Assembly: GCA_934045905.1 (NCBI GenBank)
Contig: OW203762.1
Location: 3,410,001-3,474,000, forward strand
Source: Leuctra nigra
Taxonomy: Eukaryota; Arthropoda; Insecta; Plecoptera; Leuctridae
Direction: 5' to 3'
Length of the DNA stretch: 64,000 nucleotides
The position numbers and the translations under genes are program-made. Below, one piece after another: positions 1 to 64,000 of this stretch; position 1 is the stretch's first letter; each line of letters opens with the position of its first letter. Under the pieces are notes generated by a model, which did not search any database, was not told the origin of the DNA, and was given only the letters and a program-made list of their open reading frames with translations.

Positions 1-41
1 AAAAGAAATAGTAGCAAAGCTGCCTGAGGGGCGTCCCGGAA

Positions 42-255
42 TAGCGTCATAAAGAATAAGGTCATATTCGTTGTGTGACAGGGTCTTTTCGCAAAAGAAA
101 TATGGTCATATGAAATATGACTTTCTTCCGATATGACTTTATTACTGCGGAATATTGTCACATCCAATATGACGTTATTCCGATTGAAATTCCGTCCAGT
201 TCGTTATGGAAATTCGGGGATTCCCAACTTGGAAATTCCCAATCGTTCTGTTGCC
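42..255 (-). mobile_element. Ty3/mag-like LTR retrotransposon debris (LTR-like)
   Basis: Positions 42-106 match 56364-56424, and 108-180 match 56880-56978, with small differences. In the second copy a gag-like reading frame on the minus strand lies between these two blocks and a primer-binding-like TGGCGACGAG follows, so both copies are read as pieces of one LTR retrotransposon. Here the internal part is deleted and the two blocks abut. The assignment depends on the second copy; nothing in this copy alone encodes protein. Confidence 0.5.
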
Positions 256-632
256 ATATGACGTTATTCCTGCGGAATAAAGTCAAAAAAATATGACTTT
301 ATTCCTGTAGAAAACTTGAATTTGCATATGACCTTATTCCTCCGGAATAATGTCACAATTAATATGACTTTATTCCTTCGGAACAAAGTCACAAGTATTA
401 TGACGTTATTCCTGTCGTTAAAATTAAATTGGCATATGACTTTATTCCTGCGGAACAAAGTCACAATTCATATGACTTTATTCCTTCAGAATAAAGTAAA
501 AAAATATGACTTTATTCCTGTAGAAAACTTGAATTGGCATATGACCTTATTCCTCCGGAATAATGTCACAATTAATATGACTTTATTCCTTCGGAATAAT
601 GTCACAAATAATATGCCAGTATTACGCCAATA
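245..632. repeat. 36-bp palindromic tandem satellite
   Basis: About ten tandem units of about 36 bp. Each unit centres on a hairpin of the form TGACTTTATTCC, a 3-base loop, then GGAATAAAGTCA; unit arms are perfect to mildly diverged. A higher-order repeat of about 207 bp is visible, since the unit carrying GTAGAAAACTTGAA recurs near 306 and 513 with the same following units. The hairpin motif also occurs in the LTR-like block at 108-180, so the array probably grew out of that sequence. Because the period is a multiple of three, long false ORFs exist on both strands. Confidence 0.85.
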
Positions 633-633
633 A

Positions 634-1218
634 TACGCCAGTCTAGCTGCAAACTTAAGGTCCCGTTTGTTAACTGTTAAGAGTTCGGCTGGATCAAGGA
701 ATAACGCTGACAACTTCAACGATTATGAGGAGATAATTACTCAACTGAAAGTTCTTTGCACTACCTATTGGCCAGATGAACTCAGCGCTCTGTATGGAGA
801 AGAAGAAGTGGAGAAGTTATGCCACCGATTTTCACTGAATGTGCGTGAGACCGTGCGGTCTTTTCGCATAGTCAAAGAGACAATGGGGAAAGAGACGACC
901 GTACCAATGGCTTCTCTTCTGAAGTGCGTTAACGCAGTCGCCGTATCAAGCGCCGGGGCTGAAAGAGGATTCTCGCAAATGAATCTCATTTGCACTTCTG
1001 GTCGGTCTGCCCTTCAGATCACCACTATATCTACACTTCTCTTCATTAAGCTTACAGGACCGCCACTGAATTTGTTCGATCCGTATCCCTTTGTGAAGTC
1101 TTGGATAGCCCAAGGCCACCACACGGCAAGTGATCAAAATAGCAAAGTTCGTAAGGTCGTTAAAGCGGACGCAAATATGTGTGTTCTTTGGAAGTCAATG
1201 CATTCTCACTCCGTCTAG
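634..1218 (+). pseudogene. hAT-family transposase, C-terminal dimerisation fragment
   Basis: The frame is open from the TAA at 631-633 to the stop at 1218, with no good ATG start, so this is the 3' part of a larger gene. Residues 93-134, counted from the TTG at 667, carry the hAT C-terminal dimerisation signature: AVSSAGAERGFSQMNLI followed by a leucine-rich helix ending in IKLTGPPL. In hAT transposases this region mediates dimerisation and lies beside the last catalytic acidic residue. The BED finger and the first DDE residues are absent. The 5' side is the palindromic satellite. It is read as a truncated hAT copy or an exon of a hAT-derived gene; the family call is fairly firm, but function is not implied. 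Confidence 0.7.
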
Positions 1219-1732
1219 TGTCAGAATGCAGAATGCATCTCGAAGTTATTATCGAAAGTATCACAATAGTGTTTGTTTCTCACGCATTTCCTCATTTAAT
1301 TACGTGTCGAAACAAATCGTCTAATTGGGTTTGCTGTGCTTTCGTTTTTATCATTCTCTCCTTGTCATTTTCATCTATTGTGCAGTATTTATTACTACTT
1401 CATGTTACTATTAATTGTAATGTGACATTTATAAATCTTATTGATTGTTGGGGTTCATAGAGTGAACACTAATTAAAAATGCAATACAATAATGTTTCAT
1501 CTATGATAGAGGTTTTGTTCCTTAATGTTAATGTTAATTTTTATCTATTGCAATATTGATCCAGTCACCCAGTGTTAATCTTGATTTACATACCTATTAT
1601 ATATTTTATTTTTTATTATAGAGGTACTATTTTAAAATTATGATTACGGAAGATCATCAAAGATAGGTTACATATTTAATTAATAATACTTTCACTACTG
1701 TTACAAAACAGCTGCATAGCTGTTTAGCTGCA
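1219..1732. other. AT-rich spacer, nothing recognised
   Basis: Low-GC sequence with homopolymer runs and no convincing ORF, repeat end or RNA gene. It separates the hAT fragment from the 72-bp satellite. Confidence 0.6.
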
Positions 1733-2986
1733 CTAGCTGCATACCCGGCACTCGTGGGCGTACGAACACTGCACTGCCGTACTTGTCATGTGGCCTCTCT
1801 GCCACTAGCCGCATACCCGGCACTCGAGGGCGTACGAACACTGCACTGCCGTACTTGTCATGTGACCTCTCTGCCACTAGCCGCATACCCGGCACTCGTG
1901 GGCGTACGAACACTGCACTGCCGTACTTGTCATGTGACCTCTCTGCCACTAGCCGCATACCCGGTACTCGAGGGCGTACGAACACTGCACTGCCGTACTT
2001 GTCATGTGGCCTCTCTGCCACTAGCCGCATACCCGGCACTCGAGGGCGTACGAACACTGCACTGCCGTACTTGTCATGTGGCCTCTCTGCCACTAGCCGC
2101 ATACCCGGCACTCGAGGGCGTACGAACACTGCACTGCCGTACTTGTCATGTGGCCTCTCTGCCACTAGCCGCATACCCGGCACTCGAGGGCGTACGAACA
2201 CTGCACTGCCGTACTTGTCATGTGGCCTCTCTGCCACTAGCCGCATACCCGGCACTCGAGGGCGTACGAACACTGCACTGCCGTACATGTCATGTGGCCT
2301 CTCTGCCACTAGCCGCATACCCGGCACTCGAGGGCGTACGAACACATCACTGCCGTACTTGTCATGTGGCCTCTCTGCCACTAGCCGCATACCCGGCACT
2401 CGAGGGCGTACGAACACTGCACTGCCGTACTTGTCATGTGGCCTCTCTGCCACTAGCCGCATACCCGGCACTCGAGGGCGTACGAACACTGCACTGCCGT
2501 ACTTGTCATGTGGCCTCTCTGCCACTAGCCGCATACCCGGCACTCGAGGGCGTACGAACACATCACTGCCGTACTTGTCATGTGGCCTCTCTGCCACTAG
2601 CCGCATACCCGGCACTCGAGGGCGTACGAACACTGCACTGCCGTACTTGTCATGTGGCCTCTCTGCCACTAGCCGCATACCCGGCACTCGAGGGCGTACG
2701 AACACTGCACTGCCGTACTTGTCATGTGGCCTCTCTGCCACTAGCCGCATACCCGGCACTCGAGGGCGTACGAACACTGCACTGCCGTACTTGTCATGTG
2801 GCCTCTCTGCCACTAGCCGCATACCCGGCACTCGAGGGCGTACGAACACTGCACTGCCGTACTTGTCATGTGGCCTCTCTGCCACTAGCTGCATACCCGG
2901 CACTCGAGGGCGTACGAACACATCACTGCCGTACTTGTCATGTGGCCTCTCTGCCACTAGCCGCATACCCGGCACTCGAGGGCGAT
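1733..2986. repeat. 72-bp satellite array, about 17 units
   Basis: Head-to-tail 72-bp units, each containing GGCGTACGAACACTGCACTG and GCCACTAGCCGCATACCCGG. Units are about 97-100% alike. A variant (CACATCACTGCC in place of CACTGCACTGCC) recurs at 2344, 2560 and 2920, which suggests segmental spread within the array. The GC content is far above the flanks. As 72 is a multiple of three, three frames stay open for more than 400 codons; the codon-independent repeat makes protein coding very unlikely. The array ends at the truncated 5' edge of the LINE. Confidence 0.95.
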
Positions 2987-3016
2987 TGCTATTGACACCG
3001 TGATGCGTCTCTTTAA

Positions 3017-4984
3017 CACAAACTTGAAAACTTCCACGTTTTAAATGTGAGTAGTGATAATAATATCGAAGTCTTGCAAATAGAAGTAGCCGGTATTATT
3101 ATCGTGTCTGTGTATAAACCTCCTGCCATAGTATGGCCGTCTCCTCCTCTGCCGTCTCATCGTCATCCAGCTGTATACATAGGGGATTTCAATAGTCACC
3201 ATAATGCATGGGGATATGAGAGGAATGATGATAATGGGGAAACATTGATTGACTGGATGGAATACTCGGACCTCTTTCTTGTGTTTGATGCCAAGGACAA
3301 GGGCACATTTCATTCAGCACGTTGGCAAAGAGACTCGAACCCAGATTTATGTTTTGTCTCCACCGACAGTCTAGGCAGCCCATTACTGGTGTCACGAAAA
3401 ATACTCGAGAGCGTGCCAAGGAGTCAACACAGGCCTGTGCTTGTTACAGTTGGTCTTCAGATATCACTTGTAAATACCATCAAGAGACCCAGATGGAATT
3501 TTGAAAAGGCGGACTGGGTGACTTTCTCTGCTCAAGTTGATGCTAATGTACGATGGTTTCCACCAACTATAGATAATTATAGTAGGTTTGTCGGGGTCTT
3601 GATTGGTGCTGCTAAACGATGCATTCCACGAGGGTTTCGTGAAGAATATATCCCAGGATGGTCGCAAGATTCCGAGAAGCTGTTTCGTGACTATGAGTTG
3701 AACGGAGATCTGGAAATTGGACACAAGATACTACATTCTCTTGATTCATCCCGGAAAGAAAAATGGATATCAACTACTGAAAGTCTTGATTTCACGCACT
3801 CTAGCAGGAAAAGCTGGGCACTTCTTCGTCGTCTTGGATCGTCGACTACACCTGCGAAACATAACAACTCAATTGTTGGTCCGAATGACGTCGCTAATCG
3901 CATTCAGAAACTTTCGAAGAACGTTACTTTAGAGAGTTCTCTTGTAAGGAGAGTCAAAGCGGAACTAAGACATTTGAAGGCAACGAAAGACGACGAGGCT
4001 GTTCAGCCATTTAGAATGGAAGAGCTTGAAGTTGCGATCAAGAAATGTAAGCTCCGGAAAGCTGCTGGCTTTGACAATGTATTTCCCGAGTTCCTCGCAC
4101 ACTTAGGTAAAAGAGCTAAATCTTGGCTATTGTCACTTTATAATCTCATGCTTGAAGAAGGATCCATACCAACTGAATTCAACATTTCAAGAATAATAGC
4201 AATACTGAAACCTGGGAAATCTGCGGACGATGTTGCTAGTTACCGGCCAATTGCTTTGCTGAGCGTCTGCTACAAACTCCTAGAGAGGATTATTTACAAT
4301 AGAATCAATGTGGAGCTGAATCCAAGCATACCACCCGAGCAAGCAGGCTTTCGTGCTGGGCGCAGCTGTTGTGATCAAGTTCTGGCTCTAACGTCACATA
4401 TTGAGGCAGGTTTTCAAAAGAGGCTCAAGACGGCTGTGGCTTTCATAGATTTGTCGGCTGCATATGATACAGTTTGGAAACAAGGATTAATGGTGAAACT
4501 TCTTAGACTTAAGCCAGCTAATAAGTTAACGTCCTTGATCGAACAGCTGTTGAGCAATCGCAAATTTAGGGTTCAAATGGGAGGTAAAACAAGTCGAACA
4601 AGGTCAGTAAAGAATGGCTTGCCGCAGGGGTCAGTATTAGCACCATTACTATTCAACTTGTATACAAGTGACATGCCAGATACAAATGCCAGGAAGTTCG
4701 TATATGCCGATGACCTTGCTTTGGCAATTCAGGACCGTGATTTGGAAGCATGTGAAGATGTTCAAAGTTCGGATTTACGCATACTAGCTGAATATTATAG
4801 AAAGTGGCGACTCTGTCCAAATCCGACAAAAACGGAAGTTTCTGCTTTCCACTTAAACAATCAAGAAGCAAATCGTCAACTAAACGTGATATTCTGTGAC
4901 AAATTGGTGAAGCATAACTTCTTACCAACATATCTCGGGGTCCAGTTAGATCGTTCACTCACATTCAAGCAACATCTTGCTTGA
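3017..4984 (+). pseudogene. LINE ORF2, first part: partial endonuclease plus reverse transcriptase
   Basis: Open from the TAA at 3014-3016; a GTG at 3047 is only a nominal start. Residues are counted from 3047. The apurinic-type endonuclease is represented by YKPP at 23-26, GDFNSHHNAWG at 46-56 (catalytic Asp/Asn block), NPDLCFV at 98-104 and SQHRPV at 126-131; the N-terminal half, with the catalytic Glu, is missing. Reverse transcriptase follows with AFIDLSAAYD, GLPQGSVLAPLLFN and the catalytic YADD. The frame stops at a TGA (4982-4984) inside a 19-bp filler at the duplication junction. Downstream sequence stays in the same frame, so this TGA is the only stop between the two RT copies. As a protein it is presumed dead. 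Confidence 0.85.
3464..4977 (+). repeat. 1,514-bp tandem duplication in LINE, copy 1
   Basis: Matches 4997-6510 with an offset of 1,533 bp (511 codons), so the reading frame is kept. No difference was seen by eye, and the encoded peptides are identical. Copies are joined by a 19-bp filler at 4978-4996 that contains a short inverted repeat (TTGCTTGA / TCAAGCAA) and repeats TCAAGCAACAT from the end of copy 1. Confidence 0.92.
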
Positions 4985-7285
4985 ATCAAGCAACATTCAC
5001 TTGTAAATACCATCAAGAGACCCAGATGGAATTTTGAAAAGGCGGACTGGGTGACTTTCTCTGCTCAAGTTGATGCTAATGTACGATGGTTTCCACCAAC
5101 TATAGATAATTATAGTAGGTTTGTCGGGGTCTTGATTGGTGCTGCTAAACGATGCATTCCACGAGGGTTTCGTGAAGAATATATCCCAGGATGGTCGCAA
5201 GATTCCGAGAAGCTGTTTCGTGACTATGAGTTGAACGGAGATCTGGAAATTGGACACAAGATACTACATTCTCTTGATTCATCCCGGAAAGAAAAATGGA
5301 TATCAACTACTGAAAGTCTTGATTTCACGCACTCTAGCAGGAAAAGCTGGGCACTTCTTCGTCGTCTTGGATCGTCGACTACACCTGCGAAACATAACAA
5401 CTCAATTGTTGGTCCGAATGACGTCGCTAATCGCATTCAGAAACTTTCGAAGAACGTTACTTTAGAGAGTTCTCTTGTAAGGAGAGTCAAAGCGGAACTA
5501 AGACATTTGAAGGCAACGAAAGACGACGAGGCTGTTCAGCCATTTAGAATGGAAGAGCTTGAAGTTGCGATCAAGAAATGTAAGCTCCGGAAAGCTGCTG
5601 GCTTTGACAATGTATTTCCCGAGTTCCTCGCACACTTAGGTAAAAGAGCTAAATCTTGGCTATTGTCACTTTATAATCTCATGCTTGAAGAAGGATCCAT
5701 ACCAACTGAATTCAACATTTCAAGAATAATAGCAATACTGAAACCTGGGAAATCTGCGGACGATGTTGCTAGTTACCGGCCAATTGCTTTGCTGAGCGTC
5801 TGCTACAAACTCCTAGAGAGGATTATTTACAATAGAATCAATGTGGAGCTGAATCCAAGCATACCACCCGAGCAAGCAGGCTTTCGTGCTGGGCGCAGCT
5901 GTTGTGATCAAGTTCTGGCTCTAACGTCACATATTGAGGCAGGTTTTCAAAAGAGGCTCAAGACGGCTGTGGCTTTCATAGATTTGTCGGCTGCATATGA
6001 TACAGTTTGGAAACAAGGATTAATGGTGAAACTTCTTAGACTTAAGCCAGCTAATAAGTTAACGTCCTTGATCGAACAGCTGTTGAGCAATCGCAAATTT
6101 AGGGTTCAAATGGGAGGTAAAACAAGTCGAACAAGGTCAGTAAAGAATGGCTTGCCGCAGGGGTCAGTATTAGCACCATTACTATTCAACTTGTATACAA
6201 GTGACATGCCAGATACAAATGCCAGGAAGTTCGTATATGCCGATGACCTTGCTTTGGCAATTCAGGACCGTGATTTGGAAGCATGTGAAGATGTTCAAAG
6301 TTCGGATTTACGCATACTAGCTGAATATTATAGAAAGTGGCGACTCTGTCCAAATCCGACAAAAACGGAAGTTTCTGCTTTCCACTTAAACAATCAAGAA
6401 GCAAATCGTCAACTAAACGTGATATTCTGTGACAAATTGGTGAAGCATAACTTCTTACCAACATATCTCGGGGTCCAGTTAGATCGTTCACTCACATTCA
6501 AGCAACATCTAGAAAGAACGGGACAGAAATTGAAGACTAGGAATAACATCATCCGTAAGTTAGCTGGGACAACTTGGGGGAGCGATGCTGCCACGCTACG
6601 TACATCAGCTCTCGCTCTGGTGTACTCAGCAGCAGAGTATTGTGCTCCAGTGTGGCGCAATAGTGCTCACACTAACAAGGTGGATGTGCAGCTGAATACC
6701 TCCATGAGGATTGTTTCTGGGACGCTGAAGTCAACTCCCATTGCTTGGCTCTCCACGCTGTCAAACATTGCACCTCCTGATCTGAGGCGAACAGCGGCAG
6801 CAAAAAGAGAATGGCAGAAGTGCTTCAGGACCAACTGTGAAAAAGATCTACCAATACGTCTCGAATTAGACAACATCCCAATAAGTCGATTGAAGTCCCG
6901 CCATCCAATATGGGAGGACGCCATTCTCCTAGACGAAGAGAATACGAACACGGCATCAGCTTGGCGATCGTACTGGACTTTGCAGTCCGTTCATAATGGC
7001 GGACTTGTAGATGACCCAACTGAGTGGCCAAGTGGGTTCGATCTGCCTCGGAAGACATGGACTGCTCTGAATCGTCTGCGAACCGGCCATGCCAGATGCA
7101 ACTCCATGTTGTATAAATGGAAAATGGCAGCATCTCCAGCATGTGATTGCGGCGAAGAAGAGCAGACGACAGACCACATCGTAGACCATTGCCCAAGAAG
7201 AAGCTTTCCTGGGGGGTTGTTAGCACTGCAATCGTTGACCCCGCCAGCAGTTCAATGGCTGAATGACCTAGATATTAGTTTGTAG
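4985..7285 (+). pseudogene. LINE ORF2, second part: reverse transcriptase to C-terminus
   Basis: This is the same frame as the upstream segment, restarting after the junction TGA; the frame is open from 4985, with a nominal GTG at 5051. Residues are counted from 5051. RT motifs are FIDLSAAYD at 309-317, GLPQGSVLAPLLFN at 367-380 and FVYADD at 394-399, followed by the thumb region and a C-terminal zinc-knuckle-like CDCG...TTDHIVDHC at 698-714. Such Cys/His tails are usual in Jockey, I and RTE-like ORF2 proteins. The domain content is intact from RT to the end, but no endonuclease precedes it. The stretch to residue 487 repeats the upstream ORF without an amino-acid change that I can see. Confidence 0.85.
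4997..6510 (+). repeat. 1,514-bp tandem duplication in LINE, copy 2
   Basis: Second copy of the segment described at 3464-4977. After 6510 the LINE continues into its unique 3' part, which shows that copy 2 is contiguous with the original 3' half. Confidence 0.92.
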
Positions 7286-7392
7286 AATTAACTGTTAATA
7301 TTTTTCAATTGTTATATATATATTCTTATGTTGCTGTTATGTAGTATTTATTAATGAAAGCAAATAAAAACCATACGAAATAATAAAAAACA

Positions 7393-7769
7393 CAAAGGAC
7401 GTCACACTACACAATTCTTGTAGGAGATTTCCTTAATTGGTGATATCCCTTCAATATTAAAGGATACCATTGTCATTTCCGTCTCTTGAACGGATAAACT
7501 CTGTGTTTTCAGCATTTCATACGCATTTAAAACGATATTTAGTAGCGATATCTCCGTTGTAGAAGGATTGGCCGGTGAAAATAAATTCACCATTTCAAGG
7601 GTACGCCCGATTGTGGTTCACGCCTGTACTTCGAGCAATCTTCGAGGAGGATCCTTCAATTATCCCAGAAGACGAATCCCATAGAGCAGCGTCAATGATT
7701 CCGTCTCAACCATCTGAGAATATTTGTGCTCTGTTAGGAGATACGTGCAGCAGATTAACGGGCTCCAAT
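7393..7769. other. No gene recognised
   Basis: Moderate-GC sequence. A short plus-strand ORF begins at 7575 and runs into the exon-like piece at 7770, but it matches nothing I recognise and codon use gives no support. Confidence 0.4.
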
Positions 7770-7771
7770 GT

Positions 7772-7891
7772 TCTGTTACAGGTTGCGGCTGCCGAGCGCT
7801 GGTCGGCGCGGGAGAACGAGCGTGTGCTTCGTTCCGCTTAACGCCGCGAGGAGCGGGCGGAACAGCGCGACGTGGCTCGACGCGTGACCGA
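7772..7891 (+). pseudogene. Exon-like Arg/Glu-rich fragment, broken
   Basis: A TTCTGTTACAG acceptor-like site ends at 7780 and a GAG/GTAAGT donor-like site begins at 7892. The frame between them reads AAAERWSARENERVLRSA, then a TAA, then RREERAEQRDVARRVTE. Charged Arg/Glu repeats like this precede helicase or recombinase modules in several invertebrate transposons and in host-like ORFs, but the family cannot be named. The in-frame TAA indicates decay. It is a weak call resting on splice-like borders and GC-rich composition within AT-rich flanks. Confidence 0.3.
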
Positions 7892-8050
7892 GGTAAGTCT
7901 TGATGAGGAATAGACAAGTTTACTTTTTAGCCATAGCAAACAACTGAATCAGATTTTTTTACTAATGTTATGCTGATATCCGCCCTGATCCGCCCCTTGA
8001 ACAAGTATCACAGAATTTACCAGAGTGCAGTCGTGTTCCTTATTATCAAA

Positions 8051-8215
8051 TCCCCATAAAAAGCACTTTGTGTAAAAATACCAGCCAAGTCTCTTCAACT
8101 ATAAAAAAATAGAAGAAATCTAAAAATTCAGCACTGAAAAGTAGTGATATCAAAAAATGGGCCAAGTCAAAACTTAAAATGAAAAACCAAAATACACTTG
8201 GCGCATCGTGTTTAA
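8051..8215. mobile_element. Foldback MITE family A, single arm
   Basis: Begins CCCCATAAAAAGCAC and carries the diagnostic AATACCAGCCAAGTCTCTTC, AGCACTGAAAAGTAGTGATA and CTTGGCGCATCG blocks found in both arms of complete copies at 18687, 22153, 22833 and 40556. Only the left arm is present; the right arm is lost or replaced by unrelated AT-rich DNA. Confidence 0.75.
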
Positions 8216-8639
8216 AGTAAAGAAGCATATGCAAAAATCATTTTCCATTAGCTTTAAGTTTGTCATTTTGCAGCCAAAACACATTTTTCGATACCAAAAA
8301 GGATTAAAAAAATAATAATAAAAAAAAGCCCTGCGTTCTGTCCCTGTTCTATTTCATTTCAATATTAGATTCTTCGCTCAAATTAATACACGTTATTTTA
8401 ATCGCAAAGTCGTTTTAAAACTGACTGATATTAAAAAAATACAATGCCCGGCGGGGCAGGATATGGGAACCTTTTAAATTCACTCTCTCTTAGCCAATTA
8501 TTCTGTAATAATACAAGATGATTAATCCAAAAATCATTGATGAAAAATCAAAAAGCGACCTGCATATGGGCGGCCTTTTTCTGTTATGTTTTGCCTCTTG
8601 TATTTAACTTTTAAAAATCACGAAGCAAAAATAAAAAAG

Positions 8640-8746
8640 TGCTGCTATTATGCAATCGGACTGATCATGTGAACTTCCTATCAAAGTGATGAAACACTTA
8701 ATCTCTCTCAATCTGCTCCCACAACCGAGCGCTTGTATCACCTTAA
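8640..8746. mobile_element. Right end of TTAA-type MITE
   Basis: Similar to 15340-15470, the right end of the TTAA-flanked insertion at 14779-15466. Shared blocks are AAAAAGTGCT, ACTGATC.TGTGAAC and GAGCGCT.GTATCACC, ending at TTAA 8743-8746. A matching left end (TTAAGGTG) was not found upstream, so this is a partial copy. Confidence 0.55.
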
Positions 8747-8859
8747 TTAACGTCGTCAACTCTTCAGTTGCAGCCGAGCACATCGACCGTCAAATCATTC
8801 CCGGCATTGGATGCCTTGCTGGCCCTCCAATCCCCCGCCGAGGAAAGCGCGGTAAGTCG

Positions 8860-10084
8860 TGCAATTCACATTGTTCAGTTAGGGGCCATATAACCATTAG
8901 TGTAAGGTTTTTCAGTGATGAGGTAATTAAAATTTGAGAGTTTCTCATCGTTATATTCTGCACCGTCCTGATACCTTTTCTGTTGTTGTATGTGCATCAT
9001 CATTCACTTTTACAAGGTGTTTCATAAGGATCGTTTATGACGGTCGTCTATTCAGTACGGGCAGGGCTCGAAATGTAACATTTTAGTTACTCCCCCTATG
9101 GGCGAGTGACCAAAAGAAATCTCTCACCCGGTGACGTATCTACTCGCCGTCGTAAGTTTCATTAGGTATATTATATTAGAACTACAATTTTGTGCCTGCT
9201 AATTTCCAGCTTCATAATCAACTATTATATTGTACTGAAAACATCAAACCAACACACATCAAAGTGACAAATGTAATATGTAGGCAGATGCAAAACTGTT
9301 CACACATTTTATTTTCAAAATAATATGTTCAAAATATGAAGTATAATATTCAAAATATTCATTTTGAAGACAGCCAAATTCGAGCTGCTGTTACTTTTTT
9401 CCCACTTACGTTATACTTTTGAAACTTTCACACATTATACATTTGTATGTTGATTATATTATGTGCAATTATGTGTGGAGTAAATTCGTCACAGTCATGT
9501 CTCGTATAAAATCCAAAATTTCATCAATTGACAAACATCGAAATAATACAAGTATAGGTACCTATTAAACTTTGCTAAAACTTTGCTAGTCTAAGTATTC
9601 AGCTACAATTTCGTCTGCATGGAATCCGTATTACAAACGTCTTCGGTGTCAGTTTTCATTGCGTAATTAATCCGCACTTGCACAAAGATATGTTTCCCGT
9701 TTGCCCTTTTTTTCATATTCAATAGCATTTTGTAAGAATTTTCTTCGAATTCTTCCCCGTTAAATGTTGGCCCAATATATTTCAAAACGATGAAGTTCCA
9801 GACAATATATCGAATTAATTATTGAAACAATAATCTATGTGTTGTTGTTATAGTCACACTATAAATAAAGACAACTGTCAAATCCAATAAGTAAGGTAGG
9901 CCGAGCGCTAGAGCGCGCTGAAGCAGGGTGAGCCGCCAATGACGTCAGGTATAGTCAGGGGAAAAAACATGACCTCGTTACAAAATAATTTTTTTCTCGG
10001 AAACTCTGCATCCGACAAGTTTGATATTTTCAGAATGTTTTCCTATTAACGTGTTAGACAAGTCCTTCAAAGTAAAATCAAGAT
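8860..10084. other. AT-rich spacer with possible element ends
   Basis: No convincing gene. A hAT-like CAGGGCTCGAAATG begins at 9063 without a detectable partner end. A short exon-like stretch at 8774-8850 lies between a CAG acceptor and a GCG/GTAAGT donor but has no recognisable product. The rest is AT-rich. Confidence 0.35.
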
Positions 10085-10265
10085 AAGAGAGTCCCTTTAA
10101 GACGGAGCCTTGTGGGACTCCGTTTTCCAGGACGTGTAGGGATTAGGTGGTACCTGCCACTCGAACCCGGAACATGGTTTGTCGAACAGAACAATGAGTG
10201 GAATGATGGGCTTGGGCTCGGCTCCATGGTGGAGCTTCACGACACATATTTCCATAATGAACAGG
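10085..10265 (-). pseudogene. Decayed Jockey-like reverse transcriptase fragment
   Basis: On the minus strand the peptide MFRVRVAGTT, then a stop, then SLHVLENGVPQGSVL can be read in one frame. This is the LINE RT region in which a Phe-Arg-Val block precedes the G(V/L)PQGSVL motif. Just upstream a second frame reads VVKLHHGAEPKPIIPLIVLF, resembling the preceding helix of LINE RTs, so at least one frameshift and one stop have accumulated. The YADD block is absent. It is clearly an RT relic but too short for clade assignment, and not the same subfamily as the LINE at 3-7 kb. Confidence 0.6.
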
Positions 10266-10526
10266 TTAGGCGAGAATTGTATTGGGCGGCCCTGGAAGTC
10301 GCGGCCTGGTGTCGTGACTGTCCAGGGCGGTGTCAACACTCTGAGCGGATGACACACAATCTTTAAATAATATATTTCCTTGAAGGTGAGTGACGTGTGT
10401 TGTTATTTAAAACAACCTGAAAACTTCCTATCCTTATTCCTTGTCGTTTCTCTGGAAGAAGGGAATTATAACAATGTGATATGATGACGTGCTAAGATTA
10501 TAGGATAATATGTTTCCATTCTCCAG

Positions 10527-11307
10527 CATAGGCGTGCGCACGGGGGGGGGCCGGGGGGGCCTTGGCCCCCCCTAATGGGTCAGACTCAACTAAAAAATTA
10601 TAAAATGCGGTCATAATAGTGTCAAAATTTTGTTTTAAAAGGGTTTCAAACAAAAAAATCTCCCTGCGGGGCACACTGGAGTTGCTCACATTACTGGAAT
10701 CAAGTACTAGGTTGATCAAAAACACAATATTATTTTGAAGAAAATACCACGTAGACAATGCCTAAACGACCTTCCAAAAATACGATTTTTTCATGAATTT
10801 CCAGGTTTTTCCCCTACAAATTATTTATTTTTAATATGCCTCAAAATTGCTCTAATATGTACCTTAAGAGAATATTTTCTCGGGGGCTCCGCCCCCGAAC
10901 CCCCTTTCAGCATAATTTATATTTATATGACGTCGTGAAAAAATAAAGTTTTGTGGTGTTTAACATTTTATATAGTTGCATTAGGTATGTGAACAAAGTG
11001 CACCTCAAAACGTCTCAAATTCATTTTGAAGGGCCAAAAAACTACAAAACACTTTATCGGGCTAGGTTTTGGGGCACCTTATTGGAGTGAAAACGTAGGT
11101 AAAATTTAAAAAAATAGTAACAAAATACTCCTCAGAACGTCCCAAAATTGATTTCAAAGTTCAAAAATCCAAAAAACGCCCTGCGGGGTGAGGTGGGGGG
11201 CGCGCCCCCCACACCCCCCTTAACCAGTAGCAATTTTTTCACTTGTCATTAATCCTGTTGGCGCCCGTGTTGGCCCCCCCTAATGATTTCTCCTGCGCAC
11301 GCCTATG
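10527..11307. mobile_element. Non-autonomous hAT element (MITE) with intact TIRs and TSD
   Basis: Perfect 14-bp terminal inverted repeats, CATAGGCGTGCGCA at 10527-10540 and its complement at 11294-11307, are flanked by an exact 8-bp target duplication TTCTCCAG (10519-10526 and 11308-11315). An 8-bp TSD with a CA-start TIR fits hAT. The 781-bp body has GC-rich subterminal blocks (GGCCCCCCCTAATG near both ends) and no transposase ORF. Confidence 0.88.
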
Positions 11308-11587
11308 TTCTCCAGTATAAATTTAAAAATTGAAATCAATTCAAAATTAGGATATAATTAGTTTGGAATTTCTGGGGAATTCTCAAGACAGTGGCAATAA
11401 CGGATAAACCGAACTTGGCCCTGGATTCATTTCGATAGCTAATTGCTTTCTATTTTTGACTTGGCTGACTTGATTTGAAGTTTGTGGGAAGTTGTAAGTT
11501 ACGGGATTTTCCAAGTTTGACATCTCGCGGGAAGTTAGTGGTGTGAAGGCAGCGCTATAGCTGGGAGGAGTTTATGAGCAATGCATG

Positions 11588-11773
11588 TTAAACACACAGA
11601 GCGCGCAGCAACACACACACGTCTGACAAGTTGAGCCTCCGACTGCCGACTACCAAACTCAACATAGCGCGGCTGGCTGGTGATTTCAGGACAGCTTCAG
11701 GGAGTTTACACAATTTTTCGAGAACAAAACCACAAGTATACTGTGAACTAATGCTGTAACTGAATATTATCAT
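11588..11773 (-). CDS. Unrecognised short ORF, conserved in a second copy at 47273
   Basis: A 61-codon ORF on the minus strand, ending VSDVCVLLRALCV-type with LS in this copy. Its last 50 residues match the plus-strand ORF at 47273-47467 without an indel. Six nucleotide differences were counted in the aligned part, three silent and three giving conservative or charge changes (E/K, V/L, L/V). Both copies end TTTAACATGCATTGC. The core CKLPEAVLKSPASRAMLSL has no family that I recognise. It could be an exon of an unnamed transposon or of a duplicated host gene; absence of a clear start Met context or splice sites keeps this open. Confidence 0.35.
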   Translation of the reverse strand: MIIFSYSISSQYTCGFVLEKLCKLPEAVLKSPASRAMLSLVVGSRRLNLSDVCVLLRALCV

Positions 11774-12602
11774 GGTTTGTCGAACCTAGACGTATTTGAT
11801 ATTGAACAATTATACTTTAAATACAAGATAGCAAGAGTTTTCGTGACTAGACATCAAGTAAGTTTTCTTTTGTGGCAATCAATAGCTTGGTTATCAATGC
11901 AATTTTCTCATACAACTCAAATCCGATTTTTTTTTATCGAAGCCCCTGTGAATTTTTGGGGAGCATGTATATTTGATAGAGGATCACATCTTGCGTAAAT
12001 ATATTCATGTTAAAGCTGTCTAGGTGCTGATGGGTGTTGGGTAATTTAAAGGCCGCTAGAGATTGTATGTAAGTAAATGTGAGAAATCTATAATAAGCTA
12101 ATTAAGTGTTTTTGAACTCAGCAGAAGTTCAGCGGATGTTTGAAGGAACGATCCGTGACAAATAGTGTGCAAAAAGTGTGAACACATCGACTTGTTTCAG
12201 ATGAACCTTATTGCTTCCTAATTTCATTCAATAAGGTCAACCTCAACAAATATTCAATCAATGTATTTTTAATAGACTCCGAAAGTCTTGGTAAAACCCA
12301 AAATGTTTTGCATTAAAAAAAATGATGTGTATCTGCAATAAAAAAAATTACTGACGTCACGGAGAACATCAACTCTCACAAATCATTTTAATTTGCATGC
12401 AAAACAATTGATTGCTTATCAACGCGTTACAAGAAGCGTTTTCCTGATGAGCACTTAATCTTATTCACATCCACGACCAAGTCGTTCGAACCCTGCACTC
12501 TTATCCTTCAATTATGACAAAGAACTGAGAGTGTCATAATAAACTACCAAATATACTATAACTTGAGTTCAATTGGACATCACTGTGTATTTGAATACAA
12601 CT
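11774..12602. other. No gene recognised
   Basis: AT-rich. It contains one isolated family C end motif near 12420 (ATCAACGCGTTACAAGAAGC). No supported ORF. Confidence 0.4.
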
Positions 12603-13720
12603 GACTCACATACCAGGAAAACGCTCAGTATAACGCGTTGATGAGCGAGCACAGATTATGCAGCATCCCCAGTCACGATACACGACATGGCACAAGACGA
12701 TTTTCTCTACAACTTTCCAATCTCCATCTAAATACTCTGGATGAATATCAGATCCATTGTGTCGTGACTTTCCTACATACTTTTTCCAGCTTTTGACAAC
12801 CCATACTAAACTCGTAAAATGACAATTAATACTTGACTGATTGGGCTTACAATGTGTAAAATTTCGATTATGTTGGTCTTGATCACCATGCTAAATTTGA
12901 ACTTAATCGGAACATTTTGATTGTCGACCAATCAGAAGATAATATTTAAACTTAAACCAATTGGAGTATGCGACCTTCGTATACTGCATCCGATTTGATA
13001 TGCGCAGCTCAAAAATACTTTCATATTACCAAATATTACTTTACATTGTGGACTGTTTGGCTGCTCTACAGGCCTTGGAGCAGAAGCTTAAAGAAGGCAG
13101 GGATGAAAATGTAGAACTACACATTTTACAAATATTTCAAGATTATGGAATAAAATGTCCCTAAAATGACACAAACTTTTGAAAATAACGACAGATTAGA
13201 CTGAAAATTGGCAAACATTCTTTAAATGTTGGTACCAATGACCATGCGAAGTTTTAAGTTGATCGGTCAATCGGTTCTAGTTTAAATTTCAAAAATCACC
13301 GGAAAAATTGTTTCAAATTTTAACCAATGGAAGGACTTGGCTGAAACTTTTTATGATTGGGTAAAATGTTGGTTGAAATGACTTTGCTAAATTTCAAATT
13401 GATTGGACCAACCAATCGAAAGTTAATATTTCTAAAATTCGAGCCAATCACAGGATCCCGTTCAAAAACGATCCCAGGGACCGCACAGATTACGTTAGTA
13501 TATGTGCAAAATTTCAGATCGATTGGTTGAGCGCACTGAGTTGTATATATAGGTCCTATATATACCTATATATACAACTCAGTGGTTGAGCGGTTTAACC
13601 TGGGCAGTGCAGGCAAAAAAACAAAAGAACAAACAAACAAACAAACAAACAAAAAAACAAAAAAACACACAGAGAAAGTGCTATAAGAGTACCGTGGTGA
13701 CGCTCGCTACGCTTGCTCAA
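12603..13720 (+). repeat. Dispersed repeat family C, copy 1
   Basis: Starts AGGAAAACGCTCAG...ACGCGTTGATGAGCGAGC and runs to GTGGTGACGCTCGCT near 13693. Internal blocks such as CATCCGATTTGATATGCGC and CATTTTACAAATATTTCAAG are found in reverse order and orientation at 29880-30508, and in part at 29410-29870 and 42996-43920. No coding capacity is seen. The end structure suggests a non-autonomous DNA element; the superfamily is unresolved. Confidence 0.6.
13534..13583. repeat. 50-bp hairpin flanked by 9-bp direct repeats
   Basis: Perfect 19-bp arms, ACTGAGTTGTATATATAGG at 13535-13553 and its complement at 13565-13583, enclose an 11-bp loop. The hairpin is bounded by GGTTGAGCG at 13525-13533 and 13584-13592. 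At the homologous point of the family C copy near 29690 there is one GGTTGAACG and no hairpin. Confidence 0.8.
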
Positions 13721-14123
13721 TTATGGCGAAGTGTTCCCATTGTCTTGATGGAACGCCGTGAATCTTTACTCACTAAAAAGTATTTAAATAATTGAATTAT
13801 TTCATTTCATTTATTTATTTAATTGTCAATTACAAAAATACATTGTTTTAACAATACAGTTAGTGAATGATTCTTAATTGTCTCTTACTTTATCAAAACT
13901 ACAAATTATTTAATCAAATCTTAAACAACAGGTACATACTTATTATTTACCACTTTATCAAACAAATCCCATCTTAATTTTACATGTTATATTTTGTAGA
14001 CATATAGTGATAATAGAATAATGTATATTATTTAAAGAACAATATTTTTCTAACCAATAATCATGCTCAATTAGACAACAGGGAATTAAATAATTACTAA
14101 TATCCTCTGCTGGCTTTATTAAT

Positions 14124-14774
14124 CTAATCAACCATGTATTCATGTACTGTATATATCAACCTGTTAATTAGGTAATCTTTGAGGATGTTATAAAATATAC
14201 TCGAATCCTTCATTTCTTTGATGCTTTTTGGCAGTCTATTAAAAAGTTTTATAGCAGCCGCACTTGGAGCTTTACTTGAAGTTTGTAATCTACCTGCTTC
14301 TACATGGACATCATTTCTGTTTCTTGTTTCATAATTATGTACAGATTCATTTGTTTTTATCAAGGACCCATTTTTAACTGCCAGCATTATTGTTGTGTGG
14401 ATATAAATACCTGGGACGGTCATTATTCCTAATTCTTTAAATTTTGTTTTACATGACTCCATACTTTTGAGTTCTAAAATTATCCTTACTGCCCTTTTTT
14501 GTAATAGCAATATTCTATCTAAATTTTTCTTTGAACTGCCCCCCCATACACAAATGCCATACCTTACGTGTGATTCAATAATTGCAAAGTACGCTAACAT
14601 TAATAGTTCTTTGTTTCGATGAATAGTGCTAGCTTCCTCAATACATATAGACCTGACGACATCCTTTTTGCAATACTATCAATATGAGAATTCCAGTTTA
14701 AATGTTGGTCGATAATTGTGCCTAGAAAGGGGAAATTACTCACTTGATCAAGTTGGGTACAATTCAGCAGTACG
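14124..14774 (-). pseudogene. LINE reverse transcriptase, thumb and C-terminal fragment
   Basis: This continues the frame of the palm fragment when the TTAA insertion is ignored. The first section reads ...NCTQLDQVSNFPFLGTIID and continues through a HID helix to about 14600, where a frameshift or short overlap links to the second section. The second section contains SHVRYGICVWGG and LLLQKRAVRIIL, which are typical of the LINE region after the RT thumb (the Y-I-x-x-W-G and LQK-RAIR blocks), and ends at a TAG near 14124. Identification is by motif order. It is a remnant, not an active gene. Confidence 0.8.
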
Positions 14775-14778
14775 TTAA

Positions 14779-15466
14779 GGTGCTGCAAGCGCTATCGATT
14801 TTGCTGCTTATTGCAGACACTTTTTGCGATACGATTGGAGACGAAATGGGTAGACCAAATTATTTGAAATTTTAATCGTGATTAGATAACAGACAAACTT
14901 AGGGTTATCCCTTAGTAAATTTTTAATTTTTTGTTTAGGCCGGGTAGGACCAACTTTGGATTAGCTAACTATCGATAGTTAGTGAGCAGTTAACCAATGA
15001 ATCCAGTTGGCGCGAATTCCACAGCCAATGGGTTTCACTAACTTCCACTAACTATCGATAGTTAACTTAATCCAATTTTGGTCCTACCCGGCCTTAGTAA
15101 ATTAGTAATAATTAGTGGATTTTTGGTGAAAAATTAGCTATTTTCTTGTCTCACTGGGCGCCGTATAAAATTAAATTTCAAAAATGTGCCAAGGGATAAC
15201 CCTAAGTTTGTCTTTTATCTAATCATGATTAAAATTTGAGATCAATTGTTTTACGGGTTTGGTCTCCAATCGTATCGAAAATTTCATAGTTTTGCGCGGT
15301 TTTGTTGAATAACCAGCGCCTAATTAACGATGCAATAAGCAAATATGAAAAAGTGCTACTAATATACAATCAGACTGATCGTGTGAACATCCTGTAAAAG
15401 TTACACTCACTTATGAAACAATTTTTCTCTCTCAATTTTCTAAAACGGCCGAGCGCTAGTATCACC
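14779..15466. mobile_element. TTAA-flanked piggyBac-like MITE inserted in LINE RT
   Basis: The 688-bp insertion begins GGTGCTGCAAGCGCT and ends AGCGCTAGTATCACC, imperfect inverted ends. It is flanked by TTAA at 14775-14778 and 15467-15470. Longer subterminal inverted similarity (ATTGGAGACGAAAT... against ...GGTCTCCAATCGTATCG) makes it a foldback. Removing the insertion with one TTAA rejoins the LINE RT reading frame exactly. TTAA target duplication is the piggyBac hallmark; no transposase is present. Confidence 0.8.
14938..15093. mobile_element. Nested PIF/Harbinger-like MITE, 156 bp
   Basis: Ends GGCCGGGTAGGACCAA and its inverted partner, with arms of about 47 bp that include the palindrome TAACTATCGATAGTTA. 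Flanked by TTA at 14935-14937 and 15094-15096. A 3-bp TWA-type target and G-rich TIR fit PIF/Harbinger. It sits inside the TTAA-type MITE, so it is younger than that insertion. Confidence 0.8.
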
Positions 15467-15470
15467 TTAA

Positions 15471-15805
15471 TATCATCTCGTGGCTTATGGCCCAGGTTGT
15501 ACACCATATATTTTGTTTTGCTTTCATTTACGATTAGACTATTTTGCTTGAACCATTGTATTACTCTATTTGCCTGAATGAAAGTATTTATTTCTAAAGT
15601 TGCCCTGTCCTTATGGGAGATGCTGAGGGTAGAATCGTCCGCAAACAATATCATGTTGCCCTCAGTGATGACATCCATTACTCCATTAATGTACACGTTA
15701 AAAAGCAGGGGTCCAAGCACTGAACCTTGCGGGACGCCACACATAATGGTGTCGTTCTTTGATCTAGAGATCCTGTCAGGCCCCTTGTCATCCTGCCCCC
15801 TTAGT
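15471..15805 (-). pseudogene. LINE reverse transcriptase, catalytic palm fragment
   Basis: The minus-strand peptide contains GVPQGSVLGPLLFNVYINGV followed by ILFADDSTL, the two core RT motifs including the catalytic Asp pair, and then a segment ending NLGHKPRDD, where the TTAA insertion interrupts. An upstream polyproline run in the same ORF is only translation of the adjacent GGT/ACC microsatellite. The fingers domain and any endonuclease are missing, so the copy is a dead-on-arrival or later truncated fragment. Confidence 0.85.
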
Positions 15806-15812
15806 TCTACAA

Positions 15813-15896
15813 ATGGTGGTGATGGTGGTGGTGGTGGTGGTGGCGGTGGTGGTGGGGGTGGTGGTGGTGGTAGTGGTAGTAGTAGTAGTAGTATAA
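15813..15896. repeat. GGT/AGT microsatellite
   Basis: A run of GGT with single-base variants passing into AGT repeats, located exactly between the truncated LINE 5' edge and the family A MITE arm. It gives a false polyproline or polyglycine ORF. Confidence 0.9.
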
Positions 15897-15903
15897 TAGT
15901 GTA

Positions 15904-16195
15904 CCCATAAAAACACTCCGTGTAAAAATACCAGCCATGTCTTTTCAACTATAAAAAATAGAATAAATCTAAAATTTCAGCACTGAAAAGTAGTGATATA
16001 AAAAAATGGGCCAAGTCGAAACTTAATTTTAAAATCCAAACTATACTTGGCGCATCGTGCGTAGGTATACCTTGATAGTTTAGAAGTATAGGCCAGATGT
16101 GAAATATACATAAAATCTACCTACATCTATACATATAATATACCTTTAATGCCCTAAAAAAACGATGCGATGCGCCGAGTATATTATGGTTGGCA
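15904..16195. mobile_element. Foldback MITE family A, left copy (right arm truncated)
   Basis: Left arm from CCCATAAAAACACTCC to CTTGGCGCATCG. The loop is followed by only the first bases of the right arm (GATGCGCCGAGTATATTATG), after which unrelated sequence begins. It marks the left border of the 3,466-bp tandem duplication. Confidence 0.75.
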
Positions 16196-16329
16196 CACTA
16201 ATGTCATTTCATATAAGGTCACGTGTATATAATAGGTTATGATTAAAATACTCTGATTGGTCGAATAGTGAAAATTAACCGTTTGTCTGATCAAGTTCAA
16301 ATTTGTTTGTGTTCATTGGATTTAAGGTG

Positions 16330-18680
16330 GGGACATCAATTGCCACGCCCAGAAAATATTTTTTACTGAAATTAGCAATATTTATTAACTTTTCCAACAT
16401 TTCAACTATATTTAAGTATGAATGATTCATAAAATGTCATGTAACCAATGTAACCCATGACTTATATTGAGTTTTCAATTTGATGCCTTCAGAAGATGAG
16501 GATATTTTTAACACATGAGGTATAGGAAAATGATTTGGTTTTTGCTGTCTAACTTTTAAAATAGTTCAGGATGGTATCGTTTTATAGTTTTTCCCTGATA
16601 AAATATCCATATGTCTACTAGAAAATAAGTTTTTTGTTGAAATCTATCGACACAAAAAAATTAGATTTCATTTAGCGTAAAAAATGCACGATTTTCTTTT
16701 GCTGCCATAAGCTAACATTGGGAGACATATAGGTTTATCTCAAAAACTAGTTCACGATGCTAGTTTTTGGGGGCCATATTCTGGTGTAGAATGAAATTGT
16801 CTAAAAGAATGCAAAGTTACAGCGAATTCTATCGAAGTAGGGGTAACGCTCTTCCCCCCTTAAAGATAATTGGAATTTAGATTTTAGAATTTTCCAACCA
16901 AAACGATCAAGAACTTAAATTTGTGATTTTATCGAGGAAGTATTGTGTATTGCACCATGGAAGTCATTAGGTTTGCTTTAAGGCTGGGCTGACCATGGAC
17001 TATAGAGTAAGTATAGCAATATAATTTGCATTCAAGACAAGGCTTGCTTCGGCTCGTGTCTCAACGCATTATACGCAACGTATTCCTGATCCAATACCAA
17101 TTGTCATTCCTACCATACATTCCTTTTCCTTCTCGTATGACAGAGAACTGTAGATGCCATATTAAAAACCTACCAAATCTAGCGGAGCGGTCGCTCCACC
17201 CAGCCAAGTCGTACTGTACACTCACACTCACTCAACATACCGTAAATGCCTAATAAACTGAGGAGCAGACCAAACACTTTTACTGTAAGCAACAACATGG
17301 CATTTTCGGCCTACGGGATCTTAAAATTGGAAAATTTCACATTGTTGCGAAATATCTTAATTTCGAGCTATGGCCCACCCCACCACAAATACCAAATTTG
17401 GAAACAACAGCTTATTCCATTTGCGAGCAAGAGGGCCGTGAAAACAGTGAAATTACACCCCTTTTAAAACCTATCTTGATCTGAAGATGATGATGATATC
17501 CGGAAACCCTATTGACAGGGCCACAGCCTAAACGGCTGAACCGATTTATCTAACATTTTTACCACATGTGCACTTTTGGCGCCTGAGGTGCCTTTTGTAA
17601 TGACTGGTATTATGCCGCCATTTTTATACCGGAAGTGACGTCATATCTCGAAAACGGCTAAACTGATCGAAACGAAATTTACGCCAATCAATTCAGGTGG
17701 TCATCTATATGAAATATCAATAGTAAAAATATGCATTAACTATTACCGTAAACGGAAATGACGTCATAAAAATTAAAAATCAGACTTTAATCTAGTGGAG
17801 CGGACGCTCCACCCAGCCAAGTCGTACAGTACACTCACAGTCACTCAACATACCGTAAATGCCTTTATAAACTGAGGAGCTGACCAACTACTTTTACTGT
17901 AAGCAACAACATGGCATTTTCGGCCTACTGGATCTCAAAATTGGAAAATCTCACATTGTTGCAAAATATCTTAATTTCGAGCTATGGCCCACCCCAACCC
18001 ATATACCAAATTTGGGAACAACAGGTTATACCTTTTGCGAGCTAGAGGGCCGTGAAAACAGTGAAATTACATCACTTTTAAAAGGTATCTGCTGATGATG
18101 ATGATGATGATATCAGGAAACACCGCTATCACCGCCACAGCCTAAACGGCTTAGCCGATCGATCTGAAAATTTTACCACATGTGCATTTTGGCGTCTGAG
18201 GTGCCTTTTGCTATAACTGGTTTTATGCCGCCATTTTGAAACCGGAAGTGACGTCATATCTCGATAACAGCTGTACCGATCTGAACGAAATTTGCGCCAA
18301 TCGATTCAGACGGTCATCTATATGAAATATCAATAGTCGAAATAAAATTGCACTATTACCAAAACCGGAAATGACGTCATAAAATTGCCAAATCTTACTA
18401 AAATCATCTCTTATAACAATAACTAGATATTCAGATGGCTTATAATGTTGCATAACATTTATATATACAAATTTTAGGTGGCAGTGATGTCAGCCGCCAT
18501 TTTGAAAATCGGAAGTGATGCGATAACTCGAGAACGGCTGGACCGATTGGAACGATGCTTTCGCAATTCATCATGGAATATTATTTTAAGCTTAGGTACA
18601 TTTAACACCAAACACAATTCTTCGAACCAAATCACAAAGGCGTATTTTTTAAAGGAATTATAGTCAACTGAAAAAAGGAG
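16330..18680 (+). repeat. Repeat family B (CCGGAAGTGACGTCAT family)
   Basis: The core motif is a CCGCCATTTTGAAACCGGAAGTGACGTCAT-type string (28-30 bp; compare 18231-18257), followed by ATCTCGAAAACGGCT and blocks on GGTCATCTATATGAAATATC. Subunits recur inside the region near 17618, 18231 and 18497. A proximal block (CGGAGCGGTCGCTCCACCC) and a distal block near 16540-16760 are present in inverted copies at 40941-41850 and 43050-43600. It is non-coding and probably the body of a composite non-autonomous DNA element. Confidence 0.7.
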
Positions 18681-18686
18681 TGATAT

Positions 18687-19058
18687 CCCCATAAAAAACA
18701 CTCCGTGTAAAAATACCAGCCAAGTCTCTTCAACTGAAAAAAATATATAAGAAATCTAAAAATTCAGCACTGAAAAGTAGTGATATCAAAAAATTGCCAA
18801 GTCAAAACTTTTCAAAAAATACTTGGCGCATCGTTTTTTAGGGCATTGATATATTATATGTATAGATGAGTATATTTGATTTCCGGCCTACTTCTATACT
18901 ATTTATATGCACGATGCGCCAAGTATTTTTTGAAAAGTTTTGACTTGGCAATTTTTTGATATCACTACTTTTCAGTGCTTAATTTTTAGATTTCTTATAT
19001 ATTTTTTTCAGTTGAAGAAACTTGGCTGGAATTTTTACACGGAGTGTTTTTTATGGGG
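18687..19058. mobile_element. Foldback MITE family A, complete copy
   Basis: 372 bp with arms of about 160 bp that are near-perfect inverted complements. Ends CCCCATAAAAAACACTCC and GGAGTGTTTTTTATGGGG, inserted in family B sequence. The arms enclose a short AT-rich loop. No ORF. Confidence 0.88.
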
Positions 19059-19365
19059 TCACCTCTTACTACAATAACTACATATTTAGATGAATGATAC
19101 ATAACATTTATATAAATAAATTCTAGGTGGTATTATTTCAGCCGCCATTTTGTTAACCGGAAGTGATGCCATATCTTGAAAACGGTTGGACAGATTGGGA
19201 CAAAACTTTCGCAATTCTTCATGGATTATCATTTTAAGCATATATTTAGCACCAAAACGCAATTTTTATTAGTAACCAAATGGCTTATTTTTTTAAAGGA
19301 ATTAGTCATTGTTGCTCTGATATGTGTTACAAGTTGTGAGAATAAACTAAAAAAAATTGTGATAT

Positions 19366-19660
19366 CCCCATAAAAACACTTCGTGTAAAAATACCAGCCA
19401 AGTCTCTTCAAAACTATAAAAAAATAGAAGAAATCTACAAATTCAGCACTGAAAAGTAGTGATATAAAAAATTGGGCCAAGTCGAAACTTAATTTTAAAA
19501 TCCAAACTATACTTGGCGCATCGTGCGTAGGTATACCTTGATAGTTTAGAAGTATAGGCCAGATGTGAAATATACATAAAATCTACCTACATCTATACAT
19601 ATAATATACCTTTAATGCCCTAAAAAAACGATGCGATGCGCCGAGTATATTATGGTTGGC
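19366..19660. mobile_element. Hybrid MITE family A at duplication junction
   Basis: The left part (ACTTCGTG..., CTTCAAAACTATA, TCTACAAATTC) matches the MITE at 22833. From GATATAAAAAA onward (GTCGAAACTT, AAATCCAAACTATAC, GCATCGTGCGTAGG) it matches the left MITE at 15904. The switch lies between about 19437 and 19468. Confidence 0.88.
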
Positions 19661-22600
19661 ACACTAATGTCATTTCATATAAGGTCACGTGTATATAATA
19701 GGTTATGATTAAAATACTCTGATTGGTCGAATAGTGAAAATTAACCGTTTGTCTGATCAAGTTCAAATTTGTTTGTGTTCATTGGATTTAAGGTGGGGAC
19801 ATCAATTGCCACGCCCAGAAAATATTTTTTACTGAAATTAGCAATATTTATTAACTTTTCCAACATTTCAACTATATTTAAGTATGAATGATTCATAAAA
19901 TGTCATGTAACCAATGTAACCCATGACTTATATTGAGTTTTCAATTTGATGCCTTCAGAAGATGAGGATATTTTTAACACATGAGGTATAGGAAAATGAT
20001 TTGGTTTTTGCTGTCTAACTTTTAAAATAGTTCAGGATGGTATCGTTTTATAGTTTTTCCCTGATAAAATATCCATATGTCTACTAGAAAATAAGTTTTT
20101 TGTTGAAATCTATCGACACAAAAAAATTAGATTTCATTTAGCGTAAAAAATGCACGATTTTCTTTTGCTGCCATAAGCTAACATTGGGAGACATATAGGT
20201 TTATCTCAAAAACTAGTTCACGATGCTAGTTTTTGGGGGCCATATTCTGGTGTAGAATGAAATTGTCTAAAAGAATGCAAAGTTACAGCGAATTCTATCG
20301 AAGTAGGGGTAACGCTCTTCCCCCCTTAAAGATAATTGGAATTTAGATTTTAGAATTTTCCAACCAAAACGATCAAGAACTTAAATTTGTGATTTTATCG
20401 AGGAAGTATTGTGTATTGCACCATGGAAGTCATTAGGTTTGCTTTAAGGCTGGGCTGACCATGGACTATAGAGTAAGTATAGCAATATAATTTGCATTCA
20501 AGACAAGGCTTGCTTCGGCTCGTGTCTCAACGCATTATACGCAACGTATTCCTGATCCAATACCAATTGTCATTCCTACCATACATTCCTTTTCCTTCTC
20601 GTATGACAGAGAACTGTAGATGCCATATTAAAAACCTACCAAATCTAGCGGAGCGGTCGCTCCACCCAGCCAAGTCGTACTGTACACTCACACTCACTCA
20701 ACATACCGTAAATGCCTAATAAACTGAGGAGCAGACCAAACACTTTTACTGTAAGCAACAACATGGCATTTTCGGCCTACGGGATCTTAAAATTGGAAAA
20801 TTTCACATTGTTGCGAAATATCTTAATTTCGAGCTATGGCCCACCCCACCACAAATACCAAATTTGGAAACAACAGCTTATTCCATTTGCGAGCAAGAGG
20901 GCCGTGAAAACAGTGAAATTACACCCCTTTTAAAACCTATCTTGATCTGAAGATGATGATGATATCCGGAAACCCTATTGACAGGGCCACAGCCTAAACG
21001 GCTGAACCGATTTATCTAACATTTTTACCACATGTGCACTTTTGGCGCCTGAGGTGCCTTTTGTAATGACTGGTATTATGCCGCCATTTTTATACCGGAA
21101 GTGACGTCATATCTCGAAAACGGCTAAACTGATCGAAACGAAATTTACGCCAATCAATTCAGGTGGTCATCTATATGAAATATCAATAGTAAAAATATGC
21201 ATTAACTATTACCGTAAACGGAAATGACGTCATAAAAATTAAAAATCAGACTTTAATCTAGTGAAGCGGACGCTTTACCCAGCCAAGTCGTACAGTACAC
21301 TCACAGTCACTCAACATACCGTAAATGCCTTTATAAACTGAGGAGCTGACCAACTACTTTTACTGTAAGCAACAACATGGCATTTTCGGCCTACTGGATC
21401 TCAAAATTGAAAAATCTCACATTGTTGCAAAATATCTTAATTTCGAGCTATGGCCCACCCCAACCCATATACCAAATTTGGGAACAACAGGTTATACCTT
21501 TTGCGAGCTAGAGGGCCGTGAAAACAGTGAAATTACATCACTTTTAAAAGGTATCTGCTGATGATGATGATGATGATATCAGGAAACACCGCTATCACCG
21601 CCACAGCCTAAACGGCTTAGCCGATCGATCTGAAAATTTTACCACTTGTGCATTTTGGCGTCTGAGGTGCCTTTTGCTATAACTGGTTTTATGCCGCCAT
21701 TTTGAAACCGGAAGTGACGTCATATCTCGATAACAGCTGTACCGATCTGAACGAAATTTGCGCCAATCGATTCAGACGGTCATCTTTATGAAATATCAAT
21801 AGTCGAAATAAAATTGCACTATTACCAAAACCGGAAATGACGTCATAAAATTGCCAAATCTTACTAAAATCATCTCTTATAACAATAACTAGATATTCAG
21901 ATGGCTTATAATGTTGCATAACATTTATATATACAAATTTTAGGTGGCAGTGATGTCAGCCGCCATTTTGAAAACCGGAAGTGATGCGATAACTCGAGAA
22001 CGGCTGGACCGATTGGAACGATGCTTTCGCAATTCATCATGGAATATTATTTTAAGCTTAGGTACATTTAACACCAAACACAATTCTTCGAACCAAATCA
22101 CAAAGGCGTATTTTTTAAAGGAATTATAGTCAACTGAAAAAAGGAGTGATATCCCCATAAAAAACACTCCGTGTAAAAATACCAGCCAAGTCTCTTCAAC
22201 TGAAAAAAATATATAAGAAATCTAAAAATTCAGCACTGAAAAGTAGTGATATCAAAAAATTGCCAAGTCAAAACTTTTCAAAAAATACTTGGCGCATCGT
22301 TTTTTAGGGCATTGATATATTATATGTATAGATGAGTATATTTGATTTCCGGCCTACTTCTATACTATTTATATGCACGATGCGCCAAGTATTTTTTGAA
22401 AAGTTTTGACTTGGCAATTTTTTGATATCACTACTTTTCAGTGCTTAATTTTTAGATTTCTTATATATTTTTTTCAGTTGAAGAAACTTGGCTGGAATTT
22501 TTACACGGAGTGTTTTTTATGGGGTCACCTCTTACTACAATAACTACATATTTAGATGAATGATACATAACATTTATATAAATAAATTCTAGGTGGTATT

Positions 22601-22836
22601 ATTTCAGCCGCCATTTTGTTAACCGGAAGTGATGCCATATCTTGAAAACGGTTGGACAGATTGGGACAAAACTTTCGCAATTCTTCATGGATTATCATTT
22701 TAAGCATATATTTAGCACCAAAACGCAATTTTTATTAGTAACCAAATGGCTTATTTTTTTAAAGGAATTAGTCATTGTTGCTCTGATATGTGTTACAAGT
22801 TGTGAGAATAAACTAAAAAAAAATTGTGATATCCCC
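19371..22836 (+). repeat. 3,466-bp tandem duplication, copy 2
   Basis: Second unit of the direct duplication. It begins inside a hybrid MITE (from 19366) and ends at the right-border MITE (from 22833), as expected from unequal exchange between two MITE copies. Confidence 0.93.
22153..22524. mobile_element. Foldback MITE family A, complete copy in duplication copy 2
   Basis: Counterpart of 18687-19058 shifted by 3,466 bp, with no difference noticed in the arms. Confidence 0.88.
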
Positions 22837-23225
22837 ATAAAAACACTTCGTGTAAAAATACCAGCCAAGTCTCTTCAAAACTATAAAAAAATAGAAGAAA
22901 TCTACAAATTCAGCACTGAAAAGTAGTGATATCAAAAAATGGGCCAAGTCAAAACTTAATTTTAAAAACCAAAATATACTTGGCGCATCGTTTTTAAGGG
23001 CATTTTAGGTATTATTATATATGTTTAGGTGCATTTAATTTTTGGCATAGCTTCTTACTATTTATATATACGATGCGCCAAGTATATTTTGGTTTTTAAA
23101 ATTAAGTTTTGACTTGGCCCATTTTTTGATATCACTACTTTTCAGTGCTGAATTGTTAGATTTCTTCTATTTTTTTATAGTTTTGAAGAGACTTGGCTGG
23201 TATTTTTACACGGAGTGCTTTTATG
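22833..23225. mobile_element. Foldback MITE family A, complete copy at right border
   Basis: Left arm CCCCATAAAAACACTTCG, right arm ending CACGGAGTGCTTTTATG. Arms contain AAATATACTTGGCGCATCG and its complement. The final GGGG of the right end is altered and followed by a short repeat of CACTCCGTGGAGTGC. Confidence 0.85.
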
Positions 23226-24150
23226 TGGCACTCCGTGGAGTGCTTTTATTTTGAATTGAATACCTTTTGAATTATAGGTAGAGTCAAGTATGGTTTCAAA
23301 ATTGCCTAAATTTCGTATTAAATATTGGCAATTTTGCGCTTTGGTGGTTTTAAGATATAATTTCTCTTAATTTTATGTTAATCAACACAAATAATATTAT
23401 AAAATCACAAAATAGAAATTTTACAAAATGTTGATTTTAAAGCGAAATTTCGTGATTAAAAGTGATAAACCATATAATCTTTGCTCTAATTATAGGTATA
23501 ATTTGATTGTTGACTTATAATTGTTTCAATAACCGAAATGCTTATGAATTAGCAATGATATTGCACATTGAATCATTCAGCCAGTCATTCGTCACTAAAA
23601 GTTGCATTGAGCACTCTGCCGGCAGAAAGTGGCACTAGTGGTTGGGGTATTAGAACCAATTTCTCATAAGCAACATGCTAAGTTTAGACACCTCTACATC
23701 AGGCACTATTAAACGTAGAACCTTAAAAATAATTACCAGTATAAAAAAGATTATGCTTTTTCGATCTGTCACCTCAGAATTTTTATCCGAGTTCAAATTA
23801 CAGTCTCAGAATGATGCAAACATGAAATGCGTCAGCCAATGAGAAGCTAGCTCCGCCCATCGACCAACCAATCATGTCACTCCAGAAGTGTTATAACTTA
23901 GAATTTTAAGTTTTATTTAACAATTATCTAGTATCCATCAACAGAAACGAATAGTTACAGTACGTTCATACATTCATAAGTTTACTTAGTATCAGATTAT
24001 AAAGGACATCAATTGTCTGAATATCCTGTTAATTGCGTGTTTTTGAACCATGTTTTGCCATAAGAAATCACGTTGGACGTGGACAGAGTACCCATACCTC
24101 TCGCCATCTTGAAAATATTCACAGTGACCGCAGCGCCATCTATTGATACT
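23226..24150. other. AT-rich spacer, no gene recognised
   Basis: No ORF or repeat ends supported. It lies between the right-border MITE and the next family B copy. Confidence 0.45.
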
Positions 24151-25240
24151 TTTAGTGCCGAATTGAATCAAAAGGCTGGAGCAAACCCACTTTTACTATA
24201 AGCATCAAAGTGGCATTTTCGGCCTACTGGATCTTAAAATTGGGAAATCTCACATTGTTGCGATATATCTTAATTTCGAGCTATGGCCCACCTTACAACA
24301 TATACCAAATTTAGGAACAATAGGTTACGCCCTTTGCACGCTAGAGGGCCGTGAAAACAGTGTTTTAGGGCGGTTTTCATAATAATAATAATAATCTTAG
24401 TAGTAGTAGTGGTAGTCTCCTGGAATTCAAATCCGGTAAACAGGCCACAGCCTAAACGGCTGAACCGATTGATCTCACATTTTTACCACGTGTGCACTTT
24501 TGGCGTCTGATTTAACCTTCACCCCATGAATTTTTTGTGCCGCCATTTTGAAACCGAAAGTGACGTCATATCTCAACAACAGCTGGACCGATTGGAACGA
24601 AAATAGCGCCAAACGATTTGGACGGTTATCTATATGGATTATCAATAGCAACAGACTAAAATTTATGTTGACGAAACCGGAAATGACGTCATGAAATTTA
24701 ATTCATCGATTGGCATTTCGGCAACAAATTTGATCCAATTATTTTGATATTTATGTAACGTATGTTCTTTTGATATCTCATTTGACTTGATATAAAACCA
24801 ACCGGAAGCCGCCATTTTGAAACCAGAAATGACATCATATCTTAATAACGTCTTAATAGATTTGAAAGAAACCAGTGCTAAACAATTTAGACGGTAAACT
24901 TTATGTATTATCATCAATAATATTTGCAGTTTCCCATACTGAAACCGGAAATGACGTCACACATTTTAAATATCTAACAAATTTACATTTTGATGCAATA
25001 AATATACTATTTGAGACTGCTTATAATAAAATGTAATCATGTTTAAATTATAATTTAAGAGGTCAGTGATTTCAGCAGCCATTTTGAAACCGGAAGAAAC
25101 GTAATATCTCGAAAACTGGTTGACAGATCGGTATGAAACTAGTGCCAAACGATTCGGAAGGACATCTCTATGGAATAGGAACAGTCAAACTAGAATTTTA
25201 CTATTTATGAGGCCGGAAATGACGTCATTCAAATTTGCGC
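24150..25240 (+). repeat. Repeat family B, diverged copy
   Basis: Contains TTCGGCCTACTGGATCTTAA, ATTTCGAGCTATGGCCCACC, CCTAAACGGCTGAACCGATT and three rounds of the CCATTTTGAAACC/TGACGTCAT core near 24540, 24815 and 25077. Divergence from the 17-22 kb copies is clearly greater than between those two. Confidence 0.75.
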
Positions 25241-25335
25241 CGATGAGGCGCCGTCCTGCACGTCGACGCCGTCCTGCGATGAGGCGCCGTCCTGCGATGA
25301 GGCGCCGTCCTGCGCGTCGACGTCGTCCAATGTCG
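25240..25335. repeat. Short GC-rich tandem repeat
   Basis: Repeats of GATGAGGCGCCGTCCTGC and CGTCGACGCCGTCCTGC, about 18 bp each, standing out sharply from AT-rich flanks. It gives Arg-rich false ORFs on both strands. Confidence 0.75.
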
Positions 25336-25664
25336 ACGTCGTCCGCAATTGTTTTGAATCTTGCACACATCACACTGTAGTACGTTATTTGTATTATGTA
25401 AAATGTTCAGCCCGATGTGTGCAGCAGTTGCGTCACAGTGATGTCTCGCCCATTGTACGTGTTTTATGCGCCATTGAATAATAATTGTTTCAATAATATA
25501 CATGCGATTGTCAATTAAATGCACATTGTTTGGGCAATAGTGTACTCTTGTTTGCACATTTCACATAATTACATACTTATTGAGATTCTTAATACCAGGG
25601 TTTATGCTAATCTCCAGTTCGTTGTAAAAGTTACATTCCAAAAGTAATTGACACTTAATTATTG
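25336..25664. other. No gene recognised
   Basis: Mixed-composition sequence with no supported ORF, element end or RNA motif. Confidence 0.4.
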
Positions 25665-25850
25665 AACGGTGGGAAGGAGGCGGTTAGATGGAACCATCCC
25701 GGCATTTGTCTGTTGACTGAGGGAATACACGAGAGATCTACAGTCAGGACGGCCGGCCGCAGGAATTGAACCCGGGGTCTCCGGAGTTCATCCAGAACGT
25801 CTGTCTGAGCCAACTTGCTCCGGTACAAATATTTATCATTTAGAACTAGC
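25665..25850 (-). mobile_element. tRNA-derived SINE, minus strand
   Basis: On the minus strand a box A-like TGGCTCAGACAGACG is followed 34 bp later by box B GGTTCAATTCC, then a body with CCGTCCTGACTGTA, ATTCCCTCAGTC and CGCCTCCTTCCCACC. The same body is present at 38585-38875 and 39990-40220, so this is one SINE family. RNA polymerase III would use the two boxes. Confidence 0.72.
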
Positions 25851-26239
25851 TGGTGAAAACCCTGGAACTAAAGTTGGGATTTTACGGGTTTTTTTGTTCA
25901 AGGAGCGGCTAAGGGGAAAAACAAGTATGAGTTGGTGAATACAAAAAAAAATACATCCATAAAATATGTTCATTTAGTCCCACCGTGGTCATGAGATATG
26001 ACAATTTCTTTGATTTGACCTCTAGAGGTCACAGCTGACCTCAGGGGCAAAAGCTCGAATGATATCATAGCTAAATCTTTTTTATATGTCCTGAGGAACA
26101 TCTCTACCAAATCTCATACTTTTATCACAAAATTCACAATCTTTCCTCTTAGCCGCTCTACTCTATGAGCATCGCGGAGATCAATTCTCAGATGAAACAG
26201 ATAGACCTATCTTGCCAAATATAAATACCGAGTAAAACT
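25851..26239. other. No gene recognised
   Basis: Unique-looking sequence up to the first 39-bp unit. No ORF or RNA gene supported. Confidence 0.4.
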
Positions 26240-27086
26240 GGGAAGCGAGCGCACACTTGGAATGTACCTGGTTGTGTTGGGAAGCGAGCGTACACTTGGA
26301 ATGCACCTGGTTGTGTTGGGAAGCGAGCGTACACTTGGAATGTACCTGGTTGTGTTGGGAAGCGAGCGTACACTTGGAATGTACCTGGTTGTGTTGGGAA
26401 GCGAGCGCACACTTGGAATGTACCTGGTTGTGTTGGGAAGCGAGCGTACACTTGGAATGTACCTGGTTGTGTTGGGAAGCGAGCGTACACTTGGAATGTA
26501 CCTGGTTGTGTTGGGAAGCGAGCGTACACTTGGAATGTACCTGGTTGTGTTGGGAAGCGAGCGCACACTTGGAATGTACCTGGTTGTGTTGGGAAGCGAG
26601 CGTACACTTGGAATGTACCTGGTTGTGTTGGGAAGCGAGCGTACACTTGGAATGTACCTGGTTGTGTTGGGAAGCGAGCGTACACTTGGAATGTACCTGG
26701 TTGTGTTGGGAAGCGAGCGTACACTTGGAATGTACCTGGTTGTGTTGGGAAGCGAGCGTACACTTGGAATGTACCTGGTTGTGTTGGGAAGCGAGCGTAC
26801 ACTTGGAATGCACCTGGTTGTGTTGGGACGCGAGCGTACACTTGGAATGTACCTGGTTGTGTTGGGAAGCGAGCGTACACTTGGAATGCACCTGGTTGTG
26901 TTGGGACGCGAGCGTACACTTGGAATGTACCTGGTTGTGTTGGGAAGCGAGCGTACACTTGGAATGTACCTGGTTGTGTTGGGAAGCGAGCGTACACTTA
27001 GAATGTACCTGGTTGTGTTGGGAAGCGAGCGTACACTTGGAATGTACCTGGTTGTGTTGCGAAGCGAGCGTACACTTGGAATGTAC
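26240..27086 (+). repeat. 39-bp minisatellite, left block (about 22 units)
   Basis: Unit: GGGAAGCGAGCGTACACTTG, then GAATGTACCTGGTTGTGTT. Variants include CACACTTG, GGGACGCGAG and ATGCACC. The block ends in a GTAC at 27083-27086, where a 6.5-kb element is inserted, and the array resumes in phase and in the same orientation at 33598. Long ORFs here are a product of the 3 x 13 period. Confidence 0.95.
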
Positions 27087-27088
27087 AC

Positions 27089-27527
27089 TCCCCCAAATAA
27101 TAAATGGTACTCCGTTTTGCGGCTATGTCCTTTCACCGTAAACAATTTTAATAGGTACCCTGTAGAGTGAGAGAGCGCGATAGTTGATGTGCGAGTGAGA
27201 AGAAAGATTGACGAGAGGTTGTCGGGCATCTATCTCACTAGTAGTCTTGTCTCGCTTGCACTTGGTACTAACTGGGGTGGTTCATGCCGAGTTGTTTTCT
27301 GGTGGAGTGGGGTGAGGTGAACTAAAATAGATAACGATGTCAATAACTGCTACCTGCAGAAGATCCTCGATTGATTCAATGCTCGAACTGTCCTCGCCGT
27401 GGTTTACCGTGAATGAATTACACTGATATTTCCAAAATGTTCGAATGTAGTATTTTCAAGGGTTTAATTTTATAGCTATTTGCATAATCATATTGTAATC
27501 GTTGAATGAACCTTTCTATTAGAATAA
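27089..27527 (+). repeat. Left terminal inverted repeat of the 6.5-kb element
   Basis: Near-perfect inverted copy of 33163-33597, with about one mismatch noticed (CTATTAGAAT against CTGTTAGAAT). A weaker extension of symmetry continues at 27560-27620 against 32590-32650 (CATAAACGACACAAAA and its partner). Confidence 0.88.
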
Positions 27528-28481
27528 TAATATATTAAATTAAATTCTTGACAATGTCTGCAAACTGACTTGTCAGTTATGCATCAATTCATAAACGACA
27601 CAAAAATCATGTAAAATAGCAATGTTTAGAATTTTATATCACATTCAGACATAAAACAATATCCACACATTAGACTGACACATTTTCTTTTGAAATATGG
27701 GTATATATCTACAGAGCAAAAGAAATTGTATACAGTAATTTGCACCTGCATTATCAAAATAGCTAAATTTTAGCTTCAAAATGCATTCACAATAATGTGA
27801 TATTACTTTGGTAATAATTGCATTTGTTGGTTAATTGATATTACCTATGTTGAAAGTATTCTTGTATCTTGGAGAGCAGTTAACATCGATACTCGCATCT
27901 TGTATTTCAGTTACATTTTAAGGGTATCTTGCGCATCATTGACGGCATTGGCGTATAGTTTGAAAACAAAATTTGGTTAAAATTGGTTAAAATATTAGAA
28001 AATCATTTTCATCGGTAAAATGTCCAGATCACATTGAATTTTTGCAGCCATTGAAACCTTAATATCATTACCTACATGTCACAAAATGTCCGTGGAATTG
28101 TCTGATTGATTAATTAAAATTATCCGTACTTACAAGTTGAAATTTGGCAAGGCCAATAATATTTAATTACGTTTCTAAATTTTTCAGTCAATTCTTATGA
28201 TTTTTAGCAAATTTGAGCTATTTTGGGACGCTTAACTTTATCTATTTATATAGTACTGATTCCCTGAAGACAATGGCAATAATTGTAATTATACGTTTCT
28301 CACATAATATTTAGTCAATTCTTCTGATTTTAACAATTTATAACCCATTTTGGGACGCTAAACTTGATAATTTATAATGGATGGGGTCAGCTGCTTGAGT
28401 GGGGGGATCAATCCCCACCTGCTTATGTTAGCATTTCAATTGTGATTCATAATCAGATTTAATGAAGCATTATCTTGTTGA
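27528..28481. other. AT-rich interior, no gene
   Basis: Interior of the 6.5-kb element. No ORF or RNA motif supported. Confidence 0.5.
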
Positions 28482-28642
28482 ATTGGCAGTGGTGACGGTT
28501 TGTTCCGATGAATGTGCTGGTGGCCCTGGTAAGGGCCACCAGCGACGTTTCGAAGGAGTTACTTCCTTCATCTTCTGGCGGCCCTTATCAGGGCCACCAG
28601 CACATTCATCGGAACAAACCGTCACCACTGCCAATTTATTAC
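28482..28642. mobile_element. Penelope-like 3' remnant with near-perfect palindrome
   Basis: Arms of about 60 bp (GGTGACGGTTTGTTCCGATG ... GGTGGCCCT and its inverse) enclose GACGTTTCGAAGGAGTTACT. The complement of the centre reads GAAGATGAAGGAAGTAACTC followed by CTTCGAAACGTCGC, the conserved tail next to the GIY-YIG domain in Penelope-like elements. The inverted arms may be a head-to-head pair of such ends. Other remnants with this tail lie near 54770 and 62860. Confidence 0.55.
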
Positions 28643-29409
28643 ACGATGGTTCCGAAAACGTCCACGACATCATTATCTTGTTATTTGATATTCTGTTTTT
28701 CGTCAGTTATCAAGGGCTAGGTTTCGAAAGCAGAAAATTTGAGCAAGTACTTTTATTTATTTTTTTTGGCACGGACGTCTGTTTCTTTTGCTTGTTACTG
28801 AGGTATCACCCACTGTAATTGCATTCGATTGAGCTGATATTTTGCAAACATGTTGCATCAACTCTGCGGTTTGCAGACCTACATTTTTCGAAATTCGTTT
28901 ATTGGGTCAAATTGAAATTAATGTCTTCTGATTGGTTGATCAGATCAATTTGAAATTGTGTTAGTAAGACAAAAATTTTCTTAATCGTTACAAAGTTTGC
29001 GCCATATCTATTGGTTACAATTTAAAAAAATATTTTCTATAGGTCGAGAATAAAAAGAATCGTTGAATTGGTAATTAAGACCAACATTATATCCTATTTT
29101 ACACATTCTATAAATAGTCTGAAAACTCCAAGATTCAGTGGAAATTCTGACACACAAATATTTAAATTTGCTATTTTTTAATTTTATCATCGCTTGTCTG
29201 AATTTTGATTAAATATGTTGCCTCACATGAGGGCTAATTGCAGCGAATACAACACATCGATTCAACCTTCAAAAATGTCTTACTTTCTTTTTTATGTGTG
29301 TCAAAATAATGTCCGCACTCGGGGAAAAACATTAATTTTGTGCATTGCCATTTAGAGAAAATGAACAAACAGATCATTATATGAAGATCATATGAATATA
29401 CATTAACAA
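28643..29409. other. AT-rich interior, no gene
   Basis: No ORF supported. Family C-like phrases (GATTGGTTGATCAGATC) suggest old repeat sequence. Confidence 0.4.
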
Positions 29410-30508
29410 GTGCGTAGTCTATAACGCATTGATGAGCGAGCCAATTCGTTTTCCACGTGAATTGATTTGCGATTGCATGTTTCTGCTATACAAACCTTGG
29501 AATGAGCCGAAACGAAAGGCGTCAGAGAACCAGTAATGAAATATCCTGACAATTCCTTCAAGAAATTTGACAAATATTCCAAACACTCATAAAATGTCCG
29601 TTTAATGTCAATAACTCTTGAAATTAACGAAAGATTAGAATGATAATATTACAGGGGACCGCTTCTAGATGACATTAGTGTGTTCAGATTTTCAGATCGA
29701 TTGGTTGAACGGTTTGTTCTAGTCACTGCCGACAAAAATACAATAAAAACACACATAAAAAAAACAGAAAGTATTCCTAATTTATAAGTGACACAAGAAG
29801 CATGTAAAAAATACATAATTGAAATTTTATGTCACATTAAAACACAAAAAAATATAGCACAGTGGTGACGCTCGCTATTCTCGCACAATAAATTCAATTG
29901 CAAGGTAAAACCGCACAACCAATCGATCTGAAATTTTGCACACTTACTAAAGTAATCTGTGCGGTCCCTGGGATCGATATTGAACGGTATCCTGTGATTG
30001 GTTCAAATTTTAAAATAATTATCTTTCGATTGGTTATTCCGATCGATTTGAAATTTGGCAAAGTCATTGCAACCAACATTGTCCCCAATCTTACACAAAT
30101 TCAGTAAAATCCTCCCATCGGTTAAAATTTAAAACAATCTTTCCTGTGATTTTTTAAAATTAAACTAGTACAAATTTATCGATAAACTTAAAACTTCGCA
30201 TGTTCATTGGTAACAAATACCTAAAATGTTGGTACAACATTTTAGGTATTTGTTTGCCATTTTGAAGACTAATCTGTCGTTATTTCAAAAGTTATTGTCA
30301 TTTTAAGGACATTTTATTCTATAATCTTGAAATATTCCAAAAGTGTATACTACATTTTCATCCTTGCCTTCTTAATGCTGCAGAAAGCATATAGAAAAAA
30401 AGCAAAGCATATAGAGCAGCTGTAACTTGCAAGCGCATATCAAATCGGATGCAGTACGATGGCTCGCTCATCAACGCGTTACACTGAGCGTTTTCCTAGT
30501 TTTTAAAA
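29410..30508. repeat. Family C, two copies head to head
   Basis: The left half (29410-29870) is in the same orientation as 12603-13720: ACGCATTGATGAGCGAGCC to GTGGTGACGCTCGCT. The right half (29880-30508) is its inverse, ending GGCTCGCTCATCAACGCGTT. Together they form a large imperfect inverted repeat with terminal ACGCGTTGATGAGCGAGCC motifs. Confidence 0.65.
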
Positions 30509-31280
30509 CTTCGGTTGAATCATATAAAATGACAACTCGACTTTTCGATTGACAATCTTCTCACCTTACCCAAGAAATAAATAACATTGATCAATATAAT
30601 AAATGATGATATCATTATTGGAAGGACATTTACGGCTTATGGCAGATTGGAATGAGTCTATATATTCCATTTAATTTAATATTTTAATAATTTGTTTTAA
30701 TTTATGTAATTAAGAGCATTGTTATAAGTTATTCGTATCAAAATCGCTTCATTGTCACTCAGTTTTGAGGGTGGGAAGCAAAGGGGGTTTGACGCCCCTT
30801 TTATCACTACTTGAAGTGTTCTAAGAAGAATTTGCGAAAACATTTTTTGATATAAGATTTGTTTGGAATTGACCTGTTGACTTAGTTTCTAATTTAGTAC
30901 CATTATTATTTTGATGTTATTTCATTTGTAAGAATGTGTACTTGACTGGTCATTTGACAACATTGTGGTGACTACTTATACATGAAGATAAAATCGTAAC
31001 TTCATTTCTTCTTTCATTCAAAGGTAGGATCATCAAACAGTACGTTTTAATGTGATATTTTCGAATTTGTTATACAAAAAAAATTCTAGATTACCTTTCT
31101 GGTTATACCTAGGTCATCCTTGGTTACACCACAGATTTATTGAAACGCCAATGCATGGTTATTTTTTTATCTTTTTTAACTTGATCCTGAATAATACTTG
31201 CATTATGAAGAGTATGTTTTGTAAACTAATACTTACAAAATCAAGTAGTTCTTTTGTGTCTATTAAGAATTAGTTGGGAA
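30509..31280. other. AT-rich, no gene recognised
   Basis: A short ORF at 31052 has no recognisable domain. Nothing else supported. Confidence 0.4.
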
Positions 31281-31716
31281 CAATAAATCCACCTTTTGCT
31301 AGGACTGTAGAATATCAGAATGGTTTTTACGCCAGAGTGGCAAAACAATACAATTCCCTCCCTACGAATGTGCGACAAGAGCTAGATTTTCAAATATTTA
31401 AAAAAACAGGTTAGAATAATTTTAACTGAAGATATGAGGGCTTTGCACTAAGAATTGTTTTATTTATGAATAATTAATTTAATCTTAACTATTTTAATCT
31501 TATACATGATGTTTCACTTCCCTTTTATAATTTTGCTACCTACCTATCTATTTTATTTGTTAGTATTAACTATTAAGTGATATTATTTGATGTATTAATT
31601 AATTATTTGTAGCTGGCAGTAGGGCACACAGTGTTACGGGGTTCACCCTACTCCTGCTGCCAGAAAATGCACAGTGTGTGTTTGAAAAATAATAAATAAA
31701 TAAATAAAATAAATAG
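31281..31716 (+). mobile_element. LINE 3' end fragment with AAAT-rich tail
   Basis: At 31316-31406 the plus strand reads GFYARVAKQYNSLPTNVRQE and then LDFQIFKKTG before a stop. YNSLP followed by an FK helix is the usual C-terminus of LINE ORF2 proteins. After an AT-rich 3' UTR the copy ends in AATAAATAAATAAATAAAAT at about 31690, a microsatellite tail. Only the 3' end was copied, typical of 5'-truncated LINE insertions. Confidence 0.72.
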
Positions 31717-31742
31717 TAAGCTCAGTTGACTAAATGGTTACT

Positions 31743-31840
31743 TGAAATTAAAATGACTAATAATGAGTTTATTGTAAATAATTATATTGTAGTGTAGAAA
31801 ATTATTTACTACAAACTCATTAGTCATTTTAATTTCACAT
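31743..31840. repeat. Foldback hairpin of about 95 bp
   Basis: Outer arms GAAATTAAAATGACTAATAA and partner TTAGTCATTTTAATTTC, inner arms GTAAATAATT and AATTATTTAC. The left arm has a short insertion relative to the right. Confidence 0.7.
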
Positions 31841-31917
31841 TAAATATAAATGTCACATTAATCACATTTATCACAGCAATTATTCAGTCATAAATTATTT
31901 AATTTTATAAATGAAAG

Positions 31918-32474
31918 CAGTGTTGGGGAAGGAACTTTTAAAAATAACTAGGACCGCGCTACTTTTTTGGGGAACTCTTGAGTGAACGCGTTCACATTTG
32001 TTTACAAGAAACGTGAACGTCAAACGTTTATTTTAACCGTACGAACCGCAGTTTCCTTCTTTTGTAATTTCGAATTTCTTCTATAAATATTCTCGATCTT
32101 GCTCGACCTGAAAAATTTCAAACTCGCACAGCCCTATATACTAATATCTTTCACACACATCAATTATCTTCTTAATTAATATTATCATCAAATAAAATTG
32201 TGAAATAGTGGATAAATATCATTTTAGTGAGTAAAATGGTGAAAACAATTGCGGTTCATGTGGTGCCCTTGAGTATTTAACCCTTGAATTGTCTTTAACT
32301 TTTAAATGTTGTCAAAAGAAGACATTTCAAAAGAAATTATATTCGTTTTTAAGGAACTAGAACTTTTATTACCCAATTCTGAATAAAAGAATTTGTACTT
32401 TCAAAATTTCATATATTTGGTCATGAACTGAACTTCAAAATATATCATTTTAAAAAGGAACTTCCTCAACACTG
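31918..32474. mobile_element. Non-autonomous hAT element (second family)
   Basis: 557 bp. Ends CAGTGTTGGGGAAGGAAC and GTTCC-type inverse CTTCCTCAACACTG, flanked by AATGAAAG (31910-31917) and GATGAAAG (32475-32482), an 8-bp target duplication with one change. It contains the 14-bp palindrome GTGAACGCGTTCAC and no ORF. Confidence 0.75.
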
Positions 32475-32482
32475 GATGAAAG

Positions 32483-33162
32483 TGCAAACTATAGAATACA
32501 TTTTCTTCTACACTATATACACATCTTTTATCAGTAAATGCGCAATCCTATTTAGTGGATATTTTTGGTGTTTGAATGTGATGTTAAATTTCACTCATTG
32601 CTATTTAACAGGCTTTTGTGTCGTTTATGAACTATAGCTGACACGACAGTTTGCTGGCAAAGCAATGAATTTATTATTATTTTATATCTGTTTGAAGTCA
32701 ATTCAAATTGCAAAATATACAGAATACCAATCATTTTATAGAAAATTATGTAACACGTTTTACAGTATCGAAGATTTAATAATGAATAAGTCTATAACTA
32801 TCAAATAATGAACAATGTAGCAAGATATAAGTACAAATGGTTGATAATAAAATAAAATTAATAATACCGGGAGTATACTTTAAAGGCATCGGAACAAATG
32901 ATCAATCGCTTATAAATTTGGAATAAAATGGTCTCGCATAATACCTATAATGATTTTATAAAACTGAAATTAAAATGTTTTTTTATAAATGTTTTAACTA
33001 AATTGAAACGTTTACAAAAGGAATACAACATTCTGATATTGTGCCCGATCATTAGTCCGATGACCTCTATTTCATCAACCGAGTATTTGGATTTGAAATA
33101 GTCGATAGTCGGTATATAAATCGCCTTCTTCTCTCTCCATCTCTTCTGTTGTTTGTTAATAT
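32483..33162. other. AT-rich interior, no gene
   Basis: Includes the degraded inner extension of the TIR near 32590-32650. No coding or RNA feature supported. Confidence 0.45.
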
Positions 33163-33597
33163 TCTAACAGAAAGGTTCATTCAACGATTACAATATGATT
33201 ATGCAAATAGCTATAAAATTAAACCCTTGAAAATACTACATTCGAACATTTTGGAAATATCAGTGTAATTCATTCACGGTAAACCACGGCGAGGACAGTT
33301 CGAGCATTGAATCAATCGAGGATCTTCTGCAGGTAGCAGTTATTGACATCGTTATCTATTTTAGTTCACCTCACCCCACTCCACCAGAAAACAACTCGGC
33401 ATGAACCACCCCAGTTAGTACCAAGTGCAAGCGAGACAAGACTACTAGTGAGATAGATGCCCGACAACCTCTCGTCAATCTTTCTTCTCACTCGCACATC
33501 AACTATCGCGCTCTCTCACTCTACAGGGTACCTATTAAAATTGTTTACGGTGAAAGGACATAGCCGCAAAACGGAGTACCATTTATTATTTGGGGGA
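33163..33597 (-). repeat. Right terminal inverted repeat of the 6.5-kb element
   Basis: Inverted partner of 27089-27527. Ends CATTTATTATTTGGGGGA next to GTAC. Confidence 0.88.
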
Positions 33598-36500
33598 GTA
33601 CCTGGTTGTGTTGCGAAGCGAGCGTACACTTGGAATGTACCTGGTTGTGTTGGGAAGCGAGCGTACACTTGGAATGTACCTGGTTGTGTTGGGAAGCGAG
33701 CGTACACTTGGAATGTACCTGGTTGTGTTGGGAAGCGAGCGTACACTTGGAATGTACCTGGTTGTGTTGGGAAGCGAGCGTACGCTTGGAATGTACCTGG
33801 TTGTGTTGGGAAGCGAGCGTACACTTGGAATGTACCTGGTTGTGTTGGGAAGCAAGCGTACACTTGGAATGTACCTGGTTGTGTTGGGAAGCGAGCGTAC
33901 ACTTGGAATGCACCTGGTTGTGTTGGGAAGCGAGCGTACACTTGGAATGTACCTGGTTGTGTTGGGAAGCGAGCGTACACTTGGAATGTACCTGGTTGTG
34001 TTGGGAAGCGAGCGTACACTTGGAATGTACCTGGTTGTGTTGGGAAGCGAGCGTACACTTGGAATGCACCTGGTTGTGTTGGGAAGAGAGCGTACACTTG
34101 GAATGTACCTGGTTGTGTTGGGAAGCGAGCGTACACTTGGAATGTACCTGGTTGTGTTAGGAAGCGAGCGTACACTTGGAATGTACCTGGTTGTGTTGGG
34201 AAGCGAGCGTACACTTGGAATGTACCTGGTTGTGTTGGGAAGCGAGCGTACACTTGGAATGTACCTGGTTGTGTTGGGAAGCGAGCGTACACTTGGAATG
34301 CACCTGGTTGTGTTGGGACGCGAGCGTACACTTGGAATGTACCTGGTTGTGTTGGGAAGCGAGCGTACACTTGGAATGTACCTGGTTGTGTTGGGAAGCG
34401 AGCGTACACTTGGAATGCACCTGGTTGTGTTGGGACGCGAGCGTACACTTGGAATGTACCTGGTTGTGTTGGGAAGCGAGCGTACGCTTGGAATGTACCT
34501 GGTTGTGTTGGGAAGCGAGCGTACACTTGGAATGTACCTGGTTGTGTTGGGAAGCAAGCGTACACTTGGAATGTACCTGGTTGTGTTGGGAAGCGAGCGT
34601 ACACTTGGAATGCACCTGGTTGTGTTGGGAAGCGAGCGTACACTTGGAATGTACCTGGTTGTGTTGGGAAGCGAGCGTACACTTGGAATGTACCTGGTTG
34701 TGTTGGGAAGCGAGCGTACACTTGGAATGTACCTGGTTGTGTTGGGAAGCGAGCGTACACTTGGAATGCACCTGGTTGTGTTGGGAAGCGAGCGTACACT
34801 TGGAATGTACCTGGTTGTGTTGGGAAGCGAGCGTACACTTGGAATGTACCTGGTTGTGTTGGGAAGCGAGCGTACACTTGGAATGTACCTGGTTGTGTTG
34901 GGAAGCGAGCGTACACTTGGAATGTACCTGGTTGTGTTGGGAAGCGAGCGTACACTTGGAATGTACCTGGTTGTGTTGGGAAGCGAGCGTACACTTGGAA
35001 TGTACCTGGTTGTGTTGGGAAGCGAGCGTACACTTGGAATGTACCTGGTTGTGTTGGGAAGCGAGCGTACACTTGGAATGTACCTGGTTGTGCTGGGAAG
35101 CGAGCGTACGCTTGGAATGTACCTGGTTGTGTTGGGAAGCGAGCGTACACTTGGAATGTACCTGGTTGTGTTGCGAAGCGAGCGTGCACTTGGAATGCAC
35201 CTGGTTGTGTTGGGAAGCGAGCGTACACTTGGAATGCACCTGGTTGTGTTGGGAAGCGAGCGTACACATTTGGAATGTACCTGGTTGTGTTGGGAAGCGA
35301 GCGTACACTTGGAATGTACCTAGTTGTGTTGGGAAGCGAGCGTACACTTGGAATGTACCTGGTTGTGATGGGAAGCGAGCGTACACTTGGAATGTACCTG
35401 GTTGTGATGGGAAGCGAGCGTACACTTGGAATGTACCTGGTTGTGTTGGGAAGCGAGCGTACACTTGGAATGTACCTGGTTGTGTTGGGAAGCGAGCGTA
35501 CACTTGGAATGTACCTGGTTGTGTTGGGAAGCGAGCGTACACTTGGAATGTACCTGGTTGTGTTGGGAAGCGAGCGTACACTTGGAATGTACCTGGTTGT
35601 GTTGGGAAGCGAGCGTACACTTGGAATGCACCTGGTTGTGTTGGGACGCGAGCGTACACTTGGAATGTACCTGGTTGTGTTGGGAAGCGAGCGTCCACTT
35701 GGAATGTACCTGGTTGTGTTGGGAAGCGAGCGTACACTTGGAATGTACCTGGTTGTGTTGGGAAGCGAGCGTGCACTTGGAATGTACCTGGTTGTGTTGG
35801 GAAGCGAGCGTACACTTGGAATGTACCTGGTTGTGTTGGGAAGCGAGCGTACACTTGGAATGTACCTGGTTGTGTTGGGAAGCGAGCGTACACTTAAATG
35901 TACCTGGTTGTGTTGGGAAGCTTGCGTACACTTGGAATGTACCTGGTTGTGTTGGGAAGCGAGCGTACACTTGGAATGTACCTGGTTGTGTTGGGAATCG
36001 AGCGTACACTTGGAATGTACCTGGTTGTGTTGGGAAGCGAGCGTACGCTTGGAATGTACCTGGTTGTGTTGGGAAGCGAGCGTACACTTGGAATGTACCT
36101 GGTTGTGTTGGGAAGCGAGCGTACACTTGGAATGTACCTGGTTGTGTTGGGAAGCGAGCGTACACTTGGAATGTACCTGGTTGTGTTGGGAAGCGAGCGT
36201 ACACTTGGAATGTACCTGGTTGTGTTGGGAAGCGAGCGTACACTTGGAATGTACCTGGTTGTGTTGGGAATCGAGCGTACACTTGGAATGTACCTGGTTG
36301 TGTTGGGAAGCGAGCGTTCGCTTGGAATGTACCTGGTTGTGTTGGGAAGCGAGCGTACACTTGGAATGTACCTGGTTGTGTTGGGAAGCGAGCGTTCGCT
36401 TGGAATGTACCTGGTTGTGTTGGGAAGCGAGCGTACACTTGGAATGTACCTGGTTGTGTTGGGAAGCGAGCGTACGCTTGGAATGTACCTGGTTGTGTTG

Positions 36501-36836
36501 GGAAGCGAGCGTACACTTGGAATGTACCTGGTTGTGTTGGGAAGCGAGCGTACACTTGGAATGCACCTGGTTGTGTTGGGAAGCGAGCGTACACTTGGAA
36601 TGTACCTGGTTGTGTTGGGAAGCGAGCGTACACTTGGAATGTACCTGGTTGTGTTGGGAAGCGAGCGTACACTTGGAATGTACCTGGTTGTGTTGGGAAG
36701 CGAGCGTACACTTGGAATGTACCTGGTTGTGTTGGGAAGCGAGCGTACACTTGGAATGTACCTGGTTGTGTTGGGAAGCGAGCGTACACTTGGAATGTAC
36801 CTGGTTGTGTTGGGAAGCGAGCGTACACTTGGAAAT
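33598..36836 (+). repeat. 39-bp minisatellite, right block (about 83 units)
   Basis: Continues the left block in phase. Higher-order structure is visible: the variant series starting with TACGCTTGG at 33781 recurs at 34483, exactly 18 units (702 bp) later, and GGGAATCGAGCG near 35995 recurs near 36268, seven units later. Two single-base-register changes (near 35266 and 35894) shift the false ORFs. Ends at GGAAATACCTGC near 36836. Confidence 0.96.
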
Positions 36837-36899
36837 ACCTGCTATTGTTCCGTTTGGTTTCAAGTAAAAAGCAACGGACATTCCTGAAGCTAGAAAACA

Positions 36900-37020
36900 A
36901 GAGAGCAATGGTTCAGGCAGTGAAGCTCTGGACTCGCAGGCGAAGACCCAGGTTCGATTCCCGCGTAATAGATGCGAGAATCTTTCACACAAGAACCTGT
37001 TAGAATGGCCACCCTAACTT
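36900..37020 (+). mobile_element. tRNA-derived SINE head
   Basis: Box A-like TGGTTCAGGCAGTGAAGC followed by box B GGTTCGATTCC at 36953-36963 with tRNA-like spacing. The downstream body is short and differs from the 38.6-kb SINE family. A functional tRNA is unlikely, as no acceptor stem pairing was found. Confidence 0.5.
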
Positions 37021-37084
37021 AACTAGTGCATGAATGTGTGTTGTTACTTGTGTTGTCTAAGTGAATCTAAAAAGAAATCTAAGT

Positions 37085-38535
37085 GTCCGGGTAGATTTCG
37101 GTAATCTGTCCGTCGGTAAAGTTCCCCCCCCTGCTTTTCGGTAATGTGTCCGTCGGTAAACTGTCCCCCCCTGCTTTTCGGTAATGTGTCCGTCGGTAAA
37201 GTGTCCCCCCCTGCTTTTCGGTAATGTGTACGTCGGTAAAGTGTCCCCCCTGCTTTTCGGTAATGTGTCCGTTGGTAAACTGTCCCCCCCTGCTTTTCGG
37301 TAATGTGTCCGTCGGTAAACTTCCCCCCCTGCTTTTCGGTAATGTGTCCGTCGGTAAAGTGTCCCCCTCTGCTTTTCGGTAATGTGTACGTCGGTAAAGT
37401 GTCCCCCCTGCTTTTCGGTAATGTGTCCGTTTGTAAACTGTCCCCCCCTGCTTTTCGGTAATGTGTCCGTCGGTAAACTATCCCCCCCTGCTTTTCGGTA
37501 ATGTGTCCGTCGGTAAAGTGTCCCCCCTGCTTTTCGGTAATGTGTACGTCGGTAAAGTGTCCCCCCCTGCTTTTCGGTAATGTGTACGTCGGTAAAGTGT
37601 CCTCCTGCTTTTCGGTAATGTGTCCGTTGGTAAACTGTCCCCCCATGCTTTTCGGTAATGTGTCCGTCGGTAAACTGTCCCCCCTGCTTTTCGGTAATGT
37701 GTACGTCGGTAAACTATCCCCCCCTGCTTTTCGGTAATGTGTCCGTCGGTAAAGTGTCCCCTCCTGCTTTTCGGTCATGTGTACGTCGGTAAAGTGTCCC
37801 CCCTCCCTGTTTTTCGGTAATGTGTCCGTCGGTAAACTGTCCCCCCCTGCTTTTCGGTAATGTGTCCGTCGGTAAACTGTCCCCCCTGCTATTCACTAAT
37901 GTGTCCGTCGATAAACTGTCCCCCCCTGCTTTTCGGTAATGTGTCCGTCGGTAAAGTGTCCCCCCCTGCTTTTCGGTAATGTGTCCGTCGGTAAACTGTC
38001 CCCCCCTGCTTTTCGGTAATGTGTCCGTCGGTAAAGTTTCCCCCCCTGCTTTTCGGTAATGTGTCCGTCCGTAAAGTGTCCCCCCCTGCTTCTCGGTAAT
38101 GTGTCCGTCGGTAAAGTGTCCCCCTCTGCTTTTCGGTAATGTGTACGTCGGTAAAGTGTCCCCCCCTGCTTTTCGGTAATGTGTCCGTCGGTCAAGTGTC
38201 CCCCCCTGCTTTTCGGTAATGTGTCCGTCGGTAAAGTTTCCCCCCCTGCTTTTCGGTAATGTGTCCGTCGGTAAACTGTCCCCCCCTGCTTTTCGGTAAT
38301 GTGTCCGTCGGTAAACTGTCCCCCTCTGCTTTTGGTAATGTGTCCGTCGGTAAAGTGTCCCCTACGCTTTTCGGTAATGTGTCTGTCGGTAAACTGTCCC
38401 CCCCTGCTTTTCGGTAATGTGTACGTCGGTAAAGTGTCCCCCCCCTGCTTTTCGGTAATGTCCCCGACGGTAAAGTGTCCCCCCCTGCTTTTCGGTAATG
38501 TGTCCGTCGGTAAACTGTCCGTCGGTAAACTACCC
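37085..38535. repeat. 40-bp minisatellite with poly-C, about 36 units
   Basis: Unit: GGTAATGTGTCCGTCGGTAA, then A(C/G)TGTCCCCCCCTGCTTTTC. The C run varies from about 4 to 8, and GTCC/GTAC and AAACTG/AAAGTG variants alternate. Length changes in the C run shift frame, so false ORFs are shorter than in the 39-bp array. Confidence 0.95.
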
Positions 38536-38584
38536 TAGAACCTGTATAGAAGTATTGTTAAAGTGTGAATGCTCTGTAAGTGTT

Positions 38585-38875
38585 TGTGGTTGTTGGTGCT
38601 GAGTGGTTAACGCTCTGAACTTGTATTCCGAAGGCCCGGGTTCGATTCCCGCGGCCGTCCTTCCTGACTGTTATTTTTCGTGATATTCCCTCAGTCGACA
38701 GGCAAATGCTGGGGAGGTACCCTACTTATTGGCCACGACAGCCTCCTTCCCACCTTCCATCATTTCCTACTCTTCACCATCATCTCCCAATCATCATCAT
38801 AATCATTCATCCGTTGCCATTAGCCTCGCTGCAGAACAGTGCGACGTTAAGCCCCAGACAGAATGGAAGTTCGGT
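38585..38875 (+). mobile_element. tRNA-derived SINE, longest copy
   Basis: Head with box A-like GTGCTGAGTGGTTAACGC and perfect box B GGTTCGATTCC, body with CCGTCCTTCCTGACTG, TATTCCCTCAGTCGACAGGC and CGCCTCC-like blocks, and tail GCAGAACAGTGCGACGTTAA. The same parts occur at 25665-25850 (minus strand) and 39990-40220. Confidence 0.8.
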
Positions 38876-38910
38876 GTGGGTTTGACAGCGAGGATGCGCT
38901 CCTGCCAACC

Positions 38911-39107
38911 GAATGTAATTGTGAGGAATGTCCCAGGCAGGTGCGCTCAAGATAGAGACGGTTGCTCGGCCGACCGGATGTAATTGTGAGGAATGTCCCA
39001 GGCAGGTGCGCTCAAGACAGAGACGGTTGCTCGGCCGACCGGATGTAATTGTGAGGAATGTCCCAGGCAGGTGCGCTCAAGATAGAGACGGTTGCTCGGC
39101 CGACCGG
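38911..39107 (+). repeat. 65-bp tandem repeat, three units
   Basis: Units start at 38913, 38978 and 39043 (ATGTAATTGTGAGGAATGTC ... TTGCTCGGCCGACCGG). Units are nearly identical, with AAGATAGAG/AAGACAGAG variation. The period is not a multiple of three. Confidence 0.9.
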
Positions 39108-39256
39108 ATGCAAAGAGCGTGGAGATTCGCTCAAGTTGAACAAGAGAGTTTATTATCTCGCAACTTCCCTTCTGCTTTTCAAGGACCTGGATTCATATGA
39201 ACAGAAAATGGTTCTTAAAAATGTGAAACATTTGAGAGAGACTATACTTTGTTCCT
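39108..39256 (+). pseudogene. Unrecognised exon-like ORF end
   Basis: After the 65-bp repeat a plus-strand frame encodes SLKLNKRVYYLATSLLLF and KDLDSYEQKMVLKNVKHLRE, a protein-like amphipathic composition. It stops at TAA inside the terminal repeat of the next element. No family recognised. If that element is removed the frame meets GGTATGT, a strong splice-donor-like site. It may be a captured host exon; this is speculative. Confidence 0.25.
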
Positions 39257-39533
39257 AAGGCAGACACACTCATTGTTCTCGTTTTATGATGTATTAGTGA
39301 CACTTACAATGGACCTGACCCTATCGTAAAAACCTAAAAGTGTCAAAACATACCTCATAAATATATACATACCATTGTGGAATAATATTCCACCCCCTAA
39401 GCGAGCTAAGAGCTACAAGGTTGTAAACGACCTCGAACAAGGGATGTGCAATAAATGGTCGAGGATACAATGAGAGCAAACGATTTTACGATACCTTATA
39501 AAACGAGAACAATGGGTGTGTCTGCCTTAGGAA
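39249..39533. mobile_element. Small TIR element (MITE)
   Basis: Inverted ends TTTGTTCCTAAGGCAGACAC and GTGTCTGCCTTAGGAACAAA, with imperfect continuation to ATTGTTCTCGTTTTA, are flanked by CTATA on both sides. About 285 bp, non-coding. Superfamily not assigned. Confidence 0.65.
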
Positions 39534-39539
39534 CAAACT

Positions 39540-39989
39540 ATAGGTATGTCTTTGTTATAAGTTTGGTAAAAAAGAGAATGAAGAAAGAGACGGTATGATT
39601 ACATTTATTTTGTATTAGAAAATATTTATGTAGGTGTTCATATTGCAGTGTTTGTTTTAACCCCCCCCCCCTCTTCTCTCAGGAAGACATTAAAAAATAT
39701 GAACAATCAAATATAACAAAACACAAATACTAATGAGTGTTTTCAATTGAAATGTTGCCCTGTCGAAATGTTTGCAAAAGCGGAAACACAGAATTTTCAA
39801 TATACTTAATGAAGTATTTTTGAAAAACGAAACGAAAAGTTCAGAAGGAAAGATTCAATTTCTCGTCGGAAATATTTACTAAAATATTTTTGAACCATTT
39901 CATTCAGTTTCATGTGATGTTTGACGTTCTACTGAGTGGGTATGATTGGGGGGGGGGGGAGGTGCTCACCCCCCTCGCTACATTAATCT
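39540..39989. other. AT-rich spacer with C- and G-homopolymers
   Basis: Poly-C near 39661-39673 and poly-G near 39949-39959 are the only notable features. No gene recognised. Confidence 0.45.
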
Positions 39990-40220
39990 ATACTTGTACT
40001 TCGGAGGTCCCGGGTTCGATCCCCATGGTCGACCACGCTGACTGAAGCCGTGCCGTGAGTTTCCTCAGACGAGAGGCAAATGCTGGGAAGGTTCCCTCCT
40101 GACCGCCTCCTTCCTACCGTCCTTCCTCACCTCTTCTTTAACATCTCCCAATCATCATCATAATCATTAATCCGGCGCCATTAGACTAGTTGCAGAACAG
40201 TGCGACGTTAAAGTGGGTGA
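39990..40220 (+). mobile_element. tRNA-derived SINE, 5'-truncated copy
   Basis: Starts within the tRNA-like head (box B GGTTCGATCCC) and matches the 38.6-kb SINE through TTTCCTCAGACGAGAGGCAA, ATCTCCCAATCATCATCATA and GCAGAACAGTGCGACGTTAA. Box A is missing. Confidence 0.75.
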
Positions 40221-40555
40221 CGGAAATAGTGACAGAGTTGAAGTGTCAAAAAGATAAGGGAATATGATTTTTGGTGATAAAGTTTCCTACATTCTGAAAC
40301 CAGCCGGTAAATAACCGGATGAATTCGATGATTTAGTTTCAGTCACATTCACATTAACTAACTGAACCACAATAAAGCTCGCAGCTGTGGATATTATGAT
40401 ATTATTATGTAGATATTATGCCGACTGAATGTGAAAGATGACGTACAATAATAGTAATACGTACATTTAACCTTTAATGATTAACTTTATTTTAATTACT
40501 ATTTAACAGTATTAAACAGCAACTTCTTCTGTGTTGATGTTTCTGTAGGTATTAT
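40221..40555. other. No gene recognised
   Basis: AT-rich sequence between SINE and MITE. Confidence 0.4.
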
Positions 40556-40934
40556 CCCCATAAAAAACACTCCGTGTGAAAATACCAGCCAAGTCTCTTC
40601 AACTATAAAAAAATAGAAGAAATCTAGAAATTCAGTACTGAAAAGTAGTGATATCAAAAAAATGGGCCAAGTCAAAACTTAATTTTAAAAACCAAAATAT
40701 ACTTGGCGCATCGTGTATATAAATAGTATAAAAGTATATGTCAAAATCATATGTACCTGAATATATATAGCATTCCTATAGTAATGCCCTTGAAAACGAT
40801 GCGCCAAGTATATTTTGGTTTTTAAAATTAAGTTTTGACTTGGCCCATTTTTTGATATCACTACTTTTCACTTTTCAGTGCTGAATTTTTAGATTTCTTC
40901 TATTTTCTTTATAGTTGAAGAGTTTTTTATGGGG
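40556..40934. mobile_element. Foldback MITE family A, complete copy
   Basis: Left arm CCCCATAAAAAACACTCC, right arm ends GAGTTTTTTATGGGG, with an internal deletion of part of the right arm (TGAAGAG joined directly to TTTTTTATG). Flanks TAT and ATA continue the palindrome. It sits at the same point of family B as the copies at 19366 and 22833. Confidence 0.87.
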
Positions 40935-40940
40935 ATATCA

Positions 40941-41850
40941 ATAATTTTTTTAGTTTACTTACACAACTTGTAACACATATCGGAGCAACAATGACTAATT
41001 CCTTTAAAAAAATACGTCATTTCCGAATTGGTAACTAAGAAAAATTGTTTTAGGTTCTAAATATAAGCTTAAAGTGATATTCCATGAAGAATTGCGAAAG
41101 CATCGTTCCAATCACTTCAGCCGTTTTCGAGATATGGCATCACTTCCGGTTTTCAAAATGGCTGCTGAAATTACTGCCACCTAGAATTTATTTCTATAAA
41201 TGTTATGTATCATTATAAGCCTTCTGAATAAGTTATTGTAGTTAGAGGAGATTTTAGTCAGATTTTGCATATTTGTGATATTTATGACGTCATTTCCTGT
41301 TTCAATAATAACAAATGTCTATTTTGACTATTGATTTTCATGTAGATGACCGTCTGAATCGATTGGCTTAAATTTCGTTCCGATCGGTACAGCCGTTTAG
41401 GAGATATGACGTCACTTCCGGTTTCAAAATGGCGGCACAAAATCCTTCATAACAAAAGGCACTTCAGACGCCAAAAGTGCACATGTGGTAAAAATTTCAG
41501 ATATATCGGTGTAGCCGTTTAGGCTGGGGCCCTGTCAATAGGGTTTCCTGATATCATCAGAATCATCATCAGATAGCTTTTAAAAGGGGTGTAATTTCAC
41601 TGTTTTCACGGCCCTCTAGCTCGCAAACAGCATAACCTATTGTTCCTTAATTTGGTATATGATGTGGGGTGGGCCATAGCTCGAAATTAAGATATTTCGC
41701 AACAATGTGAGATTTCGCAATTTTGAGATCCAGTAGGCCAAAAATGCCATGATGTTGCTTACAGTAAAAGTGTAGTAAAAGTGTTGAGTGAGTGTGAGTG
41801 TACAGTACGACTTGGCTGGGTGGAGCGACCGCTCCACTAGATAAGTGGTT
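40941..41850 (-). repeat. Repeat family B, inverted copy
   Basis: Reverse complement of the 17.2-19.4 kb structure: it runs from the MITE-proximal block through CCGTTTTCGAGATATGGCAT, two TGACGTCA cores at about 41286 and 41405, and CCGTTTAGGCTG to the GGAGCGACCGCTCC palindrome at 41821. Divergence is moderate. Confidence 0.78.
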
Positions 41851-41889
41851 TAAACTGTAATAACGAAATAACTGTGTGTGTTTGCATTA

Positions 41890-42962
41890 TCTTGTTGGCG
41901 CGTGAGCTGTTTTATTTGCACCGACTATACTCTCATCCCTCGGCTTCCTGGATGCGCGAGGTGAAACAAAGCGCAAGAACACGCCTCGCCTCTCGAGACA
42001 CATTTCACTCAGCGATGTGCGTGTGCTGTTTTATTTGCACCGACTATACTCTCATCCCTCGGCTTCCTGGATGCGCGAGGTGAAACAAAGAGCAAGAACA
42101 CGCCTCGCCTCTCGAGACACATTTCACTCAGCGATGTGCGTGTGCTGTTTTATTTGCACCGACTATACTCTCACCCCTCGGCTTCCTGGATGCGCGAGGT
42201 GAAACAAAGAGCAAGAACACGCCTCGCCTCTCGAGACACATTTCACTCAGCGATGTGCGTGTGCTGTTTTATTTGCACCGACTATACTCTCACCCCTCGG
42301 CTTCCTGGATGCGCGAGGTGAAACAAAGAGCAAGAACACGCCTCGCCTCTCGAGACACATTTCACTCAGCGATGTGCGTGTGCTGTTTTATTTGCACCGA
42401 CTATACTCTCACCCCTCGGCTTCCTGGATGCGCGAGGTGAAACAAAGAGCAAGAACACGCCTCGCCTCTCGAGACACATTTCACTCAGCGATGTGCGTGT
42501 GCTGTTTTATTTGCACCGACTATACTTACTCTCATCCCTCGGCTTCCTGGATGCGCGAGGTGAAACAAAGAGCAAGAACACGCCTCGCCTCTCGAGACAC
42601 ATTTCACTCAGCGATGAGCGTGTGCTGTTTTATTTGCACCGACTATACTCTCACCCCTCGGCTTCCTGGATGCGCGAGGTGAAACAAAGAGCAAGAACAC
42701 GCCTCGCCTCTCGAGACACATTTCACTCAGCGATGTGCGTGTGCTGTTTTATTTGCACCGACTATACTCTCACCCCTCGGCTTCCTGGATGCGCGAGGTG
42801 AAACAAAGAGCAAGAACACGCCTCGCCTCTCGAGACACATTTCACTCAGCGATGTGCGTGTGCTGTTTTATTTGCACCGACTATACTCTCATCCCTCGGC
42901 TTCCTGGATGCGCGAGGTGAAACAAAGAGCAAGAACACGCCTCGCCTCTCGAGACACATTTC
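41890..42962. repeat. 119-bp minisatellite, nine units
   Basis: Unit contains GCTGTTTTATTTGCACCGAC, CCTCGGCTTCCTGGATGCGC, AACACGCCTCGCCTCTCGAG and CATTTCACTCAGCGATG. One unit carries a 4-bp expansion (TATACTTACTCTC near 42526). It lies between the family B palindrome block and the ACGCGTTGAAGAGCGAGC motif, the place held by unique DNA at 17060-17170. Confidence 0.94.
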
Positions 42963-42995
42963 CAACCTTCTTCTAACATTGTCCCGTCACGCTGA

Positions 42996-43920
42996 GAGAA
43001 ATAATAGCAAAACGCTCTGAGTAACGCGTTGAAGAGCGAGCATTCCCTTAAGGTGGCTCATCCAATCGGGCATGGTCTCAGATTTTCATAATTTTTTGTC
43101 TACTTATTGATAATCATGCCATACACAATCCCTGAAAAAATGAAACACTTCTCGTGTCTAGTTTTTGAGATAAATTTAGTTTTCTTCCCCATGTTATCTT
43201 ATGGCAGACAGGTAAAATCGCGTCACATTTAGGCTAATAATGAAGATCTAATTTTTATGTAGTCCCAACTTTGATCAAAAAACTTTTTTTCTGGTAGATA
43301 TATTATGGATATCCTATTAGGAAAAAAATTGAAAACAATACCAACGTGTGCTGTTTTAGAAGTTATAAGCAAAAAACGCAATGATTTTCCTATACCTCCT
43401 GTGTTAAAGTTTTGTTCATTCTCGGAAGGCAATCATTTTAAACCTCGCTGTAAGACAGGAGCTGCAAGTTAAATGGCATTTTATGATTTGTTTATACTTA
43501 AATAGAGTTCAACTGTTGGAAAAAGTAATTCATGATGGTAATTTCAAAAAATAAATATTTTGGAATGTTCGATCGGTTGAGCCACGTTAACTTGATATAT
43601 GCGTTTGCAAGTTTATGCTCTACAGACCTTGGAAAGACCCGTAACTAGGTGTGTCGAAGTAGCAGTGACAAAATATCTGAAATATCTAAGAATAACATGT
43701 TCAATATTTCAAATCAAGCATAAAATGTACAATTTTCAAAAACATGTCAAAAATTTGTCATTCAAAATTTTAGTTTGATTCGTTTTATTTTGCACCAATT
43801 ACAGGATCTCGTTAATAAACTATACTTGAGACCTGTCTTGTGATATTAGTGTGTGTGCAAATTATCATATGGACCTGGGCAGTGCAGGAAAGAAACACCA
43901 TGGAAACTTGACTAAATAAA
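42996..43920. repeat. Family C/B composite remnant
   Basis: Begins with AAAACGCTCTGAGTAACGCG-type family C end. 43050-43600 is an inverted, diverged copy of 16330-16770 (for example ATGATTTTCCTATACCTCC). 43600-43880 resembles the middle of family C, ending CCTGGGCAGTGCAGG. No coding content. Confidence 0.6.
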
Positions 43921-44044
43921 ATGCAGCTATATAAACAAGCAGTCATAAACTAATGATGAAAACATTCAGTAGTTTATGACTGCAAGTAATTATAATTGGA
44001 TGAAATAAACTGTTATTCGACATTAAAATATTAACACTGTTAAT

Positions 44045-44090
44045 AGACTTGCCGGGCGATCGCTCTACCAACTGAGCTACTCGAGGTCCT
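44045..44090 (-). other. tRNA-like 5' half (box A region)
   Basis: On the minus strand TAGCTCAGTTGGTAGAGCGA, followed by TCGCCCGGCAAG, has the D-arm and start of an anticodon arm of a tRNA. No T-arm or 3' acceptor follows, so it is a tRNA fragment or a truncated SINE head rather than a tRNA gene. Confidence 0.5.
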
Positions 44091-44184
44091 GTGTTTGAGT
44101 CCCGGTTCTTTGAGATAGTTTTTCCATCACGTGGTCAGCTAGCCGTGTCACGTGATATAATACAGGCGCTTGTATACGGTAAAC

Positions 44185-45108
44185 GGAAAGATAGGCGACG
44201 GAATTTTAGGCGACAAGAATTCAACCAAGGCGAAAAACTTTTTCATGGAAAATTACTTATGACACTAATTTATCAAGTTGTTAATCAACTGATCAAATTA
44301 TTGATCGATATCTAATATCTATGTTGTGATCAAGGATTACATTTTTTAACATGTATTATTATGTTATTTTGTCATTATTTTTGCAATGAAAGTGCATGAG
44401 AGCATGAAACAGCGTCCAGACTTTTAGATCAGAGTCGAGCCAGGTTATCCAGTTGCAGCTGCCTGCTTGGTCGGGATGGTTGGAAATCCCACCAGGTGTT
44501 CCAGGCTGACTGGCATCAAGATTCCCCGGTTAACCGGTTGATTTGCTTTTCGAAATACCCTTGTTTTTTTCAAACCCTTTTCTCATTGTCATGTACATTT
44601 AATTTTAAAACCCCCAAGATTATTGGAAAAATATCAAGAAAAATTTAAATTTAAGATAGGCAAATGTCAAAAAACAGAACACACAAAAAGTCCAACAAAA
44701 ATGTGTGTTCTACACAAATATCCACTCGGATTTTTTATGTTTTTATTTATCTTTCTTCTCTATTTATCTTATCTTTTTTTTATTCAATTTCACTTAATTT
44801 TCTTTAATTAAGATTAGATTTTTTACATATTTTTAAGTTTATTTTAATTTTTCAATTTTTTTTTAATTGGATTTTTTATTAATTACAAAACAATTTTCTT
44901 TTTATTATGCATTCCTGAGTGTTATGTACATCACATATTTACATATCGCAATTTCAGGTAGAAAATGTGGTTGTAGCAGAAAAATTTGTAGAAAATTTGT
45001 TACAATACTTTTGGGACAAGAATAGGTATTTTCCATGAAAAAGTTTTTCGCCTATATTTCCGCCCTGGTTGAATTCTTGTCGCATAAATTTCCGTTGCCT
45101 ATCTTTCC
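44185..45108. mobile_element. 924-bp TIR element
   Basis: Left GGAAAGATAGGCGACGGAAT with GCGACAAGAATTCAACCAAG, right inverse ending CCGTTGCCTATCTTTCC; arms of about 75 bp include GCGAAAAACTTTTTCATGGA. The right arm has an extra 14-bp segment. The interior has a Phe-rich 62-codon ORF without recognisable domain. Target duplication unclear. Confidence 0.75.
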
Positions 45109-45504
45109 TACAGCAGGAAGTGAATCTGGCAACGCAGGAAGATGGTCAGGGGGGGGGGGCTCTGCACGCCGAGACTCAATGTAAGCAAGTTGTAAAAATG
45201 CCGCTGTCGTAGCTCGAAACATCACAAGCATGACTGCGACATAGCTCGAGGAATTACACTACGCTATATTTGAGACTCAATGTCAGTTAAAGGTTGGATC
45301 ATTTATCCATTGGCATTCGCTGTGTGTTTCCCAGACTAAGAAGCGTTTGTTTCAGGATGATCTCTCCCTTGTCAATGAACCAATCCACTCAGAGTTGCTC
45401 TTAGAAGAGTTAGAATGTAAAATAAAGCTCAAACTATGAAACATCTCAGATGTGAATTGTTGGCAGGATGAAGTTGCTCAGGAAGTTTAATTGATTCCGT
45501 CACT
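45109..45504. other. No gene recognised
   Basis: Contains a poly-G run near 45148. No supported ORF. Confidence 0.4.
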
Positions 45505-46722
45505 CTGTGAGAACACTGGGCCCAGCAGATTGCGCTCAAGTCCAGCGCCTGAGCCAGCTTGCTCTGTGTGAACATTAGGCCCAGCAGATTGCGCTCAAGT
45601 CCAGCGCCTGAGCCAGCTTGCTCTGTGAGAACATTAGGCCCGGCAGATTGCGCTCAAGTCCAGCGCCTGAGCCAGCTTGCTCTGTGAGAACACTGGGCCC
45701 GGCAGATTGCGCTCAAGTCCAGCGCCTGAGCCAGCTTGCTCTGTGAGAACATTAGGCCCGGCAGATTGCGCTCAAGTCCAGCGCCTGAGCCAGCTTGCTC
45801 TGTGAGAACATTAGGCCCGGCAGATTGCGCTCAAGTCCAGCGCCTGAGCCAGCTTGCTCTGTGAGAACATTAGGCCCGGCAGATTGCGCTCAACTCCAGC
45901 GCCTGAGCCAGCTTGCTCTGTGAGAACATTAGGCCCGGCAGATTGCGCTTAAGTCCAGCGCCTGAGCCAGCTTGCTCTGTGAGAACATTAGGCCCGGCAG
46001 ATTGCGCTCAAGTCCAGCGCCTGAGCCAGCTTGCTCTGTGTGAACATTAGGCCCGGCAGATTGCGCTCAAGTCCAGCGCCTGAGCCAGCTTGCTCTGTGA
46101 GAACACTGGGCCCGGCAGATTGCGCTCAAGTCCAGCGCCTGAGCCAGCTTGCTCTGTGTGAACATTAGGCCCGGCAGATTGCGCTCAAGTCCAGCGCCTG
46201 AGCCAGCTTGCTCTGTGTGAACATTAGGCCCGGCAGATTGCGCTCAAGTCCAGCGCCTGCGCCAGCTTGCTCTGTGAGAACATTAGGCCCGGCAGATTGC
46301 GCTCAAGTCCAGCGCCTGAGCCAGCTTGCTCTGTGTGAACATTAGGCCCGGCAGATTGCGCTCAAGTCCAGCGCCTGAGCCAGCTTGCTCTGTGAGAACA
46401 TTAGGCCCGGCAGATTGCGCTCAAGTCCAGCGCCTGAGCCAGCTTGCTCTGTGAGAACATTAGGCCCGGCAGATTGCGCTCAAGTCCAGCGCCTGAGCCA
46501 GCTTGCTCTGTGAGAACATTAGGCCCGGCAGATTGCGCTCAAGTCCAGCGCCTGCGCCAGCTTGCTCTGTGTGAACATTAGGCCCGGCAGATTGCGCTCA
46601 AGTCCAGCGCCTGCGCCAGCTTGCTCTGTGTGAACATTAGGCCCGGCAGATTGCGCTCAAGTCCAGCGCCTGCGCCAGCTTGCTCTGTGTGAACATTAGG
46701 CCCGGCAGATTACGCTAAGGTC
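45505..46722. repeat. 59-bp minisatellite, about 20 units
   Basis: Unit: GAACATTAGGCCCGGCAGAT, TGCGCTCAAGTCCAGCGCCT, GAGCCAGCTTGCTCTGTGA. Variants GTGTGAAC/GTGAGAAC, CACTGGG/CATTAGG and CTGCGCC/CTGAGCC form patches, the CTGCGCC type clustering at the right end. The period is not a multiple of three and no long ORF results. Confidence 0.95.
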
Positions 46723-47266
46723 GCATACTATTTGTCACGGCTCGTTTCTTCCAACATCTGCTGAACTTCTGCATCTTTTAAATTACAATATTCTGACGTC
46801 TTATTTTCCCAATTTCTTTTCATTTAGTTAATTTAAAAAAGTTAAAAAAAAAGTTTATTAATAAAAAATAGTTTTAAAATATTTTGACTAATATGTATAA
46901 ATAAATCAAGCGTAGTTGTGTATATCCTTTCAGATTATACGATCAGAATTACAAAAATTAGAAGTCAAAATTAGAAGTCAAAATGTTAATCTAATGGCCT
47001 CCTACACGCTACAACTACCAGATTCTTAAGTGCTAGCAAATGAATATTCATGCAAGATATACTCTTTTACTCTTTAAGATATGTAAGCTCTCCAAAATTT
47101 CGTCGAATGGTTAAATAAATAAAAAATCATACGTATTTGAGTGTTCTGAGGAAAAGGCATTAATAACGAAGCTGTAGAGATCATAAAACAAAACTAACTA
47201 TATATATGTAGTGAAGAAAACTCCTGCGTCTTTGTATTTAACGTATAATTTTTCAATATCAAAAAT
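46723..47266. other. AT-rich spacer, nothing recognised
   Basis: No gene or repeat ends supported. Confidence 0.45.
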
Positions 47267-47272
47267 ATATGT

Positions 47273-47467
47273 ATGATATCCATGACAATATACAGTTACT
47301 CCATTAGTTTAAAAGACACTTGTGGTTTTGTTCTCAAAAAATTGTGTAAACTCCCTGAAGCTGTCCTGAAATCACCAGCCAGCCGCGCTATGCTGAGTTT
47401 GTTAGTCGGCAGTCGGAGGCTCAACGTGTCGGATGTGTGTGTGTTGCTGCGCGCTCTGTGTGTTTAA
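47273..47467 (+). CDS. Unrecognised short ORF, homologue of the ORF at 11588
   Basis: 64 codons. It shares the last 50 residues with the minus-strand ORF at 11588-11773, including TCGFVL, CKLPEAVLKSPASRAMLSL and SDVCVLLRALCV. The matched region is bounded on the 3' side by TTTAACATGCATTGC in both copies, after which they diverge. Indel-free similarity between two inverted loci 36 kb apart suggests either a recent duplication or a coding constraint; three of six differences are silent. No domain recognised. A 38-bp tandem array begins about 100 bp downstream. Confidence 0.35.
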   Translation: MISMTIYSYSISLKDTCGFVLKKLCKLPEAVLKSPASRAMLSLLVGSRRLNVSDVCVLLRALCV

Positions 47468-47564
47468 CATGCATTGCTTCAATATCGCGGATGGAGGAGG
47501 AATGTGTGAGATGTGACTTGGCAACAATGTCTAAACAAGACGTAGCATTGTGATGGGTTGGGAA

Positions 47565-48085
47565 TTGCGTGGGATTTATTCCGCATTTCTAGCTAATGGG
47601 AATTGTGTTGATTTATTTCAATTTCTAGCTATTGGGAATTGCTTGCGTTTTATTCCGCATTTCTAGCTATTGGGAATTGCGTGAGATTTATTCCGCATTT
47701 CTAGCTATTTGGAATTGTGTTGATTTATTCTCAATTTCTAGCTATTGGGAATTGCGTGAGGTTTATTCCGCATTTCTAGCTATTAGGAATTGCGTGTGAA
47801 TTATTTCGCATTTCTAGCTATTGGTAATTGCGTGAGGTTATTTCCCAATTTCTAGCTATTGGGAATTGCGTGAGAATTATTTCGCATTTCTAGCTATTGG
47901 TAATTGCGTGAGATTTATTCCGCTTTTCTAGCTATTGGGAATTGTGTTGATTTATTTAAATTTCTAGCTATTGGGATTTGCGTATATTGAATCCGCATTT
48001 CTAGCTATTGGTAATTGCGTGAGGTTTATTCCCAATTTCTAGCTATTGGGAATTGCGTGGGATTTGTTCCGCATTTCTGTTTTCA
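47565..48085. repeat. Diverged 37-38-bp tandem repeat, about 14 units
   Basis: Unit resembles GGGAATTGCGTGAGATTTAT followed by TCCGCATTTCTAGCTATT. Units differ by several substitutions and 1-2 bp indels, so this array is older or less homogenised than the others in the window. Confidence 0.88.
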
Positions 48086-48384
48086 AATTGCTATTGTAAC
48101 AATACAATAGTATTTAGCATTGTGTTTTATTCAGACTGCGTTTCTATTTCTGTTTAATAGAAACTTTGGTCTTGAATCTGCTTCGTAATATCACACATTT
48201 ATCAGGACATTCGCTTGCTAATGTGGCTGATGTGTTGCATTTTAATACTGCATGGGATTCAGTCCGCAGTACGAAAACTCAATTGAAATAGTTGAATTCA
48301 ATGTTTCTGAATACGAAGAAAGTTTCATTGTGACAAGAAACTAACTCCAGGGATTTAGTTTGCATCTCATTGAGTCGCAGGAAT

Positions 48385-48396
48385 TCGCGTTTAAAA
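48385..48396 (+). repeat. Left terminal inverted repeat of ISL2EU-type element
   Basis: TCGCGTTTAAAA, preceded by target AT. Its exact inverse is at 56355-56366. Confidence 0.82.
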
Positions 48397-48493
48397 GCAA
48401 AGGAGTCGACACCTGGTGGCCGTTTTGTCAACTAAACCACCTAGGATAAAAGTCGCCCGTTCGTTTGTTTACATGCAGTTTTCATAGCGTAAA

Positions 48494-50690
48494 ATGGAGA
48501 TAAATTCTGTAATTTTACCAATTAAAAGAAAAGCAGTAAAGGCAAATCGATACTGCAGTGTTCCACAGTGCTCGAACAAAGAATCCACCGCTGCAGAGGG
48601 ACTGTCATTTCATTTATTTCCGAAAAACGCTGTGCGGCAGAAACAATGGGCTACTGTTTTGAAGATTGGGAAGAGTGTCTCCAAATGCATGATGGTGTGT
48701 GGAGAACACTTCAAAGCAGAGGACTTCTTTTACTCTCGTAAGAACTTTATTATATTGTTAGATATATCTGAATAAAGTTCATAAAATGTCAATCAATCAA
48801 ATTACACAGCAGCTATCTAGGTAGTTTAAGTTTGCATTTTTTAGGCTAGATACCTCCTACCTATACCTACAGATTTGTAATTCAAGTGTTTTCATTTGAT
48901 AGATCCACTAGCTCCTGCAGGACTTAAAAGAAAGAGACTGAAGTTGACAGCTATACCATCGTCCAAGCTACCTGTTAGAACGCATGACCGCGTCATACCT
49001 GCAAGAGCAATGGCCAAGGTGAACCGAGCTGTCCGGCTTCAAGAAAGGACGCATGCAAAAACAATATTGGATCGGAGGTAAGATAATTATATTACTACGT
49101 TAGGTAACATTAGGTTTGAACGTCAAGCTGTTAGATAAGCTCAGAGCCGTTCCGAGCAAGCTCAACGAACAGGGCTACGGTGAAAACCCGTCTTCCATTG
49201 TCGCGACATCGCACCGATGATGATTGTCATCCTGTTTGCAATCACTTGCGTCTTTGCTTGCGTTGTTTGTTGAGTTTGTGCGGAACTGACAAACACAATG
49301 TTCAGTGTTCACAATGGTTGTTCAGCTGTTCCAAGCTGCATGGAACAGTTCTGAGCAGCCGGACAAACAAATCAAATCTTGTGACTTCCATGAACTTGTT
49401 GCCGCGGCAGAGCGTTACAATATTTTGGAACGAACCTAACGAAATATATTTTGTATGAAAATTGGGAATAAATAAAAATCTAAAATTGAATGTTGGTAGT
49501 ACATAAATTCTCTGTTATTATACAATAGCAATTATAAAAAAGTGGAAAGTGAACAATAAAATGTTTGTTTTCAATTGAATTCTCAAATCTTTTGTGTTTG
49601 TTATAGTGAATGCCAAGACGACAATTGTGGGGTGGACCCGCCAGCTGAAGAGGTCTTAAATGCTGCTGAAGCATTGATGGAACTTCAAAATGCTGTTCCT
49701 GTTCACTGCGAGGAGCGAATGCAACCTGAAGAAGATGAGCGGAAACAGGTGGACTTCGGAATGCAGACCACACCCAAGAAACAGAGGAACAAGACTGAAA
49801 AATGCACTCTAATTAATCTCCTTCATACTGATGCTGACTTGAATGCATTCACGGGCATTACAAGTTTTGAATTTCTCGAGGGTATTTCTCAGGCTGCCGA
49901 GCTGTTAGAAGCACCTGTAACAGACAATAAACTTCAACTTGACCTCACTGAGAGGATCATTCTTACAATGGTAAAATTAAAATTGAATGTTAGCTTTACT
50001 TGTATTTCCGTTTTATTTGGTATTTCTATAACAACTTGCATCAGTTATTTTCATTTAACTTTAAACTTGCTAGGCAGCCTAATGGAAGTAGCTGTCATTT
50101 GGCCTTCCAAAGATGATATTGTAAAGAATATGCCACATTGTTTTAAGAAATTCAAAGACACGCGGGTCGTGCTCGACTGCACAGAGATTGCTGTGGAGAA
50201 ACCCGCATGTCTAAAATGTCGTCTCAGTACGTATTCTCACTACAAAGGGTGCAACACAATCAAGTTTTTGATTGGTGTTGCACCTGAAGGTTTAATAACT
50301 TTTTGTAGTGAGGCGTATGGAGGCCGGGCATCAGACAAGGCAATTTTCCTCCAGTCAGGCATGATTGGCTGGTTAATACCTCATGTGGACGCAATCATGT
50401 CTGACAAGGGATTCCTTGTGGAAAATGAATGTGTGATGAACGGCATCAAACTGATTCGACCACCTTTCCTTGGAAAGAGAGGGCAGATGTCCAAAGGAGA
50501 TGGTTTGCTAACAGCTGACATAGCCCAAGCTAGAGTCCATGTTGAACGGGCTATTCAGCGGATCAAGGTGTTCAAAATTTTCAAACATCAGTTGCCTTGG
50601 AACCTTGTTTCATGTGTTGATAACATTATGACCGTTATTGTTGGATTAGTAAATCTGTCTGCGCCTATATTGGCACCGGACAAGTTCTAA
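48494..50690 (+). CDS. THAP-domain DDE transposase (ISL2EU/DDE_Tnp_4 type), three exons
   Basis: Predicted exons 48494-48737, 48903-49077 and 49607-50690 join to 500 residues. Both introns start GTAAGA and end AG, and phases 1 and 2 match. The start ATG sits in AAAATGG. Residues 20-80 form a THAP zinc finger (C21, C26, C69, H72, with W52 and P43), and its AVPS-like tail AIPS follows in exon 2; this domain should bind the element ends. Residues about 251-295 are the helix-turn-helix of the Tnp_4 family. Residues 325-465 are the DDE nuclease: D330 in VLDCTE, D406 in MSDKGF and E453 in ARVHVERAIQRIK, all present. It would act in the nucleus to excise and insert the element. An AATAAA lies at about 50875. 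The convergent partner gene encodes a YqaJ nuclease. Family assignment is firm at domain level; splice sites are inferred by eye. Confidence 0.88.
49081..49606 (+). other. Second intron of the transposase gene
   Basis: GTAAGATAAT donor at 49078 and TTGTTATAG acceptor ending 49606. It contains partial repeat phrases (GTTCCAAGCTGCATGGAACA, an inverted repeat) but no supported gene. Confidence 0.6.
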
Positions 50691-50814
50691 AAGACTTTGC
50701 ATGGCTAGGGAAGCTTTGAAGCACCCATCTAGTGGGAGAGGCCCGAACTAAGTGACGCGGTGAGATTAAATTTAGTCTTGTTTTTTTGTATTTCCTCCTC
50801 GTTCTTCATAGTAC

Positions 50815-51930
50815 AATTTGATCTAGTAAAATCAGATCTTCCCGAACAAATGTAATTTCTTGTATTTTTGATACAATAAAAATTAATCAAATCTAAGTCG
50901 CAAGAAAATGTTCTTTTAATAAGTACCTAGGTACTATCACTACAATGCCTAGTAAAATCATATTTCTCCAACCATCAATTGTTAAAAATATTTTAATTCA
51001 ATAAAAATACACTTCAGTCCAAGTTGCAAGAAAATCTTTATTTATAATTCTCACAACTGCACAGCTTAGTAAATTAATATCTGTTCAACTATCAATATTT
51101 TCCGATTCAATAAAAAATACAATGTATCAGATCAGTCCAGGTTGACAGAAAATGTTTACCTAATAATTATCACAACTGCACAGATTAGTAAATTAGTATC
51201 TGTCCAACTATCAATATTTTCCGATTCAATAAAAAATACAATATATCAGATCAGTCCAGGTTGACAGAAAATGTTTACCTAATAATTATCACAACTGCAC
51301 AGATTACTAGTAAATTAATATCTGTCCAACTATCAATATTTTCCGATTCAATAAAAAATACAATCATCAGATCAGTCCACGTAGACAGAAAATGTTTACC
51401 TAATAATTATCACAACTGCACAGATTAGTAAATTAATATCTGTCCAACTATCAATATATTCCGATTCAATAAAAAATACAATCATCAGATCAGTCTACGT
51501 AGACAGAAAATGTTTACCTAATAATTATCACAACTGCACAGATTAGTAAATTAATATCTGTCCAACTATCAATATTTTCCGATTCAATAAAAAATACAAT
51601 CATCAGATCAGTCCACGTAGACAGAAAATGTTTACCTAATAATTATCACAACTGCACAGATTAGTAAATTAATATCTGTCCAACTATCAATATTTTCCGA
51701 TTCAATAAAAAATACAATCATCAGATCAGTCCACGTAGACAGAAAATGTTTACCTAATAATTATCACAACTGCACAGATTAGTAAATTAATATCTTTCCA
51801 AACATCAATTAGGTACATGACAAATGTAATAATTTTTTTAGTTTTGATTTAAAAAAATACTTTTCAATTCAGGTTGTAGAGAATTATACATTTAATTCTC
51901 ATAACTGCACACCTCAAGCCAATTCTTTCC
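50815..51930 (+). repeat. 118-bp tandem array carrying AATAAA, between convergent genes
   Basis: Seven well-homogenised units (period 118 bp, for example CAATCATCAG at 51361, 51479, 51597 and 51715), with diverged units at both edges from about 50815 and to about 51930. Each unit includes GATTCAATAAAAAATACAAT, so a plus-strand poly(A) signal is repeated downstream of the transposase stop. Old edges and a uniform centre fit unequal exchange. Confidence 0.9.
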
Positions 51931-52059
51931 AACCACTAAGTATATAAAAGCATGTTATTGTTCTATCCTGCAATCCATTTAAACAGGTTGCTTTACATAA
52001 TATAATTAATCGGTAACGGTAACACAATTCTGAACTAATGGTAAGTCTTCACAGAAGGT

Positions 52060-53050
52060 AACGCTCTATGCTATTGTCATTGTCTTGCTGGCAAGGATAC
52101 AGTGAGGACTGGCAGATTGACCAGCACATTGAATGCTGGTGTTGATTGTGTGGCTGTTCATAATCTCTTGCCAAACTGCGGCACCAAAACGGGTCGCCTC
52201 TGCATGCATGAATAAAACATCCCTGCCCCGTATGGAACTAGGACATATCGTCATCCCCAGGTATCACCTCCGCTAAATTATGAGCTTCTGCCCCCGTGTA
52301 ACTTGGACCGCAACGGCAACGCATCACAATCCTGGACATTATCACGTACCCCGTAGTTTCCACTGCGTCGCCGAGTAGGACTTTCCGACACCACCTGAGG
52401 GAGGATTACTGTGGCAGTTCATCATCTCCCGCCGAACTGTGGCCACCAAGACGGTGGCGCCAGGTGGAGAACCGCCGAATTAGACCGAAGGATGAAGAAG
52501 CTTCTTGATAAACTGGAGAACACGCCTGAGATACACCAGAGTGCAGCCGACCATTGCCACTGACAGACGAGTAGTGTGTGCTAGTTACCCTGTCTTTACC
52601 GCGTTTGTATACATTGCCGCCAATCATCATCTACGAGTTACTTGTTTGATGAGTGTTTGATACTTGTTGAACAACAAGAACAAGTCTGGATGTGTCCTTC
52701 TTGGTGAAGTCGTCATACTCCAGCACGGTTCGTTCCCGCATTTGAGGTGCAGTGGACAGATGGTACAGTAGTTGCGCTAATAATCCCTGGGTAATCCCAG
52801 GGTTCAGTCCATACTCTATGAAAAGACATCGAGCCGTGGATTTCAGCTCCTCACTAATCCCTATCATCGCCGCCCATCTTGATCAAACGCTTCATGTGCT
52901 GTTGGGTGCCTCCGCAGAATATGTAATATACTTTATTGAAGAGGTCAGGGTCCAGACGACCTTTGACTATATTAAATGGCAACCTAATTCTAAAACATTG
53001 CATGAAAGGTGCAAGTAAAAATTTACACAAATTATCACAGATCACAAAAA
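52060..53050 (-). other. Coding-like minus-strand segments inside the ISL2EU element, unrecognised
   Basis: Several minus-strand frames look protein-like. One runs from about 53045 to 52854, starting after a TGTTTTAG acceptor-like site, and includes IVKGRLDPDLFNKVYYIFCG and THMKRL-like text. An overlapping frame, 52867-52631, includes EYGLNPGITQGLLAQLLYHL. Frames switch at about 52860 and 52630, so the segment is decayed or spliced in a way I cannot resolve. No family recognised. It lies 3' of the YqaJ exon in the same orientation and might be a read-through exon or a captured gene piece. Confidence 0.3.
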
Positions 53051-53101
53051 ATTAAATATACCTTAGTGAAACAAATAATGTCTCCTATAGCTGCACGTAA
53101 A

Positions 53102-56100
53102 TTATTGGCACATTCGATTAGCATTGACAGTGATAAATGGTAACATTGTTTTGAAATACATTGTACGAAGTGTACAAATCATTTCCCTAGCGAAATCTTC
53201 ATCGTATGGGACTTGTACAATCAGATTTTCGTCGCTACACTTGGAGTACAATAGGAAGTCACAGGTATGTAACCCAGTTACAAGCATTCCCATTTGGACT
53301 TGACCATAGTATTTATGTTTTCTTTTGAGAGTAACATTCTCTTCACTCACATTCAAGCACGTAGCAGCCCTAGCCAAATCTAATCCACTCAGAGTTTTAC
53401 CTGCTTGCAAACATTTGACTTCAATTAATCGACCAAGCTCAGAAACAAAACCATCGGGGCTATATCCAAGCCAAGGCGCAAGAGGATTGATTATAATGCC
53501 TGCTTTGGTGATGGTATAATTCGTCTGCCGTACGTAAGCATTAAGGGCAATGGGCTCGTTCACTAACCCGTAGGATGTGTGTGCATTGCCGGAAAATGTA
53601 TTAAACACTAAATTAGACATTTTATTTTCCCAGTTACGAGGAGTGGTACTGGGTTTACAATAAGTGTAAATTTCATAGCATTTGCTGCCAGTAATTCGCG
53701 GCTTTCTGACCCTCATCCAATGGTCACCAACTTGTGCAGATGTTTCATAGCAAATCAATGTAGCCCGGTCAACGTCAACGTCGACATATTTGCTATCAAA
53801 AGAAATCTCCTCCTGTGTGCAGCACTTCAAAGCATCTTTGTCCAACTCGGGGGAAGATTGAAGTACAGTGGAGGTAGACGACACAAGTTCTCTGATGAAT
53901 TGCTGGTTCTGGTTGTAGTTATTAGTCTCTGCATAGATGTTGTTGGTACTTGTCGAAGTTGACAGAATGTCCTCTTCTGCTGTCCGTCTCAAATCGTGCA
54001 TAGCGATGGCACAGCCTGGTTTTGTAGCTGTAAAAGATAATTTATTTCAATCTTAAAGCAATCTATTTAAATTGTAATTAGTGATCTCACATTTGTGTTA
54101 TGTCAGAACTATCCTGGACCAATGAGCCAGATGGCTCATCCATTATCATTCATCATCTATCATAATTCAGATGGCAGAATGCATCATCCAGAAAACAAAA
54201 TTATGTGTATAATTAAAATTACAGACAATACATAACAATATCAAAATTTACGTCAATACAGTCTTCAACATCGACCATAAGATCGCCAAGCTCCTGGGAA
54301 GCGCCAAGGACAAAATCTACCTCGAGCAGAGAGACGTTTACGAGATCCCCTGCTCTGACTGCAGCCGCACCTACATTGGCCAGACCATTGGCATCTACAT
54401 TGGCATTCTACATTGGTAGATGTCAACGCGGCGGAAGGAGCACCAGAGAGTCGTCAGGTGGATAGACAGCACATCGTCCCTCGCCCAGCACGTTGAAGAC
54501 ACAGGACACGTCATCGACTTCCAGGCAATGAAGCCTCCGCACCCGGCAACCGGAAATGAAGCGCACCTTAAGCCGACGGAGCCTCCACCACGTATCCGTA
54601 GCAAGGTGTGCAAGACACTGAATGACAAGAACATCAATCCATCGCAATTTCCAGCTCTGCGATTGGCGCTCCGCTCTGGACCAACCAAAATGTACACCTT
54701 CGGGAGCAGGCATAAATTTACGAGCCGAGAATGACACAAGAGCTACAGTCGCCAGCTGAAGAAGAGGGCAGTAACAGCCCTCGAAACGTCGCAAACGCAT
54801 CCACAGGAACAAGATCGAATATGACTGCTCTGCATCTACATGTTCTGACAACTAACCTACATGACTTCAAAATTTATTTCTTTGTCAATTGAATAAAATC
54901 ATAATAATACCTACCTATTCCTTCTGAAATTATTGTTAAGCTTATATTCTCGACAGAGCCAAAGCATCACTAGTGAGAATGTAGGTAATACAGAGAAGGG
55001 AGGAGAGGAAACCTGGTACTGATGTTTAGCCTATTCCTGACGAAAGATACCAAGGGGGACAACGTCTCAACGTCCCATGGTGATAGATTTACAGCAAGGT
55101 CGAGGGACTGATAACAGGTGGTGGGAGGTCGTCACACTAACCCCCAACCACCCCAGTCTCTCTGGCCCAACGGCATGCAACTGGTAAGCCGAGTTTAATG
55201 GTCACCCATCCAACTACAAACCACGCTCAATGTTGCTTAAATCCTCTGATTTTACGAGTACCATGGTACTATCCAATACACCAGCTTTTGGGTTAATCCA
55301 GTCAAGGTTTTTGAACACTACTCCTCCCACACATTCCTAGGTTCAATCCATCTTTAGTCGTTAATCTGAAACTTCATCTGCATTGCTCTCTGTCAATTTA
55401 CAACTATTTGTTAGCAGAATATGAAGGTAGGAAGGAATGTAATCTTGACAATGAGCATGTGCAATGGAAATAGAGTAGGTAGATTGTGTAGGTAGTAGGT
55501 ACCTATGTACTTACAGTTCAGCATAATGTCCAGTAACATTGCCTTCAATGGATCCGTTTTCTGTCGTGGTAGATATCGACCACCATACGGCAATGGTCTC
55601 GAAGTGGTGTGGCAGAATTGTCTGGCGGGTTTTGCATGGTATATATCCTTTGCTTTTGTTTTTATTTTACCCCACTGCTGTGTTATTTCAGTGCAGCTGA
55701 GGTCCTCAATCATCTCGATTGATTGTCTGAAATATAACAAAGTACCTAGGTTATAGGTAAATAATAATGCACAGACGGTGTAGGATACTAAATGACAATT
55801 CCCACAAAATACTTCGACACAGAAAAAGAACACATACCTGCTCAAATACAGCAATACTGCGACCACGTGTTTGCAATGGCCAGAACCTGCCTTGCAGGAG
55901 CAGGTTCCTTCAATTCTCATTTCACTATTTTCACTTCTGTCTACAATAACATTCACCTCGTGTGGTTTCCCATCTAATTTGGAGGTTTGTAGACACAGAG
56001 CAAGATAGTGAATTTTATTACCAACTTCTTTAATGGTGCCACATTCCATTAAATGTTTGGCTTTTAATATAGCCTCCCCTTCCACGAATGGCCTTTGGAA

Positions 56101-56151
56101 ATGGCCAACATACTCTACTATATCACTCATATTAACAGCTGGCTCAAACAT
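53102..56151 (-). CDS. SWIM zinc finger/YqaJ-type exonuclease of ISL2EU element, three exons
   Basis: Predicted exons 56151-55838, 55726-55515 and 54027-53102 on the minus strand join to 483 residues. Donors are AG/GTATGT and CT/GTAAGT; acceptors TTTCAG and TTTACAG; phases 2 and 1 match. Residues 84-95 form a SWIM zinc finger (C84, C86, C93, H95), a DNA- or protein-binding module. Residues 275-470 are a YqaJ/lambda-exonuclease domain with YGLVNEP (E333), YSPDGF (D367), LIEVKC (E378, K380) and YGQVQMGM (Q418), the catalytic set of the PD-(D/E)XK-like fold. Lambda exonuclease relatives degrade one strand from double-strand ends, so a role in processing or copying the element after excision is conceivable; this is inference. 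It converges with the THAP/DDE gene. The last intron is 1.5 kb and contains retroelement debris. Confidence 0.85.
54250..54830 (+). pseudogene. Penelope-like element GIY-YIG endonuclease fragment
   Basis: On the plus strand the frame reads KIAKLLGSAKDKIYLEQRD, then VYEIPCSDCSRTYIGQTIG, a stop and frame change near 54417, then RRKEHQRVVRWIDSTSSLAQ and HVEDTGHVIDFQAMK. VYxIPCxxC..YIGQT, R-x-x-EH and the S-x-x-xHxxxTGH block are the GIY-YIG endonuclease signature of Penelope-like retroelements. The reverse transcriptase is missing. The 3' tail GAAGAAGAGGGCAGTAACAG and CCTCGAAACGTCGC is also typical. It lies in the last intron of the minus-strand YqaJ gene, opposite in orientation. An internal stop and truncation make it dead. 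Confidence 0.82.
55190..55290 (-). mobile_element. 5S rRNA-derived SINE or 5S pseudogene
   Basis: On the minus strand the sequence reads like the inner part of eukaryotic 5S rRNA. On the plus strand GGTCACCCATCCAACTACAA, then ACCACGCTCAATGTTGCTTA, corresponds to the 5S complement GGTCTCCCATCC...TACTAACCAGGC..GACGCTGCTTA with substitutions. GTAC repeats follow. Flanking GC-rich text on the 3' side may be the SINE body. It lies in the last YqaJ intron. It is too diverged to be a working 5S gene. Confidence 0.55.
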
Positions 56152-56354
56152 GATTTAACAACTTTAGAAACTAAACTTACAATATTTACTAACTACAACT
56201 ACAAAAACTAACTAATCTCACATAATTCGCACTAAAAATCACTAAATAAAGCAAAAACTATTCTAATCTATTAGCCGCTCTAACCTGCAAACACTACATC
56301 TGTCCTAGTCAAGCGACCATTTTGAAAAAGCTACAGTGCTGCCATCTAACCAGG

Positions 56355-56366
56355 TTTTAAACGCGA
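56355..56366 (-). repeat. Right terminal inverted repeat of ISL2EU-type element
   Basis: TTTTAAACGCGA, followed by target AT. It abuts LTR-retrotransposon debris that the element apparently inserted into. Confidence 0.82.
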
Positions 56367-56368
56367 AT

Positions 56369-56978
56369 AGCGTCATCAGGAATAAGGTCATATTCGTTGT
56401 GTGACAGGATCTTTTCGCAAAAGGTACACTTTCCTCCTTATTCATTTCCATTTGACGAAATTTGTATCTTAGAAATATTGCACTGGCCTTTGCTTGCAAA
56501 ATGCGTGTTTAATGCATCAACGCATTCCCGGTAAGGATTTGGCAACCCCTCACTTGCTGGCCTTGTTACTTCTGTACTCTCAGGTAGTGTGAACCACACA
56601 TCTTGTACCTCGGGCCCAGCATAGTGGAGTAGCTTGAATTTCTTTGATGTCAAATCTGTTACCCCATTAGCCCCAGCGAAAATCTCAAATGATTGTAACC
56701 ACCTCTTCCATCTAGCTGACACGGAAGCATCATCTCCTCTTGTGTCAAAACAGACAATAGATGGTTTATCTATTTTATCCATTTCAGTTTCTTCCAATTA
56801 ACATTAAAATAAATCCATTTTCTCGTCGCCAATGTAGTAACATTGGCGTAATATGTAGTATGTAGTGGCGCAATGTAGTAATATGGTCATATGAAATATG
56901 AATTTTGTTCCGATATGACTTTATTACTGCGGAATAATGTCACATCCAATATGACGTTATTCCGATAGAAATTCCGTC
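56369..56978 (-). mobile_element. Ty3/mag-like LTR retrotransposon fragment
   Basis: Minus-strand order: LTR-like sequence with the palindromic TTATTCC/GGAATAA motif (56978-56845), an LTR-type end TACTACA, the primer-binding-like TGGCGACGAGAAAATGG (about 56838), then a gag-like ORF. The piece is cut at 56369 by the ISL2EU element end and at 56978 by the direct-repeat family. The LTR part is shared with 42-180. Confidence 0.65.
56438..56797 (-). pseudogene. Gag-like N-terminal fragment of the LTR retrotransposon
   Basis: 119 codons beginning MEETEMDKIDKP with ARWKRWLQSFEIFAGANGV, then SKKFKLLHYAGPEVQDVWF, and ending in a short unrelated tail. W-x-x-W-L-x-x-F-E-x-F and the K-x-x-x-L-L-x-x-x-G-x-E-x-x-x-x-F pattern are typical of Ty3/mag-class capsid-region proteins in invertebrates. 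The start lies 40 bp after the primer-binding-like site, the normal place for gag. Everything from the nucleocapsid onward is missing, so it is a remnant. Confidence 0.72.
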
Positions 56979-57690
56979 AAAGACAGAGGCACCACAACTT
57001 TATTGTCTTGATCTTGCAGTATCTATCCCGTTCCCTTACACCCCTTGTTCTTTAAAACGCATTTAATATAAAGTTTATTTTCCCCAGTGTAATTTTTCCT
57101 ATAAAAAAAAAAACCCGTCACCATTGTGATAATTCACGCTATTAATTCGTTTGCCCTCAATCTCCATTTCTTCCGACACGTCTTGTCTCGAGTAAATGAA
57201 GCTTAAGAATGTTCATTCTTGGGTTGGGAAGCAAACATCACCGGAAGTTCGAGTTAGTTTTTCCCTTTCTTTGATATTACATGGGACCACGAAATTTTCT
57301 AGGGTTTGCGAAAATTGAGTTTATGGCGAGAAATTTACTTGTGCCACAAATTATTTTCAACCCACCACACAAAATATTAAATTTTATTAAAATAAAATAT
57401 GACGTGTAACACTGGGGGTTTAATGGGCGAGCTAAAGCTGCAAAATTTGGAGTTTGGAGTTTTTGGACATTTTAGTGGTAGGAGCAACTGTGCAAAATAT
57501 ATAAAAACTCAAAATTCTAGGCGCATGGGGGAGCGGAGCTTTTACCAACGGACTGAATACCGAAACTACCCCGACACTTCGACGACTTTTTTCCCAAAAT
57601 TGTCTTAAAATAAAACTGTGATTTTTTTTTTGTTATAAATCATAAAAAAATAATTAATTGATTGTTGAGTGGAATTAGATAGTAGATCTA
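56979..57690 (+). repeat. 0.7-kb direct repeat, left copy
   Basis: Matches 61202-61912 in the same orientation with scattered substitutions and small indels, from GACAGAGGCACCACAACTTT to TTGATTGTTGAGTG. Ends do not show TG...CA, so an LTR identity is unproven. It contains no supported gene. Confidence 0.85.
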
Positions 57691-58000
57691 TTTAGCCGGG
57701 TAGATTCTTCGACGTCTCCATTGACCTCTGCGCGTTCTTCTTAGTCACCGCCCTCTTCTGTTGAACGCCGACGGCCGACTGTCGAATCGAGACAACGAAC
57801 ACATGTTACACTTGATTCAGGTACATTAAAATACTTTTTTTGTCTACGTCGTAAAATTACAGTTCTTGATGTCAGACAATCTGACGATTGTCAACAGACC
57901 CTCCTGCTTAAACCTTACAAGGAACATGGTGCCCTTGTATGTTACTAAATTGTTGTCACTCATGGCCTGTCTACTTTATACTGAGTGATAATGAACTTCC
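57691..58000. other. No gene recognised
   Basis: Short spacer with GC-rich CGACGGCCGACTGTCGA; nothing assignable. Confidence 0.4.
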
Positions 58001-58339
58001 TTATAATGTCCCTATTGTTCGCGAGGTGTGAATCTTGATCCGAATCACGTTCCTCGTGAACTCGTCTGCATGATTTTGACTTGACGCGCAGCCCAGGTCT
58101 CTTTCTTGCTCACAAACTTCCTTACGTCTCTTGCGTGGAGACACCAATTCCCCCGGATCGGGCCCGTTAGGTATGTGCGCAATATAACCTCTTCGTTGAC
58201 GCGCCGTTAAAGCATAATAATCAAACCACCACGAAGGAATTTCCAGATATTTGGGTGCACGCCCATTTCTGCTTTGATTACACGGTGGAAGGCTTCCATA
58301 TTGTAGTTCGTCAATTGTGCGAATCAAGCCTGAAAAAGA
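58001..58339 (-). pseudogene. Exon-like ORF, unrecognised, next to MULE remnant
   Basis: The minus-strand frame starts after a TTTTTCAG acceptor-like site at about 58333 and reads ...PKYLEIPSWWFDYYALTARQ, then RRGYIAHIPNGPDPGELVSP and a basic segment. Protein-like composition with clustered aromatics. It shares the acceptor-side phrase CAGGCTTGATT with the MULE exon at 59667, so it may be another exon or a duplicated 3' exon of the same element. No family recognised. Confidence 0.35.
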
Positions 58340-59387
58340 TAAATATATACCTATTATAACTAAGTGGGTCGCATTATTATTTCTTATAATGCGAAACCTT
58401 AAAGAATATCATTTGTGAAATTTGTACCTACTTGTATGTTCTTTATAGTATGGTTACTAATTATGTCTATTTTATTCTACACTGTTCCATTAATCAAATG
58501 CATGTTCAGAATTTAATGGGATCCAAATCGTTTTGATACTGAAGCTTAATAACAATAATACGTACTTTTGTCGCATTTTGTAAGAATGCAATTACTGCCT
58601 CCAAGCCTTCGGGGATCATGTCAGTTGATAGCGAGAAATATGAGCAAGCATGTATTTACGCAAAAGCACATTATAAGGGATTATATTACAATTAAGCTGT
58701 ATTACTTACGCTAGCCGCGACCACAGATCGCTTACACTCAACTCCATCACAATATTGCTATCCTCGGGATCAGGCAATACCGCGAATATGTGTATTGTAA
58801 ATGAGCATGATCACTCTAGCTAGTCAATCCTTATGAGTATGATATAAATATAAGGATCTTACATTATCTTTAGAGATGCGCTTAAGTGCATAACTCCCGT
58901 CTTGCCCCGGGACACGCACGCTATGCACTGACCCGCAACCTCCTTCCCCTAATTTCTTATCAAGTGTTAGCGATTCGACGCTTAAACCGTCGAAGCCGCT
59001 ATAAGATAATAGGAATAATGATATTCGTTAAACGGATTACAATATATAAATCAGACACTGATACTCCTCCGCATACTTGTAGATATTAGAAACATATGAA
59101 ACATATGAATCGTCATATTAACTCCTTATTTAAATATTTTTCCATGTCTCAGTTCAAGTTTCAGTTCAAATTTTAATAAATCCCTTTAACAGCTATATGA
59201 ACATTTACGATAATTAATCATTCTCATTCAGTGCCGACGCAATAATTGTTTTATTGTATTTAAGTTACACGGAGCGATAACTTCCTTGTGGGCCGCTAAG
59301 GATTTTTTAATGCTCTTCCGATTCGTACAGTTTTATTATCTAGTTTGTCAAGCATAAATTCTTCTATAGTATAATTAGCTTTATTTA
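58340..59387. other. AT-rich, no gene recognised
   Basis: No supported ORF or repeat ends. Confidence 0.45.
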
Positions 59388-59667
59388 CTAGTAACAGTGT
59401 GAATGGTTAAACATCTGAGGTGTACACATCCCTGGCGACGAGAGAATGAAAGTACCAAGCCGTCTGACTTTCTGAAGCCGAGCTGCCTTACTTCCTTCTA
59501 CATTTCGCTTTATTCTTTGGGTTCGGTTTTGATGGTTTCCTAACTTAGCGTTCACGACGCTGTGGAACGCTTCCACATGGTTGTTCGTTCTCCTTGGCGT
59601 TCCAAACAAAGAGAATACATTGGTCCCGATGCTGTGCAACCAAAAACGTCTCACGTAATCGAATAAC
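59388..59667 (-). pseudogene. MULE-type transposase, C-terminal exon
   Basis: The minus-strand exon follows a TTTCGTAG acceptor-like site and reads LFDYVRRFWLHSIGTNVFSL, then FGTPRRTNNHVEAFHSVVNA and KLGNHQN. The Y-V-x-x-x-W...RTNN-x-x-E-x-x-H pattern is the conserved block downstream of the MULE DDE domain in animal elements. Ends at TAG 59388. It pairs with the exon at 61022-61184 in the same orientation. The DDE core is not found in the window, so this is a partial gene. Confidence 0.72.
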
Positions 59668-60360
59668 CTACGAAATCAAGCCTGAAAGAGAATAATGCTT
59701 TTATCCCTTTGCCACTTCGTAAGATACATCAAATGTTATTTAGGAATGATACGTTTTAATTCTATGTTTAATATGTTCCGATGTGGTTCTGAATGATCAC
59801 TGACATTAGTTACAATAATTCTATTTTTTCAGCATTAGGCGGACTTGTCACTCCATCACTCTATGAAATAATATATTTTATCTTCAATCACAAACTCTCA
59901 TAAATTCTGATATTTGGTTTAGGAGTTGTAAAGTTTTCTGTAAGCATAGTAAAAAACAGTTTTTGGGCTGATTATAATCGTCATGTAATCCATATGCCAT
60001 GTAATCTGTATATTTGTTTTAAAAAAATCATAAAACCAAGTTGTACAGAATAAAAATAGTGTATTAGTTTTGAAGGCCGAAATGGCACGATCTATTGACT
60101 TCAAAATACATGAAAAGTACATGAACAGAAACCTTTCATTTTAATTACAGTTACCACGTAATATGAAAGATATTAAAAAAGTGCAAAACAGCTGACACAT
60201 TCTCATAATTATATTGCGCTTCATCCAATGTCAGTTCAATTTGTTTAATAAATGATACAATGCAATATCAAGACAAGATGAAAGTAAAAAGTTACTTTTA
60301 GAGTAAAGTTTTTAGTATTAGCTACTTTTAGAGTAAGTTTTTTTATAATTTTTTTTTAGA
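59668..60360. other. AT-rich, no gene recognised
   Basis: No supported feature other than homopolymer runs. Confidence 0.45.
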
Positions 60361-60390
60361 TGAAAGTTACTTGTTGCTGATGGAGTCGGT

Positions 60391-60657
60391 TCTGACGACG
60401 ACGACGACGACTCAGCATTGGTCCATAGCGATGTTATTGTTGTCTCTAGGGTCCAGCGGCTTTCCATTCTCATGCCATGCGGACGAACCAAACGCTTGGC
60501 ATATCGGCCAACGTCATTCCTGGGAGCGGTTCAGCGCCCAAGTAAACGAGCCGTAGTGACAGCTTCCGAGTCCCCTCCAGGAAAGCAGCTGAAGTCGTCG
60601 TCGTAGTCGTCACAGAACTAGTCGTCGTCGACTCCGTCGTCGATTGCCCAGCTCCGG
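60391..60657. repeat. GAC/GTC trinucleotide clusters
   Basis: GACGACGACGACGACGACT at 60396-60413 and GTCGTCGT clusters at 60595-60655 in opposite sense, an imperfect inverted pair of trinucleotide runs. On the minus strand a 49-codon frame, 60765-60619, reads MTVDIECLIEFTELAECAYI and then DWLNEQRPEAKPSI and ends in an Asp run from the repeat; no family recognised. Confidence 0.55.
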
Positions 60658-61021
60658 GGTAGCGGAATACTTGGCTTTGCTTCTGGCCGCTGTTCGTTGA
60701 GCCAGTCTATGTATGCGCACTCAGCCAGTTCGGTGAACTCGATCAAACATTCTATGTCGACTGTCATGGCAAGAAAAACAGCGACGAGACAAGTAAAAAA
60801 ATAAAAAATAGAGTGAGCGACGAGGGACGGCTCGGTGAGAATGTTTCTTTTGCAGAGTGAGTCGTACGACTACCTGATGCGTCCTCGGACTTCTCAACAT
60901 CTCATCTTAGATCTGGTTTTTTACACCAATTGAATCGAATTATGTTATTCAAATGTGTCACACAATTAGATTCAGGATCACAATCAAATTTCTTACTTCA
61001 AAAGCAGGATGCTTGAGTCGA

Positions 61022-61184
61022 ACTACGTACCCTCATCCCTACTGACATGGTATCAATGACGTCCTGCAACCCTTCTTCAATATTATCTGCTAGGAAGGGC
61101 CCTTAACATTTTTAGAGCTTTGACAGCTCTGCTCTTCTTCATGAGCCACGTCATCCCGAATTTCTTTTGTCTTGCCCACAAAGC
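61022..61184 (-). pseudogene. MULE-type transposase exon, frameshifted
   Basis: After a TCTTTGTAG acceptor-like site the minus strand reads ALWARQKKFGMTWLMKKSRA, then VKALKMLRALP. A frame change near 61100 is followed by FLADNIEEGLQDVIDTMSVG up to a GTACGT donor-like site. W-x-x-x-x-x-x-x-G...lr-aLPFLa-x-x-I-x-E-G is the region that follows the catalytic Glu in animal MULE transposases. The frameshift marks a pseudogene. It is followed on the minus strand by the RTNN exon at 59667. Confidence 0.65.
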
Positions 61185-61201
61185 CTACAAAGAATATTCA
61201 C

Positions 61202-61912
61202 AATAAGGACAGAGGCACCACAACTTTATTGTCTTGATCTTGCAGTATGTATCCCGTTCCCTTACACCCCTTGTTCTTCACAACGCATTTAAATAAAGTT
61301 TATTTTCCACAGTGTAATTTTTCCTATAAAAAAACCGTCACCATTGTGATAATTCACGCTAATTATTCGTTTGCCCTCAATCTCCATTTCTTCCGACACG
61401 TCTTGTCTCGAGTAAGTGAAGCTTAAGAATGATTCATTCTTGGGTTGGGAAGCAAACATCACCGGAAGTTCGAGTTAGTTTTTCCCTTTCTTTGATATTA
61501 CATGGGAACACGAAATTTTCTAGGCTTTGTGAAAAATTGAGTTTATGGCGAGAAATTTACTTGTGCCACAAACTATTTTCAACCCACCACATAAAATATT
61601 AAATTTTATTAAAATAAAATATGACGTGTAACACTGGGGGTTTAATAGGCGAGCTAAAGCAGCAAAATTTGGAGTTTGGAGTTTTTGCACATTTTTAGTT
61701 GTATTATGAGCAACTGTGCAAAATATATAAAAACTCAAAATATTAGGCGCATGGGGGAGCGGAGCTTTTGCCAACGGACAGATTACCGGAACTACCCCGA
61801 CACTAAGCCGCCTTTTTTTTCAAAATTGTCTTAAAATAAAATTGTGATTATTATTTTTGTTATAAATCATAAAAAATAATAAATTGATTGTTGAGTGAAA
61901 TTCGATAGTTTT
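61202..61912 (+). repeat. 0.7-kb direct repeat, right copy
   Basis: Partner of 56979-57690. The two copies enclose the MULE remnant. Confidence 0.85.
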
Positions 61913-61999
61913 TGGTTTTGAAATAAAAGGAAGTTATTAATTGAGTAAGTCTCGATTATTTCTTTCTGGGAAACATACGTGTTCATACGCCCATATTAC

Positions 62000-62120
62000 A
62001 TGAGCCCATAGTACATAAGTGTAGTGCATGTTGCACCAACATTACTTTTCGCAGCCCGGTGCTGTAGGCAACCCATATTACATAAGTGTAGTGCATGTTG
62101 CACCAACATTACTTTTCAGC
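62000..62120 (+). repeat. Short tandem duplication (about 70 bp x 2)
   Basis: TACATAAGTGTAGTGCATGT and TGCACCAACATTACTTTTC occur at 62012-62050 and again at 62079-62118. Confidence 0.8.
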
Positions 62121-62704
62121 CATAAGGGTGAGCGAGCTGCTTCAAAACACCGACTTCTCTCTGCCTGCCATTCAGCAGATTGGATACAGCGAAGTAGCTC
62201 CTTGGACTGTGCCCAGACCTCAGTGCCTTCTGCACATGACACAGTTCCCCAAAACAACGAGCGTGCACTGACATGTGCCCTATTTGTCGTAAACAACAAC
62301 ACAACAAAATGCTGAGATTCGTGCCAAAATAGTCCAAACGAGACCCACGCTTTGCTCGCAATAATAGGACACAAAATTCAAGATGAGATATTTAATCACT
62401 TTTTGTCCTATAACCACATTTAATCTATTTTTCTACTATTTTCTAAAAAAAAAATTTACTTGAATTTTTTAAATCAGTAATTTCGAAAATCAGATGTAAT
62501 AAATTATCGATCGGTATACCAAGCTATTTTTAATCATCTTCGAACTGTGTTCCAAAAAGTTATAAAATCTAAAAAAATTTAAATGGATCTGATTTTTTTA
62601 ATTTTAAAAAAATCACAAGAAATAGGCCAAGAAATTCAGATTTACAAGAACAAAAATTTATATTATGTTAGAGAGATATCAATCAGTAATCTGCAATGTT
62701 TAAC
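62121..62704. other. No gene recognised
   Basis: Moderate-GC start, then AT-rich. A minus-strand 98-codon frame at 62078-62374 has no recognisable domain. Confidence 0.4.
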
Positions 62705-62829
62705 TCAATTTTTTAAATTGTGGATTTGGTAGAAACAACTTTCAAGACAGTTATTTAAAGTAGTAAAGAATTTTATGAGTTGACTTAGGGTCTGGGAGCT
62801 GTTGTCAGATGCAGACGATGTTTCTTCGG

Positions 62830-62930
62830 TTTGCGCTCCTTGTGTTGATGTTGGCCCCCAAAAGGGCCGTTTAACACGACGTTTCGACAGACTTGGCTCT
62901 GTCATCTTCAGGTGAAGACTGGTCAATTTT
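62830..62930 (-). mobile_element. Penelope-like element 3' tail fragment
   Basis: On the minus strand GAAGATGACAGAGCCAAGTC followed by TGTCGAAACGTCGTG is the recurrent tail after the Penelope GIY-YIG domain, as near 54770 and 28570. No endonuclease sequence is attached. Confidence 0.5.
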
Positions 62931-63595
62931 ATATATAAAATTCAGTTTAGTTTAAACAATATTTTTATTCGTCAGGAAGGACATTTAATGATAAATTACA
63001 ATATTCTATCATTAAGTTTTTGCATGGCAGTGTAATTAGTCTTTTCGCATACATATTATTTATCCTTATAAAAGTGTCATCTGTAGTTGAAACTGGAAAT
63101 GCTGCTACTTATTATATTTACACAGCTGAAATCAAAACATAAATAATCACCAGCCCCACAAGCTCTACAAGAGCTTGATTGTGGGAATAAACACATTGTC
63201 GCACCTTCTTGGATGTTCCCTTGTATGTATGGATTCTTCGACGTTCCTGCAAAGACATCGATTCATTAGTAATAATTACAATCGTTGGAAGGTTTCGTAT
63301 CGCCAATTTATGGATAATCTTATCTAGATACATATTTCTAATTGTATCTACAGTATTATCATTTATTGTCCCCAAATGTTCGATTACCTTAAACATAGCC
63401 ATTTTGGATAAGTATGGAATCCAAGACGTTCCTGGAAAGACATCGATTAACATGATATTGAGCAAAGACATTGTGTGGCCTCACACAATGACCGCAACTG
63501 GTTTTTCCTTTTGCACGTAACAAAGATGGCCGGCTGCCGAAAACTTGTGCAATATATAACAGTAAATATCCCCACATTTATGCTCGCACCTACCT
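62931..63595 (-). other. Minus-strand ORFs of unknown nature
   Basis: A 117-codon minus-strand frame (63471-63118) and overlapping frames have no recognised domain. A direct repeat of GACGTTCCTG(C/G)AAAGACATCGATT at 63239 and 63425 suggests a small internal duplication. Confidence 0.3.
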
Positions 63596-63802
63596 TTAGA
63601 ATAGTCGACTTAACTTGTGATTCGCGTAACAGATAGAACTCTTGAATATTCTAACATGTCTTCCTTCCCGGCAACAGACTTCAATGCGTCTGCAGGATGG
63701 ACAGCGTGACTTGCATTGGTGCTCCCCCAAATGATGATATCGACCATGACACTTACGACAATGGTAATTGCATTCAAACGCCCCAGTGACGGATGTGATC
63801 AC
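63596..63802 (-). pseudogene. Cys/His-rich exon resembling the zinc knuckle of invertebrate B-family DNA polymerase-like ORFs
   Basis: The minus-strand peptide has CNYHCRKCHGRYHHLGEHQC, then KSRCPSCRRIEVC, and then RIFKSSICYANHK. The series C-x2-C, H-x-C, C-x2-C, then F-x-S-x-x-C-Y-x-x-H resembles the cysteine-rich segment before the polymerase domain in transposon- or virus-like B-family polymerase genes of invertebrates. The polymerase itself is not visible in the window. The likeness is from motif spacing only, so the call is tentative. Confidence 0.35.
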
Positions 63803-64000
63803 GTCAAAGTGTGCGTCGTGAAACCATAGATCGATATTGACCCTCTCTTGGTCGACAGTTCAAGCTGGCCACTCATAGAGTCTTCCTTCCCACCATTCTA
63901 CGATGGCGTACATTGTAATAGTGTACCCGGGAAGAGGTCTTTGAAAAGCGGCCACTTCGGCCATCCCGCCGCCATGTTCTGACAAGTCTACAGCTGCAGA
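63803..64000. other. No gene recognised
   Basis: Window edge. The upstream minus-strand part of the Cys-rich exon's gene would lie here or beyond, but no further frame is supported. Confidence 0.3.

Follow-up and report, generated by a model that had tools for sequence, protein, structure and literature searches.

An autonomous, recently transposed ISL2EU-group element of Leuctra nigra and the possible role of its lambda-exonuclease-like protein

Introduction

Why should a cut-and-paste DNA transposon carry, next to its transposase gene, a gene for a nuclease? ISL2EU elements couple a transposase to a phage-type exonuclease in this way, and Han et al. 2015 (PMC4482050) describe the role of second genes across the superfamily as unknown. 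The question is raised here by a locus in a 64,000-nucleotide stretch of the Leuctra nigra genome on contig OW203762.1 (the window), which a first-pass annotation had described as an apparently intact, young two-gene element of the ISL2EU type. We have analysed its ends, its two genes and its relatives in the same genome.

Ends and target site of the element

The element is 7982 bp long and occupies positions 48385-56366 of the window (Table 1). Its left end, TCGCGTTTAAAA, is the exact reverse complement of its right end, as the first-pass annotation had reported, and AT adjoins the outer ends of both 12-bp inverted repeats. The ends alone are ambiguous because AT is self-complementary: they can be read as a 12-bp repeat with a duplication of AT or as a 14-bp repeat without one. 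The right flank, however, lies for its first 58 bases in a host repeat; there are at least 34 short matches to these bases (40 of 46 candidates scored), and they provide paralogous empty sites. All six that were read (five fetched loci and window 41-97) have the sequence GGAATAGCGTCAT with a single AT, whereas the filled site reads GGAAT, then the element, then ATAGCGTCAT. The left-hand match at these sites is short since the host repeat starts there, being 13 bases in L083 and L087, 11 bases in L085 and GGAAT only (5 bases) in L084, L086 and window 41-97. The single AT of the empty sites means that the duplication is AT, as proposed earlier, and that the element is therefore 7982 bp long. A Spy-like insertion, with 14-bp repeats and no duplication, is ruled out by the same single-AT sites, with their left-hand matches of 5-13 bases.

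The 14-mer ATTCGCGTTTAAAA, which is the end plus AT, is found 198 times in the 536-Mb assembly in comparison with 11 times for the backwards control, and by this control it occurs more often than by chance. Among the loci collected, the sequence CGCGTTTAAA is carried by 20 distinct ones, each with (A/T)ATT before it, and the element starts at the same base after AT in all of them. In these 20 ends, which were chosen by the motif itself so that diverged ends lie outside the sample, AT is present in 20 of 20 and the base before it is A in 7 and T in 13.

Table 1. Features of the element and its target site (positions in the window)
Feature	Position	Strand	Remarks
Left AT, target site duplication	48383..48384		Empty sites have one AT
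Left terminal inverted repeat	48385..48396	+	TCGCGTTTAAAA
Transposase exon 1	48494..48737	+	Most of THAP zinc finger; C2CH pattern present
Transposase exon 2	48903..49077	+	
Transposase exon 3	49607..50690	+	HTH_Tnp_4 and DDE_Tnp_4; D330, D406, E453; stop 50688-50690
Tandem array between genes	51014..51809		118-bp unit, 6.7 copies (7.7 in C10 copy)
Nuclease exon 3	53102..54027	-	YqaJ / lambda-exonuclease domain; E333, D367, E378, K380, Q418
Fragment in nuclease intron 2	54250..54790	+	One diverged match elsewhere (71%)
Dispersed repeat nested in nuclease intron 2	54929..55297		About 370 bp
Nuclease exon 2	55515..55726	-	
Nuclease exon 1	55838..56151	-	SWIM-like CxC...CxH motif; start codon 56151-56149
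Right terminal inverted repeat	56355..56366	-	
Right AT, target site duplication	56367..56368		Empty sites have one AT

The transposase and nuclease genes

The two genes are convergent and, in agreement with the first-pass annotation, multi-exonic: each has three exons and an open spliced frame, and the four introns are all GT-AG. The transposase is 500 aa long and has matches to THAP (PF05485), HTH_Tnp_4 (PF13613) and DDE_Tnp_4 (PF13359), all above the Pfam cut-off. The catalytic residues D330, D406 and E453 are where they had been placed, with a spacing of D-75-D-46-E, and are conserved in 28, 29 and 29 of the 29 aligned rows (the window and 28 chosen from 120 listed homologues). Several single-chain homologues align across 97% of the spliced transposase, the sequence being variable around its junctions, and insertions in two older copies are located in its intron 2. 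The closest named homologous proteins among the matches listed are from arthropods (scorpion, wasps, beetles, aphid and ticks).

The nuclease is 483 aa long. Its match to YqaJ (PF09588) scores 60.3 bits against a cut-off of 22, and its match to SWIM, at 19.2, is just below the Pfam cut-off of 19.6. The C, C, C and H of the SWIM-like motif are conserved in 15/17, 12/15, 13/16 and 12/17 of the database proteins with a residue there. Splice junction 1 aligns without a gap in nine of the ten printed homologues, and the tenth, P0013, has a deletion there. The first-pass annotation had also assigned the catalytic residues E333, D367, E378, K380 and Q418 correctly. These are conserved in 38, 38, 38, 38 and 35 of 38 database proteins, and in 54, 54, 53, 54 and 48 of all 54 nuclease rows, among which the window sequence is counted twice (also as L053), some loci are near-identical copies, and each genome locus is represented by its longest frame with P-D/E-G, which favours a conserved D. 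The exception at E378 is L055 (D) and those at Q418 are four gaps and two K. Its structure model, with a pLDDT of 90.5, has matches to lambda exonuclease and to LHK-Exo (PDB 1avq, 3syy). The nuclease domain shares the active-site residues of these enzymes and is predicted by the model to adopt the lambda-exonuclease fold, with its active site complete. Those enzymes are from phage or bacteria, whereas the present gene belongs to a eukaryotic transposon and has the SWIM-like part in addition. The Pfam scan of the two gene products revealed no second recombination gene, such as one for an annealing protein, and for the second protein it listed YqaJ and SWIM only, with no Myb match up to an E value of 1.

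Copies of the element and recent movement

There is a second full copy, of 8221 bp, on another contig (C10:23489829-23498049). It differs from the window copy by six mismatches and three indels (1, 118 and 120 bp), its first and last bases are identical, its flanks are unlike those of the window copy and it has its own AT pair. The family has therefore moved recently, which bears out the earlier suggestion of a young copy. Additionally, it had been expected that other copies would share the ends; this copy, the sole other full one, stops at the same bases and none with different ends was seen. The C10 insertion (L033) adjoins an inverted repeat, CAAGGTGTCTAT / ATAGACACCTTG.

At the protein level three substitutions separate the two full copies, G394S in the transposase and I133M and D253Y in the nuclease. 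Transposase position 394 is variable among the aligned homologues. These differences may impair at least one of the two copies, and judging from the sequences it is possible that the element is active.

Older copies are also present. The main pieces of a broken copy at C11:500720-505930, which retains the right end, are 91-94% identical and those of another, from C13:44817178 onward, are 83-96% identical. Many relatives of approximately 71-83% identity, from a search in which 40 of 258 candidates were scored, retain 409-412 bp or so of the left end (the THAP exon) together with a portion of the final 93 bp. P elements encode repressors and were the model for the idea that these short relatives encode a THAP-only repressor. 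The idea was rejected: 17 of 19 loci match the THAP exon and, judged from the reading frames of these matches, 15 have a frameshift or stop, while in the other two the centre is read out of frame (L040) or the second half only is retained (L030).

The two full copies have in common both the fragment and the approximately 370-bp repeat in nuclease intron 2, and the element has therefore moved carrying them. The fragment, which has no Pfam hit, resembles what we take to be the 3' end of a Penelope-like element. The 118-bp indel between the copies corresponds to a single unit of the intergenic tandem array. Together with this array, the intron 2 insertions help explain the large size of the element, which at 7982 bp exceeds the ISL2EU mean of approximately 4840 bp given in PMC4482050. 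The middle region, 52040-52990, was considered as a captured gene or a separate repeat; it was matched in the two full copies only, by a search that skips very common words, and looks specific to the family. Within it, 120 bp of the C10 copy are absent from the window copy at 52379-52380.

Relationship to known transposons

The features by which PMC4482050 describes ISL2EU, namely an AT duplication, one gene for a transposase with THAP, HTH and DDE regions and another for a YqaJ protein, are all present, so the earlier classification holds. The 12-bp inverted repeat is within the range of 6-259 bp reported there. In contrast with that account, the ends begin with TC, where GG is usual though not universal, and the flanks of the motif-selected ends appear to be W-AT-W and not strictly A-AT-T. 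Taken together, the data leave little doubt that this is an autonomous, recently transposed DNA transposon of the ISL2EU group (PHIS superfamily), and it is a new example of an already known two-gene type.

Three other groups are similar in part. Spy elements have a DDE transposase of a sister group and an AT-rich target but are described as single-gene elements that lack a nuclease and do not duplicate their target (PMC4482050; PMC11304231), whereas AT is duplicated here. PIF/Harbinger elements likewise have a related DDE transposase and a second gene, although according to PMC4482050 and PMC2836001 their duplication is the 3-bp TWA and their second protein is Myb-like, in comparison with the 2-bp AT and YqaJ protein of the present element. 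KolobokE is from a different transposon lineage that also has a lambda-exonuclease-like nuclease; its transposase, however, is of the Kolobok type, and the sequence coding for the nuclease follows downstream of that for the transposase domain (PMC9587614).

Association of the two genes

Six-frame searches of the genome gave at least 121 nuclease and at least 106 transposase clusters (129 and 114 hits merged); they scored 129 of 216 nuclease and 113 of 170 transposase candidates, and these counts are lower bounds. There is a transposase within 6 kb of at least 67 nuclease clusters, and 66 of these 67 pairs are convergent. Among the matches listed, a partner within 6 kb is lacking for 54 of the 121 nuclease clusters and for 39 of the 106 transposase clusters. 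The pairwise distances of the two genes correlate among seven representative elements (r 0.89, a value reached by 6 of 5040 permutations). Silent sites are saturated for both genes in 20 of 21 element pairs, and dN/dS, which rests on the one remaining pair, is 0.085 for the transposase and 0.16 for the nuclease. The partnership of nuclease and transposase that had been put forward is thus seen in both the arrangement and the co-divergence of the genes. The matches to each gene without the other nearby might be taken to mean that two unrelated elements are adjacent by accident. This is refuted by the second full copy, since in two independent insertions both genes lie between a single exact pair of ends. 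The 66 convergent pairs also speak against it, where 0.29 neighbouring pairs would be expected from random placement; the nuclease frame does not belong to an unrelated element.

There are 18 unpaired nuclease-fragment loci (for example C1:4325088-4325444) with an identical score and length and 34% identity, covering residues 148-264. Comparison by eye found no transposase near them among the listed transposase hits. This suggests that they are one non-autonomous family of short derivatives with part of a YqaJ gene.

Possible roles of the nuclease

By analogy with the protein families, the THAP and HTH regions would bind the element ends, the DDE domain would excise the element, and insertion would take place at W-AT-W with duplication of AT. 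The nuclease could then degrade the 5' strands at the excision break to leave 3' overhangs. These would direct repair of the donor site to a sister copy, with the result that the element is restored at that site. We rank the possible roles with such 5'-3' resection of the excision break first, a Myb-like helper second, and end processing and cargo or counter-defence after these; resection is our preference among them, and a tentative one. The fuller proposal, that the nuclease is an end-resection enzyme owned by the transposon and that donor repair by homologous copying gives a net gain of copies, is offered with more reserve. If true, the nuclease would be a eukaryotic transposon counterpart of the phage recombination exonucleases. 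In Spy the transposase gene is described as the sole gene (PMC4482050), and Spy transposases are reported to be active (PMC11304231), which implies that a nuclease is dispensable for this chemistry in general. Among the titles and abstract openings listed from an open-licence library, we found no test of the ISL2EU nuclease.

It is unlikely, in our judgement, that the nuclease instead replaces the Myb-like partner of PIF/Harbinger, serving in end binding or nuclear import of the transposase, perhaps via its SWIM-like part, with catalysis secondary. PIF/Harbinger is reported to require a second protein for end binding and nuclear entry of its transposase (PMC2836001), YqaJ occupies the place of the Myb-like gene in ISL2EU according to PMC4482050, and the SWIM-like residues are conserved in most database proteins with a residue there. 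However, the transposase has a THAP domain of its own, and a purely structural role would not need the E, D, E and K that are conserved in 38 of 38 database relatives.

Two further roles seem improbable, and to a similar degree. In the first, the nuclease trims the element ends or flanks during cutting or joining, as a direct step in transposition. The co-inheritance of the genes and the conserved catalytic residues are consistent with this, but the ends are exact and flanked by an AT pair in the case of both full copies, the window insertion has an exact 2-bp duplication, and PIF/Harbinger and Spy are described without such a gene (PMC4482050). In the second, the nuclease gene is a passenger or serves in counter-defence, and its product acts on host or invading DNA and not on the element. 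YqaJ-type nucleases are common in viruses (77 viral models match at E<=0.001) and, as given above, many listed nuclease clusters lack a nearby transposase; the convergent arrangement, which is constant in 66 of 67 pairs, and the parallel divergence of the genes point rather to a partner than to swappable cargo.

The preferred role in resection and its rivals could be tested in this genome. The two full copies are nearly identical, have both genes open and their ends exact, and show a defined duplication; along with many short relatives that have the same ends, they constitute a natural system for testing the role of the nuclease, and a second family offers a replicate.

A second family and neighbouring DNA

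The second ISL2EU family has four copies in the same genome (two on C8, one each on C12 and C4), which are approximately 99.8% identical over the 6.0 kb read. The two copies with ends read are approximately 6.19 kb long, with ends TCGTACAAACAAGG and CTTATTTGCACGA (TCGTAC/TCGTGC ends). Both families start with TC and thus TCG ends recur in this clade, unlike the usual GG of PMC4482050. AT adjoins the C8 copy read at either end. No AT pair is seen at the C4 copy, where the left flank is GT and only one T lies between the right end and another copy. At this locus (C4:14731060-14741050; L077, L090 and L091) the copy is head to tail with the start of the next, with the single T between them, and the arrangement is possibly a tandem insertion or a circle-derived dimer.

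Finally, the window has two adjacent open frames at 3017-7282, each with a reverse-transcriptase domain. The endonuclease domain in the first frame places them with the non-LTR type, and they are apparently two elements or a tandem. Long tandem-repeat-like stretches that are open in several frames lie at 26184-27229, 33457-37013 and 37047-38534.
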